A DNA stretch of 64,000 nt from Bolinopsis microptera. Its lineage: Eukaryota > Ctenophora > Tentaculata > Lobata > Bolinopsidae. Positions within the stretch are counted from its first letter, which is position 1; every line of letters starts with the position of its first letter. The stretch lies in NCBI RefSeq assembly GCF_026151205.1, contig NC_087074.1, positions 866,001-930,000 of the forward strand, in the 5' to 3' direction. Both the position numbers and the translations under genes were made by a program. Shown in pieces: positions 1 through 64,000 of this stretch. Under the pieces are notes generated by a model, which saw only the letters and a program-made list of their open reading frames with translations, did no database searches and was not told the DNA's origin.

Positions 1-139
1 ACTGGACAAATAAAGACTTTGATATATGTAACCTTAAATTTTCGTAGGCTCCTGCAGGGATTCCACCTGACCTCCAAAATTTCATGACCAAATCGACTTA
101 CTCTGCCAGCGTATTCCTCTGTCAAGTTAAATGTGATGT

Positions 140-694
140 GTGAGTGAGTAAGTGTAGTGTAAAGATATCCTATTTTTGTATCCAATTTGAATTCTAATAA
201 AGACCCTAAGCATTATGATCAAATTTTTAGTACAATAGTTATATCAGGGTTGACATCTATGATTAATATTATAACCCAATATTCATTTCTTTTTCTCCCT
301 TAAATTTAAACCCCTCTTAGACATTTAGCCATGATTTAGTATCGAACACCCAAAATACTTACCGTCCTTAATAATCGTAAAGACCATTTGTTACAAAATA
401 GCTGCTAGAATAATGCATGCCAAATATTCCCTCTTACACCCACAAATTATAATGCCTTCCTATCAACGCCTCTAATTTGGTCACTAATCAACCAGACTAG
501 CGTTCTGGTGTGTACAAAAGCTACCAGCCAGTACATTCCTTGCCCCGCTAGTTGATTGTCAAAAAATCATACAGCTCAGAACAAACGGCCATTTACCACT
601 AAGAGCATTATATGTTTTCATTTGTTTAAATTTTATGCTGTAAAATGTGCTAAAACTTTGATTATTTGTTTAATTGATTATTTGTTTAATTGAG
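140..694 (+). repeat. intron-like insertion 1 in PLE RT
   Basis: This is about 555 bp of non-coding AT-rich sequence immediately before RT motif ALYPSM. It begins with a good donor-like GTGAGTGAGTAAG and ends TTTAATTGAG. The last 33 bp hold a 16-bp tandem duplication (GATTATTTGTTTAATT twice). It aligns along its length with 1029-1634, most clearly at 490-560, a core bounded by ACTAGCG and CGCTAGT that could pair as a stem. Intron status is inferred from the donor and acceptor and from RT homology on both sides. It could instead be an inserted mobile element. Confidence 0.6.
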
Positions 695-1028
695 CTCTAT
701 ATCCTAGTATGAGGCAGGATATCGTCCGACAGTCGGTTAATGCAGCACTAGAAGAAGATACAACGCTCGCCCAAACATCAAATCAGGCATGATGACAAGT
801 ATCAACTTTTGTCTACAGAACTCGACACTAGAGTACAGAGGAGAGTTTTTCAGAGCCATCAAAGGTGTTCCAACAGGCGGTTCGATCTCAAGACCCTTAG
901 CAGATACATTTCTGAAATTTTTGAAGATTTTCTTAAAAGAGAACATCGATTATCTTGAAATTGAAAATCGATTATCTTGAAATTGAAAATTAGCTGGGTG
1001 TGCATTTTCCTTTGTCTTACTAACGTGT

Positions 1029-1634
1029 GTGAGCGCAGTGTAGTGAGAAAGTGTTTTTAACAGATTTATTATTAGACTTAGGATTATGATTTTTAATATA
1101 TTACATTGATATAAGATTTATTTTTGATAGGTACTTAATAAAGTTGATGAATTTCCCTCCCTATTAAAATTTTAAACCCATTTAGTGAAAATTGATAAAC
1201 GAAGATCTAGATATTGATACATATTATAACCAACATTGCTTATATTCTGCCTTGTAAACAAAGAGCAAATCTTCTTAATGCCTTCTTCCTGTCCTAAAAC
1301 TAAAACTTCGTCCTATTAAAGTAAAGGCCAGTTGTTACCACAAGCTATTATACCGTCCCTCTCAAAAACATGCCTCAGCCTCCATCAAAAACAATTTTAG
1401 TTTTCAGTCCTTCTAGTTTCCAAAAATCTACCGAGCTAGTGTTCTGGTGTGCACAAAAGCCCCTAAGCCCGTGCATTCCTTGCCCCCGCTAGCTGCCAGT
1501 CCTTGACAAACTTCCAATAGCAAAGATCAACTAGTCATTTACAAATTGAGCACTATACAATTTTAATTGTTTTAAATATTTGACTTTGTAAAATGAGCTA
1601 AAACATTGATTTATTAGTTTCATTGATTTATTAG
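1029..1634 (+). repeat. intron-like insertion 2 in PLE RT, homologous to insertion 1
   Basis: This second non-coding block splits the same RT between motif VPTGGS and YIDD. It starts GTGAGCGCAGTGTAGTG, matching the start of insertion 1, and ends at a TTATTAG acceptor-like site inside a 17-bp tandem duplication (GATTTATTAGTTTCATT twice, 1608-1641). The stretch 1431-1502 is the counterpart of 490-560. A separate tandem duplication of 22 bp (about 956-999) lies just upstream and puts a stop in frame. The exact left boundary is therefore uncertain by up to about 70 bp. Confidence 0.55.
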
Positions 1635-3032
1635 TTTCATTGACAACTGGGACTTACTTGTTAAACTCTGGAAACGTTACATCGACGATATTTTTGGTAT
1701 ATGGTCAGGGACAGAAGAAGAGTTCTACGATTTTGTCAAACTACTCAATAGTAAAGCTGCAGCATACGGGATAGAATTCACTGAGGAAATAGGCAGGGAA
1801 CTCAGCTTCCTGGATGTTCTAGTTAAAATAAGGCAGTCAGAGAATGGGACTTTCGGTATAGCGACATCATTATACCAGAAACCAACAGATAACAGATCAT
1901 TTTTACAAAGGAATAGCTACCACCCTCCTCATGTATTCAAAAGCGTCCCGTATTCACAACTACTACGAGCAAGAACCATATGCTCAGACGAGAAAGCATT
2001 TGATAAAGCAGCTAAAGACATAATTTCGGACCTGAAGAAAAGTGGCTATGATGAGCAGGAACTTAAGGTTATCCTAGAAAAGGTGAATTTGGTAGATAGG
2101 AATGAACGTCTGAAACCTAAGAAAACGGTTGTAGAGAAAAAGGAGGAAACCTCTACTAATCTGATACTATCTGCCCAATACTGCAAAGAACTAAAAGACC
2201 TCAGAATGTTCCTAGAATCTAAGAAACAGACTATCGAACACATAATTGGTGAGAACGTATCCATCACTATCGCAAATAGAAGAGGCAGTAACATAAGTGA
2301 CCAACTCTTCAAACGAAGAAAATTCGCCACTACACCAGCAGAATACGTGGAACAGTCTAGAAGAGACAACAACACCTCATCACAAGCATGTAAAAGACCA
2401 AGATGCCTGACTTGCAAACTCACGGAAAACAACGCTGATGGGAAATTTATTGTTAACAATCAGATATGTGAACTAGATATGAGTTTAAATTGTAGTGATG
2501 AGAATGTTATATACGTAGCTCAATGTAAGTTATGTTCGAGTGGCTTCTATTTTGGCCAGACATGGCTACCCCTCAATATACGCATGAATAACCACAGAGC
2601 AGCTTTCAAACCAGAACATTATAATAAGTCATCATTAGCTCTGCACGATGTGCATTATGATATGTTAGATGATAAACTTTCTAGTTTTAACTTTGGGATT
2701 ATCCGCAAATGCAATAGAGATGACCTGAACAGGTATGAGGATATGTTTATCGAGAGATTTAAAGCCAGGATAATTGGTTTAAATAGGAGCAAGGTCAGTG
2801 GCAATTAATGTTATCTTTGGTTCAGGTCACACCTCACGTTCTTTCACTAGGTGTACGGCTATATTTTCCGCTTCCTAGTTCTCACTTTTGTACTCTGAGT
2901 TTACACTTTGGTTTTTTTTCTACCCCATGAGTTTGTAACTTTACTATGGATTTTCAGATTAATTAACCGTATGTTTACTAATATGATAATATGACATATT
3001 CTTCTGATATCAGTTTATTAAATTTTTGACTT

Positions 3033-3090
3033 CTGCTAGGTGACACTCCTGTGGATGGCCCTCAAAGGCCGAAACTAGTTGAGTCTTCAG
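3033..3090 (+). ncRNA. degenerate hammerhead-ribozyme-like motif in PLE 3' region
   Basis: Downstream of the PLE stop, the sequence GGATGGCCCTCAAAGGCCGA, followed by AAC, has a GGCC/GGCC stem II with a 6-nt loop and the 3' core CGAAAC. This resembles hammerhead ribozymes known to accompany PLEs. The 5' core CUGAUGA is imperfect (TGTGGATG), and the candidate cleavage triplet is GUG, which canonical hammerheads do not cut. It is probably an inactive relic. Confidence 0.3.
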
Positions 3091-3593
3091 CAGATCACCC
3101 TGGAATACGTCGTATCATTTGTTTGATGACACTTAACTAGAATTAGAATTATAATCAAATTTACACAGCAATACAATAAGAATAAAAAATAATTTAAGAA
3201 GCTTCAATCTGCTGTGCAGGACATTCAAGTCAGTCAAAAACTGTTAGCAGAACACCCTTCTAGGGACATAAGGATATAGCATGTAAATTGTAAAACAAAA
3301 TAAGTAATAAATTAATGAGTGGTAAAATAAGATATGATTTAACAGTGAACTGTGGGCATGAAGGTAACAATTAATGTTGAAAATTACATAGATGCCCACT
3401 TTGGAATTTCGTAAGTAATATTATTTACAGTTATACACAGAGAAGTATAGAACAACATTAGAATGGCCATGATAACAAATGGGAACGAATAAAGGAGATG
3501 TTTAAAGTTCTATACTTCTGAAAATAGGTCATATAACGCAGGGGGCCTTTCCACCCGACAAAAACTCCAGCACCTTAAAAATTGTTTCAGTTG
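3091..3593. other. AT-rich spacer between PLE and LINE
   Basis: I see no gene or clear repeat. It presumably holds the PLE tail and the 3' untranslated end of the minus-strand LINE. Confidence 0.5.
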
Positions 3594-5750
3594 TCACATA
3601 GCTAGAGTGTAGAAATAGTCGAAACTATTGTTTATTTCATAGGATGAGACTCCTTGAATTACATCTGACATAAATTTAGATTTCATACATTGTGAGAAAT
3701 TTACACTACATTCTATAGTCCTTATGTTCTCTGGAATTGTATTCCAACATTTTGCACCTAAATATGTAAAGGTTTTGTGTGTTCTGGATTTGTGAATATA
3801 AAGGTTGCACCTCTCAGCATCACGTGATCCTCCGGATACATAAGAAAATTTACCGGTGAATGATGATGGTGCAGCCTCATTAAGAATTTTATACATATAC
3901 GTTGATAGATGGAGTTGTCGTCTTAAGGGGGCCGGGGGGGGGTCTTCATCAAAATTCTCTCGAAATTGACTTTATAGTTGTTTCTGATAGAGGGGAGTGA
4001 TATCTATCAGCTGCTTTTGGTCCCATGGAAAAATATTGTTCCTAGCCAAAATTATCGCCAGTTAAAGGTCAGCGCTTATGTGTAATTGTATTGCGCGAGC
4101 AATTTTCAATCGCGCGCCCTGAAAATCGAGTCTAAAAATCTATCTTCTCCTACATTTTTTGAGCAATCACCCTGAAACTTTCAGGATATGTTCTAGGGAT
4201 CATTTAGAAGATATCTGTCGAGCCGAATTTTGAGATAGGCCTTAGAAAAATTTGTATTCAATTTTGAAAATCTTGGACCTCATTTTTTGACGATTTTTCC
4301 AGGTCCAAGATTTTCAAAATTGAATAAAAAATCTTCTAAGGCCTATCTTAAAATTCGGCTCGACAGATATCTTCTAAATGATCCCTAGAACATATCCTGA
4401 ATGTTTCAGGGTGATTGCTCAAAAAAATGTAGGAGAAGATAGATTTTTAGACTCGATTTTCAGGACGCGCGATTGAAAATCGCTCGCGCAATACAATTAC
4501 ACATAAGCGCTGACCTTTGACTGGCGATAATTTTGGCTAGGAACAGTATTTTTCCATGGGACCAAAAGCAGCTGATAGATATCACTCCCCTCTATCAGAA
4601 ACAACTATAAAATCAATTTCGAGAGAATTTTGATGAAGACCCCCCCCCGGCCCCCTTAAGTGTAAGGGTAACCACTTCATATTTCGATATACATAATTTA
4701 CTGATGGTTCCTGCCAATGAACATCCAGTGCAATTTTTGCTACTTTCTTGTATAATATATCGAGAGAATTAAGTCTGGTTTTGGCAGCCCTAGACCATAT
4801 TATATCCAGGTAGTCAAATTGGGGGAGCATAAGAGCATTTACAAACATTTTTCTATATTTCAGTGGAAGAAGATTTTTCGACCTGTATAATGCCCCTATT
4901 CTTTTAGCAATTTTTGATTTCACATAATCAATATGGTCTTGAAAGTTCAATAAATTGTCTATCATGAGACCTAAATATTTTTGAGATTTAGTTTCTTCTA
5001 TAAAAAGGCATTCTTTTTCCAAATCCAGAGGGATTGACAACGTGTCCAGATTAGGATATCTATCAAATACAATGAATGAAGATTTTGCAGCATTTAGTCT
5101 CAGCTTGTTGATTCTAAGCCATTCATACACAATTTTCATATCCTTGATTACATTTTAATATATGCTTCGGGAAATGTTATCAAAATATAGTGCACTGTCA
5201 TCTGCAAATAAGTAAACAGTAGATTGTGTGCAATTTCTACTGAGATCATTTATGAATAAACTAAATAGAATTGGTCCTAATATGCTACCCTGTGGCACAC
5301 CTGTTTTAACAGGGAGTGATGTGCTTACATTACCACGTATTTTGGTGTGCTGCTTTCTGTCCCCAAGGTAGCTTTGGAACCACTTTATGACAAAGCCATC
5401 AACTCCATAATACTTAAGTTTTTTCAATAAAATATTATGGCTTACTGTGTCAAAGGCCTTTTTAATATCTAAGAATACAATTGCAGGTTTCTTCTGTGAT
5501 TCCTTAGACGTAAATATTTTATCAAATAGATTAAGCATTAGAAAAGTGGTGGAATGATCTTTTCTAAATCCATACTGATTGTTGGTAAGCAGTTTATTTG
5601 TTTCGACATACTCTGTGAGCTGTTGGTTAACAAAATATTCTATGCATTTTCCAAGTAGGGGGAGTATGGATATTGGCCGGTAGTTATTTGGATCATTAGG
5701 GTCACCAGTTTTAAGAATTGATGGTTGATAACTCTTAGCGTCAGGGCCTC
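3594..5750 (-). pseudogene. CR1/Jockey-superfamily LINE, 5'-truncated, broken by a palindrome
   Basis: Reading on the minus strand from about 5745, the conserved non-LTR RT entry NNYRPISILP is followed by NQYGFRKDHST, IVFLDIKKAFDTVSHN, GVPQGSILGP and the catalytic FADDSALY. The frame has one in-frame stop (5155-5157) and then continues in phase (KYLGLMID region). It is cut at 4659 by a TTAA-flanked palindrome. Downstream of that (3922 to 3594) the ORF C-terminus continues in the original frame, ending with the typical LINE tail (ERCNLYIHKSRTHKTFTYLG, then AKCWNTIP). The N-terminal endonuclease is missing, as expected of 5'-truncated insertions. Confidence 0.92.
3927..4655. mobile_element. 729-bp palindromic (fold-back) element with TTAA target duplication
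   Basis: Two near-identical inverted arms of about 355 bp meet around 4291 with a spacer of about 20 bp. The termini are G/C runs (GGGGGCCGGGG at left, CCCCGGCCCCC at right). TTAA flanks both ends (3923-3926 and 4656-4659). Removing the palindrome with one TTAA restores the LINE reading frame across the junction, so this is a precise insertion. TTAA duplications are the signature of piggyBac-type transposases. The element has no coding capacity and must be non-autonomous. Confidence 0.85.
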
Positions 5751-5830
5751 GGTATTATTTTACATTTGTTTAGCTGACAAGGTTAATTTATAATAAATTA
5801 CTTAACATTTGCACTACAGTGAAGATTGCT

Positions 5831-8038
5831 ATGACCAAGAAGGAAACACAGTACGAGAAATACCTGCGGAATGGAAATGAGATATTTGAAACATACTGTT
5901 CAACTGGAGACAAACATCCCATCATGTTACCCAGAGCTCCTCAACAAAAGTATGTAGACCTTTACCCTGAAGATCAGCCCGGATGTAGTTTTGAAAATGA
6001 TAGAAACCAGCAACTCAACTACGAGGCTGAGGTTATTGTATACAGAGCTTTAGAGAAACTGAGTGAAGGAGATTTTATTGTTCTTCATAGTTTTGAATAT
6101 ACTCATTTCCAATATTATCTGGGAGATTTAACCCATGATAAACGAAACTGTAAAACGTGCAAAAAGACAGCAACTAACAGAGAAGGTGAGAGCGATTTTG
6201 TAGTGATAGCACCAAACTACTTTGTAATTATTGAAGTGAAGAATATGGGTCATATCGGAAATCAATCAGACCCTGGGTGTAACAAAGATCAACAGTCGCA
6301 AGCATTGGCCAAAACGTTCCAGAAATCACTGGACCAGAGGAACAAGATGGTACAATTTGTTAAAAGATTTTGTAAACGGTTAACAGTTCTCCAGTTTACC
6401 GTTTACCCCAACTTTGAAAAGGCATCCAAGAAAGAATTTCTGATAAGCAGGGATAAACTTTCGTCAATAATTTTCAAAGAAGATTTGGCAGATTTTAGTG
6501 ATTGGTGGAACAACAATGTAAGTGATCTAATCTTGGATGAGCCTTTGCATCCTGAGTTTCGCACCAAACATGAAGATGTCAGGAACTTATTATTAGCTAT
6601 ATGGTGTACAGATACGACCATTTGTGATAAGTCCAAGTGTAGTTTGGGAAAGTGTATAGTGAACATCAACGAACAACTGCGTTCAGGAAAATTTACCTTC
6701 AGAACCAATAACCCTGACGTCATTCCATCACCCGAGATCGTCAAGGACTTTTTAGGAATAGACAACTTGACTAAACAACAGTACGATTTAATACATTCAG
6801 ATGAGAAGTTATTGTGGATCAATGGACCCGCTGGAGCTGGCAAAACTGTTGTACTACTAGCTAAGATACTACAACTAGCATTGTCAAGTGAAAATAACAA
6901 AATCATGTTATTCTGTGAAACGTGTGACATTAATGGTACCATGACATCCCCAGAGCATCTACATAAGCCGCTACAAAAAGCAGGTGTTAAGCACGTTTCT
7001 ATTTGTCTTACAAAAGTGGATGGTAAACCTCCTGATGAACTCTGGCGTAAAATAAAAGGCTGTCTTAATGACAATCAAGTTGTCATAATAATGCTTCAGA
7101 GTTTAAATGGTACAACTGGGGATATCGAACATATCAATAACATATCGCTAATACACATTATACGTTTATTTCAAGGAAAAGGAATTCACATGTTTTTCGA
7201 CGATATTCAAGGAGTGTTCAGGTTGGATAAAGAAGAAGAAGACATGAATAAAGACTATGAGATAATTAAAGCATTATTTGAACAGTCATGTTCTTGTCAA
7301 GTTTGGATCTCATGTGACACGTTACAAAGCTATCTTTATATTGATGATGAGGAGGTAACTTTAAGACACGACTCTAAACTAGCAACACTTTTGAACGACA
7401 AATTATCATCTACACAGCTTGTAAGTCTATCAAAGAATTTGAGAAACACATCTGACTTGTCGAGAACATTGTCAGTCATTCGAGAATATATCATTGAGCC
7501 GGGAAACTTTGTATCAACATTTAAAAATGATTTCGCCATTTTACAAGCCCCTGGGCACTACATACATGGACCAAAAACTATCGTTCATGTTCTGCAAAAG
7601 TTTAATGAGGAACTTATATATTCTATTTTTGACAAAGAATTTAATGAATTATGTTTTGATGATATGATAGATAGTAATGATGTAGGTATTATTTACAATA
7701 TTTGGGATGACAATGAAAATTTAGAAAAAAATATTTTTGATGGAATATTATTTTCAAAGAATATTACACCAAGGAGGGTGATATCAACATTTTCACAAGA
7801 ATGGCCTGCAGTTATAGCACTGCAAACGTTATATGATTCTGGAAATGAGACACTGATTGAAGGGCCAGGGTCTGCAAAGGTTTCATTTGATTCAGAACTT
7901 TTATATATTGCCATGTCACGAGCACGAGTTAAGTGCACAGTAATAATGTTTCCTTTTGAAGGTAAATTTGAGGATTATCATTGCATGTGTAGTCTATTTG
8001 ATAAGCTCAAAGATTCTGTTGAAGTAAGATATCACTAA
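5831..8038 (+). CDS. NERD-domain nuclease / SF1 helicase-like protein
   Basis: A single-exon protein of 735 residues counted from the first ATG; a CTACAG acceptor-like site at 5818 suggests an upstream exon or 5' UTR intron. The N-terminal part (about 60-205) is a NERD nuclease-related domain with the expected acidic and lysine residues: E67 (NYEAEV), D122 (GESDFVVI) and E135/K137 (IIEVKN). The second half is a superfamily-1 P-loop helicase fold: Walker A GPAGAGKT at 332-339, Walker B-like FFDDIQG near 457, SLSKNLRNTSDLSR (motif IV-like), SQEWPAVIAL near 655 and YIAMSRARV near 690-700 (motif VI). The order matches NERD-UvrD/Rep proteins found widely in prokaryotes and also present in some invertebrates. 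Catalytic residues look intact, so it is probably active on nucleic acid. A defence or repair role is only inference. It is not inside a recognisable transposon. Confidence 0.85.
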   Translation: MTKKETQYEKYLRNGNEIFETYCSTGDKHPIMLPRAPQQKYVDLYPEDQPGCSFENDRNQQLNYEAEVIVYRALEKLSEGDFIVLHSFEYTHFQYYLGDLTHDKRNCKTCKKTATNREGESDFVVIAPNYFVIIEVKNMGHIGNQSDPGCNKDQQSQALAKTFQKSLDQRNKMVQFVKRFCKRLTVLQFTVYPNFEKASKKEFLISRDKLSSIIFKEDLADFSDWWNNNVSDLILDEPLHPEFRTKHEDVRNLLLAIWCTDTTICDKSKCSLGKCIVNINEQLRSGKFTFRTNNPDVIPSPEIVKDFLGIDNLTKQQYDLIHSDEKLLWINGPAGAGKTVVLLAKILQLALSSENNKIMLFCETCDINGTMTSPEHLHKPLQKAGVKHVSICLTKVDGKPPDELWRKIKGCLNDNQVVIIMLQSLNGTTGDIEHINNISLIHIIRLFQGKGIHMFFDDIQGVFRLDKEEEDMNKDYEIIKALFEQSCSCQVWISCDTLQSYLYIDDEEVTLRHDSKLATLLNDKLSSTQLVSLSKNLRNTSDLSRTLSVIREYIIEPGNFVSTFKNDFAILQAPGHYIHGPKTIVHVLQKFNEELIYSIFDKEFNELCFDDMIDSNDVGIIYNIWDDNENLEKNIFDGILFSKNITPRRVISTFSQEWPAVIALQTLYDSGNETLIEGPGSAKVSFDSELLYIAMSRARVKCTVIMFPFEGKFEDYHCMCSLFDKLKDSVEVRYH

Positions 8039-8635
8039 AACTTCAAACTTTAAAATGCAATTAATTAACTGAACCAGATTACTTTATTAATTAGGGATTT
8101 AAATATCTTGTGAATAAACATCGGTAAAATTTTAAAAGTATAAGGCCTGATGTTGTATTACTTTATCTCGCTTGTAGTTTATGATGTGATTGAGCCGGGA
8201 CACAGTTGCAGTGACCTTGTCAGTTTAACAGAATATTTATCATATATAATAATATGTAAAATTGCATTTTGCTAAGATTATGTTTGCGTTTCATTGCTCA
8301 ACAGCTGTTATGTTGGATCAAATTTAAGATTAAAATTGCATTATAACTGTTTTATTAAGTTATTAGGTGTAACAACTGCTTTATAATTATCACTTTACAA
8401 CATCTTAAATTAAATATCCGTCTGAATCCGGTTTCAGACCTGGTCCGGTTTAAAAGCTGCCGGAATTCAACCGGTCAACATCTAGACAGCTTGCAAAATT
8501 TCAGATTTCTAATTTGATATTAACATTGTTTTAAGGCTCCTAGTGCTGGTAGCATCATTTAACAATTCAGTTGAACTAAAGCATTCATTTATTTTACACA
8601 TCTTCCCAGGAGGTAAACAAGACAAGTCTCTTCAA
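8039..8635. other. intergenic region with 5' leader of the F-box gene
   Basis: AT-rich. A CTTCCCAG acceptor-like site ending at 8609, 27 bp before the F-box ATG, suggests a 5' UTR intron. I see no TATA box or repeat that I can defend. Confidence 0.4.
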
Positions 8636-9457
8636 ATGACATCCTTCATGGACCTACCCTATGAGGTTCAGTGTAAAATTTTTCAGTTAATTGAGCCGGA
8701 AGACTTTCCAATTGTGTGCTCTGTGAGTAAACACTGGAACTGTGCAATGAATGACAGTATAACATGGATTGGGCGACTGAAGGAGGTGAATATACACTCA
8801 GCACCTGATATCTTGCACTTTATATTGTTCGATAGAAAAGAAATGATAAGCTATTATCAATTACAATGTAAATCAAATCTTTTGAGGAATATCAACATGG
8901 ATGTCGGGAAAGCTGATCTAACTGGGGAAGAGAATTTTAACCCAAATCCTAAACATTGGGATTATTCTCGTGGAGATTGGAAAATTCAACGGCATGTTGG
9001 TTGTGATCCATTTCCAGCTGAGGCCAGATTTGCAAGATATAATTGTGTGACATCTTACTCAAGTTGCCTTCGCCAACAAAAGATTGATCTTTCCAAGTGG
9101 TACCCTAACATAGCAAAGCTTATCACAAACGGCTTTAAGGTAACACTTCATTGGACTGTTTGGATTGCTGCTAGGTATGACTGTCACTCTAAGTACCGTG
9201 CATTCATCCTCTATGGTGCTGGTGAGCGCGAAAGTGATGAAAATAACTGTGAAAACATTCCTCTTGGCAAGGAAAACATTCCAGCTGGTAAAAAATGGTT
9301 GAAACTTAGTAAAACTATTGACCTTAAAACATCAAAAGGAACAGTGTTTTGGTATTATGAGTCAGCCAAAGATGGTAAATTTTGGAATGGACATTATGGT
9401 GCAAAGATATTGAATCCAACAATAACTGTTAGAATAGTTCCTATTTCTGACAACTGA
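8636..9457 (+). CDS. F-box protein with FBA domain (FBXO2/FBXO6 type)
   Basis: 273 residues from ATG 8636. The frame is open further upstream but without an ATG, and an acceptor-like site precedes it, so the ATG at MTSFMDLP was chosen. Residues about 3-50 form an F-box (MDLPYEVQCKIFQLIEPED), which binds SKP1 in SCF ubiquitin ligases. Residues about 85-270 form an FBA domain: NLLRN at the start, DWKIQR, YNCVTSYSSCLRQQKIDL, WTVWIAARYDC, WLKLSKTIDL and FWNGHYGAKI at the end. In vertebrate FBXO2/6 this domain binds high-mannose glycans of misfolded ER proteins. The key Trp of the binding loop is kept here (FWNG versus YWKG in the vertebrate proteins), but the following Lys is Asn, so glycan binding is uncertain. 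A poly(A) signal AATAAA lies at 9516-9521. Confidence 0.92.
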   Translation: MTSFMDLPYEVQCKIFQLIEPEDFPIVCSVSKHWNCAMNDSITWIGRLKEVNIHSAPDILHFILFDRKEMISYYQLQCKSNLLRNINMDVGKADLTGEENFNPNPKHWDYSRGDWKIQRHVGCDPFPAEARFARYNCVTSYSSCLRQQKIDLSKWYPNIAKLITNGFKVTLHWTVWIAARYDCHSKYRAFILYGAGERESDENNCENIPLGKENIPAGKKWLKLSKTIDLKTSKGTVFWYYESAKDGKFWNGHYGAKILNPTITVRIVPISDN

Positions 9458-9515
9458 GACATTAGTTATACACATCCTTTTCGTTTTTCTTAATTTCAAA
9501 AATTATCTTTTGCAC

Positions 9516-9521
9516 AATAAA
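9516..9521 (+). promoter_or_regulatory. poly(A) signal of the F-box gene
   Basis: An AATAAA 59 bp after the stop codon, followed by T-rich sequence. Confidence 0.6.
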
Positions 9522-10854
9522 TATTGTTATTAAAATGCTTGTTGTAGCCATATATTTTAGATTTTCATCATCATTTTGCACAAGAATGAAATTAAAGTCA
9601 ATTTATGAATAATTTTTGCAAAATATGTTTTGTCAGCTTTTGTACAGTCAGGGTTTTCTGGATTTTTTTCCTTCTATTTCATCAAAAGCTATCAACTTCG
9701 GTAAATGTTAATTTAGATTTTATAAATTGTACTTAATGTGTATAATATGACCCGTTAGCTTATTCCAAAAGTTAGTGCACATGAAATAATTATTTCTGGT
9801 ATGACTTACTATCACCACTCATTCGAGGAATATGTTAAATTGAAAAATACTCCCGTTCATTTTTTCAAATGAAGATTCATTTATTTGATAGTTTGGATAA
9901 TCGGGTCGAGCCAAATTGTATTGGATTGTGTTTGGCCATTCAAATTACATTTGCCCTGAAATCCTCGAATGAGTAGTTACAGTATACTGTCTGCAAAGTC
10001 ATAAGTCTCAAATATAAAACACGGCGGTGATATAAGACCCAACGTATGTGCACTGACTTTTGGCTCCGCTCGCGCTGTATTATATAATAGCTAAAAATGT
10101 ATATCTTATCATGTATTATCGACGCAACATTTTCAGTTTAATGTTTTAAAGATTAGTGTTCATGTTATTAATTCATTTATTGTTTTTTAGTGTTTGGTTC
10201 AAGTCTATTATTACAGAATCCCTGCAAAATGACTTCTCCATTGTTAAATTTGTATAACAAAACATTTTTCTCCATTGCAAGTAAGATAATAAAGAGCAGA
10301 TTCGCTGCTAAATGAGCATTACACTGCACTGTGAAGAATATGGCAGTGCAATTAATTTTAACTAAGATGTGTTTTCGAGAAAGGTTACACAGCAGCATTG
10401 TCAATTGAACAATTTTCTTTGGTTTGTCCTTGAGCACATAAGTGCAGAGATCACGTATCTGCAAGATCATAACTCGGTTAAATTGTGAACAACCAACTTG
10501 AAATTTTGGGACAGCACTTCAATTATCAAACCAAATGTGTCTGAAATTTTGGAGTTCCCAGCTGAAAGCGTTCTCGCTTTATGGCATGATGACAACTGAC
10601 AATAGTGAAAAATAGAGAGTGGCGTGCCACACCCTTTTTAATCAATTTTACGAAACTTTCAGGAAATCTAAGTTTGACTGCTATCTATATTCTCTGAAAT
10701 ATGTATGCAATTCTAAGAAAAATTACGTGATTTATCAAAGGGTTGCGTGTAGGCAGTTACTTCTGGGCCACCCTGTATAATGTATATTTCTTTTGGAATG
10801 AAAACAATTGTTTGATCAATATTATTAAGTGCAATATTACAAATAGCTAATGTC
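9522..10854. other. intergenic region upstream of USP16/45
   Basis: No gene seen. 10755-10782 reads as a DNA-transposon-like terminus (CTTCTGGGCCACCCTGTATA), a motif shared by ends of several invertebrate transposons, but I find no matching opposite end. The USP promoter should lie in the last few hundred bases. Confidence 0.35.
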
Positions 10855-13800
10855 ATGTCTCGTCGGAAGAAGCGGAACAGTGCTAGCAAGTACATGGTAC
10901 AGTCGGATGAACCACCACCCTGCCCTCATGCTGAGAAATCCATAACTCCTAACAAGGTAAGAAAGGGCGTGTTCTTGAATTATGTGTTCTTGAATTATGT
11001 GTTCTTGAATTATGTGTTCTTGAATTATGTGTTCTTGAATTATGTGTTCTTGAATTATGTGTTCTTGAATTATGTGTTCTTGAATTATGTGTTCTTGAAT
11101 TATGTGTTCTTGAATTATGTGTTCTTGAATTATGTGTTCTTGAATTTAAGTGTTCTTGAATTATGTGTTCTTGAATTGTATTTCCTGGAATAGAATTGAT
11201 TTAGCGGATGTTGTACTTACTAATGGGAGAATGTTTATAATGTAACCAGTCACATTAGAATACCAGTTTAGCTAACAAATTGGTCAATGTAAGAGTTATT
11301 GACCTCTTGATCTCCTATCCCACCTTACGAATATTAAATCTGTATTTGTGTTAAAACGTTCCAGACTAAGAGAGTGACAGATGTATTTACACCTTTTGAG
11401 AGAAGATTTGTTGAAAGTTTCGATCCAGAGACCTTAATTTTTACTTACTTTACTGTAAGTTTTAAGAATTTATTTTATTATTTGGTCAAAACATATGTGG
11501 ATCGAACAGTGATCAACCGAGACCAAAAAGTTATTTATATTTTACCACAGCCAGGGAAATCGAGGCCTGGTTTTCCAAACCCAGGCTGAGGCAATTCCAT
11601 TATCCTGGTCAAATCATGGATGTAGTACAGTATCTCGCTGTACTAATGAACTTTCGGTCAATTATTTTCTAAAACCCGACCCGACTACTCCTTGCCTAGA
11701 ATCAGATTGCGTGAACATTTTCCATCTCATTATTGACTTTACTAATGTCTGTGCAACCTGTGAGCAATAATACCATAGCTGAGACTGCGTAATGGACTTT
11801 CCAAATGTGTCGCATTTTATTGACAGGAACTACCTATTAAGTAAAAGCATTACGTTCATTAAAGCTTATGGGATTTATTACTTGCATACTGCATAGTGGT
11901 ATAATTGATATTGAGAAGATAATGGTTGCTAGGTTACGTGTTATGGGCGAGGATTTAGGTGGTCACACTACTTAAATAACGATTAGTATTGTGAGCAAAC
12001 TGTGGTTAACAAACTCATATAGCAATTATTTGAGAGAGAGATATTTTGATATGTAATATGACATTTTTTCAGGTGAAGAACAATTTCCCCCACGCAGTAT
12101 TCGGACGATGTAGCGAATGTTCGATTAAAGAAAAGATCTACTTATGTTTGAAATGTGGCAAACAGTTCTGTACGACACACGGTGACAAGCACTTCGATCT
12201 CAACAACCACTCGCTAAACTTCGAGCTAGATACGGCTGTGGTGAGGTGCAGTAAATGTGCACGTGACCTTACCCTGCAGTCTCACTCGTCCATACTGCGG
12301 GTTTCCAACCTTATTGGGGACTTTTCTGAAGAAACAAAACGCCACAGCCGGTGTTGTTTCACCTAAAAAAGAACCAGTGGTAGTTGAACAAAAACACACA
12401 AATGGAACAGTGGATTCTACGAAGGATACTACAAGGGAGGCGGTACCCGAAGTCACCTTAACGGAACACCATGTTATAGGACTAAAAAATACGGGCGTTA
12501 TCTGTTTCTTTAATTCTGTGCTGCAGAACCTGGTGCAAACACCCATGTTGCGAGCTTGCATGAACTACACCAGTGATAATTACAAAGATACATTGGTCAG
12601 TAAAACGTATGGCACAGTACACATTAACGTTGCCAGTGGCACTGCTTCCAGCATGGTTACCAAGTACAAGTCCCTCTTGAAACTCCTGGATTTCAAGGAA
12701 AGGGGCAGTAAAGCCATCCACGCTTATCAGGTGAAAAGAAAATGTTATTTTGTATTACTTCAAACCTTGACTGGCGTTGTCACTCACTAACATTATCACA
12801 ATATTTCCAACCACTGCCGATTTAAGGCTCGTGTTTTGATGCATGAGTTTCAGTATTTATCGAATTTGGCAGTATTTCTTGTGAAGTGTGACTGACGCTT
12901 GTTAGGAAAAGATCCAGATGTGTTTACCACTGCCTGCATGTGACATTGGCAATAAATAATTTGAGCACGTGATTGTTGTAACGCGCTGCGACAAAATGAT
13001 AGCTGGCACACAAACGTGAGCGGTTACAAAGCCAACAATTTTTGTGCGCGCCGTACACATTGGACTGGATCGATCGAATGATCCATCGACTAATAATAGT
13101 TTTCCTGGTCAGCTGAATATCAGATTATCTACCTGGAAGCCGGAAGGAATTAAATATTTATTTCACACTGGATAGTATTGTAATAGCTTTAAGTTAACTG
13201 TCCATATTTCAGGTGTTTCAAGAGATGTGTTCATATAACGGGTGTCTCTCTGACGGACAGCAAGATGCCCAAGAGGCATTTCACGCTATTGTACACTCTA
13301 TGAGCAGTGAAGAATCAAAACGCAGAAAAAATGCAGTTTTGCAAACATTCGGAATCATCCGTGCCACGTATAAAGACTTGCCAAAAGAAAAGAGGAAAAA
13401 GATAACAGAGTTTGCGAATTTGGCAAGAAGTGGATCTTTTATTGACAGCCTATTCGGTGGCACGACCATCAACCAAATAACTTGCCTAACTTGTTCCAGA
13501 GTAACGAAAACTCTGGACCATTTTGTTGATTTATCAGTTCCTTTACCAAAGAAGGGAGAAACCAAGTCTCGTTCTAAACAGAAGAGCTCTGGAGACGATG
13601 GCCTCAGCAAGCATCAAAAGAAGAAACAGCAAAAAGAGAACCGGAAGAAGGGAAAGAAAGGAAGAGATAGAAAAGACAGCTCATGTCCAGCCCAACCTGA
13701 TTCCCCGCTTGATTTGTCGAATGGAAGTGCCGATCCCATGTCTCCGAATTCCTCCGTGAGTTGTCCGCCCAGTCCGCAGATCAATCCAATCCAATCACCG

Positions 13801-14940
13801 GAGCCCACTGAGCTATCTAATAACGTGAACGTAGCAAATGAAAAGCCACTGCAGGGAGCAGACAATTTCCCCTCGCCAAGGGTTTGGAGCGAGGACATCT
13901 GCACAGTGATGAACGGTGTAGACTCAGATACTGACTGCAATGCAGCCACTGTGGAGTCGGAAACAATAGCTGTCGAAGAGGTACATATTGAGTTTGATGA
14001 CGACGATGTGGCCGATATTTGTTTGGAATTACCTCCAGAAAATGGAGCTGATAAAGTAGAAAGTGGTGCAGGTGATACAGAAGGGAAACTCAGAGGGGGT
14101 TACAGTGCTTCGTGTGGCAGTGAGGATGAAAATGACGGAATGTTATTTTCGCTGTTCAACGAGGACAATGAAGAATCCAGTAACGGGACAAAATCGTCCG
14201 TCGAAAACCTGGCCACCCAGATGGGTGACCTAGACATGGGTAATGATACACTAGATATAGATGAGGCAGATTTTGGTACTGATACTCTTGATGCGTGTCT
14301 GGCTCAGTTCTGTCGAGAGGAGCTGCTCACCGGTGACAATCAGTTTAGTTGCGCTAACTGTGCTCGCCATTGTATTGATAATAATTCCCTCAATATTTCC
14401 TGTGCTCGTTCCAATGACTCTTCTATGTCGGATGACGAAAATTCGGATGATTCGGATTCCGAAGAAAAAATCAAGCCAGTGTTGAGAGATGCTAAATGTC
14501 GCTACTTTCTGAACACTTTGCCACCGATCTTGGTGATCCACCTGAAGCGTTTTACTCAAGACCACAAAGGGTTCTTGATTAAAGACCGTCGCCACATCAA
14601 CTATCCCCTTGTGTTGGATCTGGATAAGTTCATCATCAGTGGATCAGGGAACAAATACAAGCTGTTTGGGGTTGTCGACCATTCTGGAACCCTACACAGA
14701 GGCCATTACACCGCTTATGTTCGAAAAAGAGACACTAGCATGGACGAGAGCTTTAAAGATAAGTCAGTTCCACTGCCGGAACTTATAAATCTTCTGGGTA
14801 CGCTGAACGCTGAGAAAGAGAACGATTATGATAAATGGTATTTCTGTAATGACGAGAGAATTTCAGAAACAACTGTAAAAAGAGTTTTGAATGCTGATGC
14901 TTATTTGTTGTTTTATGAACGCTGTTTGCCATATTCATGA
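10855..14940 (+). CDS. ubiquitin carboxyl-terminal hydrolase USP16/USP45-like
   Basis: Coding exons: 10855-10956 (donor GTAAGA), 12073-12730 (acceptor TTTTTCAG, donor GTGAAA) and 13213-14940, all joined in phase 0. It encodes about 828 residues if one base is discounted, close to human USP16/45. Exons 1-2 encode a ZnF-UBP domain (CPH, CSEC, CLKCG and CSKC pairs plus H residues) that binds free ubiquitin C-termini. The USP catalytic Cys box is GLKNTGVICFFNSVLQNL. QQDAQEAFHAI follows, then finger CxxC pairs (CLTC and CANC). The catalytic His lies in HRGHYTAYVR, with WYFCNDERI near the end. A Lys-rich and acidic/Ser-rich low-complexity insert sits at about 14.1-14.3 kb and before it, as in USP16. 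The zinc-finger frame and the catalytic frame differ by one base at a T-run (12322-12325). The family is nuclear/cytosolic; USP16 removes ubiquitin from histone H2A. Confidence 0.93.
10969..11190 (+). repeat. 15-bp minisatellite in USP intron 1
   Basis: About 14 tandem copies of GTGTTCTTGAATTAT starting 13 bp after the exon-1 donor. The 15-bp period keeps a spurious open frame, which reads through from exon 1 as repeated VFLNY. A 16-bp variant unit lies near the end. Confidence 0.95.
11365..11454 (+). other. possible cassette exon of the USP16/45 gene
   Basis: This is an in-frame, stop-free 90-nt segment bounded by a GTTCCAG acceptor and a GTAAGT donor, phase 0 on both sides. Including it would add 30 residues (starting TKRVTDVF) between the first Cys/His pair and the rest of the ZnF-UBP. 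Homology argues that exon 1 normally joins 12073 directly. It may be alternative or fortuitous. Confidence 0.35.
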
Positions 14941-15120
14941 TACAATATGATAAAACCTGTTATCTTAAGATGATTATTATATCAAGCAATTTCTTGTAAA
15001 TTTGACATCGTTAAAAGGTGGTTGGAGATTGCAAATTTATGTTTGGGTTGACTCGTACCATATAGTATGATATGAACTATAGTCTGTCATTATATATAGT
15101 CTGTCATTGTAATGTGGGTT

Positions 15121-15129
15121 TTTATTAAA
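15121..15129. promoter_or_regulatory. overlapping convergent poly(A)-like signals
   Basis: ATTAAA at 15124-15129 on the plus strand (USP gene) overlaps AATAAA at 15126-15121 on the minus strand (receptor gene). The two convergent genes stop at 14940 and 15279, so their 3' ends probably overlap. Confidence 0.45.
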
Positions 15130-15278
15130 TGTAATTTCAATGGGTTTCGATCGATTTTTAGAGAACCACTATATAAAAGACTACATTTTGTAAATGTATT
15201 TTATCATTTTCATGAGAACAGTATGTCTTAATCTCTATTTAACACTAACAAAATATATATCACAAACTTTAACAAATA

Positions 15279-18200
15279 TCATGTCATTGTTTCTGATATT
15301 TTTTCCAGTGTAATGGAACTGTGATGACCATTTTGAGAGATGTCGTTATTTTCATACTTTTTATCGACATCCTTAGTTTTACAACCTTTTCTTAGCGACC
15401 TCTTTAGGGTCTTAAGATTTCGGGCACTGGAAGACACGAAAGAGTGGTCAAGTTGTTCCTTCATTTCGACAACAGGTAAAACATGTTGACCACGGACTTT
15501 ACGTTTTACCCAGTTGAACAGATCCACCAAGATATTGCTGTATATAATGGGGTTCACGCAGCTGTTAATGGGGAGGAGAATTATGGAGCTCACTTTGTAG
15601 TATCTTGTGGCATCAATCTTATCCAAGGTGTGAAGAAGACAAATCACCCCAAACGGAACCCAACTCAGCACATTGCTCGTAACCATCAGAGTGATTTTGG
15701 TTTGCAGTTGGGTACTCCTCGAGTCCTTGACAGTGGAAGTCTTGTTGGAGGAACCTTTGGCCGTCATGATAACAGAGATATATGTTGTGGAGATGATGGT
15801 GAAGCAGATGAGATTAAGGGATAAGATTGCAAGGCTGAATATCCGCTGTGGGTCATCGGGGGACACGAAATATTTAAACAAACAAACACCGTCATTTCCG
15901 TAGAATTTAAGAGATTTACCCTCGACTTCTAACCCTTCCGAGAAAACTTCCTCCGCCATGAACATCCTAACCTGTTTCCAGGAGTAATAGGATTGCAGTT
16001 CATACAAACTGTCATTGTTCTTATGGGCAGCAGAGAATATCTTGTACTGGTTGATGAAATCTTTGTGGACATGGAGATTAGCAACCTTGTTGAACAGAGT
16101 ATTAGACTGATAATACAGTCCGTTAGTAAAGTAGTCCTCCGTATAGTCCATTATAGGGATAACAGCGATGAATAGGGAGAGGAGAGATAGCGACACAGCT
16201 ATACAGCTCATGTATACCTTGTGTTGTGACGTCACTTTAGCTCTACCTCCCATACTCTTCAGCGTAAACACCCTGTACACACTGAGACACAGCATGGTGA
16301 AGATGGAGAGTTGAGTGCCGAAGGTGGAGAGAACCCCTAATAAAGTGCAGTGTCCTGAGGTTACCCACTCGTACTTGCCCGGGCAGAATCCCTTTCTGTA
16401 AACCTGATCTACTACGAACACGTTCAGGAGGTATATCCCCACACAGAAGTCCCCCAGGGATATGAGGAGGACCAGGGACAGGTTGATGAATTGAGCCCGG
16501 GAATGGAGGATCATGTTGTCCCGGATTATCCCTGCTACCATGTAGATGTTTACCAGGATGGAGGCTGCCCCGATTAGGAAGGTACAGAGTTTAAGGAATG
16601 CGCCGTTTATTATTTCCTGAGATCCGCATTCCTCGTTGCATTCGTCGGTGTGGTTGTCGTTGTTGCAGTCGTGGGTACCGTCACATACTTGTCCTTTTCT
16701 TATGTACCGGGGTGTACCTGGTCAGTTTATTGTATTTATCTAAAATAATTTTAAAATTTAAATTTGTTCAGCTAAGGCTGGTACGAAAAAGTAACAGAAG
16801 GAAAAGGTGCACCCTTAACGATATAAACGTCAAACAACACGCAAGCCGCAAATTGATTACTATTAGGTAAGCAGTTACGTTTCAATTTCATGATTCATTC
16901 GTCAGTTTAAAAAAATTCCCGCGAGTTTTTGCTCTAGATAATTTTATTTGTGCACAAACTATCGTTCCGAGCTGTGCTTTCTTAGTCAACCTCATCCATG
17001 CTATTTCGTATTGGTATTTAACATCAATTGCTGAGAGACGGGATGGGGGAGGGGCACTAATACTCACCAGATCCACAAGGAAAGTTATTGTGACAGCTAT
17101 CCTCATCACTGCTGTCCCCACAGTCGTCTACAAGGTCACAAACTTTGCTCTTATCCACACAGTTCGCGTTGTCACACACGAATATTGTCTCGTGGTACTT
17201 GTCATCGTACCTTGAGGTGATTAAAGTTAATTTGACGGTTTTGTAGAAGTAAAGGGTTTTGTAGAAGTAAAGGGAAACAAGTTTACAGAAAATGAAAATT
17301 TGAAATTTCAATTTGAAAAGGCAATCTCAATGTGAACAAACTAATATAATTATTATTTGGTATTCAGTAGTCTTGAAGGTAGTCTCACCTCAGCAGTTTA
17401 TGGACCTTATGGTCCAGTTTTCCCGGAACGTGGACCATGTTACTGCCAATACAAGCCGTATCTGAGACACGTTGCAGCGGACAAGTCTCCCCAGAGTCAC
17501 AGAACCCCTGACAGAGCAGGAGGATGTACTCCTCCCCGAACACCTGGTCACATGACCGTGTGGAGATGTTGTCGTGTTGGAGACTGACGGGGAGGTGGAT
17601 GGTGGTGATGGTCGCCAGGGCTGTGAGCGGTGGGATTGTGACTGTGGTACAGTTGGAGCGGTCAGGTAGTCCGGGTACACAGGGGGGAATGTACTGGGTT
17701 GAGTTGATGGAGAGGATTGAGTTCTGGGTTGTAGCAGAGGTACCTTTAGTTATCTCACACAGCACTTTCTCAGAACCTCCACAACTCTCGTCGTAGTTAC
17801 AGAGCTGTGCCATGCTCACGTACGTACTGAACTTATCCGGACACTTGAATCCCTGGGTACAGTTGTACTCTGGAGTGTTAGGATAACACTTCTGTTCCGT
17901 CCCACTCCCACAGATCTGCCACTCTTCTGTATCCTCGTCCATCCCATTCAAACAATCCACCTCACCGTCACACAGCCACGCTACTGGTAGAGGGAGTTCG
18001 CGGGTTGTGTTGCTGATGAGCCGTCTCTGACAGACCTTCTCTGAGAGTGTGAGGCAGATGGAGCGGCACTCGTCCGGGCCACCCTCACAGTCGTCGTGTC
18101 CGTCACAGAGCTGGTGTTTGTGAACCTGGTACTTGTGATATTGAGTCGGTTGTCAAAGATATCGATATAATCTACCATTCAAGCTATCAGTTTGTATATT

Positions 18201-21200
18201 AATCTACTTGTATTCAGATATTCGTGCTGATCACTTGAAAGGTTTTATAATTGCAATAGCAAGCTCTACAGAGTATACCAGTAACGTTACTCTACAGAGT
18301 ATACCAGTAACGTTACTCTACAGAGTATACCAGAGTATACCAGAGTATACCAGTATACTCCAGTAACGTTACCCACCTGCTAATAAACTAACCTGACAAG
18401 TGTCTGATATCTCATGACACCACTCATCAGACCCATCAGCACAGAGGACCTTGTTGTTGCAGACCCACTGTCTCCTGAGTCTAGTGTTCACATGTTCCGC
18501 GTCCTCTCCCACCCTCACCGTACACACGAACACGTCCTCCCTGGTGCAGTTCATCTGGTCTATGTAACCCTCACAGTACCCGTCCAGGAACGTCATGTTC
18601 GGGAACTCGCATCTCTGCTTGTTCTCTATCGGAACTATCTCTCCGCTCCCCCCGAATTTAGCACAATTCATGGATATATCATTGAGGGAATCACAGTTCT
18701 TCTCATCCTCTACTTGACCCTCTGAGTCTGCATCACACTGGGGTTTGTCATCACAGACATGTCTCTTATCTACAAAGGAGGTACCGTTGTGGGTGTTGTC
18801 TTTATAGTCTGAGATGTGACAGTAGGCTCCGGTTGAGTATTTACAGTTGAACTCATCTTCCCCGTCAATACAATCAGCCTGCCTGAAGAGGGTTGTGATG
18901 GAGACTGACTGTCAAGTTATGTTACCTTCTCAACGCTCTACTCCTTTAATTAAGCTCGTTCCTTCTAACTTTCTGCTTGTCTAACAATAGCAGCTAAGCA
19001 AATAAAACTAAATATACAGAGTGTGAATGAACATTTTGAAAATGTCGTACTGCCGTCTCCTTGACCGAAGTTTCGCGGTTTTAGCTGAATTTTTGGCCAG
19101 TGACCAATCAGTAAGGTCGGTCAGAGTAGCTCAAGCCAGGTACTGGAAGCAGTATATCCGGAGAAAACTTTGACGGAATGAACATTTTGAAAATGTCCTA
19201 CCGGTAGCACATTTTCAGATTTCAGCTTTCCGCGACCCAAATTTTACTGTTTTGACTGAATTTTTCTTGAATGATCATCTAGCAATAAGGTCACTGAGGA
19301 TGGCACAAGACACGATTGAGGTACTGAAAGTTCTATTTCCAAAGAAAGCTTTGATAAATAGAAAGTCATCAGAATATGTATATTAGGATGCAGTGAAACT
19401 ATCGGACTACGATGCAATTTATGGGGACTTGCCACCCCATGGCAGCATTAAAATATATTGACTCTGTTACATCGTTTCCTGTTATAAATATTATATATCT
19501 TTAAAAAACAATTATATATACATGTAATACATATCTTTTTTTAAAGAGCAAATATACGAACCCATCACAAATGTATAGTTGGGGTAGTCTGCCACTCTGA
19601 GCCTCCTTGTCAGTAGGTCCCATTTTACACTCAAACACTACCTCGCTCTCACATCCCATCTCGTCTTCCTTGTTCTCACAGTCGAAATACCTGCGGGGTT
19701 TTCAGGTTGTGGCTAGCCTGTGTCAAACTGTAAGCTGTTACACGAGGGTTTGATGTGTGAATCTGAGTGGTGCAGAAATTTGATCGTTATTATCAGTCAT
19801 GAGTTTAACTTCAATATACCGTAAAATTATATGCTAGAAAGAACGTACCCGTCGCAGAGATATATAGAATCGAGAGCAACTATAGGGTGTGCCTCATCAT
19901 GACGGTAGTTACAGATGAGCGTATCACATTTTCTATCTGATACCCCAACTCCTGGACATCCACAGCCCTGGTTGGAGAGAGAGAGAGAGGTGTTAGGAGA
20001 GCTCCCAAATCTGGGTTGTGAGATTGCTTATTTTCAATTTTGTGTGTTACAATTCTGAAAAGTGCTGTCATTTCAAATTTGAATATTCAATTAGCCACAT
20101 GGTGCCCGGGTTCAATTAAGGGCAGGAAATAACAAAAAAATGGACCAAATTTTGACGAGACGTACTTTCAACCAACAACAAGACACTCCGTCAAATAATA
20201 CCTGGTAATTGGAAGCAGTCTCCGGGCAAAAGTTGCTAAAAACGCACATCTCCCCACCGAAGAAGTCCCTCTTCTGTCTTGTGTAAATAACACTGCTGTT
20301 CCAACATTTGAATACCTGTTCAATTGGAAACATAATATCAGGTATTTACATTGAGAGTGTCCTCTCCGACCCCAGTACTTAGTAATCAGATGTTGGAGAC
20401 AGGGATTACTAGTGCCACTTTGTATTGAACATTGAAACAGGAGATTATTTTGGAATATTTCATATTTTTCTAATTAGGATGTTAGAGCACTCAAATAGTA
20501 ATAGAAGAATAAAGAATGTTGTGAAACCTGGTGGATGTTGTTATCAGAGGTAATATCGTGTAGATTGCAAGTTGTCCTGTAGTACTGGTCTATAATACTG
20601 TTATCACAATCCAGCTCTGAGTTTAGTCCTGCACATTTTAATAACGTCTTCTTTTAGATCCATTTTTATATGTTGACGAACAATTGAAGAGTTTAAAACG
20701 ATAAATCCAGCTTTATACTCAATTACAAAATAAAACTTGAGCAATATTCCAGTAAGTAAGTTATAACTTACTTATTTGGTTATATTATATAAAAGTTAAA
20801 ACTTACTTCCACAAACGATAAGGAGTTGAGATTTGTTCTCCTCCCCGCAGGATATCGGACTATCTAACCGGTTTGTAACGCAGTCAGCCAGAGTGGAGGA
20901 GGCGTAATCACACCTCATGTTATCCCAGTACGATCTCTGTGGTTTGTGGTTTAGAGGTATGTCGTTGACAGATTAAGCGTATTTTATCCATACTTCTCCC
21001 ATAGTACTATTGAATGTAGACTGTGGAATACACTCCTTAAAAACTGATATCTGACAAGGGGCAGATAGGGCCGCTACAACAAACAAACCTGTACTGAAAC
21101 ACGTGAAGTGTGGTGTGGTACCAGAATACCAGTGTTACCCAGTCCCAGGTCCCCACACACCACCCGGGCCACCTCATCTGTCAGGTTCCTGCCACACACC

Positions 21201-21547
21201 CCACCCCACTCCTTCAGCTCCGGGTGGTACAGCTCCACTACTCCGCCCTCTCCTAATCTCACCTCCTCATCTGTAGAGGGGTGTGGGACTTTAACAACAT
21301 CTTATCTCCGCATTATTATGTAATATCACGAATATGTAAGTATAATTAACATACCAATAATGCATAATGTAAGAACTCTGACTCGCTAAGATATGTTGCA
21401 GTGCAAAATAAAGATTTTCTTTAGCATCTGAGATTTACCTGAATAAGCTTGGTGAACTAGGTATATGAACACTAGTAGTAGATTAAGAAAGGATGATGGT
21501 GATATAATGTGTACGTGTTCTTGTGCGACTCTGTACGTCTTCACCAT
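15279..21547 (-). CDS. chimeric receptor: signal peptide, SRCR, LDLa array, 7TM (class A GPCR)
   Basis: Eleven exons, all GT-AG with compatible phases: 21547-21439, 21270-21089, 20936-20807, 20628-20528, 20315-20202, 19967-19849, 19690-19562, 18882-18393, 18125-17389, 17210-17068 and 16717-15279. The predicted protein has 1,230 residues. Exon 1 is a signal peptide ([18 protein letters not shown]). Exons 2-3 form an SRCR domain ([32 protein letters not shown]). Then come about nine LDLa-like modules, several degenerate ([39 protein letters not shown] and others). The last module ends eight residues before TM1 (around 791). The 7TM part has TM1 with ILVNIY, a Cys before TM3, an ECL2 with [10 protein letters not shown] as in LGR receptors, and NPIIY in TM7; the DRY site reads VYRVF. 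LDLa-bearing GPCRs of the GRL101/RXFP group normally also carry leucine-rich repeats, which are absent here. It should signal through G proteins at the plasma membrane; the ligand is unknown. Confidence 0.88.
18262..18374. repeat. 31-bp minisatellite in receptor intron
   Basis: About three copies of CTACAGAGTATACCAGTAAC-type units, followed by shorter ACCAGAGTAT repeats, directly next to the donor of the exon ending at 18393. Confidence 0.85.
19025..19360. repeat. divergent tandem duplication in receptor intron
   Basis: Two diverged copies (about 19025-19175 and 19176-19355) both begin GAATGAACATTTTGAAAATG and share further blocks such as CAATAAGGTC-like and AGGTACTG segments. No coding potential. 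Confidence 0.65.
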
Positions 21548-21560
21548 CACTTAAATCATC

Positions 21561-23657
21561 AGCAACTAAACTATAGTTGGTTATATAGCAACTGAACTAT
21601 AGTTGGTTATATAGCAACTAAACTATAGTTGGTTATATAGCACCTAAACTATAGTTGGTTATATATCACCTAAACTATAGTCGGTTATATAGCAACTAAA
21701 CTATAGTCGGTTATATAGCAACTAAACTATAGTCGGTCATATAGCAACTAAACTATAGTTGGTTATATAGCAACTAAACTATAGTCGGTTATATAGCAAC
21801 TAAACTATAGTTGGTTATATAGCAACTAAACTATAGTTGGTTATATAGCACCTAAACTATAGTCGGTTATATAGCAACTAAACTATAGTCGGTTATATAG
21901 CAACTAAACTATAGTCGGTCATATAGCAACTAAACTATAGTTGGTTATATAGCAACTAAACTATAGTCGGTTATATAGCAACTAAACTATAGTCGGTCAT
22001 ATAGCAACTAAACTATAGTTGGTTATATAGCAACTAAACTATAGTCGGTTATATAGCAACTAAACTATAGTCGGTCATATAGCAACTAAACTATAGTTGG
22101 TTATATAGCAACTAAACTATAGTTGGTTATATAGCAACTAAACTATAGTTCTAGTTGGTTATATAGCAACTAAACTATAGTTGGTTATATAGCAACTAAA
22201 CTATAGTTGGTTATATAGCAACTAAACTATAGTCGGTTATATAGCAACTAAACTATAGTTGGTTATATAGCACCTAAACTATAGTCGGTTATATAGCAAC
22301 TAAACTATAGTCGGTTATATAGCAACTAAACTATAGTCGGTCATATAGCAACTAAACTATAGTTGGTTATATAGCAACTAAACTATAGTCGGTTATATAG
22401 CAACTAAACTATAGTCGGTCATATAGCAACTAAACTATAGTTGGTTATATAGCAACTAAACTATAGTCGGTTATATAGCAACTAAACTATAGTCGGTCAT
22501 ATAGCAACTAAACTATAGTTGGTTATATAGCAACTAAACTATAGTTGGTTATATAGCAACTAAACTATAGTTCTAGTTGGTTATATAGCAACTAAACTAT
22601 AGTTGGTTATATAGCAACTAAACTATAGTTGGTTATATAGCAACTAAACTATAGTCGGTTATATAGCAACTAAACTATAGTTGGTTATATAGCAACTAAA
22701 CTATAGTTGGTTATATAGCAACTAAACTATAGTTGGTTATATAGCAACTAAACTATAGTTGGTTATATAGCAACTAAACTATAGTTGGTTATATAGCAAC
22801 TAAACTAAAGTCGGTTATATAGCAACTAAACTATAGTTGGTTATATAGCAACTAAACTATAGTTGGTTATATACTATATAGCAACTAAACTATAGTTGGT
22901 TATATAGCAACTAAACTATAGTTGGTTATATAGCAACTAAACTATAGTTGGTTATATAGCAACTAAACTATAGTTGGTTATATAGCAACTAAACTATAGT
23001 TGGTTATATAGCAACTAAACTATAGTTGGTTATATAGCAACTAAACTTTAGTTGGTTATATAGCAACTAAACTATAGTCGGTTATATAGCAACTAAACTA
23101 TAGTCGGTTATATAGCAACTAAACTATAGTCGGTTATATAGCAACTAAACTATAGTCGGTTATATAGCAACTAAACTATAGTTGGTTATATAGCAACTAA
23201 ACTATAGTTGGTTATATAGCAACTAAACTATAGTTGGTTATATAGCAACTAAACTATAGTCGGTTATATAGCAACTAAACTATAGTCGGTTATATAGCAA
23301 CTAAACTATAGTTGGTTATATAGCAACTAAACTATAGTTGGTTATATAGCAACTAAACTATAGTTGGTTATATAGCAACTAAACTATAGTTGGTTATATA
23401 GCAACTAAACTATAGTTGGTTATATAGCAACTAAACTATAGTCGGTTATATAGCAACTAAACTATAGTCGGTTATATAGCAACTAAACTATAGTTGGTTA
23501 TATAGCAACTAAACTATAGTTGGTTATATAGCAACTAAACTATAGTTGGTTATATAGCAACTAAACTATAGTTGGTTATATAGCAACTAAACTATAGTCG
23601 GTTATATAGCAACTAAACTATAGTCGGTTATATAGCAACTAAACTATAGTCGGTTAT
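21561..23657. repeat. 26-bp minisatellite (about 80 copies) at the receptor 5' end
   Basis: The tandem unit is ACTATAGTTGGTTATATAGC plus AACTAA, with T/C variants (AGTTGG, AGTCGG, GTCAT) arranged in blocks. A unit with an extra CTAGTT recurs at about 22141 and 22563, giving a 422-bp higher-order period (16 units plus 6 bp). Each unit holds the 10-bp palindrome AACTATAGTT and a TATATAG box. The array begins about 14 bp upstream of the receptor start codon on the minus strand, so it occupies the 5' UTR/promoter. Confidence 0.97.
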
Positions 23658-25880
23658 TGATACAAAACTTGGAATTATCGAAAATGTTGGTATTCTACCA
23701 GAATTATGCCAACGTTGAAAAAAAACTGGTAGAAATGGTAAACGATTACGAAGTTTGTAGCAGAGGCTTAAACAATCCGATACTTGAGAAAGTTTGCCAA
23801 ATTTTTCTGCAACGTGACAGTGATTAACTAATCAGTTTCCGGTGCAGCGATCAGTTGCTACATGTTGCATAGCACGTCTTGTCCATGCCGGCCTGCCGGC
23901 AGGCGAAAAGAGAAATACAACGTGCGATCAGGCAAATACCTTGATCAAGCAAATACTTAAAATATCTTAATAATCATCTTAAAACAAACATTGACTCCTC
24001 TCTCTACATAAAACTGTGGAAGTTAGGGTGCTGAACGTATAATTAACGAATATTGAAATCATCTTGTTATGAAATACTAGCTTACTAGCTCGCAGCGCAC
24101 CACAGACCGGTGCATGTTGAGTGTTACTACTACTTACTACTACTACTGTTGATTAATAATCCTTGTTTACACAGCTGTGGAGGGAGGGCCCCAAAAGAAG
24201 CCATGAAATAGCGTGTTATAATTATATCATTGTTAATATCATCGATAGCGCAAGTTTACAATGCAACTTTGTCATCAGCATTGTACGATCGTTTCTTTTT
24301 GTTATGGATATTGGTATCCAGATTGCCCGACCCCTGTTCGGCGAACAGGTGTTCGTGAACAGGTGTTCGTGAACAGGTGTTCGCGAACAGGTGTTCGTGT
24401 TACCAGATCATATGACTGCATAATAACTGTAACCCCTTGAAACTAAGTCTCTAGTCCCTAACACCGACTTCTTGACGTGATACCAGAGGCCTTCCTGCGT
24501 GTTGGTGTTCCACACCAAAAATATGTTTTTGAGGATTCCCATTTTTGTAATAAAATAGTTAGGTGTAGTGAGAAATTGGGGTAATGTAGAACAATTTACC
24601 CAGATTAACAATAACAGTTGAATGGAGTTGGGTCGTCAGCTGATTAACAGCAATATTTATGGTGGGAATCATTGCGAATTTCATTATTTCATGAGAAACT
24701 GAGGAGCTTTAGGAAGCCTGCGTCAAAACTTACGCCATCATGATATGAACTGACTATACGACCTAATTAAATTGCAAGCACCTCTGAGAGGACCCTATTC
24801 GAGTTTTGATATTTAAATTAGTGCAAAACTTTTATTCAAGCGAATAAATTTAATCAAATAATGACTAAATAGCTATATATCCCAGACAAGCTTAAGTCTC
24901 AATCTGTAAAGTTCGGGGTAATTCTTGTTTCATAAAAAATCGATAGATTTATACTGTTAAGTTGTAATTTAAAGTTATAATATAGAGTTCTAAAAGTTAT
25001 AATCAAATAACGCGAGAAGACGTCAGACGAGGGAGCACACTCATATTACGCCTAAAACGGTGATATAAATGCAGTACGAGTGCGTTGGGGTTTGAATGTA
25101 ATTTCATCCTTTGATGAATGCTCACATCGTATCATGAGCGTAGCACATGCGCTTTTAATCTTATGAATGAAAAATATACGCTAATTTGACATGAAATAAG
25201 CGTAGAATGAGCTAATATCCGCCAAACCAATGCAATTTGCCCTATAAACCAATGCAATTTACCGAGCACTACAAAACTATTTCATGCAGAATTGACATGA
25301 TTCCAATAGTAATACTTCATTTGCAAAATGAGGTATACGTATAGTAAAGTTTGGAGCGATGTCATGCTTTAATTTACATTGCATCAGTTTGAAAAACTCT
25401 ATTTGAGTAGCGAATATAATAATGCTCAATCAATTTGTATTTTAAATGCGGTGTCGTAGTAGTATAGAATATAATAATAATATATGTTACTGTGTCATGC
25501 TTTGAGCACAAATTTGAAATTACACACATTACATACACATAGTCAAGATAAGATACAGGTTAGTTGCTGGCGAAGGGGTTTACTGCTTGTAAGTGATAGC
25601 TAGTTGTAGCAAATACTGTACTACAACTTCTTAACTGTCACAGTGAATACTGTATAAAAGTTCAACTGTTACAGTTCCTTCGTGTATTATATTATAATCA
25701 TAATCAAATAATCTCTATTAATATTGAGGTTGATATCAAGTAACAATTGTCGTTGTTGCTTGTCCTCTACCCTGCTGTGCCATCTCTTGGCTAGACGTAC
25801 TGCGGTTAATTTGGTATATGATCGTCAATTATAGTTATACAGCCACAAAGCCACACTACTGCCTAGTGTCAAAACCACAC
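23658..25880. other. intergenic AT-rich region
   Basis: No gene recognised. It contains a short palindromic GC patch (GCCGGCCTGCCGGC, about 23889) and the 16-bp minisatellite listed separately. Otherwise I see nothing. Confidence 0.5.
24335..24402. repeat. 16-bp palindromic minisatellite
   Basis: Four copies of a unit around CGAACAGGTGTTCG; each unit is nearly self-complementary. Confidence 0.85.
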
Positions 25881-25907
25881 AGATCAGTCTGTGTCTCGAG
25901 ATACGGC

Positions 25908-26205
25908 CAAACAGTGACCAAACAGTGCCTAAACAGTGACCAAACAGCGACCAAACAGTGACCAAACAGTGCCTAAACAGTGACTAAACAGTGATCAAAC
26001 AGTGACCAAACAGTGACCAAACAGTGACCAAACAGTGACCAAACAGTGACCAAACAGTGACCGAATAGTGACCAAACAGTGCCTAATCAGTGACCAAACA
26101 GTGACCAAACAGTGACCAAACAGTGACCAAACAGTGCCTAAACAGTGACCAAACAGTGACCAAACAGTGACCAAACGGCAAACAGTGACCAAACAGCTCA
26201 ATTCG
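25908..26205. repeat. 11-bp minisatellite
   Basis: Roughly 26 tandem copies of ACCAAACAGTG with variants (GCCTAAACAGTG, GATCAAAC). The open frames over it are artefacts of the 11-bp period. Confidence 0.95.
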
Positions 26206-26294
26206 TTTTGGTAAATAAACATCCAGTTCAGGTTCTAAAAGATACCCGGGAAATCGGCTTAAAATCAATGTGATGACAAGCCCTGACTCCTGAA

Positions 26295-26515
26295 CGAAAG
26301 ATTTACAATCAGAAGTAGCGTGAATCATAGAGGAGTTTTGGGTAGACTTAAAGGCGATAGTTATTGTAAAGATTTACAATCAGAAGTAGCGTGAATCATT
26401 GTGGAGTTTTGAGTAGACTTAAAGGCGATAGTGATAGTAAAGATTTACAATCAGAAGTAGCGTGAATCATTGTGGAGTTTTGAGTAGACTTAAAGGCGAT
26501 AGTGATAGTAAAGAT
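26295..26515. repeat. 72-bp tandem repeat, three copies
   Basis: Units starting AAAGATTTACAATCAGAAGT at about 26297, 26369 and 26441, with few differences. No coding signal. Confidence 0.9.
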
Positions 26516-27599
26516 TCGCATGGTCCTGACTTTCACCAACAGGACGACTTTGCAATAGAAATTACCTGGGGATCTCACTTCTCATGCTTCAGTGTTCATA
26601 AACGAATGAAGATATGGCGGGATGACAGGCTGACCGCCGCCTATACTAGTAACAATAGTAACGCTTGGTACTGAAGGTGTCAGTTTAAAATTTGACAATT
26701 CTGATTTCATGAACTGCCCAGTGCCTGTTACAGCCGGTGGTGTTTTGGATGGCAGGTGGTAAGGTAGTTGCAGTGCAGGATGGCAAGTGGTAATGTAGTT
26801 GCAGTGCAGGCACGTGGTGTTAAAATGCTCCTCACGGCTCACATATTGTTCTGCCCACTGGTACAAAAGAGTGAGGAAGTGAAGCAAGTTAACGGGCCAT
26901 TATTATCCACTCCGAACCTCCACGTGGTGTGACCTGGTTGGCACTAACGGGTGGTGTACTCACTTACTGAGTATGAAGGCTGAGTTTTGCCAGCTCAAAC
27001 TATCCACAAGACCTAACAAACTAACACTAACAGCTACCAAGCACCAGGAAACTTCCCCCAGGTAACAGGGTACAAGAAAAGATTAACACTAGTTCTCAAC
27101 CTTTGTGTCACTGTTTAGGCCGGCTCTCTCTTTTTCAACCTTCCTTGATTGATTGAAATTCAGCACAGACAGGATATTATCAGGCAAACTCAGGATTGTT
27201 ATATTTTACTAACGTCTCCCCACGATTCGTTAGACACAGATACCAAGCTCTAAGAGCTATTAAATCACCAGGAAATTCTCTTTCAGCTTTCAGGTCCCAT
27301 CGAAGTCACCCACCACAGAGCTAGGGATTCCGATTCGCTCATCCTGACTACAAGGACACATTGATAATGAGTAGGCTTGGCACTTCTCCCTCCAGTAACC
27401 ACTTTTCAGGTCTTTTCAGTTAAGACAGCTAATGCGTAAGGGCTGACACAGGCTCGTGATAAGACAGAATTAGGAATTTCAACTCTGACTACGAGGACAC
27501 ACTGATAGCGAGAATTCCTGGCACTTCTTCCTCCAGTTTACCACTTTTCAGGGGACCGGGTTAGCTTTGCCACACTCTTCATTGAATTGTGACTGGACG
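26516..27599. other. unassigned sequence, probably LINE 5' region
   Basis: No intact frame. Two partly matching segments (about 27338-27410 and 27483-27553, sharing GACACA...TGGCACTTCT.CCTCCAG) suggest a local duplication. It may belong to the LINE relic that follows. Confidence 0.4.
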
Positions 27600-27883
27600 C
27601 TCTACAATCATCTAATAGCAGCAGAGTTTGACTGACACCCTTTCTGGTTCTATTCAGTTTCTACAGCGGAAGATCTCAACACTCGAAAACAGTTCATCTC
27701 GGACATCCTGCAGAGATGCTTCATCACAGCCTGCCCCATCACACGGGGAACCCTTAGATCTACAGTACCCTGGTGGACAGCATAGCTCACTAAAGCATAG
27801 TGGACCTCTTTAGTTCTGAGACGCAAAGCTAACCGGACAAGGAATAAATATCAATGCAATACTTAGGGGATGCAAATAGGACA

Positions 27884-28021
27884 TACAACGTTGTATCGAA
27901 TGCATTACTCAAACTTTTGATTCTTTTTTAGCTCGACGTTACATGGTAAATATATTTACCATGTAACGTCGAGCTAAAAAAGAATCAAAAGTTTGAGTAA
28001 TGCATTCGATACAACGTTGTA
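27884..28021. repeat. perfect 138-bp palindrome A
   Basis: Two 69-bp arms with no spacer, centred between 27952 and 27953 (GGTAAATA/TATTTACC). Every base pairs. Confidence 0.95.
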
Positions 28022-28158
28022 CGAACCTGGAGTTAAAACTGGTGCTGTTAAGCGCTTTAAATGCAGCCTGGGAATCTGAGAGGAATTTATAAATTCCTCT
28101 CAGATTCCCAGGCTGCATTTAAAGCGCTTAACAGCACCAGTTTTAACTCCAGGTTCGT
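28021..28158. repeat. perfect 138-bp palindrome B
   Basis: It is directly adjacent to palindrome A, sharing its last base. The centre is between 28089 and 28090 (GAATTTA/TAAATTC). The right arm is the RNase H coding sequence of the LINE; the left arm is its exact reverse complement. Confidence 0.95.
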
Positions 28159-29010
28159 TCTGAACATCTCAGACCAACTCAACTCACTAGGTATTCACAT
28201 CCAGTAGAACTTCGTTCCAGGACATGAAGGAGTATACGGACCACGGTAAAGAACTAGCGGACGATCAATCCAACAACATCCCCATAGGACCAGAACCCTT
28301 CCTCCCAATTAGGCCACACTCAGTGACAAAGGAAAATTCCACCTGAGATGTTCCTCCACAAATATAAATACAGGAACTTTAATTTTTCTGGAACTCACAT
28401 CAGATGGCTAACATGGTCGCTTTCAGGATAGGCCACAGCCCACTAGTTTATTTTCAGAACGTGGCAAACAACGTCAACTTCGAGACGCAAGATTGTGAAC
28501 ACTTTTCAGGAGAAGCAGAAACATCCCAGCACCTCCTCTGCAAGTGCATCCAGATCATGACGTTCAGAATGAGGATAATTGGTGAACTCTACCTTAACAA
28601 CAGTAAACTACAATCATATCTTCAAATTTGTGGAACAGTCAACAAGACTGGATAGGGAAAACCCTTTTGGGTAACCTCCTTGGATTCTTCACCAGGAACT
28701 TCGCTAAATCCCATACTAGGAATTCAACCTAGGCCCATCTCCGCATAGAGAAATATCTCCCAGACTTTGACCTTGCTCGGAAGTCCCTTGTCTGCCCGCA
28801 GAAGTACTACAACAGAAGTGGGTTTGCTCTGAGACAGGTAGTGACAGCTTCAAGACTCCAGGGGTCTGTTGCATTGATATTTATTATTTTATGATTTCGT
28901 ATATACTTTGGGAGTCCTGGCATGCAGCTAGCAGGAGTTGCATTCTGTGGGCACGGTGATAGGGCGGAGGGCCTCCATCTTTATAGTAAGAGGCCAGAAA
29001 CCGTTGACTA

Positions 29011-29309
<299 letters not shown>

Positions 29310-29707
29310 CAAGTTAACTGGTTCAAGTATTTACAGCAGAAAAAAGAGTCAGGAGAGAGGGGCATGTAGTGATTATCTGGTCTATGTTTTTGATGGTCTA
29401 TGTTTTTGGTGGTCTAGTGAAAGTGAAATGTGGTAGTATTAACTGCTCAAATACGTGGAAGATGGACACAAGCACTTATTAGCCCTATTGTACTAGCTGA
29501 TCACTATACAGCTAACTATCACAGGAGCATTTGTTGAAACTGTTCTAACTCTTTTCCGCAAAGTTATTGTCATCCGCAAAGTTATTACCACAGCAAGTAG
29601 GTGGAGCTATTGTTGTTTTAACAAGAGAGGTGCTAGTTACTGTGCAGTGTAGTTTACCTTGTTTTTGTGACGTGTGTATAATATTGCTCCTCTTCTCTTG
29701 GATAAAT

Positions 29708-32700
29708 ATGTTTAACAAAGTTTTCGCTTGTCTCTCTATTTTTGGGTGAGTTTCATTTCTTATTTAAGGTATTTTATTTTTATTGGTATAAATTTGGACA
29801 AATTTGGAGATATCATTAACTGATGCAGTTGTGTGAAAACGACGCTTGGTAAATGGAAGTACTTAATTTTAAAAAATCGAGACAAGGAAAGTATGTTATT
29901 CATATTATTATTATATTATTTCAATCAGCATTTAACTTGCACCAAGTGCACGGCCGAATGCCACAAAATGGTTTAACAAAATGGTTTAACAAAATAGTTT
30001 AACGAAAAAGTTTAACGAAATAGTTTAACAACAAATTAGATTTATAACAAAATCAGGTATCGAGACAAAGTTTAACCATGAGGCTTCATGTTTTAGACAA
30101 CAATCAAATTTACGGTAAATTCTCCGACAAGTGTTTCACCAGCAGGGAATAAGCTTTTACTTCTGGGTTGAAAATCTTAGCTTTGAGAACGTAAAAACCT
30201 TAACTTGCTTTTTCTAAATAGATAAAATTCTCGAACATTCGAATAACAATCTTATTTAAGCATTAAGCATTAACAGTACACCTAAATAATACACTTAATA
30301 ATATTCAGGCCCTTCACGTGGTGGAGCTGTGACATTAATAGGTGAGAGAAGTGTGACACTGAGTGATGTGAGTGATGTGACTGATGTGAGTGATGTGAGT
30401 GTTGTAATGCGAGTGCCTTATTTGCTGTCATTGTATTGATCCCATTCATTGATAATCACTACCCGTATCATAAACAAAAGGCACTCATATTTTATCAGCT
30501 ATAGCTGCCAAGATCACTGATCAGGTGTTCCTGCCTCCAATGTTGATCGCTTATAAGCGATCAACAAACAACACGTGCACAGTCCATTAGCAACCAATCT
30601 ACAGCTATCAAGTCTAGTGCCTATAACCCTACAGCTATCAAGTGGTCGACAACCAGAGTTGTTCAGGCTTTCAGCAGGACTGTTCTGAATTCCAGTCACC
30701 TTTGTGTTAAAGTAAAGATCAGGGACTTCTTGAGACCTTGGCCATAAAAGTGATACCATTAAAAACTGTATTAACGTCTAGATTCTTTACTTCCACAGAT
30801 AAATTAACTGTTGATCAGCCAGAGCTCCACAAGATAACATTTAATCTTAGCGTTAATAGCATCAGTAAGATAAGTAGCATAAGTGAGGTACGCTAGAGAA
30901 TACCGTGGTTCTACTTCTAGATGGTCGCTAGTCAGTGGTTAGGTTAGGCAACTAACCACACCACTAACTGTAGCGACAAACTGGTTAATTTAGAAAAGGC
31001 AGGTACTGGACATGTTGGTATAACGAAATTAGTTAATTAATTGATTGCAGCTGTCACCACCACAATCGATCTAGAAAAATCTACGCATCTACAAATTAGT
31101 CAATTTATTCTGTGTGAGTTATGTTTGCTGGGAGAAACGCAATTACAGTATTCGATAATAATAATATTCATTGGAAATATTTCTTGGATGGGAAAATTCG
31201 AAGTTCTTATTCCTATATCATTTAATATTTGCTTTAAAAGTCACATATTCATTGTTCAAGGACTACAACTCCTTTTTATTAGAGACCCTAAACTATAACA
31301 GCATCAATTATACCATCATAACGCTATATAATCGATTATATTATGAGACAAATGTTTGCGACACAGATTTAAAATAATGAACAATGGTCATTGACCATGG
31401 GGTATGACCCACAAGTACATATGCAATTGCATGGAGATATGTGTTACTAAAAGAACCTCCATTTGATTAATTACATATTGCTAGATATCATCTTATCTGA
31501 ATCTGACACATATATTCTCCTTGATCGTCGCTGAATCATGACTACTGGCGAATAAAAATGTTATTAAAACGTCGGAGTAAAACAGTCATATCAGCCTACA
31601 CCAACAAAGAAAGAACTAACTTATTCTGTCATTAAAAGTAAAACAACCTCACAGCGCTTAGTACTTTAGTATTTTGTGAATAAAGCAATCGGAAATTGAC
31701 CTACCAACACTCACGGGACCCGACCATTGGTCATTCTATATATATTATATATATATATAATATATTCGTGCAAATGCGCTTATTAATTTTATCAAAGCGC
31801 AAATGCATTTGACCAACACCGTCAGACTCTATCCAATCGTCAGGACGACATCGGAGAGCTTTATAGTTTATAAGGTGTCATCTTAAAGCCAGGTCACTAA
31901 TTTACCTCGCTCGTTTCAAATATTGAACTTATTAAAAGGAAAGTATATTAAATGGATATTCAATATTATTTAGATATATTATATAAAATGTTGTCTCAAT
32001 GTGTTGCAGGATAGATTCCCTAGAATCCTGTTATTTGGAAGGGGTAAATTAAGCAAATTTTAAATTCATTTGATATATTATTTTGATGAAGCTTTTGGTT
32101 GGCGCAAAACCTATGAAGGATGAACATCGTTCATCGCAAGCAACAATTATGCTGAGATATTAAATTTAGCGTCGCATTTATATAATCAGTTTTCGCCTTA
32201 ACAATGGCATCCAGGCAGCTAAATAGATTACATCATCTCTGCAGTGCACGTCTCAAACGTATTTATATTTAATATCTGATCATTCTACTGTGTGGTGCAC
32301 GTGACAGTCACGTGTGGTGCACGTGACAGTCACGTGACGCGACTATTTAATTATCCCACTCACTATATGAAATATGTCATAGTACTTGTGTGGTAATGTC
32401 TTTGCGCAATATGCTAAATTTGTAATGTTGAGCCAATATTTGGCTGTATCTGAGTATCAAACTATATGCTCACATTGACCACGCAAAAATCATAGGAAAC
32501 ATTGTCAGCAAATGATTTAAACTTATTATCATGCAACGCTACAAATCTATCTATTTGAGTGAATAATATGAGATGGGAATATTTTACCCTAGTTTGGTGA
32601 CCCCAAACCCTGGTTGCGCTCATTGCTCGGCGGAGAGCACGAATACACAGTTCCCACTGCAGTCTATACGCCGGATAACCAACTCAATGTATAGAAGCCC

Positions 32701-35700
32701 TGCTGTCTGATGAAGTAAACACTTTTTGCCCTGGAATTGTTCGAAACAAGGACCGGCAAATTGTATTTTGCACCCTTGCTCATGATCCCAAGGGACTGCC
32801 AATTCATTTGCTGCAGCACCCTGCCTCAGTGCACCTCTCCATTCATGCCCCCAAACAAACGAGTGTTATTACACCTGCAAGGGTGAACACAAGCATTGCA
32901 CCTCGACTGTTTGGGTAACTAATCCTAGGATTAATATGATATACTGGTGAGAGCGGCTAATACCGTCTTATTTCTGATATTCTTACGCCTTTCATCTGAC
33001 GTGTTGTTATGGGGCACGTTACTATTAACAGGGTACAGATGGGTTCGTGTTATTGTCGTCATAACTTTATTAAGATAAGTTAATCAAGGTAACTAAGCGA
33101 TGGAGCTGACCCGGCCCTTATGTTCATCAGCTAGGGTTTGTTGATGAAAATGGGAAAGATCTCTGATGTATGGGCTCTTTTCATATTAATAAGGTCGATA
33201 TATTGGCATTTTCTGTGAAAATATAAAAATAGCTTGTGGAAACAATGTCAAATATTATCGCACGTGACGAATGGTGATTGGTGGTATCGCTGCTTTGAAT
33301 TCTGAAGAATCCTACCATAACAAATATCTAGAGGGAAAACTAAAACTCGTCTTCTAGAAACTAGATAGACAACAAATAGAAACGGGAAAAACTCCCCGCC
33401 TAATTGTATCTAAAACACTCTTCAATGAAACGTTTCATGTTTCCACACTGTTTCATGTTGTCACATCTACTTTTTCTAAAGTTAAACTGACTAACCGACT
33501 TAACTTTAAGTCTTAAGTACACGTTTAGATTACGTCAATATTTTCTACAATGTAATAGATGAGAACCAAAATGAGACGTTCCCCTCGTATACATTAGTTT
33601 AATAGACGAGTTTGTTTTAAAATGTGGTAAAGGAGAACTAAAATGAGACGTTCCCCACAGAGTGTTACAGAGTGTGATATACGGAGCACCAGAGACCGGT
33701 GATCACACCCACGAGCATGTCTTCCTAGGAGAGTACGCCACTAACGTTCTGAATATGAAGCCAGCGGAACTCGAGGACATGCTTTACTGGCTGGTTTGTT
33801 GCTTTATTTTTTATTAATTTTACTTTTGTAGATCTGGTTCTTCCTGTTACCACTTTGTTGCTTTAAAAAATAAAATTTTTTTCGTTGCTGGGGAACGTTC
33901 ACCGAAATTTCCAGAAAAAAAACACAAATTACAGGTTGAACAGAGAATAGACCGCGACAATGATATGAAGATAAACCTAGACGAACTGAAACACTGGATG
34001 CAGCATATCTACCACCACGATCTGGATAACAACATCATGCATGCGTTCTTCGAGTGCAACAAAAAGAAGGTATGTGCGTAAATGGTGTCAAACATTTTCG
34101 GTTGGGGATCGCTGATGGCTAGCTCATCACCAGTCAACATGACAATATGTGACCCATGTGACCCGTGTGAGCCGCAAAAACGTCGATATTCTGTTCTAGG
34201 GAAAGCTCATTAATAACGGCCTGGCTGCAAGATTGCGGTGTCCCAATCACGGAATGGCAAAGAAATCAGTCGGAGATGACTGCTGAATCGTGAATACGAC
34301 TGCTGACTGTGAATTCTTTGAACTAGCGAACAATACTCCGTATTTATTAAATATAAGTGTTTAAAGCCTCGAGAACAAAACCACTGATGCACTCTTCACT
34401 CTTTGCTAGAATAAAAACATTGCGCGATCGTGAGGATTAATTCGAGAAAAGATAAACACAACCAAATTTTATTATATTTTTGTAACGGAGCTCGGTGACA
34501 CACGTTCAAGAAGACCTGGATACTTTTAGTTTTTATCAACGTAATAATATATAAAACATACGTTTTATCAATGTAAGGTTTTGGTCGTTCGGGAACATAT
34601 TTTCCATTGCACTTTTCAGCACATCCATTTTCAGGCTTATTGATTAAACTGGACATAACATTACGCCAGAATCTTACTATATAACGAGACGATCTGTTGC
34701 CATTTTACTGACACCACGGCATCGACTTTAACACGACTTTCCGCAAAAAACGGTGTGAGATATACAATTGAACCTGTTTTAGCTCGATCAAATTCTTTAA
34801 CAGCATTTTTATCAGTATGAAGAAATACAAAATTGGCCAAGGAATATTGGCCCAAATTTAAACCCCCAAGTAGTACCATTACCAAAATCGCGAAATAAAT
34901 AATTAGAGTATTCTCTTGACACCATTTTAGAGTTTGACGGGTTCCTGCTAATGTGTGAAATTACTAGGGAATACTAGGAATGCTGCAAGGTTTACAGGTT
35001 TACAACAAATAGATCTATAATACCATACGCCTTTTACGCAATAAATCAAAACGAAGAGTATTCTTGAAATTTATGCGGAGGTAGTTACTAGTTACTAACC
35101 AAGTTGTTAGACTAAAATTCTACCTTAGAATAGACCAACGCTGTTGGATTATATTTTATACTTAAACAATAAACATCCATTGAAAGTGGGTGTGTTGCCC
35201 GTTATGTTCTATTCTATATCTCGCCATCCCGGTTCTGGAATCCCAGCCCCGGTTTTAGTCCCTACACTTTTTTCCAGTCCCTCTTCTGTTCCCAGTCCTG
35301 ATCGGTTGTTAAGCTTAACCTACCCGTGAAAACAAGGTGTGAAGTGGCACTATTACATACATTTAGGTCAATAAAATGAATTGGTTAAAGCTTATATCGG
35401 GAGAAACTTTCAACAATCGGCTCGACAATTATGCTAAACTTATGTTGCGAATAAGTGAGTGACTGAGTGAAGACATCCCCTGCATTTGATAAAATGGTAA
35501 TATGATTTCTCTTTCTCCACCACCGCCATAATGTGATAACTACGAAGTAGCCATTAATCTATCAAGCACGTGAACATGCATATATATTTGATTGGAAAAT
35601 GTTCAACCTCACTTCCGACTTGGGTAAATCAGTGGTAACAACTTATCAAGTGTACCACATGTGGTACAGTACGGGAGAGTACCAGTACTCCAGTAAGGTG

Positions 35701-38700
35701 ACAAGTTTGTGTGATACGAGAGAGCGTGCCCCCAGTATATGAGAATAACATAGAGCAATATTATCTCCTCCTACAAAGATATTATTACTCAGCTCCGGAC
35801 CTGGCTCCTAATGAATTGACATGTTCGGGGGGCTGGTGAGATAAAGGCAATTTATCTTATCAGATATAGGCATAGCCTATAATATATAGTTGGATGGCCG
35901 ATGATCCTGCGAAGGATCATCGGCAGTCATCTTCGATTCAGAATATATGGTTTACATTTTTCGCTATCCAATGATATAGCTCCATATATATATAATAGCT
36001 CCATTCTGCTGATCTTGATCAATTACGAATGGTTGGCAGTCTCCTGACAAGATCCCATGCGATGTGCAAGGGCTCGCGGATGACCTTGCTCTCTTAGCCA
36101 CGTTGGAGGGACCGGCCACAAGTGGTAACAAAGACTTTGATCATCTGAGAGAGATGACACCGAAAAGTCTTGGAGTCATTATGAAGTTATGAATTGGTGC
36201 GCTGATAACGGGCTGAAGCTGAGGACACTTAAGACACTTTCCGTAATTTTCACATGGAGGAGGAAATGGGAATTTTCAGAACTTCTATCAGTGAACGGAA
36301 TAGAAATAGAGATGAAAAGTTCCACTAAGACGATCCTGATTAATCAAAAAATGACAAATGTCCTGATAATTAAAGGGATAAACTATGACCTAAACTGGGC
36401 TCCTGTTAAAATGAAGTCAGTTTATCGTTGAAATACCGCTTTCAGTATAATTAATAAACAGGCCCGGGACTCTACGGCTTGAGACTTTAATAAACACGAA
36501 CACCGAGCGGATATTTAAACTATATGTCAACTAATTTGCACCTGAGATCATATTTATATGACCATGAAAATGACTATGAAATAAAACCATGAAAATGTCA
36601 GGTATAGTAAGTGGAACGTACCACTAAAATGTATTTCACGACAGTTGATAACCCTTTCCTTGCAGGACCACGACATAACCTTTAAGGAGTACAGATCTTG
36701 TTTAGCTAGAAAGCCGGGCACTGCCACTCCTACTGAGAAAACTGAAAACAGACTGGTAGCCAGATGGAGACAGGCTGACCAAGACGGAGATAGTAGACTA
36801 TCATTGTAAGTATTTCTAATACTGTGTACCAAGACGGAGATAGTAGACTATCATTGTAAGTATTTCTAATACTGTGTACCAAGACGGAGATAGTAGACTA
36901 TCATTGTAAGTATTTCTAATACTGTGTACCAAGACGGAGATAGTAGACTATCATTGTAAGTATTTTTAATACTGTGTACCAAGACGGAGATAGTAGACTA
37001 TCATTGTAAGTATTTTTAATACTGTGTACCAAGACGGAGATAGTAGACTATCATTGTAAGTATTTCTAATACTGTGTACCAAGACGGAGATAGTAGACTA
37101 TCATTGTAAGTATTTTTAATACTGTGTACCAAGACGGAGATAGTAGACTATCATTGTAAGTATTTTTAATACTGTGTACCAAGACGGAGATAGTAGACTA
37201 TCATTGTAAGTATTTTTACTACTGTAGTACGGAGATAGTAGACTATCATTGTAAGTATTTTTATTACTGTAGTACGGAGATAGTAGACTATCATTGTAAG
37301 TATTTTTAATACTGTGTACCAAGACGGAGATAGTAGACTATCATTGTAAGTATTTTTAATACTGTGTACCAAGACGGAGATAGTAGACTATCATTGTAAG
37401 TATTTCTAATACTGTATACCAAGACGGAGATAGTAGACTATCATTGTAAGTATTTTTAATACTGTGTACCAAGACGGGGATAGTAGACTATCATTGTAAG
37501 TATTTTTAATACTGTGTACCAAGACGGAGATAGTAGACTATCATTGTAAGTATTTTTACTACTGTAGTACGGAGATAGTAGACTATCATTGTAAGTATTT
37601 TTACTACTGTAGTACGGAGATAGTAGACTATCATTGTAAGTATTTTTAATACTGTGTACCAAGACGGAGATAGTAGACTATCATTGTAAGTATTTTTAAT
37701 ACTGTGTACCAAGACGGAGATAGTAGACTATCATTGTAAGTATTTTTAATACTATGTACCAAGACGGAGATAGTAGACTATCATTGTAAGTATTTTTAAT
37801 ACTGTGTACCAAGACGGAGATAGTAGATTATCATTGTAAGTATTTTTAATACTGTGTACCAAGACGGAGATAGTAGACTATCATTGTAAGTATTTTTAAT
37901 ACTGTGTACCAAGACGGAGATAGTAGACTATCATTGTAAGTATTTTTACTACTGTAGTACGGAGATAGTAGACTATCATTGTAAGTATTTTTACTACTGT
38001 AGTACGGAGATAGTAGACTATCATTGTAAGTATTTTTAATACTGTGTACCAAGACGGAGATAGTAGACTATCATGTAAGTATTTTTAATACTGTGTACCA
38101 AGACGGAGATAGTAGACTATCATTTTAAGTCTTTTTAATACTGTGTACCAAGACGGAGATAGTAGACTATCATTGTAAGTATTTTTAATACTGTGTACCA
38201 AGACGGAGATAGTAGACTATCATTGTAAGTATTTTTTATACTGTGTACCATTTTGTCTCTTTAAAAATGTTAATTGCTTCCATGAGTCTGAGAGACCTAT
38301 TCGATAAAACCCCAAAAGATACTACACTAAAGAAAATCATGAAGCAAAAACCAAAGCTTTAGCGAGGGATTCTATTTAAGATTTTGTGGTCTTTAGTCTT
38401 AAGAAATGCTATGAGATTAAATTCTATAAGATTAATATAATGTTTAAGAAACTACACCGAAGAAGGCACTACTCATTTGTTTTTTAGGAACGAGTTTGGG
38501 CCGTTCTATGCGCCTGACGAGATGCATCACCAACATATGCATGGCCTGCTGGTTGATGAGTACATTGACGATAGAGACGCTGATGGGGACTATATCCTGT
38601 CATTCGAGGAGTACATCTGTGAGTACTCACTACAATACTAGAGTATCACTCCAATCTGTGAGTACTCACTACAATACTAGAGTAGCACTCCAATCTGTGA

Positions 38701-41121
38701 GTACTCACTACAATACTAGATTATTATATGAGATATATACTACTTACTAGCACTTTAGTAGCACTCCAATCTGTGTATTAGTGCTTTTATAACTTATACA
38801 ATTGTTGAACGTGTAAAATTATGGATGTTATTCTGGGTGGAATGCTGAATGAGATACAAGAAAGGTACCTCCGATCATTAACAAATTAATATTTCTCAGC
38901 TCAAAGTGTCGAGTTGAAGGATCTAAACACGGGAGACGACTGGGAGCTTAGTTTAAATGAGCGCTTTTCTAAAATCGACGAAAATAAGGTACAACAAACG
39001 ACAACGAAGTTCATGTGATAGTGCAGACCTATTTGCTATTTTGTATCTGTTATGATTCTGCGTAACTATGGTAACTAGTAGTGTAACTATGGTAACTAGT
39101 AGTGTAACTATGGTAACTTGTGACCTATTTGCTATTTTGTATCTGTTATGATTCTGCCTAGGCAGATCGACCTAGGCAGGTAGGCAGGATGATTCTGCCA
39201 TGAAGTGCAGCACGGAATAGAATGGCTCTGACCAGCGGCGGGTTCCTTTAGAAGTAGAAGATATTAATGAAAGGAAAGAACCATTATGGGACCTTGATCT
39301 GTATACACAATGGTACCAGACATGAAACCATAAAATAATGATCCCAGCGAAACCATGATTATTATTGAACTGTTATTATTATTGAACACGGCCCTGATAT
39401 TTGATTCTCCTTGCGCTTCATAATTATAAGAACACCACATGATCCAGAGCTGTGGTGATGAGAGTTCATATCACGGGGGTGGTGGATAATGAAATTTAGA
39501 ACAGTGAGATTAATGGTGGTATTATTTCAAACCATCCCTTTCATAATATTTGATTGCCTGGCTGAAGGATATGTTTATTGTTGTCAATATCAAGTCCAGT
39601 AAGGTTTGCAGTAAAATCACAATTATACGGGATCCTTGGCGAATGCAGCATTGAACAAGTGAATCAGTGTTTTGGAGGAGGAGTTAACCAATGTTTGGAG
39701 GAGGAGTTAACCAATGTTTGGAGGAGGAGTTAACCAATGTTTGGAGGAGGAGTTAACCAATGTTTGGAAGAGGAGTTAACCAATGTTTGGAGGAGGAGTT
39801 AACCAATGTTTGGAGGAGGAGTTAACCAATGTTTGGAGGAGGAGTTAACCAATGTTTGGAGGAGGAGTTAACCGATGTTTTGGAGGAGGAGTTAACCAAT
39901 GTTTGGAGGAGGAGTTAACCAATGTTTGAAGGAGGAGTTAACCAATGTTTGGAGGAGGAGTTAACCAATGTTTGGAGAAGGAGTTAACCAATGTTTGGAG
40001 GAGGAGTTAACCAATGTTTGGAGGGGGAGTTAACCAATGTTTGGAGGAGGAGTTAACCAATGTTTTGGGGAAGGAGTTAACCAATGTTTGGAGGAGGAAT
40101 TAACCAATGTTTGGAGAAGGAGTTAACCAATGTTTGGAGGAGGAGTTAACCAATGTTTGGAGGAGGAGTTAACCAATGTTTTGGAGGAGGAGTTAACCAA
40201 TGTTTGGAGGAGGAGTTAACCAATGTTTGGAGGAGGAGTTAACCAATGTTTGGAGGAGGAGTTAACCAATGTTTTGGAGGAGGAGTTAACCGATGTTTTG
40301 GAGGAGGAGTTAACCAATGTTTGGAGGAGGAATTAACCAATGTTTGGAGAAGGAGTTAACCAATGTTTGGAGGAGGAGTTAACCAATGTTTGGAGGAGGA
40401 GTTAACCAATGTTTGGAGGAGGAGTTAACCAATGTTTTGGGGAAGGAGTTAACCAATGTTTGGAGGAGGAGTTAACCAATGTTTGGAGGAGGAGTTAACC
40501 AATGTTTGGAGGAGGAGTTAACCAATGTTTGGAGGAGGAGTTAACCAATGTTTTGGAGGAGGCGTTAACCGATGTTTTGGAGGAGGAGTTAACCAATGTT
40601 TGGAGGAGGAGTTAACCAATGTTTGGAGGAGGATTTAACCAATGTTTGGAGGAGGAGTTAACTATGGTAACTAGTGGCGTAACTATGGTAACTAGTAGCG
40701 TAACTATGGTAACTAGTAGTGTAACTTTATTTCAGGACAGTAAGCTGTCTCACCCGGAAGTAGAGAACTACTTGTTCCCACCACATTACGATTACGATCC
40801 TGCTCACGAGGAAGCTGTACATATCATGAGTGAGCATATTATCTGTTAACATTGATGCTGTCAACTCTACTATATTGTGTAGTATGACCATAACTGGCCA
40901 TATTTTAATCCATCAACGCTCAACGCTCAATGGACATGTACTTCCTGATCAATTCAGCTCAAAATAAGACAACTAAAACCTTAAAATCCACAGCGGAGAC
41001 AGACGATGACAAAGATAACAAGATCTCCCACTACGAGATGATGAAACACCTGCGAGTATTCGTGGGGAGCCAAGTTTTACAGCAAGGCAAACTCCTGCTG
41101 AGATCTAGAGATGAGCTGTGA
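29708..41121 (+). CDS. reticulocalbin/calumenin-like CREC protein, ER calcium binder
   Basis: Eight exons, all GT-AG and in phase: 29708-29745, 33661-33793, 33935-34069, 36666-36805, 38488-38618, 38900-38988, 40736-40829 and 40994-41121. The product is 295 residues, close to the family's about 315. It starts with a signal peptide (MFNKVFACLSIFGVLQS) built across exons 1-2. Six EF-hand loops follow: DRDNDMKINLDE, NKKKDHDITFKE (first Asp replaced by Asn), DQDGDSRLSLNE, DADGDYILSFEE, DENKDSKLSHPE and DDDKDNKISHYE. The C-terminus has the family signature FVGSQV and ends RDEL, an HDEL/KDEL-type ER retrieval signal, so it acts as an ER-lumen calcium-binding chaperone-like protein. Introns cut loops 2 and 5 at the same point (after residue 4, phase 0), as expected from internal duplication. 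Introns 4-6 are packed with minisatellites, two of which copy splice donors. Confidence 0.92.
29746..33660 (+). other. reticulocalbin intron 1
   Basis: No gene inside. It holds a 13-15-bp degenerate repeat of GGTTTAACAAAAT type (about 29965-30035), GTGATGTGA repeats (30355-30405), an AT run (31735-31765), the CACGTG repeat listed separately, and a duplicated 23-bp block AAAATGAGACGTTCCCC (about 33568-33584 and 33640-33656) that ends at the exon-2 acceptor. Confidence 0.6.
32290..32340. promoter_or_regulatory. clustered CACGTG/CACGTGAC palindromes
   Basis: Two copies of GTGGTGCACGTGACAGTCAC separated by GT place four CACGT(G) E-box-like sites in 50 bp of intron 1. Regulatory use is unproven. 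Confidence 0.35.
34070..36665 (+). other. reticulocalbin intron 3
   Basis: About 2.6 kb. Apart from the LINE fragment at its 3' part, I see no gene; small open frames on either strand lack any family signature. Confidence 0.5.
36055..36345 (+). pseudogene. non-LTR retrotransposon RT fragment in intron 3
   Basis: Shortly after 36070 it reads LADDLALLATLEGP, the catalytic ADD box of a LINE RT. It continues after a stop and frame change with WCADNGLKLRTLKTLSVIF and VNGIEIEMKSSTKTI, typical of the segment after the ADD box. Truncated on both sides. Confidence 0.75.
36779..38249 (+). repeat. 50-bp minisatellite copying the exon 4 end and its splice donor
   Basis: About 30 tandem copies. Each contains the last 26 coding bases of exon 4 (AAGACGGAGATAGTAGACTA, then TCATT) followed by GTAAGTATTTTTAATACTGT. 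Units of 40 bp (GTAGTACGGAGATAG) occur in pairs at about 37230, 37570 and 37960, giving a higher-order period of about 340-390 bp. Only the first copy leads to a coding join: read-through meets TAA in the donor itself. Confidence 0.95.
38615..38705 (+). repeat. 39-bp tandem copies of the exon 5 splice donor
   Basis: ATCTGTGAGTACTCACTACA recurs at 38615, 38654 and 38693, with a degenerate fourth ATCTGTGT at 38769. The first is the exon 5/intron 5 junction (ATCT/GTGAGT). Confidence 0.92.
39060..39120. repeat. 21-bp repeat, left copy set, intron 6
   Basis: Three units of GTAACTATGGTAACTAGTAG. A matching set (40655-40725) lies on the far side of the 23-bp minisatellite. Confidence 0.9.
39668..40660. 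repeat. 23-bp minisatellite in intron 6
   Basis: About 43 tandem copies of TTTGGAGGAGGAGTTAACCAATG; some units have TTTT (24 bp) or AAG variants. It is followed by the 21-bp GTAACTATGGTAACTAGTAG repeat right up to the exon-7 acceptor region. Confidence 0.97.
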
Positions 41122-41253
41122 TAGTACAAACTGTGATCAAGTGATATTATGGGTATTGATAGCTAGTGCTATGTTTTATATGGAAATCACTTTAATCTTA
41201 TTATACTGAAGCACGGACCGTCTCCTCCAGTTATTTACTGTATTGTTCCCTGT

Positions 41254-41882
41254 GCAGCCCTCCTACACTGGTGCACACTAATTTCTTCTTGAAACGACCT
41301 ATTTTATGGACCATAGCATAGGTCGTACCAACAGGAAATTGGTGAGCGGCACGACTAATCAGTGCCACAACTAATCTTGAGAGGAGTCCAATATAAACCT
41401 GGCTACAGTTCTTATCAGGGCGTGTCTCTTTTTGATATCGCCCAAAATGGGATAATCGTTTAACTCCATATAAAACGGCTAGAATAACATGACAAATATT
41501 TTCGGTTATCAATTTTCATTGAAGTGTCAGGTACTAACCATGCCAAATTGATACATTTCCGAGCCTTTTGCTTTTGTTATAGTTATTTTTAATCAAAGTA
41601 TAAGACTAAGACGGGCTTTAATGTTTCAAATTATTTGATGAAGTTACAGATTTACGTTATTGTTTCTCGTTTCTCCTCTTATATAGTTGGTCTCATGCAG
41701 TGATGATGTGCCATGATATGTATTATCGATTATGAATACCAATAATACCAAAACATAACAAATCTGGAATGTGGAAATTGGAATCGTGCTTTTTATTTTG
41801 CCGTGCAATAGATTTGTAGTGTTGTAATTAGTTTAAAAGATATATTACTTATAATTGTAACCACAGAACGAGGAACTGGAGT
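41254..41882. repeat. repeat unit S, copy 1
   Basis: About 97% identical by eye to 59043-59662, same orientation, from CCCTCCTACACT to AACGAGGAACTGGAG. The minus-strand open frame in both copies resembles no family I know, and its conservation is explained by the duplication. In copy 1 unit S is followed directly by unit T. Confidence 0.9.
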
Positions 41883-41884
41883 AG

Positions 41885-42862
41885 CAGGGAACTCTAGTAG
41901 CAGGGAATAGTTGAGTGTGCACTTCGATGTATACGATTTCTGACAACACAGGGTTGTTTGTTAGATCATTCTTAACCAAAATCGTTTAGGTACGCAATTT
42001 GTGTCGCTAGACATAACCCTACAGGGCAAATTTTCTAAATTACCCTCAGTCGCGTATACGGGATTTTTGTATTGCAGCTCCTGAAGGTCATAGAGACTTC
42101 AATTTTAGCTTAAAATTACCGCAATGGCCATATTTATATACAAGTTATGAAGCAACATAAGGTCTCCAGTGCTTTGTTTTATAGATATTGACAAAAAACT
42201 GTTTTTTGTCTCAGCGAACCAAAAATGGGACTGAATTTTGATAACTTGAACTAGGAAAATCGTAAAGACTTGAATTTTAGCTTAAAATGAGCGCAAACAT
42301 CACATTTATATACAACTTATAAAGCAATATAAGCCCTTTAATGCTTATTTGTTAAGATATTGACAAAAATCGGTCATTTTGGCTACACGCGTGAGGAAAA
42401 ATACCAAATTGGGCAACAACTTTGGTCTTTTTTTGACCAGTTTTGTGCTCAAGTTATTAAAATGTGCTTTGATGTTGTAGATCGGGTGTTTTCTTCCAAT
42501 ATGGGTTTCGGTATAAATCTGGAAGCACCCGGTTTATGGGTGATAGGGGTTAAAAACCCTAAAATGTCAGGCGATGGGCGAGACAATTGTCTGAATTTGG
42601 TTATAAAAACACTTGCACTCTTTGCTAGGGTTTGCTTTTTTCTGCTACATCGATCCGATTTCTAACTACTAATCATCCCCCTCTAGATCATTCTCTTTTA
42701 GATACATGATTTCTATAAGTTCTTAAAGGTACATCCGGCATGATGTAAAGTCTATATCAAAGCATTTTAATGTGGTCTTAACAAGTTGCAAGATATTCAA
42801 ATTCACTAATATAAAACAAAGATTGTAGGTTATCCTTCTTTTACATAATATTGAGTAATTGT
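41885..42862. repeat. repeat unit T, copy 1
   Basis: The inverted counterpart of 57345-59030 minus the insertion at 58037-58758. It carries a 101-residue open frame (42360-42665) conserved in the other copy on the opposite strand. I do not recognise the frame. This copy holds the empty site for the hAT-like insertion (AAGGTCTCCAG, about 42162). Confidence 0.88.
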
Positions 42863-43937
42863 GGGCTTTTTGAGGGGGAGGCTACCCGGCGCGAGCTCTT
42901 CACTCAGGAAGCGCAAACACGTCAATATAAAAAGTTTCGCGCCCTACAAACTTCGGTAGACCTTAATGCTCGTTACACGTGGTTCACTGCGCGTGCAGTG
43001 TCTATGCGCGTGCATACTTCATATCAGTGTCATACAACATATCAGTGTCATACAACATAAAGCTATTTGTACAGGGATTTTTTTATCGCGATAAGAAGTT
43101 AATTTGCAACTGAACTCTCGTTTGCAACTGAACTCTCATCATTCACATCATACTGCACGCGCAGTGTGTACTGTATAATACAAAATCAAACATGTATAAC
43201 TATTGTCAATATTCATTATGCATTTAATCTTTAATTTTTGATGGAAATTATGATGTATAATTGCTGTTTTCCATACGAGTTAGTATGCCATGTAATATAC
43301 AAAATAACACATAACACATAATTATAACTAATACGCGACTCAAATTTAAAACTCGTTGTAAAACAATGTTTGTAGGCATATCACTATTTGTTCCGTATTG
43401 AAGTTGATTCATTTGGTTGCTTTTATTTTTCATTTTAGACATAACTACCTGTTGTATTGTAAATTACTAATCGAAAAGACTGTTTATGAATTTCTTATTT
43501 AATTATAACCTTCAACTTTGTAATTTTAAGGCGCGCGTCTTTATACATTATATGTGATCATGATATGTTTGATGTTGTAAGTTTTAGTTATTGATAATAT
43601 AATATTTATTGAAGCTCAAAATGTTGATAGAAATAATAATATCACAAGTAAATTTCAAAAATCTATCTGCAATCACAAAGTTTCACTATACTACTAGACT
43701 AAGTCAGTAGCCCAAAATCATAATATGTAAGGTACATTTATATTTAAATATCTAAGGACATTTCCATACATTTTTTGATAAAAATTATTACTTCATGTTG
43801 TTCATAACGTTTTTTTGTCTAAGAAGAACATCCTTTTGTAATTTTGTTTTCCATTATTCATTTTAAAAATAATTTATTTTTGATTGTTAGAGCACGCACT
43901 ACGCCGCGCGTTTATAAATTTATATTGCGAGAAAGAT
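42863..43937. other. AT-rich unassigned region
   Basis: Only short direct repeats (TATCAGTGTCATACAACA at about 43022; GCAACTGAACTCTC twice at about 43109). No gene seen. Confidence 0.45.
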
Positions 43938-43940
43938 TTA

Positions 43941-46888
43941 TAGTACAGGGAAATCCGTCTGAAAAAATCGATCTGCTGACACACGAAGCTTACAAAGGAT
44001 TTTTGACGTTTTTGAGTCTTAATAGGTGTCCTTTATGGCTGACCAACTTTTCCAAACTTTTCCACGTGGCTTAAGGCCACTTTTTGCCACTTTACCACTT
44101 TTTACCACCTTTCTTATTTGTCGAATATCTTTAGTTGTGAACATCGTAAAAGGTTGCGAATCAATCGAGTGTGTTCATATTATCAGGAAGAAAAACTTTT
44201 GTTCTAACAATTTTTACGTCAGATAATAATTTAATTGGATAATTATCAATTAACCAATTAGCAAAATTCTAAAAATTTTTTATTGGCTAAAAATGATCGG
44301 AATAGCTTAAAACACGGAAAAAAGTAGTTTTTAGAAAAAATTTGAAAATTTTTCACTTACATTTTTTTTTCGAGACTTGGAAAAATTTCGAAAATTCAAA
44401 ATATTTTTTTCCGCCAAAAGTGACCAAATTGCATGAAACGCGGAGAAAAATGATTTTCAAAAAAAACTTAGTCAATTTTTCGTTTCAAGAATACTTAAAT
44501 CACCAATATTTGTAGTTGGAGTTCAGTAAATCTCGGCAGATTTTAGTAATAATCAGGAATTACTAACTCTAAGTGGAAAGGTCTGAAACTGAAAAACGTT
44601 AAGTTTAACCATACGATCGCGATATAAGAGTTTCATAACTAATTACAATACAGCCTTATCGATTTTCACAGAAACTGCACCAATGGCACAGTCAAGATCG
44701 AAACGATAGCCTGCTGTACTGTCATTTTATTGATTTCAATGATGAATCAGTGGGGTTAAGAATATCACATTTGTAATAAATAAAACCTCTCTGTACCGTC
44801 AATTGTGCTATCTAAACCGGCCTACCTGTATTACCAGACCTCTTCTTTTCCTCAACAATCAAACCGAGTTGTTCATATCGCATTTGGTGGGTGATGTAAA
44901 CTAAGTAGTAATACATATCGAGCTATATTCAATCACAATACGACACAGTACGTGTATAAATATATTATATGGCTCTTAATGAGGTTTATGAAACGCTTTA
45001 TACCGTGAGAAACCCGGTATAGAGAGGTTTTACAGTTTATCACGAAAACGTCTACTTGGTCTCATGGCTCATTTACAGTTCGAAGAAGGGCAAGAACAGA
45101 TCAGGGAAACTGAGGAACAGCCAGGTCCAGGAAGCAAGTGTAAATACACCTTCCAACATCTACTGTGACTGTTTTGTATTGTACTGCATACCGCTTCATT
45201 TGCGGGATACCTCAAATCACCCCCATATATCAGGGTCGGCTAAAAGTAAAATCAACAAGGGTAACATACGGGAAAGGGTAAGATTTAGATACGAGTACAG
45301 TGTCGGGCAAGGGGTAGTAAAGAACCGGTAATAATTAATTCAGTGAAATGTTCCACGAGAGTCAGGATATTTTGGAAATTGATAATAGAGACAGATCCTG
45401 ATCAGGAAGGATTGTTAATGTTATTGAGGATGTTGATTTGAAATCCGGACGTCGTGAAGTAAAAATACAGGTTCTTCCCGCAGGATATTCGGGGCCCATG
45501 ATGATCAGCTCGGGATTAATGTGGGACAGATCGAAGACTGACAACTGAACCCAATTGAACCTAGTTCCCACTAACCAATCAGCTTAATTGGTTAGGGTTA
45601 GGGTTAGGGTTAGGGTTAGGGTTAGGGTTAGGGTTAATCTAAATGTCTAAATTGAGTTCAGTTGTCCGGTAGCCCGCTCTTGCGAGTTGACATTCTAAGT
45701 TTTCTGGTCTTTTCTTGCCTTCTTTGAGCTGTCAAAGAGCCATGAGACCAACTAGACATTTTCGTGATAAACTGTAAAACCTCTCCATATCGGGCCTCTC
45801 ACGGGAGAAACGAGAAGTGTACGGTATAGAACGTTTCATATACCTCATTAAGGGCCATAATATAATATACACGTGTTGCATTGTGTCGTATTGTGATTGA
45901 AAATAGCTCGATATGTATTACTACTTAGTTTACATCACCCACCAAATGCGATATGAACAACTCGGTTTGATTGTTGAGGAAAAGAAGAGGTCTGGTAATA
46001 CAGGTAGGCCGGTTTAGATAGCACAATTGACGGTACAGAGAGGTTTTATTTATTACAAATGTGATATTCTTAACCCCACTGATTCATCATTGAAATCAAT
46101 AAAATGACAGTACAGCAGGCTATCGTTTCGATCTTGACTGTGCCATTGGTGCAGTTTCTGTGAAAATCGATAAGGCTGTATTGTAATTAGTTATGAAACT
46201 CTTATATCGCGATCGTATGGTTAAACTTAACGTTTTTCAGTTTCAGACCTTTCCACTTAGAGTTAGTAATTCCTGATTATTACTAAAATCTGCCGAGATT
46301 TACTGAACTCCAACTACAAATATTGGTGATTTAAGTATTCTTGAAACGAAAAATTGACTAAGTTTTTTTTGAAAATCATTTTTCTCCGCGTTTCATGCAA
46401 TTTGGTCACTTTTGGCGGAAAAAAATATTTTGAATTTTCGAAATTTTTCCAAGTCTCGAAAAAAAAATGTAAGTGAAAAATTTTCAAATTTTTTCTAAAA
46501 ACTACTTTTTTCCGTGTTTTAAGCTATTCCGATCATTTTTAGCCAATAAAAAATTTTTAGAATTTTGCTAATTGGTTAATTGATAATTATCCAATTAAAT
46601 TATTATCTGACGTAAAAATTGTTAGAACAAAAGTTTTTCTTCCTGATAATATAAACACACTCGATTGATTCGCAACCTTTTACGATGTTCACAACTAAAG
46701 ATATTCGACAAATAAGAAAGGTGGTAAAAAGTGGTAAAGTGGCAAAAAGTGGCCTTAAGCCACGTGGAAAAGTTTGGAAAAGTTGGTTAGCCATAAAGGA
46801 CACCTATTAGGACTCAAAAACGTCAAAAATCCTTTGTAAGCTTCGTGTGTCAGCAGATCGATTTTTTCAGACGGATTTCCCTGTACTA
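43941..46888. mobile_element. 2.95-kb fold-back element with about 1.18-kb inverted arms and a TTAGGG core
   Basis: The arms 43941-45115 and about 45700-46888 are highly similar inverted copies. The outer ends are TAGTACAGGGAAATC / GATTTCCCTGTACTA, flanked by TTA at 43938-43940 and 46889-46891, a 3-bp duplication of the kind made by PIF/Harbinger transposases (TWA). The interior (about 585 bp) encodes no recognisable transposase and carries (TTAGGG)n. The conserved small open frames in both arms overlap poly-A/T-rich sequence and match no known family. Non-autonomous. Confidence 0.8.
45591..45636 (+). repeat. interstitial telomere-type (TTAGGG)n
   Basis: About 7.5 perfect hexamers. Flanking sequences ACAACTGAACCCAATT (about 45540) and AATTGAGTTCAGTTGT (about 45650) are inverted copies, so the array sits in the loop of its own hairpin inside the larger fold-back element. 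Confidence 0.95.
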
Positions 46889-46891
46889 TTA

Positions 46892-47454
46892 GCCAAAATA
46901 TTCGTTGCGCGTATATGATGGCTGCTGCTCACACGTGTCACTGCACACTGCTAATTTTCGACCTGTGATCGTTTGTCGACTACCAGCATTGTTTTCTACA
47001 GCTTGGATTTTGGTTAACACCACCGAACTTAGTTTAATTGTTGGTTCTTTGTGCATTTTATTGACATGACGAAATAGTTTAATTATTGGGTAATTCGTCG
47101 ACTCTTGCTTTGTGATGGCTTGCAACTGAATGCCTGATACTTATTTCTAACCTGGTATAAATTGGTAATAGCGTAGCACATGTTCTCAGATTTTAAATGA
47201 CATTGTACTACAGTTCTTAAGTTTAGCAAAGAATCAAAGTCTGCACACTCTAAATTCTCTTATTTACTTACTTTTGCTTTTGTTGGGTTTAGCGCACTGC
47301 AACAGGTTCATCAACTATCTTGACCACCCATGGCTCCGATGTTACAGGATCCTTTCACCAATCCAGGATGTATTAGTGCCTGATTTTATGTAAAATTGAG
47401 CTCTGCAACTGGCGGATCGAATAGGTGTCGAGTATCACGAATATTCCTATTTTC
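46892..47454. other. unassigned region
   Basis: A 78-residue open frame on the minus strand (46889-47125) has no signature that I recognise. Nothing else seen. Confidence 0.4.
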
Positions 47455-48142
47455 CTCACAATCCATATCCGAATACTGTTGTTTTATATCAAACAATCGC
47501 TGAGGCTGCCCCCGCTGTTATATTGATCCAGCAGCCAAAATATTTCAAATATGAATTACCAGTTTTAAACATATATTACAAACATCCCAATTTCTAGCTG
47601 GAACAGAATGACTTTTGGGACAAGTAGATTTCCTGACAGATGTTATTGAATTCTGATCTAACATCCGATGATCGTGGTCAAAAAAAGGTAAGCACTTTTT
47701 TAAAGATTATATTTTTTGTCATGATACGTACAATACCTTAAGAACGACGAATTTAGTCTACAATAAATTTAGTCAAACTTTTCGTGAGACTAAATTTCTC
47801 ACATTCCATATCTGAATAATGTTGTTTTACAATAACCAATCGCTAAGGCTGCCCCCGCTTTTATATTGATTAAGTAGTCTGCCAAAATGTTTCAAATATG
47901 AATTACCAGTTTTAAACATATATTACAAACATCCTAATTTCTAGCTGGAACAGAATGACTCTTGGAACAAGTAGATTTCCTGACAGATGTTATTGAATTC
48001 TGAACTAACATCCGATGATCGTGGTCAAAAAAAGGTAAGCACTTTTTTAAAGATTATATTTTTTGTCATGATACGTACAATACCTTAAGAACGACGAATT
48101 TAGTCTACAATAAATTTAGTCAAACTTTTCGTGAGACTAAAT
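47455..48142. repeat. 343-bp tandem duplication
   Basis: Two direct copies starting CTCACAATCCATATCCGAAT (47455) and CTCACATTCCATATCTGAAT (47798). They contain shared AGGCTGCCCCCGCT and CATCCGATGATCGTGGTC blocks, and the second half is almost identical. Confidence 0.9.
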
Positions 48143-49221
48143 TTTCGGCGTCTAATTTTTTAAAAATCTATTAACTTATTACACATTTGTGCTCTGCTTT
48201 AGCATCACTTGACTATTTAATAAAATTGTTTGTTCAGGCCATGACCTTATAGTCAGCCAATTGGCCATTGCTATATTATGTGTATATTGTTTGAATATTC
48301 TTTTCTTTTAAAATTTTAAAGGAGACCAAAATATCAGTTGAGCATGTATGACATAAGTAGTGAATATTATTAAGTTCATAGGGCTTTGTAATTAATATAA
48401 TGACATCACCGTTAAAAAAAACCGTACCAAAGTCCTATTGCACTTAAAGGGTTAGAGCTCCTCTTGGATATCACATTTTTAATCGATCAATCCCAATGCA
48501 TGCTCTGTCGAAACGGCTGAGTGATCACATCGACATAAACAACGTCGTATGGAATGGAAACTGGTCTCGAAAAGTCGAAAAATGTGATTAAAATTGCTGT
48601 AGACTAAAAATTTGCGAAATTTGTGACAAAAATTATTGTAATCAAAATTACGGTAACCAACTTAATTGTGAACCAAATTTATTGGCCCTAAGGTACGTAC
48701 AAGGTTCGACTGGGATCCCAGTTCCGGTCCAGGTTATCATGCCGAATCAGCAGCGGATACCAGGTTCTAGTGTTCGAATTAAGTGCTGGTTTGTTGCGGT
48801 GAGCTGTGATCGTAATCAGAATAGGATACCCAGGTTGTAATTATTAATCAACGCATGCTACCCTACGCTACATCCTCATAATCTGGTTTGTCAGCAAGTC
48901 TAACTGTCTTTTCCTAAGACTCCGTAACTCCGAGTACTCTTTTTTTTCAGATTGTTCTAGTTATATAACCAATAACCATTAGGTGTGAACTTCAGCTGTT
49001 ATTTCGAAGTATATTTGGTAACTGGCCAGTTTAGACCTTACAATGTCATATATTTAATTATTAAGAAATAAATTCCGGCAACATAAGTCGCGCTTTATCA
49101 ATGAGAACAGGTTTGACTGAGGTCGTCCAACTCTCCCTGGCATCTGACTTACTTTGACTTAGGGCGGCTTCAGCGTCAGAGTATTGATGCGCTGTCTCCA
49201 TAGAACTCTATCCGCCATAAG
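48143..49221. other. unassigned region, LINE 3' flank
   Basis: AT-rich to about 48660, then more mixed. No frame recognised; the end presumably holds the 3' part of the minus-strand LINE. Confidence 0.4.
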
Positions 49222-50835
49222 TCATCCCATTTCTCCAGTGTCGTTGAGACCCGTGTCAGCTCGTAGGCTATCAACATAAGTCATGGCTGGTCTTCTCCTA
49301 CTCAGCACCCCGTGAGTTGGTTCCCAGAATAGCAAGCGGTTTGCGACTAGTTCTGGGTGCTGGTGGATATGGCCTGCTAGTCGCATCCTGCGCTCTTGGA
49401 TCTTCATGGTTGCTCTCGGTAGGTTGCCATAGACTTCTTTGTTGGTTTTGCGCTGCTTCCAATCCACATTTAGTGCCATCCTTAGCATTCTAGTGTAGCA
49501 GCCATCAATGCGTTTCTTCAATTGCTCTGTCAACGTCCACGTTTCAGAACCATAAAGAAGTATTGACTCCACAGTAGCAACAAATAGACGGATCTTTAGT
49601 CCTCTTCTAAGGTCAGACTTCCATATCTTGTTTAGCTTGTGGCAGGCTGCCCAAGCCTTAGCTTTTCTGACCCGCAGGTCCCTCTCTGTTGTTGCTATCC
49701 ATGCTCCAAGGTATGCAAAGTCTGTCACCTTTTCCATCTGGTTTCCAGAACAACTATCAAGACTACTCGCCTCCTCTGTCATGTTCAGAGTCATGAACTT
49801 AGTTTTAGTGCCGTTCATGGCTAGCCCAACATTCAGTGCTGCTTTCTTAAGCCTGTCCAGGAGTAGTTTTGCCCCTTTAATGGTATCAGTGATAAGGGCA
49901 ACATCATCTGCAAACTCGACGTCTGCGATCTTCTCAGCACCAATGCTTCTACTCCGTGCAGGCCTGAGAGTGAACCCAGAGTCCGAGTCATCATCGTCTA
50001 TAGTCACTATCATGATATAGTCAATCATGATAATGAACAAGTGGGGGGCCAGTGCAGTCAAAGTGTCTCCTTGCAGTACTCCAGCCAGGGCCCAGGATAT
50101 CGAAAATCTCTGTACTATCAGCTGTAACTACTTTAGCCTTTGTGCTCGTATAGATAGTAGATACCCTCAATTAGCCGCACTATGGCTTCAGGTATGCCAT
50201 ATGCTTTCGATAGGGTTTCAATATCTTCATGAGCAAACCTCTATGCACACAATCAAAAGCCTTTTTAAAATCAAAGAAAACCATGGTGGCCTTAGGACCA
50301 TCACGTAATGAATCGTTGCAGAAGTTCAAGATGACTTCATCAATGTCCAACCTAGCCTCTTCATCGGTAGCAGGACTGGTGTCCAAGACTGATGTATAAT
50401 ATAAATAATCTTGGACAATTTTCTGCTTCAAAAACTCTATGACTTATTCTAATCTCACGATTGTAATAATCAATCACGAGTTGTATCTAATCTGATTTCA
50501 ATCTTCCGACCAAGTCCACTGTACAGTGTACAGTCAACTCTCAAATTTCTAACCGCTCTAAAATTTGCATGTGTGTACCGCTCTACAGTCCTCATAGTAT
50601 GGGTCCGGTAAGGGAGTTCCGCTCTAGAGTCCTACCCTGGCGATTTGACCCCGCTCTAGGGTCCTACTTTCGACCAAGTATTCGCTACAGTCCCCCGCTC
50701 TAGAGTCCCCCGCTCTAGAGTCCTACAGCTCTCTTCATCACTTCAGGTGAGATACCATCACCACCATAAGCTTTACCTTGTACTATCTTTTTGGCTAGAC
50801 GTAGTTCCTCTAGACGTAGTTCCTTTATATTCAGT
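49222..50835 (-). pseudogene. RTE-like non-LTR retrotransposon RT, frameshifted and interrupted
   Basis: On the minus strand, from about 50830: KIVQGKAYGGDGISPEVMK. After an inserted block of CTCTAGAGTCC-type repeats comes MVFFDFKKAFDCVHRGLLMK (50180-50431). After a frame change, 50061-49222 gives FADDVALITDT, YLGAWIATTERDLRVRKAKA, LYGSETWTLTEQLKKRI and a C-terminal RMRLAGHIHQHPELVANRLL segment. These are successive RT and post-RT landmarks in the right order. This class is often annotated in genomes as a craniofacial-development-protein-like RT. Confidence 0.88.
50530..50735. repeat. dispersed GCTCTAGAGTCC repeat, copy 1
   Basis: Same order of blocks as 52078-52270 (CTCAAATTTCTAACCGCTCT at the start, CTACCCTGGCGATT in the middle, GGGTCCTACAGC-type end). 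It is internally repetitive (CCGCTCTAGAGTCC). It lies inside the LINE. Confidence 0.85.
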
Positions 50836-51639
50836 GGAGGGTGTATATTCCTGATCGGAATGTGAAATTAATGGAAAGGGGAAATTCTGTGAGTGAGTGT
50901 TAACACTGAACTATTTTGTTTCTTGTTCTGACTTGAAACCGTACATAAAATCTTTGACTAGTTGACATTTTTGCCAAGTAGACAAAAATCAGGATTAAGA
51001 ATTATATTCCGGTAACCGCGCCGGTTAGTAGTTACTTTACTGTAGATATTTGATAACGATTCAGTTGGCCCTAATAACCGTCTGAAACACATTTTAAACA
51101 AAGATGCAATGCCTGTATCAGCTTATAATATCAACTTAACGAGTAGTTAATACTAGTTGAATGGACACTTTCCATCACTTTTACTGCCAACGCCTATTCT
51201 GAACCAATTACGTGAGTTAAATTAAAACAGCTGGAAAATCTGTCCAGTTATTTCGCACCTTAAACCTCTTAGGCGAGAATTTCTAGTTCAAGACTACAGC
51301 AGTGAGCAGATGTCACAACAAATCCCATTTCCTCATACTTTTACAATTGTTTGTAGAAGGGCCGGGCTGAAGTCAGTGAGAGCGGACTGTAGAGCGGACT
51401 TGGTCGTAAGCGAAATACCGACCAAGTACGTGCACTCAAGCAGATCATTTAGGAATGAGGATCTCATCGTGTGACACTTTAGCACCTACTAAGGGTATCT
51501 CATGTTCAGTCTGGTGACAGGGTATGTTCCAGATCAGATCCCATCGCATAGCGGGTCTTGTTAGGGATTTCAGTAGTGCAGTATAAATGTCACAGAGAAT
51601 TTAGTTTAGTATATCACATTCGATTCCTACTTCTCTTTA

Positions 51640-52032
51640 CAACTATCTACAATATGCTGAGTAAATGTCATTCCTTAACTCTTCCTGAGAAGCCCATCTT
51701 CATCCGGGGACGAACAGCCGGCAGTATTAACCTTGTTCTGCAATGATTTCGCTACGGAAAGGAAGCAAAGGTGTCCTGGCCGCCTCTACACCCTTCCGTT
51801 TTTGATACCCCTAAACCTCACATCCACCCTGCGAACTTTTTAGACTTCGAACTTCGAAGTGAAGACCATCTACTCCCGTGCCAATGATTTTCGGATATTC
51901 TCCAACAACCCTCCTGCCCAGATCCTAAACTCAGTCAAGCATAGTGCAGCAGAGGCCGCACTTCTCAACCTCCCTAAGACCGCCTCTTTCAAACACACCA
52001 TCAACAAAGCAAGGCACAAAAACTATTATTAA
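51640..52032 (+). pseudogene. possible FLYWCH/MULE-type transposon relic
   Basis: 51845-52032 reads, in one frame, NNPPAQILNSVKHSAAEAAL and LPKTASFKHTINKARHKN. This resembles the segment after a FLYWCH finger in invertebrate MULE-like proteins (A..LP....LKRTI.R.R). Upstream fragments (IFIRGRTAGSINLVLQ, stop, FRYGKEAKVSW) could be a broken FLYWCH finger. The identification rests on pattern memory only. Confidence 0.35.
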
Positions 52033-52077
52033 TCATTGATTAAAAAACATAACTCAATCTTCAAAACTAAATTTAAT

Positions 52078-52270
52078 CTCAAATTTCTAACCGCTCTAAT
52101 ATTTGCATGTGGGCTCTAGAGTCCTCATAGTGTGGGTACGATAAGGGAATTCCGCTCTAGAGTCGAAGTCCTACCCTGGCGATTCGACTCCGTTCTAGGA
52201 TTCTACTTCCGACCGAGTCCGCTGTACAGTCCTCCGCTGTACAGTCCTCCGCTCTAGGGTCCTACAGCCG
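52078..52270. repeat. dispersed GCTCTAGAGTCC repeat, copy 2
   Basis: Direct-orientation partner of 50530-50735; together they flank a 1.34-kb segment that includes the MULE-like relic. Confidence 0.85.
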
Positions 52271-53013
52271 CAGTGCCGCTACCGGGAAGTAGCTGCACTG
52301 CTACCATAGTCAGTCCAGGCAAAATTGCGGCAATAAGGGCATGTTTCCGAATCGGTCACAAAATTTTCCACGATCTCAACTACTCTGAAACCATAATGGA
52401 AACATTGGCATTGCCCTTTCTGAACATGCTAGACCCACCAAACTTCTCAATATCGGCTTCATCTTCTGATGGCGGGCGCGGCTTGCCTTTTAGTTTATTT
52501 CCGTACAAACCACATAATCTCATTTAATTAAGACAGTTTTTGAGCGCGCGCACCATGACGCGCGCGGATTATATTAACGAACGACAAAATTTTTTTACCG
52601 CCAATTTACCTACTAGACCAACAAAGGTAGCTAAAATCTAAGGTATTTGCAAATCAATCGCTTAACTAAACTGTTTCCAGGTGTTGAGTTACGTGAGTAA
52701 AGATCTGGGAGAAACTCCTTCCAGTCATGCGTGATGCAGAGTGGTAGCTAATGTTGAAAACTCCGCTAAATTGGGTGATCTCATCGAGAGATTACAAACA
52801 CGGTGTGTAACTTGTACTTTTAGAAATAACATATTTTATCACTGGAAAATTTACAGGTTGTAATTGTGGTAAGTATTTTATCTATGTTTATTAATTCATG
52901 GTTGACTAATAATTATTTTCCTCAGGAAACTAACTCACGTGCGAAGTCTGAGAATTGAAGAATAACGACATAACTGCATAATTCTAGCTGAGAAAGCAGA
53001 TTTCAGAGCAGAA
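52271..53013. other. unassigned region upstream of LINE ORF1
   Basis: Short frames without signatures. It may be the 5' UTR of the LINE whose ORF1 follows. Confidence 0.4.
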
Positions 53014-53926
53014 TTGAAGCAGAAAGCTGCCGACCAACAGCTCTCAGCAACACAAAACCTTACAACCCCAGCAACACAAAATCTCCTCACCGAAGCCCTA
53101 TTTACATGCCCACTTGAAATCAACGTGGAATTACCAAAACTAATGTCCATAGAATTGTCTAAAGATCACGAGCAACAAAGTCCGGATCTGCCATCCACTC
53201 CGAAGCACCTACCTCAACAGACTTTGTCCTACCACATACTGATGACCCACAAATTGTTGTAGACTCTCCTAAACTCTGCAGATCAAAATAGCGAAACACA
53301 GGACAGATACAATGAGTGCCTCAAGACGGAAGCGCTAGCAGACAAGGAAAGGTGATCAGGCTGCAGGACCAGCTGCTTGTGCAGAAGGACGAACAACTAC
53401 AGTTGAATAGACAGTACAAACAGCGGTGGAGTCAGGGATTAAGAGCTACAGTGCAGCTGTTCAACAGAACAGTGCAAGTGGTACGGTCTGCTACAGTAAA
53501 ATCCTGAAGAAGGTGATGAAGAGTGTGGCTGCAGAGGAGGACAGGAGCAAGAACCTGATCGTGTTTGGGTTGAAAGAAGAGGATGAAGAACAGCTACCAG
53601 CTCTTGTAAACGCAGTATTGGACGAGATCGGGGAGAAACCTCATTTCGAAGCGACAAGAGTCGGCTGGAAGAGGCCAGGTACGGCCATCCTACCAGCCAA
53701 GATCACTGTCCCAAGCTCAACAGCAGTTCATCAGATTCTGATGAAAACAGGGAGACTGAGGCTGGCTGAGGCACACAAAGATGTATGGATTTGTATATCC
53801 AGTGAAGAGCGTGCAGCAAGGAAGAACCTGGTAACTGACCTGAAGAAGAAGAGAGCTGAACAAACTCATCTCGACCACTACATCTGGTACGGGAAGGTCT
53901 GTAGCCGGGTAAAGAAGCCACCATGA
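53014..53926 (+). pseudogene. LINE ORF1-like protein, frameshifted
   Basis: Frames step from 53014-53262 through 53316-53507 (LQDQLLVQKDEQLQLNRQYK, coiled-coil-like) to 53426-53926 (GIKSYSAAVQQN, then RSKNLIVFGLKEEDEEQL, ATRVGWKRPG, ICISSEERAARKNLV). The R.KNL.VFGL.E block followed by a basic RVG segment is typical of the RRM-like ORF1 protein of CR1/L2/Jockey-type LINEs. At least one frameshift lies near 53430. No ORF2 is recognisable downstream. Confidence 0.7.
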
Positions 53927-55895
53927 CGTAATTCATGTCTATCGGACACCGATCAGTATATTATGTAGGAGTATCTTAAGAGTTTACGGACGTTATCTGT
54001 ATTTGAGAGACAATTATATTATATGCATATATTATTATTTGATTGTTTCACACTTTTCACATTTCATCAATTTATTACTAGGTGGAGGTGATGTTATTGA
54101 GACTTTGGGCGGCCAAAAACTCCTGTTCTGCTAGTTGTCCTCTGTACTTGTTTCGCTGACCCACGCTTTTTAGCATTTATACATTTCGGCCTAGTTAATA
54201 TGTGCACGAAAATTTATTATTATGTATAATAAACCCCCAGTGTAGAGTGATTTATCATCATCTGTCATACTACTAAGTACGACTCCCTTCTGGAATCCTT
54301 CATGCAAGCCTACAATAACCAGGAGTACGAAGTCATTGATTATCTCTCTGCTGTTTTTGCTGCACTATGAATTCGACATTTGATTATTGATATTAACGGT
54401 TTTATGATATTGGTATTTAGTTATATTATACTTTCGATTGTACTATATTTCAACCTTACTGCTAGGTTATTTGATCATTGTTGAACTGTGTTTCAACGAT
54501 CAATGCTTAAATTATTAGAATCTTCAATTATGTTAGGCTTGAACTACTGTGAACACAATAGAGAATTAGATAGTCAGCCAGGTCTGTAATGATTCCATTT
54601 TATCTGCATCATCCGAAAGTATTTTGTACCTTTTATTTGTGATCTTCATTGACACAATATTTGTATATCCATAACCCTGTAACACGAACAGTTTTAATAT
54701 CAAAACCGAGTCTTAACTGTTAGGTTATTTAAAATAGCTGACATCGCTTTCGTAATTGGTGCATCGTGTGACCACCCAGACCACGAGGAGGAGATCTTTG
54801 TCATTCCTCTAGCAAAGCAGCCAGTTTAAATTGAGAAGAGTAGCCCCTGATGGGTGGTTACAGGTTATCAGGAAGAGAGAGAGCATGAACTGGACGAGTT
54901 TTGATTTAAGATGGTGTAATTCAGATATTATAGGCTAGGGCATTGCATTCAACAATTTTGGGCCTGCACTTGCAGATGAATCTTCGTACAGCGACGGATT
55001 CGCTGCCAAGCTGTGTCTGCAGATCGAATGACTGCAAGGTTTCTAAAACATGGCCAGGAGACGAACTGCAATGTTGACAACCGTTTACTTAAAGATTTTA
55101 GAGTAAGCATTTCATGGGATGTTTCGACTGTAATCTTGAATATGACTGAAATGAATTATTGATAGAATAAAATGTGTTTGAATTCTTGTCTTGCTGTAAC
55201 AAGGAACCCACTCAATTTGACCGAGATTATTCAATAAATCTAAAGAACTTTATCAATCTAACTATTAATTAATAGACATTTTGTAGAACTGATAATCGCA
55301 TGTCATACTCATAGTAACCTTTGAGCAGTACTCTAATTATAGTCTAAAACAATTTATTGCGCTGGTCTGTGAATTGTACTGGTTGGTAAAATAGCCAAGA
55401 GCTTGCTGAAACCAGGCAAACGCCCCCGTAGGTATAGTGGTTGTATGTGAAGACATGTACCACGAGATCAAGTTCAACAATAATCTCACGAAAAGAGAGA
55501 TAAAACATACCAATACCATTATCAATGACACTGGCTGAATCAAATGATTCTTATTATATGGCCATTTGTATGTCAAACAATACGAAAAAATAAAAGTTTG
55601 GCAAGGAATAAGTTTTGGGCCAGCAAGTTGCAAGTGCGAATTGGTAATCAGAACTAATGGTACAAATAATCATACGATAATTGATATGGTATAGTCGGTT
55701 AAGTTGATCGACTACAGTATATATGATATAATACATGACAGTAATTTTGTATCAAGACACTTATACATATTACTTCGAAGTATTCCAACAGCTACATTGT
55801 TACACACGTGCAACCAGCCAATTGCAGGAAGCCGAAGGATTTATTTTGGCCAGTGACTGTTAAACTTAAAGTAGTGTGTACCATACTTACTTCGC
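53927..55895. other. AT-rich region without recognised genes
   Basis: Several short minus-strand frames (for example 55337-55633, hydrophobic) show no family signature or splice context. Confidence 0.45.
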
Positions 55896-55899
55896 CCGA

Positions 55900-56106
55900 G
55901 ACTGCTGCAATGTGCAGCTCCTCATTTAACCCTCACACCCGATTTCCCGAGTATTCGGCTGAGTATACCGGGGGGCTGCATAGACCACTCAGGATCCTTA
56001 GCTGAACGTCAACGACGCTCACCCCACAACCAGGCAGACATTCGGATTCGAACTCGCAACCTCGCGGTTGCAAAGCTGGTGTTCTAACCAACTGCGCTAC
56101 CTCGCC
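55900..56106 (-). repeat. tRNA-derived SINE
   Basis: Read on the minus strand from 56106: a tRNA-like head GGCGAGGTAGCGCAGTTGGT with A box, a loop containing TTTGCAA, then the B box GAGTTCGAATCC. Stems pair poorly and the sequence runs on past the head into an unrelated body (to about 55900). This is therefore a SINE with an internal Pol III promoter rather than a functional tRNA. Confidence 0.75.
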
Positions 56107-57340
56107 GTTGCGAGGAAGGAGCCTTCCCCTCATTTCCAAATATAGTCATTTGTGACGTCATAACCATAGTAACGCCATAACCATAGTAACGCCTAGCGAT
56201 ACATAATAGCGACGCGCATGTTATTTTGATATTCGTTTGTTTTATTTGCTGCGCGGTGTAAATATTTATTTTGACCAGTTATTTAGTCATAACTTTTTAT
56301 AGGAACCTGCGCTAGGTTTCGCTTTTCTTGCGACACCCGATTTGGCGTTTTTCCTATCGGATGGTATATAATTTGGCCACAGCGCAAATATCGCACGATA
56401 ATCTTATTCCTATGAACAGCTTGAGCCGGGTATAAAATGGCCGAATATAAATTTAACGTAAACGACCCAATAATAATATTAAACGTAGAATGAAACTACT
56501 TAAAACTTATACAGATTCATGGTATCCTGATTCAAGACGCTTGCTCCTGATTTTTAGCAACAATATCAACAGACCCCACGACGTTGTAATATAATTGTGA
56601 GTAGGCAATCACTTGTATATTGATCTATATGTTTTGAACGGTAGTTTGTAAAAATAATTACATTCTACAAACATTATACGCTCCTACTATGCAATTACTA
56701 GCCTCTGGACTAACTCCCAATCATCTGTCCATATAATGGTGTTTCTGGACAGATAGATGGTGTATGATGCCCTCATGCTAATTTCAGCGATCTTCATGCA
56801 GTCCTTTTTCTCTTTAGTGTTTACGTTCAAGGTGCAGTGGTTCATAAAGGTTTGGAGGCTGCAGTTGTAAATGCCTCGAACTCGAACTCGAACTGCTACT
56901 GTCTGGAGCTTGCAATCTCTTCTGTCAGCTGCTGATATCTCTTCATATTCTTTTTTATCTTGATCAGCAAAGTTCTCCTCATTCAGATGCACCTTCTTCG
57001 CTTTATCTGAATAGATCACTACATATTCTGGTCTCAGTGGTATTACACTAATGTAATGTCTAACAATAACGTTCATAAGTGCTAAAATTTCGAACTAGCG
57101 GACCATATTCGGAGGAGAAATTTGGGACAGTTTTTTGCTTGGAAATACTGATTTGATCGAATTTTAACCACAAAAATGACTCCCAATAATATTCTTATGG
57201 AGAGTGTGGATAAATATTAAATATTTAAAATAATACAGGTTTGACTATAATGAAGTTGTGTCAATAATCATGTAAAGAATAATAGATAACCTACAATCTT
57301 AGTTTGGTAAACCAATTTGGTATCTTTGCTGTGTAGCCAA
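56107..57340. other. unassigned region
   Basis: It contains CATAACCATAGTAACGC twice (about 56159-56192) and a 129-residue minus-strand frame (57076-56687; KLQTVAVRVRVRGIYNCSLQ, then TIIWTDDWEL). I cannot assign the frame; it could be an exon of an unseen gene or chance. Confidence 0.4.
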
Positions 57341-57344
57341 AATT

Positions 57345-59030
57345 ACTCAATATGTAAAACTAAAAGAAGGATTATAACCTACAATCTTTGTTTTATCAGT
57401 GAACTTGAATATCTTGCAACTTGTTAAGACCACATTAAAATGCTTTGATATAGACTTTACATCATGCCGGATGTACCTTATAGAAATCATGTATCTAAAA
57501 GAGAATGATCTAGATGCGGATGATTAGTAGTTAGAGTCGGATCGATGTAGCAGAAAAAAGCAAACCCTAGCAAAGAGTGCAAGTGTTTTTATAACCAAAT
57601 TCAGACAATTGTTTCGCCCATCGCCTGACATTTTAGGGTTTTTAACCCCTATCGCCCATAAACCGGGTGCTTCCAGATTTATACCGAAACCCATATTGGA
57701 AGAAAACACCCGATCTACAACATCAAAGCACATTTTAATAACTTGAGCACAAAACTGGTCAAAAAAAGACCAAAGTTGTTGCCCAATTTGGTATTTTTCC
57801 TCACGCGTGTAGCCAAAATGACCGATTTTTGTCAATATCTTAACAAATAAGCATTAAAGGGCTTATATTGCTTTATAAGTTGTATATAAATGTGATGTTT
57901 GCGCTCATTTTAAGCTAAAATTCAAGTCTTTACGATTTTCCTAGTTCAAGTTATCAAAATTCAGTCCCATTTTTGGTTCGCTGAGACAAAAACCAGTTTT
58001 TTGTCAATATCTATAAAACAAAGCACTGGAGACCTTCTAAGATGGCAAGTACGTACGGTACGTACCTTTAAAAATAGCTGTACGGTACGTACTTTTAAAC
58101 TTGGGCTGAAAGGTACGATGCTTGCAATTGCGAAAAGATGCACAAAAACCACGTTCACACGACAACTTTCATGGAAGCTGAATTCGCTCATCGCTGCATT
58201 TCAATTTATACCATTAGATTTAGAGCAGTTGTACAAGAATGTTCCAGAAGCAAGAAGGGTTGGACCATGTGACATTGGATTTGGCGCTTTGAATTATGTT
58301 GGTAGAAAAAGTTGGCAGATGTTGTTTACACGATTTTTAGCGCATCCTCATTAATGTGTGAAACAAACTTTAGAGACTACGAATATCTTATTATATGAAT
58401 ATCTTATTATATGAATAAAAGAAGGCTGAGGCTGAAGCCTCAGCTTGCTGAAAAACTAGTGTTTATTTACTCCAATAAGCACATTAAAATGTGATACTGA
58501 TTTTATCTGTCACTGTTCATTTTTATCTCTCACTGTTAATTTACTATCTTAATAATTCATGTTCCTCTTCGACTACTACCTCAAATAAAATTATGATAAT
58601 ACTAAAGGAACATTGCAAGTACTCCACTAACTTTGAAAAAAGTTTCATTTTTTTCCCAAAAAAGTCTGTACCCTATAGGGCCTGTACGGTACGTACCTTT
58701 AAAAGTAGCTGTACCGTACGTACTTAAAGCCCTGTACCGTACGTACTTGCCATCTTAGGAGACCTTATGTTGCTTCATAACTTGTATATAAATATGGCCA
58801 TTGCGGTAATTTTAAGCTAAAATTGAAGTCTCTATGACCTTCAGGAGCTGCAATACAAAAATCCCGTATACGCGACTGAGGGTAATTTAGAAAATTTGCC
58901 CTGTAGGGTTATGTCTAGCGACACAAATTGCGTACCTAAACGACTTTGGTTAAGAATGATCTAACAAACAACCCTGTGTTGTCAGAAATCGTATACATCG
59001 AAGTGCACACTCAACTATTCCCTGCTACTG
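57345..59030. repeat. repeat unit T, copy 2 (inverted)
   Basis: Reverse complement of 41885-42862 with small indels and a 722-bp insertion. It is joined at about 59035 to unit S in the order inverted-T then S, whereas copy 1 is S then T. Confidence 0.88.
58037..58758. mobile_element. 722-bp hAT-like non-autonomous element
   Basis: Terminal inverted repeats CTAAGATGGCAAGTACGTAC / GTACGTACTTGCCATCTTAG are flanked by an 8-bp duplication GAGACCTT (58029-58036 and 58759-58766). Subterminal GTACGGTACGTACCTTTAAA motifs recur. The undisturbed site is present in the other copy of unit T near 42162. The interior encodes an unrecognised 77-78-residue frame ending at 58354 (QLSWKLNSLIAAFQFIPLDL, then RKSWQMLFTRF), which may be captured sequence. 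Target size and TIR layout fit hAT. Confidence 0.85.
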
Positions 59031-59042
59031 GAGTATGTGGCC

Positions 59043-59662
59043 CTCCTACACTGTTGCACACCAATTTCTTCTTGAAACGACCTATTTTATGGACCATAGC
59101 ATAGGTCGTTCCAACAGGAAATTGGTGTGCGGCACGACTAATCAGTGCCACAACTAATCTTGAGAGGAGTCCAATATAAACCTGGCTACAGTTCTTATCA
59201 GGGCGTGTCTCTTTTTGATATCGCCCAAAATGGGATAATCGTTTAACTCCATATAAAACGGCTAGAATAACATTAGAAATATTTTCGGTTATCAATTTTC
59301 ATTGAAGTGTCAGGTACTAACCATGCCAAATTTATACATTTCCGAGCTTTTTGCTTTTTTTATAGTTATTTTTAATCAAAGCATAAGACTAAGACGGGCT
59401 TTAATGTTTCAAATTATTTGATGAAGTTACAGATTTACGTTATTGTTTCTCGTTTCTCCTCTTATATAGTTGGTATCATGCAGTTATGATGTGCCATGTT
59501 ATGTATTATCGATTATGAATACCAATAATACCAAAACATAACAAATCTGGAATGTGGAAATTGGAATCGTGCTTTTTATTTTGCCGTGCAATAGATTTGT
59601 AGTGTTGTAATTAGTTTAAAACATATATTACTTATAATTGTAAACCACAGAACGAGGAACTG
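59043..59662. repeat. repeat unit S, copy 2
   Basis: Direct-orientation partner of 41254-41882; the match stops at AACGAGGAACTGGAG. Confidence 0.9.
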
Positions 59663-60705
59663 GAGACGGACTTGCATGATGACATGAACTTTACAAGAAG
59701 GAACATACACTGGGGAACAATAGCGTTATATTAATCTAGTAGTACTACTTATCTAACAATGAAGGTAATGTGTTCAGTGTTGTGTTCATTCAGTAGTTAT
59801 TTATTATTATTATTGTGTTAAATTTTAATTAGCTTTAACGTGAAAGAAGCAAGTTCAGCGAAAAAAAATAGTCAAATTATGCCTGGTTAATTAGAATATA
59901 ATTAAAATATCGAAAAATGACTCGAAATCAATTTGAGGAGGCGTAATATGAACTTTAAAATCAGAGTAAAGATCAGAGGGGTTAAGAGATATGTTTCTGT
60001 TTGGAGACCAAAACAGGCAAGAACAAAATTATGAGCTGAGAACGCCAGGGGCATAAACATGACTGATGACATATAATATGTTTTCCATTACCCACGAGTA
60101 TATTACAATGCTGGCAAGCATGACCGTGCCTTTTATACATTCTATACTAATACTATTATATCCCCTTTACTGTTTTTTCTGTCATTAAGTCTTATTGGTA
60201 GTCGTTCAGCAGGTTTATTTTTAGTTCATTCTAATTCGATTTCAAAGATGACAGGAATAAGAAAAAGTTATGTAGAGGTTTTTAAGAAATTTGCGCAAAA
60301 TACTCGCCAGCACTGTTAGTGACTAGTCTTAATCTTATACAAAATTTGGTTTAAAAACCCCAAAATCGCCATATATTCAGGCACATTATGATTCATAAGT
60401 CTTATATAAATGTGGTCATTGCCACTATTTTCAATATTTTGAAAAGTTATTCAGTTTCTGCGACCTTTCGTACTGGGCCGCGCTCAGCCTGTCATTCCGC
60501 CGAATCTCTATTCGGCGAATATGATTATGAACATAAATATAATAGCCTGAGGTCCCCAGGTAACGACCTTCCTACAATCCTAGCCTTAAGATATAAAAAT
60601 AATGTGGTATTTTGGGCCGCGATGAACAAACAAAAAAACAGTTTTTTATGAATATCTTTAAAACTGGGCACTTCAGACCTTATCAACCTTAATAATCTCA
60701 AGAAA

Positions 60706-60710
<5 letters not shown>

Positions 60711-60753
<43 letters not shown>

Positions 60754-60765
60754 TGTGTGTGTATG
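60711..60765. repeat. (TG)n microsatellite
   Basis: About 27 TG dinucleotides with two TA interruptions. Confidence 0.95.
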
Positions 60766-60784
60766 TTTGAAATTTCTGAACGGT

Positions 60785-61117
60785 TATTTGACCAAAACCC
60801 ACAATCATGGGTAGAGTGAACCGCTGCCAGTGCCTCTCTTTTCCAAACAAAAGGAAATGATATTAATTTGAGGAACCGTCCGCAAATGCAAATTGATACC
60901 GAGAATGAAATCGGTCGCTCGCTTTTCCCACTCAATAAGCTTTATTACAATTCGTAAGCCGTGAATTCGAATGGGAAAAGCGAGCGACCGATTTCATTCT
61001 CGGTATCAATTTGCATTTGCGGACGGTTCCTCAAATTAATATCATTTCCTTTTGTTTGGAAAAGAGAGGCACTGGCAGCGGTTCACTCTACCCATGATTG
61101 TGGGTTTTGGTCAAATA
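60785..61117. repeat. 333-bp hairpin with 146-bp perfect arms
   Basis: Arms 60785-60930 and 60972-61117 are exact inverted copies around a 41-bp loop. They are nested within the 2.45-kb inverted-repeat element. No coding content. Confidence 0.93.
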
Positions 61118-61940
61118 TCATCTCTTTTTGATTATAATGTCAGGATAATTTACACAGTCAAAACTTCATTAATAAGGAGGTAATTTCAGCGATTTCGAAA
61201 TTTTACCTTTGAAAACATTTCCTTGTGTTTAGGTAGGTATATCTGTTGATAAAAGACTGAATATGGCACTTTTTACTCATTCAAGTTGGCATTTAATTCA
61301 TATATAATGCCATTTAAATATCGTGGGAAAGCAGAATTTATTCGAAATCACGAATGATCAAAATTCTCACCTTTCGCACGTGCAAACTTTGAGCGGACGT
61401 TGCGTGCGCATACAATATTGAATCACCGTAAATTTTTGCATAGTGTTATTTTATATATAGTTTGATAAGCATGCAAAGTTTTAGAAGATTTCAAAAAGAA
61501 CTTGAATCACAACGGGACTCCAAAGTTGATAAAAATCGTGAAAATAACAATTTTCAGTGATTTTAGCTATTTTAAATCAATTTAGGCGTGTCCCCACGTG
61601 TGCAACTTTTTGATTTTTAACTTTAAAACTAGCCTATAACACAATTTAGACCTTTAGGAAGCAAAATTGAGCTCCACAACCCAAGGGATAGCCCAACACC
61701 AGAGAATACTAATTCACAACTTTTGTGTTTTTATAAAATTATTCTTCAAAAAAGCACTAACTTCAATAGCGAATATCTTTATGAAGGAGCAAGGTAGGAA
61801 ACTTTTCCGGTAAATTTTCAGAATGCTTGAACAATTATCTAAGATGAAAATGTCCTCAGATTTTGAATAAAATTACTCTTTAATGGTGTAAAATCGATTT
61901 GAAAAGTTGTTATTTTGTTAAAAATCAAGTTTTGAAAACA

Positions 61941-61960
61941 CTTAACTTGATGACGTCATC
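61941..61960. promoter_or_regulatory. 20-bp perfect palindrome with CRE core
   Basis: ACTTGATGACGTCATCAAGT contains TGACGTCA, the CREB/ATF consensus, inside a mobile element. Functional use unproven. Confidence 0.3.
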
Positions 61961-62655
61961 AAGTGATGATGATGACGTTAAATTATTTTTCGATATAATG
62001 TAAACTAAAGTATAAACGATTATCTTTAAAACCTGTGGTTCGAAATGACTGTATCTTTTATACTTTTGAATCTACGGACACTTAAATGTAGGTTACAATT
62101 GACTTCCAAAGCGTCTATATATATATACATATATACATATATATACTTCACGACAATCTGTTGTAAAACAGGGGTTCCAGAAAACCCACTTCCTGATACT
62201 CCTGAAACATGTAATTTTTTTTACAGTCGATTTGGACAAGGTCTAGACGCCCTGCAAAGTTTCAGATCTCTAACTCAATTTTAACATGGTTTTTAAGGCA
62301 CCTGAATATGGCGATTTTGGGTTTTTTACCTAATTTCGTATAACATGCTGGCGCGTATTTTGCGCAAATTTCTTAAAAACCTCCACATAACTATTTCTTA
62401 TTCCTGTCATCTTTAACATTGAATTAGAATGTTTTGAACTTAAATATACCTGCTGAACTACTTTCGATGAATCTTAATGCCTGGAAAACAATAAAGGGGA
62501 TATAATAGTATAGGGGGTAAATAGTGTTGTGAATATAAGGGCAACGGTTATGCTTGCCAGCATTGTGATACAAAAAAAACGGTAAGAGTTACGGGACTGG
62601 TTTTTTTCGGTATAGTATAAAATGGCTTGAGCAGAACGGCAAGAGTTACGGGGCT

Positions 62656-64000
<1,345 letters not shown>

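Follow-up and report, generated by a model that had tools for sequence, protein, structure and literature searches.

How is an exon joined to the next when its 3' end, splice donor included, is repeated in tandem about thirty times? This question is raised by exon 4 of a reticulocalbin-like gene in the window analysed here (the whole stretch of 64,000 nucleotides, C3:866001-930000). A preliminary description of this DNA had claimed a roughly 30-fold amplification of the exon 4 end and its donor, and had read it either as a splicing hazard or as a regulatory device of decoy donors. The array is probably a minisatellite of the kind called mirage, which would be spliced from its first donor, with the remainder lying in the intron as inert sequence without an evident job.

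The host gene and its array

Seven exons of the gene join as a single open frame of 279 residues, although exon 1, the signal peptide exon, was not found. Three stretches of the product match the EF-hand pair family of Pfam (EF-hand_7, PF13499, 3.7e-18). RDEL precedes the stop both in this gene (copy A) and in a second copy described below (copy B), and is presumably an ER retention signal. A PDB search with the product gave weak matches, nearly all of them calmodulins or calmodulin fusions among the best 60 of 73, and no reticulocalbin or CREC protein appears by name among these 60. The putative assignment to the reticulocalbin/calumenin (CREC) type is therefore based on the arrangement of the EF-hands, on the RDEL terminus and on a resemblance to the human reticulocalbin and calumenin sequences. 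With exon 4 joined from its first donor to position 38488, the product reads ADQDGDSRLSLNEFGPF; this is a standard EF-hand loop of 12 residues, divided between L and N. The EF-hand 3 loop across the exon 4-exon 5 junction is DQDGDSRLSLNE, and its closing Glu is supplied by exon 5. The earlier claim of a reticulocalbin gene with the exon 4 boundary inside the EF-hand 3 loop is upheld. The features of the gene and its repeats are as follows.

33671..33793, plus strand: exon 2 of the reticulocalbin-like gene; start placed by the frame and the acceptor TTACAG, acceptor and donor kept in copy B
33935..34069, plus strand: exon 3, with the first EF-hand-like loop; from translation and comparison with copy B
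36666..36805, plus strand: exon 4, with its end inside the EF-hand 3 loop; the final 28 bases supply the exonic portion of the repeat unit
36778..38250, plus strand: boundary-spanning 50-bp minisatellite of 30 units, 29 of them with GTAAGTAT
36806..36811, plus strand: first donor GTAAGT, the sole frame-keeping one among 29 live donors
38488..38618, plus strand: exon 5, completing the EF-hand 3 loop; from translation and comparison with copy B
38615..38724, plus strand: second boundary-spanning array, at the exon 5 donor, with 2.8 copies of a 39-bp unit (ATCT|GTGAGT...); from TRF, also in copy B
38900..38988, plus strand: exon 6; from translation and comparison with copy B
39671..40662, plus strand: 23-bp minisatellite of about 43 copies in intron 6; from TRF
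40736..40829, plus strand: exon 7; from translation and comparison with copy B
40994..41121, plus strand: exon 8, with the C-terminal RDEL and the stop; from translation and comparison with copy B

TRF places the exon 4 array at 36778-38250 with a period of 50, 30.1 copies and 95% matches, and cutting at the exon core likewise yields 30 units, so the 30-fold amplification is borne out; the bounds given earlier (36779..38249) capture the array, except that it starts one base before them. The first unit consists of the final 28 coding bases of exon 4, within the EF-hand 3 loop, and 22 bases of intron 4 including GTAAGT, exactly as had been described. The 29 spacings between units are 22 of 50 bp, six of 45 bp and one of 49 bp, and TRF finds an additional higher-order period of 340 bp; the claimed 50 bp is thus correct as a period but does not fit every unit. 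The 45-bp variants occur as neighbouring pairs (units 9-10, 16-17 and 24-25), which points to block duplication. The most frequent unit form is exact in 13 units. GTAAGTAT is retained in 29 of the 30, and unit 28 has lost the GT, so that the roughly 30 near-identical donors claimed are right as copies, with 29 of them live and one dead. GTAAGT occurs 29 times on the plus strand of the 1.47-kb array, as against 14 times in the other 62.5 kb of the window, and the array itself exceeds chance expectation. A short inverted repeat within the unit, GATAG-TAGA-CTATC, forms a hairpin when folding is computed.

A second copy and the local repeat load

A DNA query was run on the 264.65-Mb assembly (232 contigs), and the best candidates were scored; among these, one other place was hit, from C3:1092441 on, which belongs to copy B, 190 kb away. 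In copy B none of the seven exons has suffered damage, nor has any of their splice sites. Exon 4 differs between the copies at one of 140 bases, and the whole coding sequence at 26 of 840 nucleotides (21 synonymous, 5 non-synonymous), giving a dS of 0.142, a dN of 0.0075 and a dN/dS of 0.053; the coding sequence of both copies is under strong purifying selection. The array of copy B has 11 donors, arranged as five units, one unit split by an insert and five further units, and all 11 keep GTAAGT, while a twelfth GTAAGT sits inside the insert. This insert (C3:1092854-1093538, 685 bp) has an 8-bp target repeat and inverted ends as judged by eye, and looks like a transposon, hAT-like by eye. Since the array is found in both copies, it predates their split, and its length has changed since then, 30 units in copy A against 11 donors in copy B being an almost threefold difference; the unit variants are specific to each copy. 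The array is real, variable in length and compatible with a gene under selection.

Copy B belongs to a longer match. The segment from C3:1074030 matches that from C3:885119 in order, at about 84-99% in pieces with many indels, and was followed continuously to C3:984384 versus 1143281 and by sampling beyond. C3:1154000-1163999 shares matching pieces (about 82-89%) with 999706-1017090 and also has a 7-kb inverted match (90%) to 1038814-1045693, and C3:1180000 matches 1027731-1029515, the segment match ending at 1181752. Neither C3:1215000-1224999 nor C3:1235000-1244999 has a match of at least 250 bases to the 278 kb of DNA examined here. C3:885119 to about 1029515 and C3:1074030 to about 1181752 form an apparent segmental duplication of more than 100 kb, ordered where sampled and about 82-99% identical. 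Intron 6 is 4,008 bp long in copy B versus 1,747 in copy A, and the 23-bp minisatellite unit was not found in intron 6 of copy B. The two segments may be haplotypes assembled in succession instead of paralogues. This, together with the proneness of tandem arrays to assembly error, speaks for an assembly artefact or a pseudogene, in which the array or a gene copy would not be a real working locus, but copy B carries a separate array with other unit variants, the contig is 21.3 Mb long, and no stop, frameshift or splice-site loss is present in the seven exons of either copy; such an explanation is extremely unlikely.

Tandem repeats with a period of at least 10 cover 11.2% of the 278 kb (10.5% without the donor arrays), and two of the 13 known exon boundaries of the gene lie inside arrays, with 1.46 expected (P = 0.44), because of which the placement of an array on an exon end is unremarkable in this DNA. 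Of 48 TRF rows with a period of 20-130 and 2.5 copies or more in the 278 kb, seven have GTAAGT, GTGAGT, GTATGT or GTAAGA in the consensus unit, and every one of the seven belongs to the end of exon 4 or exon 5 in one copy or the other; a donor motif is therefore not a general trait of the local minisatellites. Elsewhere in the window, a 26-bp minisatellite of about 80 copies (21561-23657) is one among many long arrays, and there are a perfect (CT)n of 576 bp (62658-63233), an (AG)n run of 293 bp (29015-29307) and an interstitial telomere-like GGTTAG repeat of 7.8 copies (45590-45636). Among the other genes of the window, the minus strand at 15282-18911 holds a 7TM receptor frame (PF00001, 15282-16721) and, upstream of it on that strand, cysteine-rich frames that are LDLa-like by eye; a Pfam scan of one of these (17388-18152) gave no family. 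A ubiquitin hydrolase gene (PF00443) lies beside the receptor frame on the plus strand at 12245-14937.

Choice among near-identical donors

When each of the 29 live donors is joined in turn to exon 5, the frame stays complete with the first, and all the others, 28 in number, run into a stop at codon 134 (counted from the frame found, without exon 1), a TAA directly after DGDSRLSL. The earlier statement that any donor but the first brings in an immediate TAA thus holds for 28 of 28 later live donors. Because the join of exon 4 to exon 5 restores both the EF loop and the frame, the sequence on its own provides strong evidence that the first donor would be the working one.

The donors themselves offer little reason for such a choice. 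Twenty-eight of the 29 are identical over 11 bases, the remaining one differing by one base right before the GT, and these 28 therefore share the same predicted U1 pairing (-7.3 kcal/mol, compared with -4.5 to -7.9 for five other donors of the gene). Local RNA structure was considered as the cause and set aside, since folding gives the first donor no advantage: its unpaired probability is 0.009, and the other 28 average 0.021. With equal U1 pairing and no advantage in folding, nothing local explains why the first donor should win. Position would presumably decide, in that the first donor closes an exon of 140 nt, and the later ones close longer exons that contain a stop. Against this, competition experiments often favour the donor nearest the acceptor, and here the last donor would leave an intron of 263 nt versus 1682 nt from the first. 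In the splice-site competition literature, as far as its accessible portions go (including PMC5585400), no usable statement on identical donors was found.

Two further candidates were rejected. Recursive splicing within the array is at odds with the bases before the donors, which are ATT in 28 cases and CAT in one, not AG, and the units are therefore not AG|GT recursive sites; as to possible micro-exons that would start from AG sites within the unit, inspection by eye shows a T run about 15 bases before CCAAG and none before the other AG sites. A non-coding RNA was sought with Rfam, which gave no match in the window at gathering scores.

The splicing hazard claimed earlier gained no positive support, and the intact coding sequence of both copies, with its low dN/dS, argues against a serious hazard and lends regular splicing indirect support. 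A milder one would let the later donors be used in part of the transcripts, which would run into the TAA and be destroyed, so that output would fall with the number of units and selection would limit the damage. The likeness of 28 live donors over 11 bases, the shorter introns left by later ones, the stop common to all of them and the absence of a local advantage for the first donor speak for such a leak, but the same coding evidence weighs against it, as do the amphioxus mirages, which the available parts of two reports describe as not disturbing splicing (PMC3087553; PMC3902484). A mild hazard is accordingly possible but unlikely.

The other earlier reading, a regulatory decoy or NMD device, likewise found no positive support. 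Here the array would bind U1 snRNP or set the share of transcripts sent to decay, with the number of units tuning expression. Donor arrays occur at two consecutive donors of the gene in both copies, read-through of the exon 5 donor meets an in-frame stop (YICEYSLQY-stop, by eye), and GTAAGT is kept in 29 of 30 donors in copy A and in 11 of 11 in copy B. A recent expansion, however, is expected to leave every part of the unit nearly identical. Substitutions were counted in 23 of the 30 units of copy A (the seven omitted being the six of 45 bp and the one of 49 bp) and in nine of the 11 of copy B (omitting the 49-bp first unit and the insert-split unit). They fall in the donor 8-mer in two of 12 cases in copy A and one of 10 in copy B. 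This is no less than the 8-mer would receive in proportion to its length within the unit, although 22 substitutions in all make a weak test. At this low power, the count gives no sign of selection on the decoy donors. The almost threefold difference in unit number, the transposon-like insert in one array and the abundance of tandem arrays in this DNA also speak against a device, which is very unlikely. It is just as improbable that donor number sets the share of reticulocalbin transcripts sent to NMD, with the smaller exon 5 array acting alike.

Origin of the array and known systems

The expanded segment is bounded as follows.

36778..36781, plus strand: ACCA, left-hand copy in a 4-bp direct repeat, at the array edge
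38247..38250, plus strand: ACCA, right member of the 4-bp direct repeat, at the array edge

ACCA stands at both edges of the array in both copies, and the ancestral segment therefore had a 4-bp direct repeat at its two ends, which is a usual substrate for slippage or unequal exchange. The starting segment would have been the 46 bases between two ACCA copies, which happened to cover the last part of exon 4 and the first part of intron 4, and the array edges suggest that it was duplicated through one of these two routes. The duplicates then grew and shrank as tandem repeats do, as is shown by 30 units versus 11 donors and the 45-bp pairs. Most likely the spliceosome uses the first donor for the join to exon 5, since this closes the normal 140-nt exon, and would remove all later units as intron, as the protein and the amphioxus analogy suggest; rare use of a later donor would lead through the TAA to nonsense-mediated decay. 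The expansion of the repeat was probably neutral and is tolerated by splicing, and the difference between 30 units and 11 donors, the insert in copy B and the match to amphioxus favour such a tolerated minisatellite.

If splicing relies on only the first of 29 near-identical live donors, nature has set up an experiment here on site choice among equals. Since that donor is favoured neither by its sequence nor by U1 pairing or predicted local folding, the deciding factor would have to be position within the exon, and the existence of one copy with 30 units and another with 11 donors allows this choice to be measured directly. A further gene, possibly from another animal group, also joins a little-noticed class, that of boundary minisatellites, which have been proposed as a source of new introns.

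A literature search by structure terms found no paper on the array of this gene. Intron gain through tandem duplication is reportedly the subject of a model by Rogers and of work by Zhuo et al. from 2007. It likewise starts from local duplication of a segment with splice signals; here, in contrast, no new intron bounded by copies and no change of frame seem to be needed, because the usual join of exon 4 to exon 5 already yields a complete EF loop and an unbroken frame. In human segmentally duplicated genes, as the accessible part of one report describes, tandem repeats at exon boundaries vary between paralogues (PMC2812944). These are also boundary minisatellites that vary between recent paralogues, and they are retained or spliced out and can form new introns (PMC2812944), whereas the present repeat carries a donor and, save for its first unit, lies downstream of the normal exon end.

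The closest systems, to which the listed literature on donor duplications adds none closer, are the mirages, minisatellite-like repeats over exon-intron boundaries that were named in amphioxus Adh3 and are also reported, in the portion of the paper available to us, for the globins BflGb6 and BflGb9 and other genes (PMC3087553). BflGb6 has six and three units of 150-160 bp in two haplotypes, and the Adh3 data together with globin RT-PCR suggest regular splicing despite the mirages, although the copied splice signals could in principle serve as cryptic sites according to the amphioxus authors (PMC3087553). PGBD5 and troponin C are further cases (PMC3902484), and the cases called mirages in the accessible parts of the two papers have cephalochordate hosts (PMC3087553; PMC3902484). 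As to the present host, one iGluR domain examined here matches animal delta- and kainate-type receptors, which are named in the top rows among the best 60 of 380. The units of amphioxus mirages are homogenised within a cluster, and either the 5' or the 3' boundary may be duplicated (PMC3087553; PMC3902484). The present unit similarly spans an exon-intron boundary and copies a splice signal, its first copy being the presumed true boundary, and it shows the same length instability and turnover, between haplotypes in the mirages and as 30 units versus 11 donors here. It differs from the amphioxus cases described there in the gene concerned, in having 30 units at the donor side, in the second donor array in the same gene, and in an assembly (264.65 Mb) that is smaller than Branchiostoma genomes. 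The array, known here from its DNA, has the anatomical features of a mirage. It appears to be a known kind of structure, set apart by how many units it has and by the presence of a second donor array in the gene.
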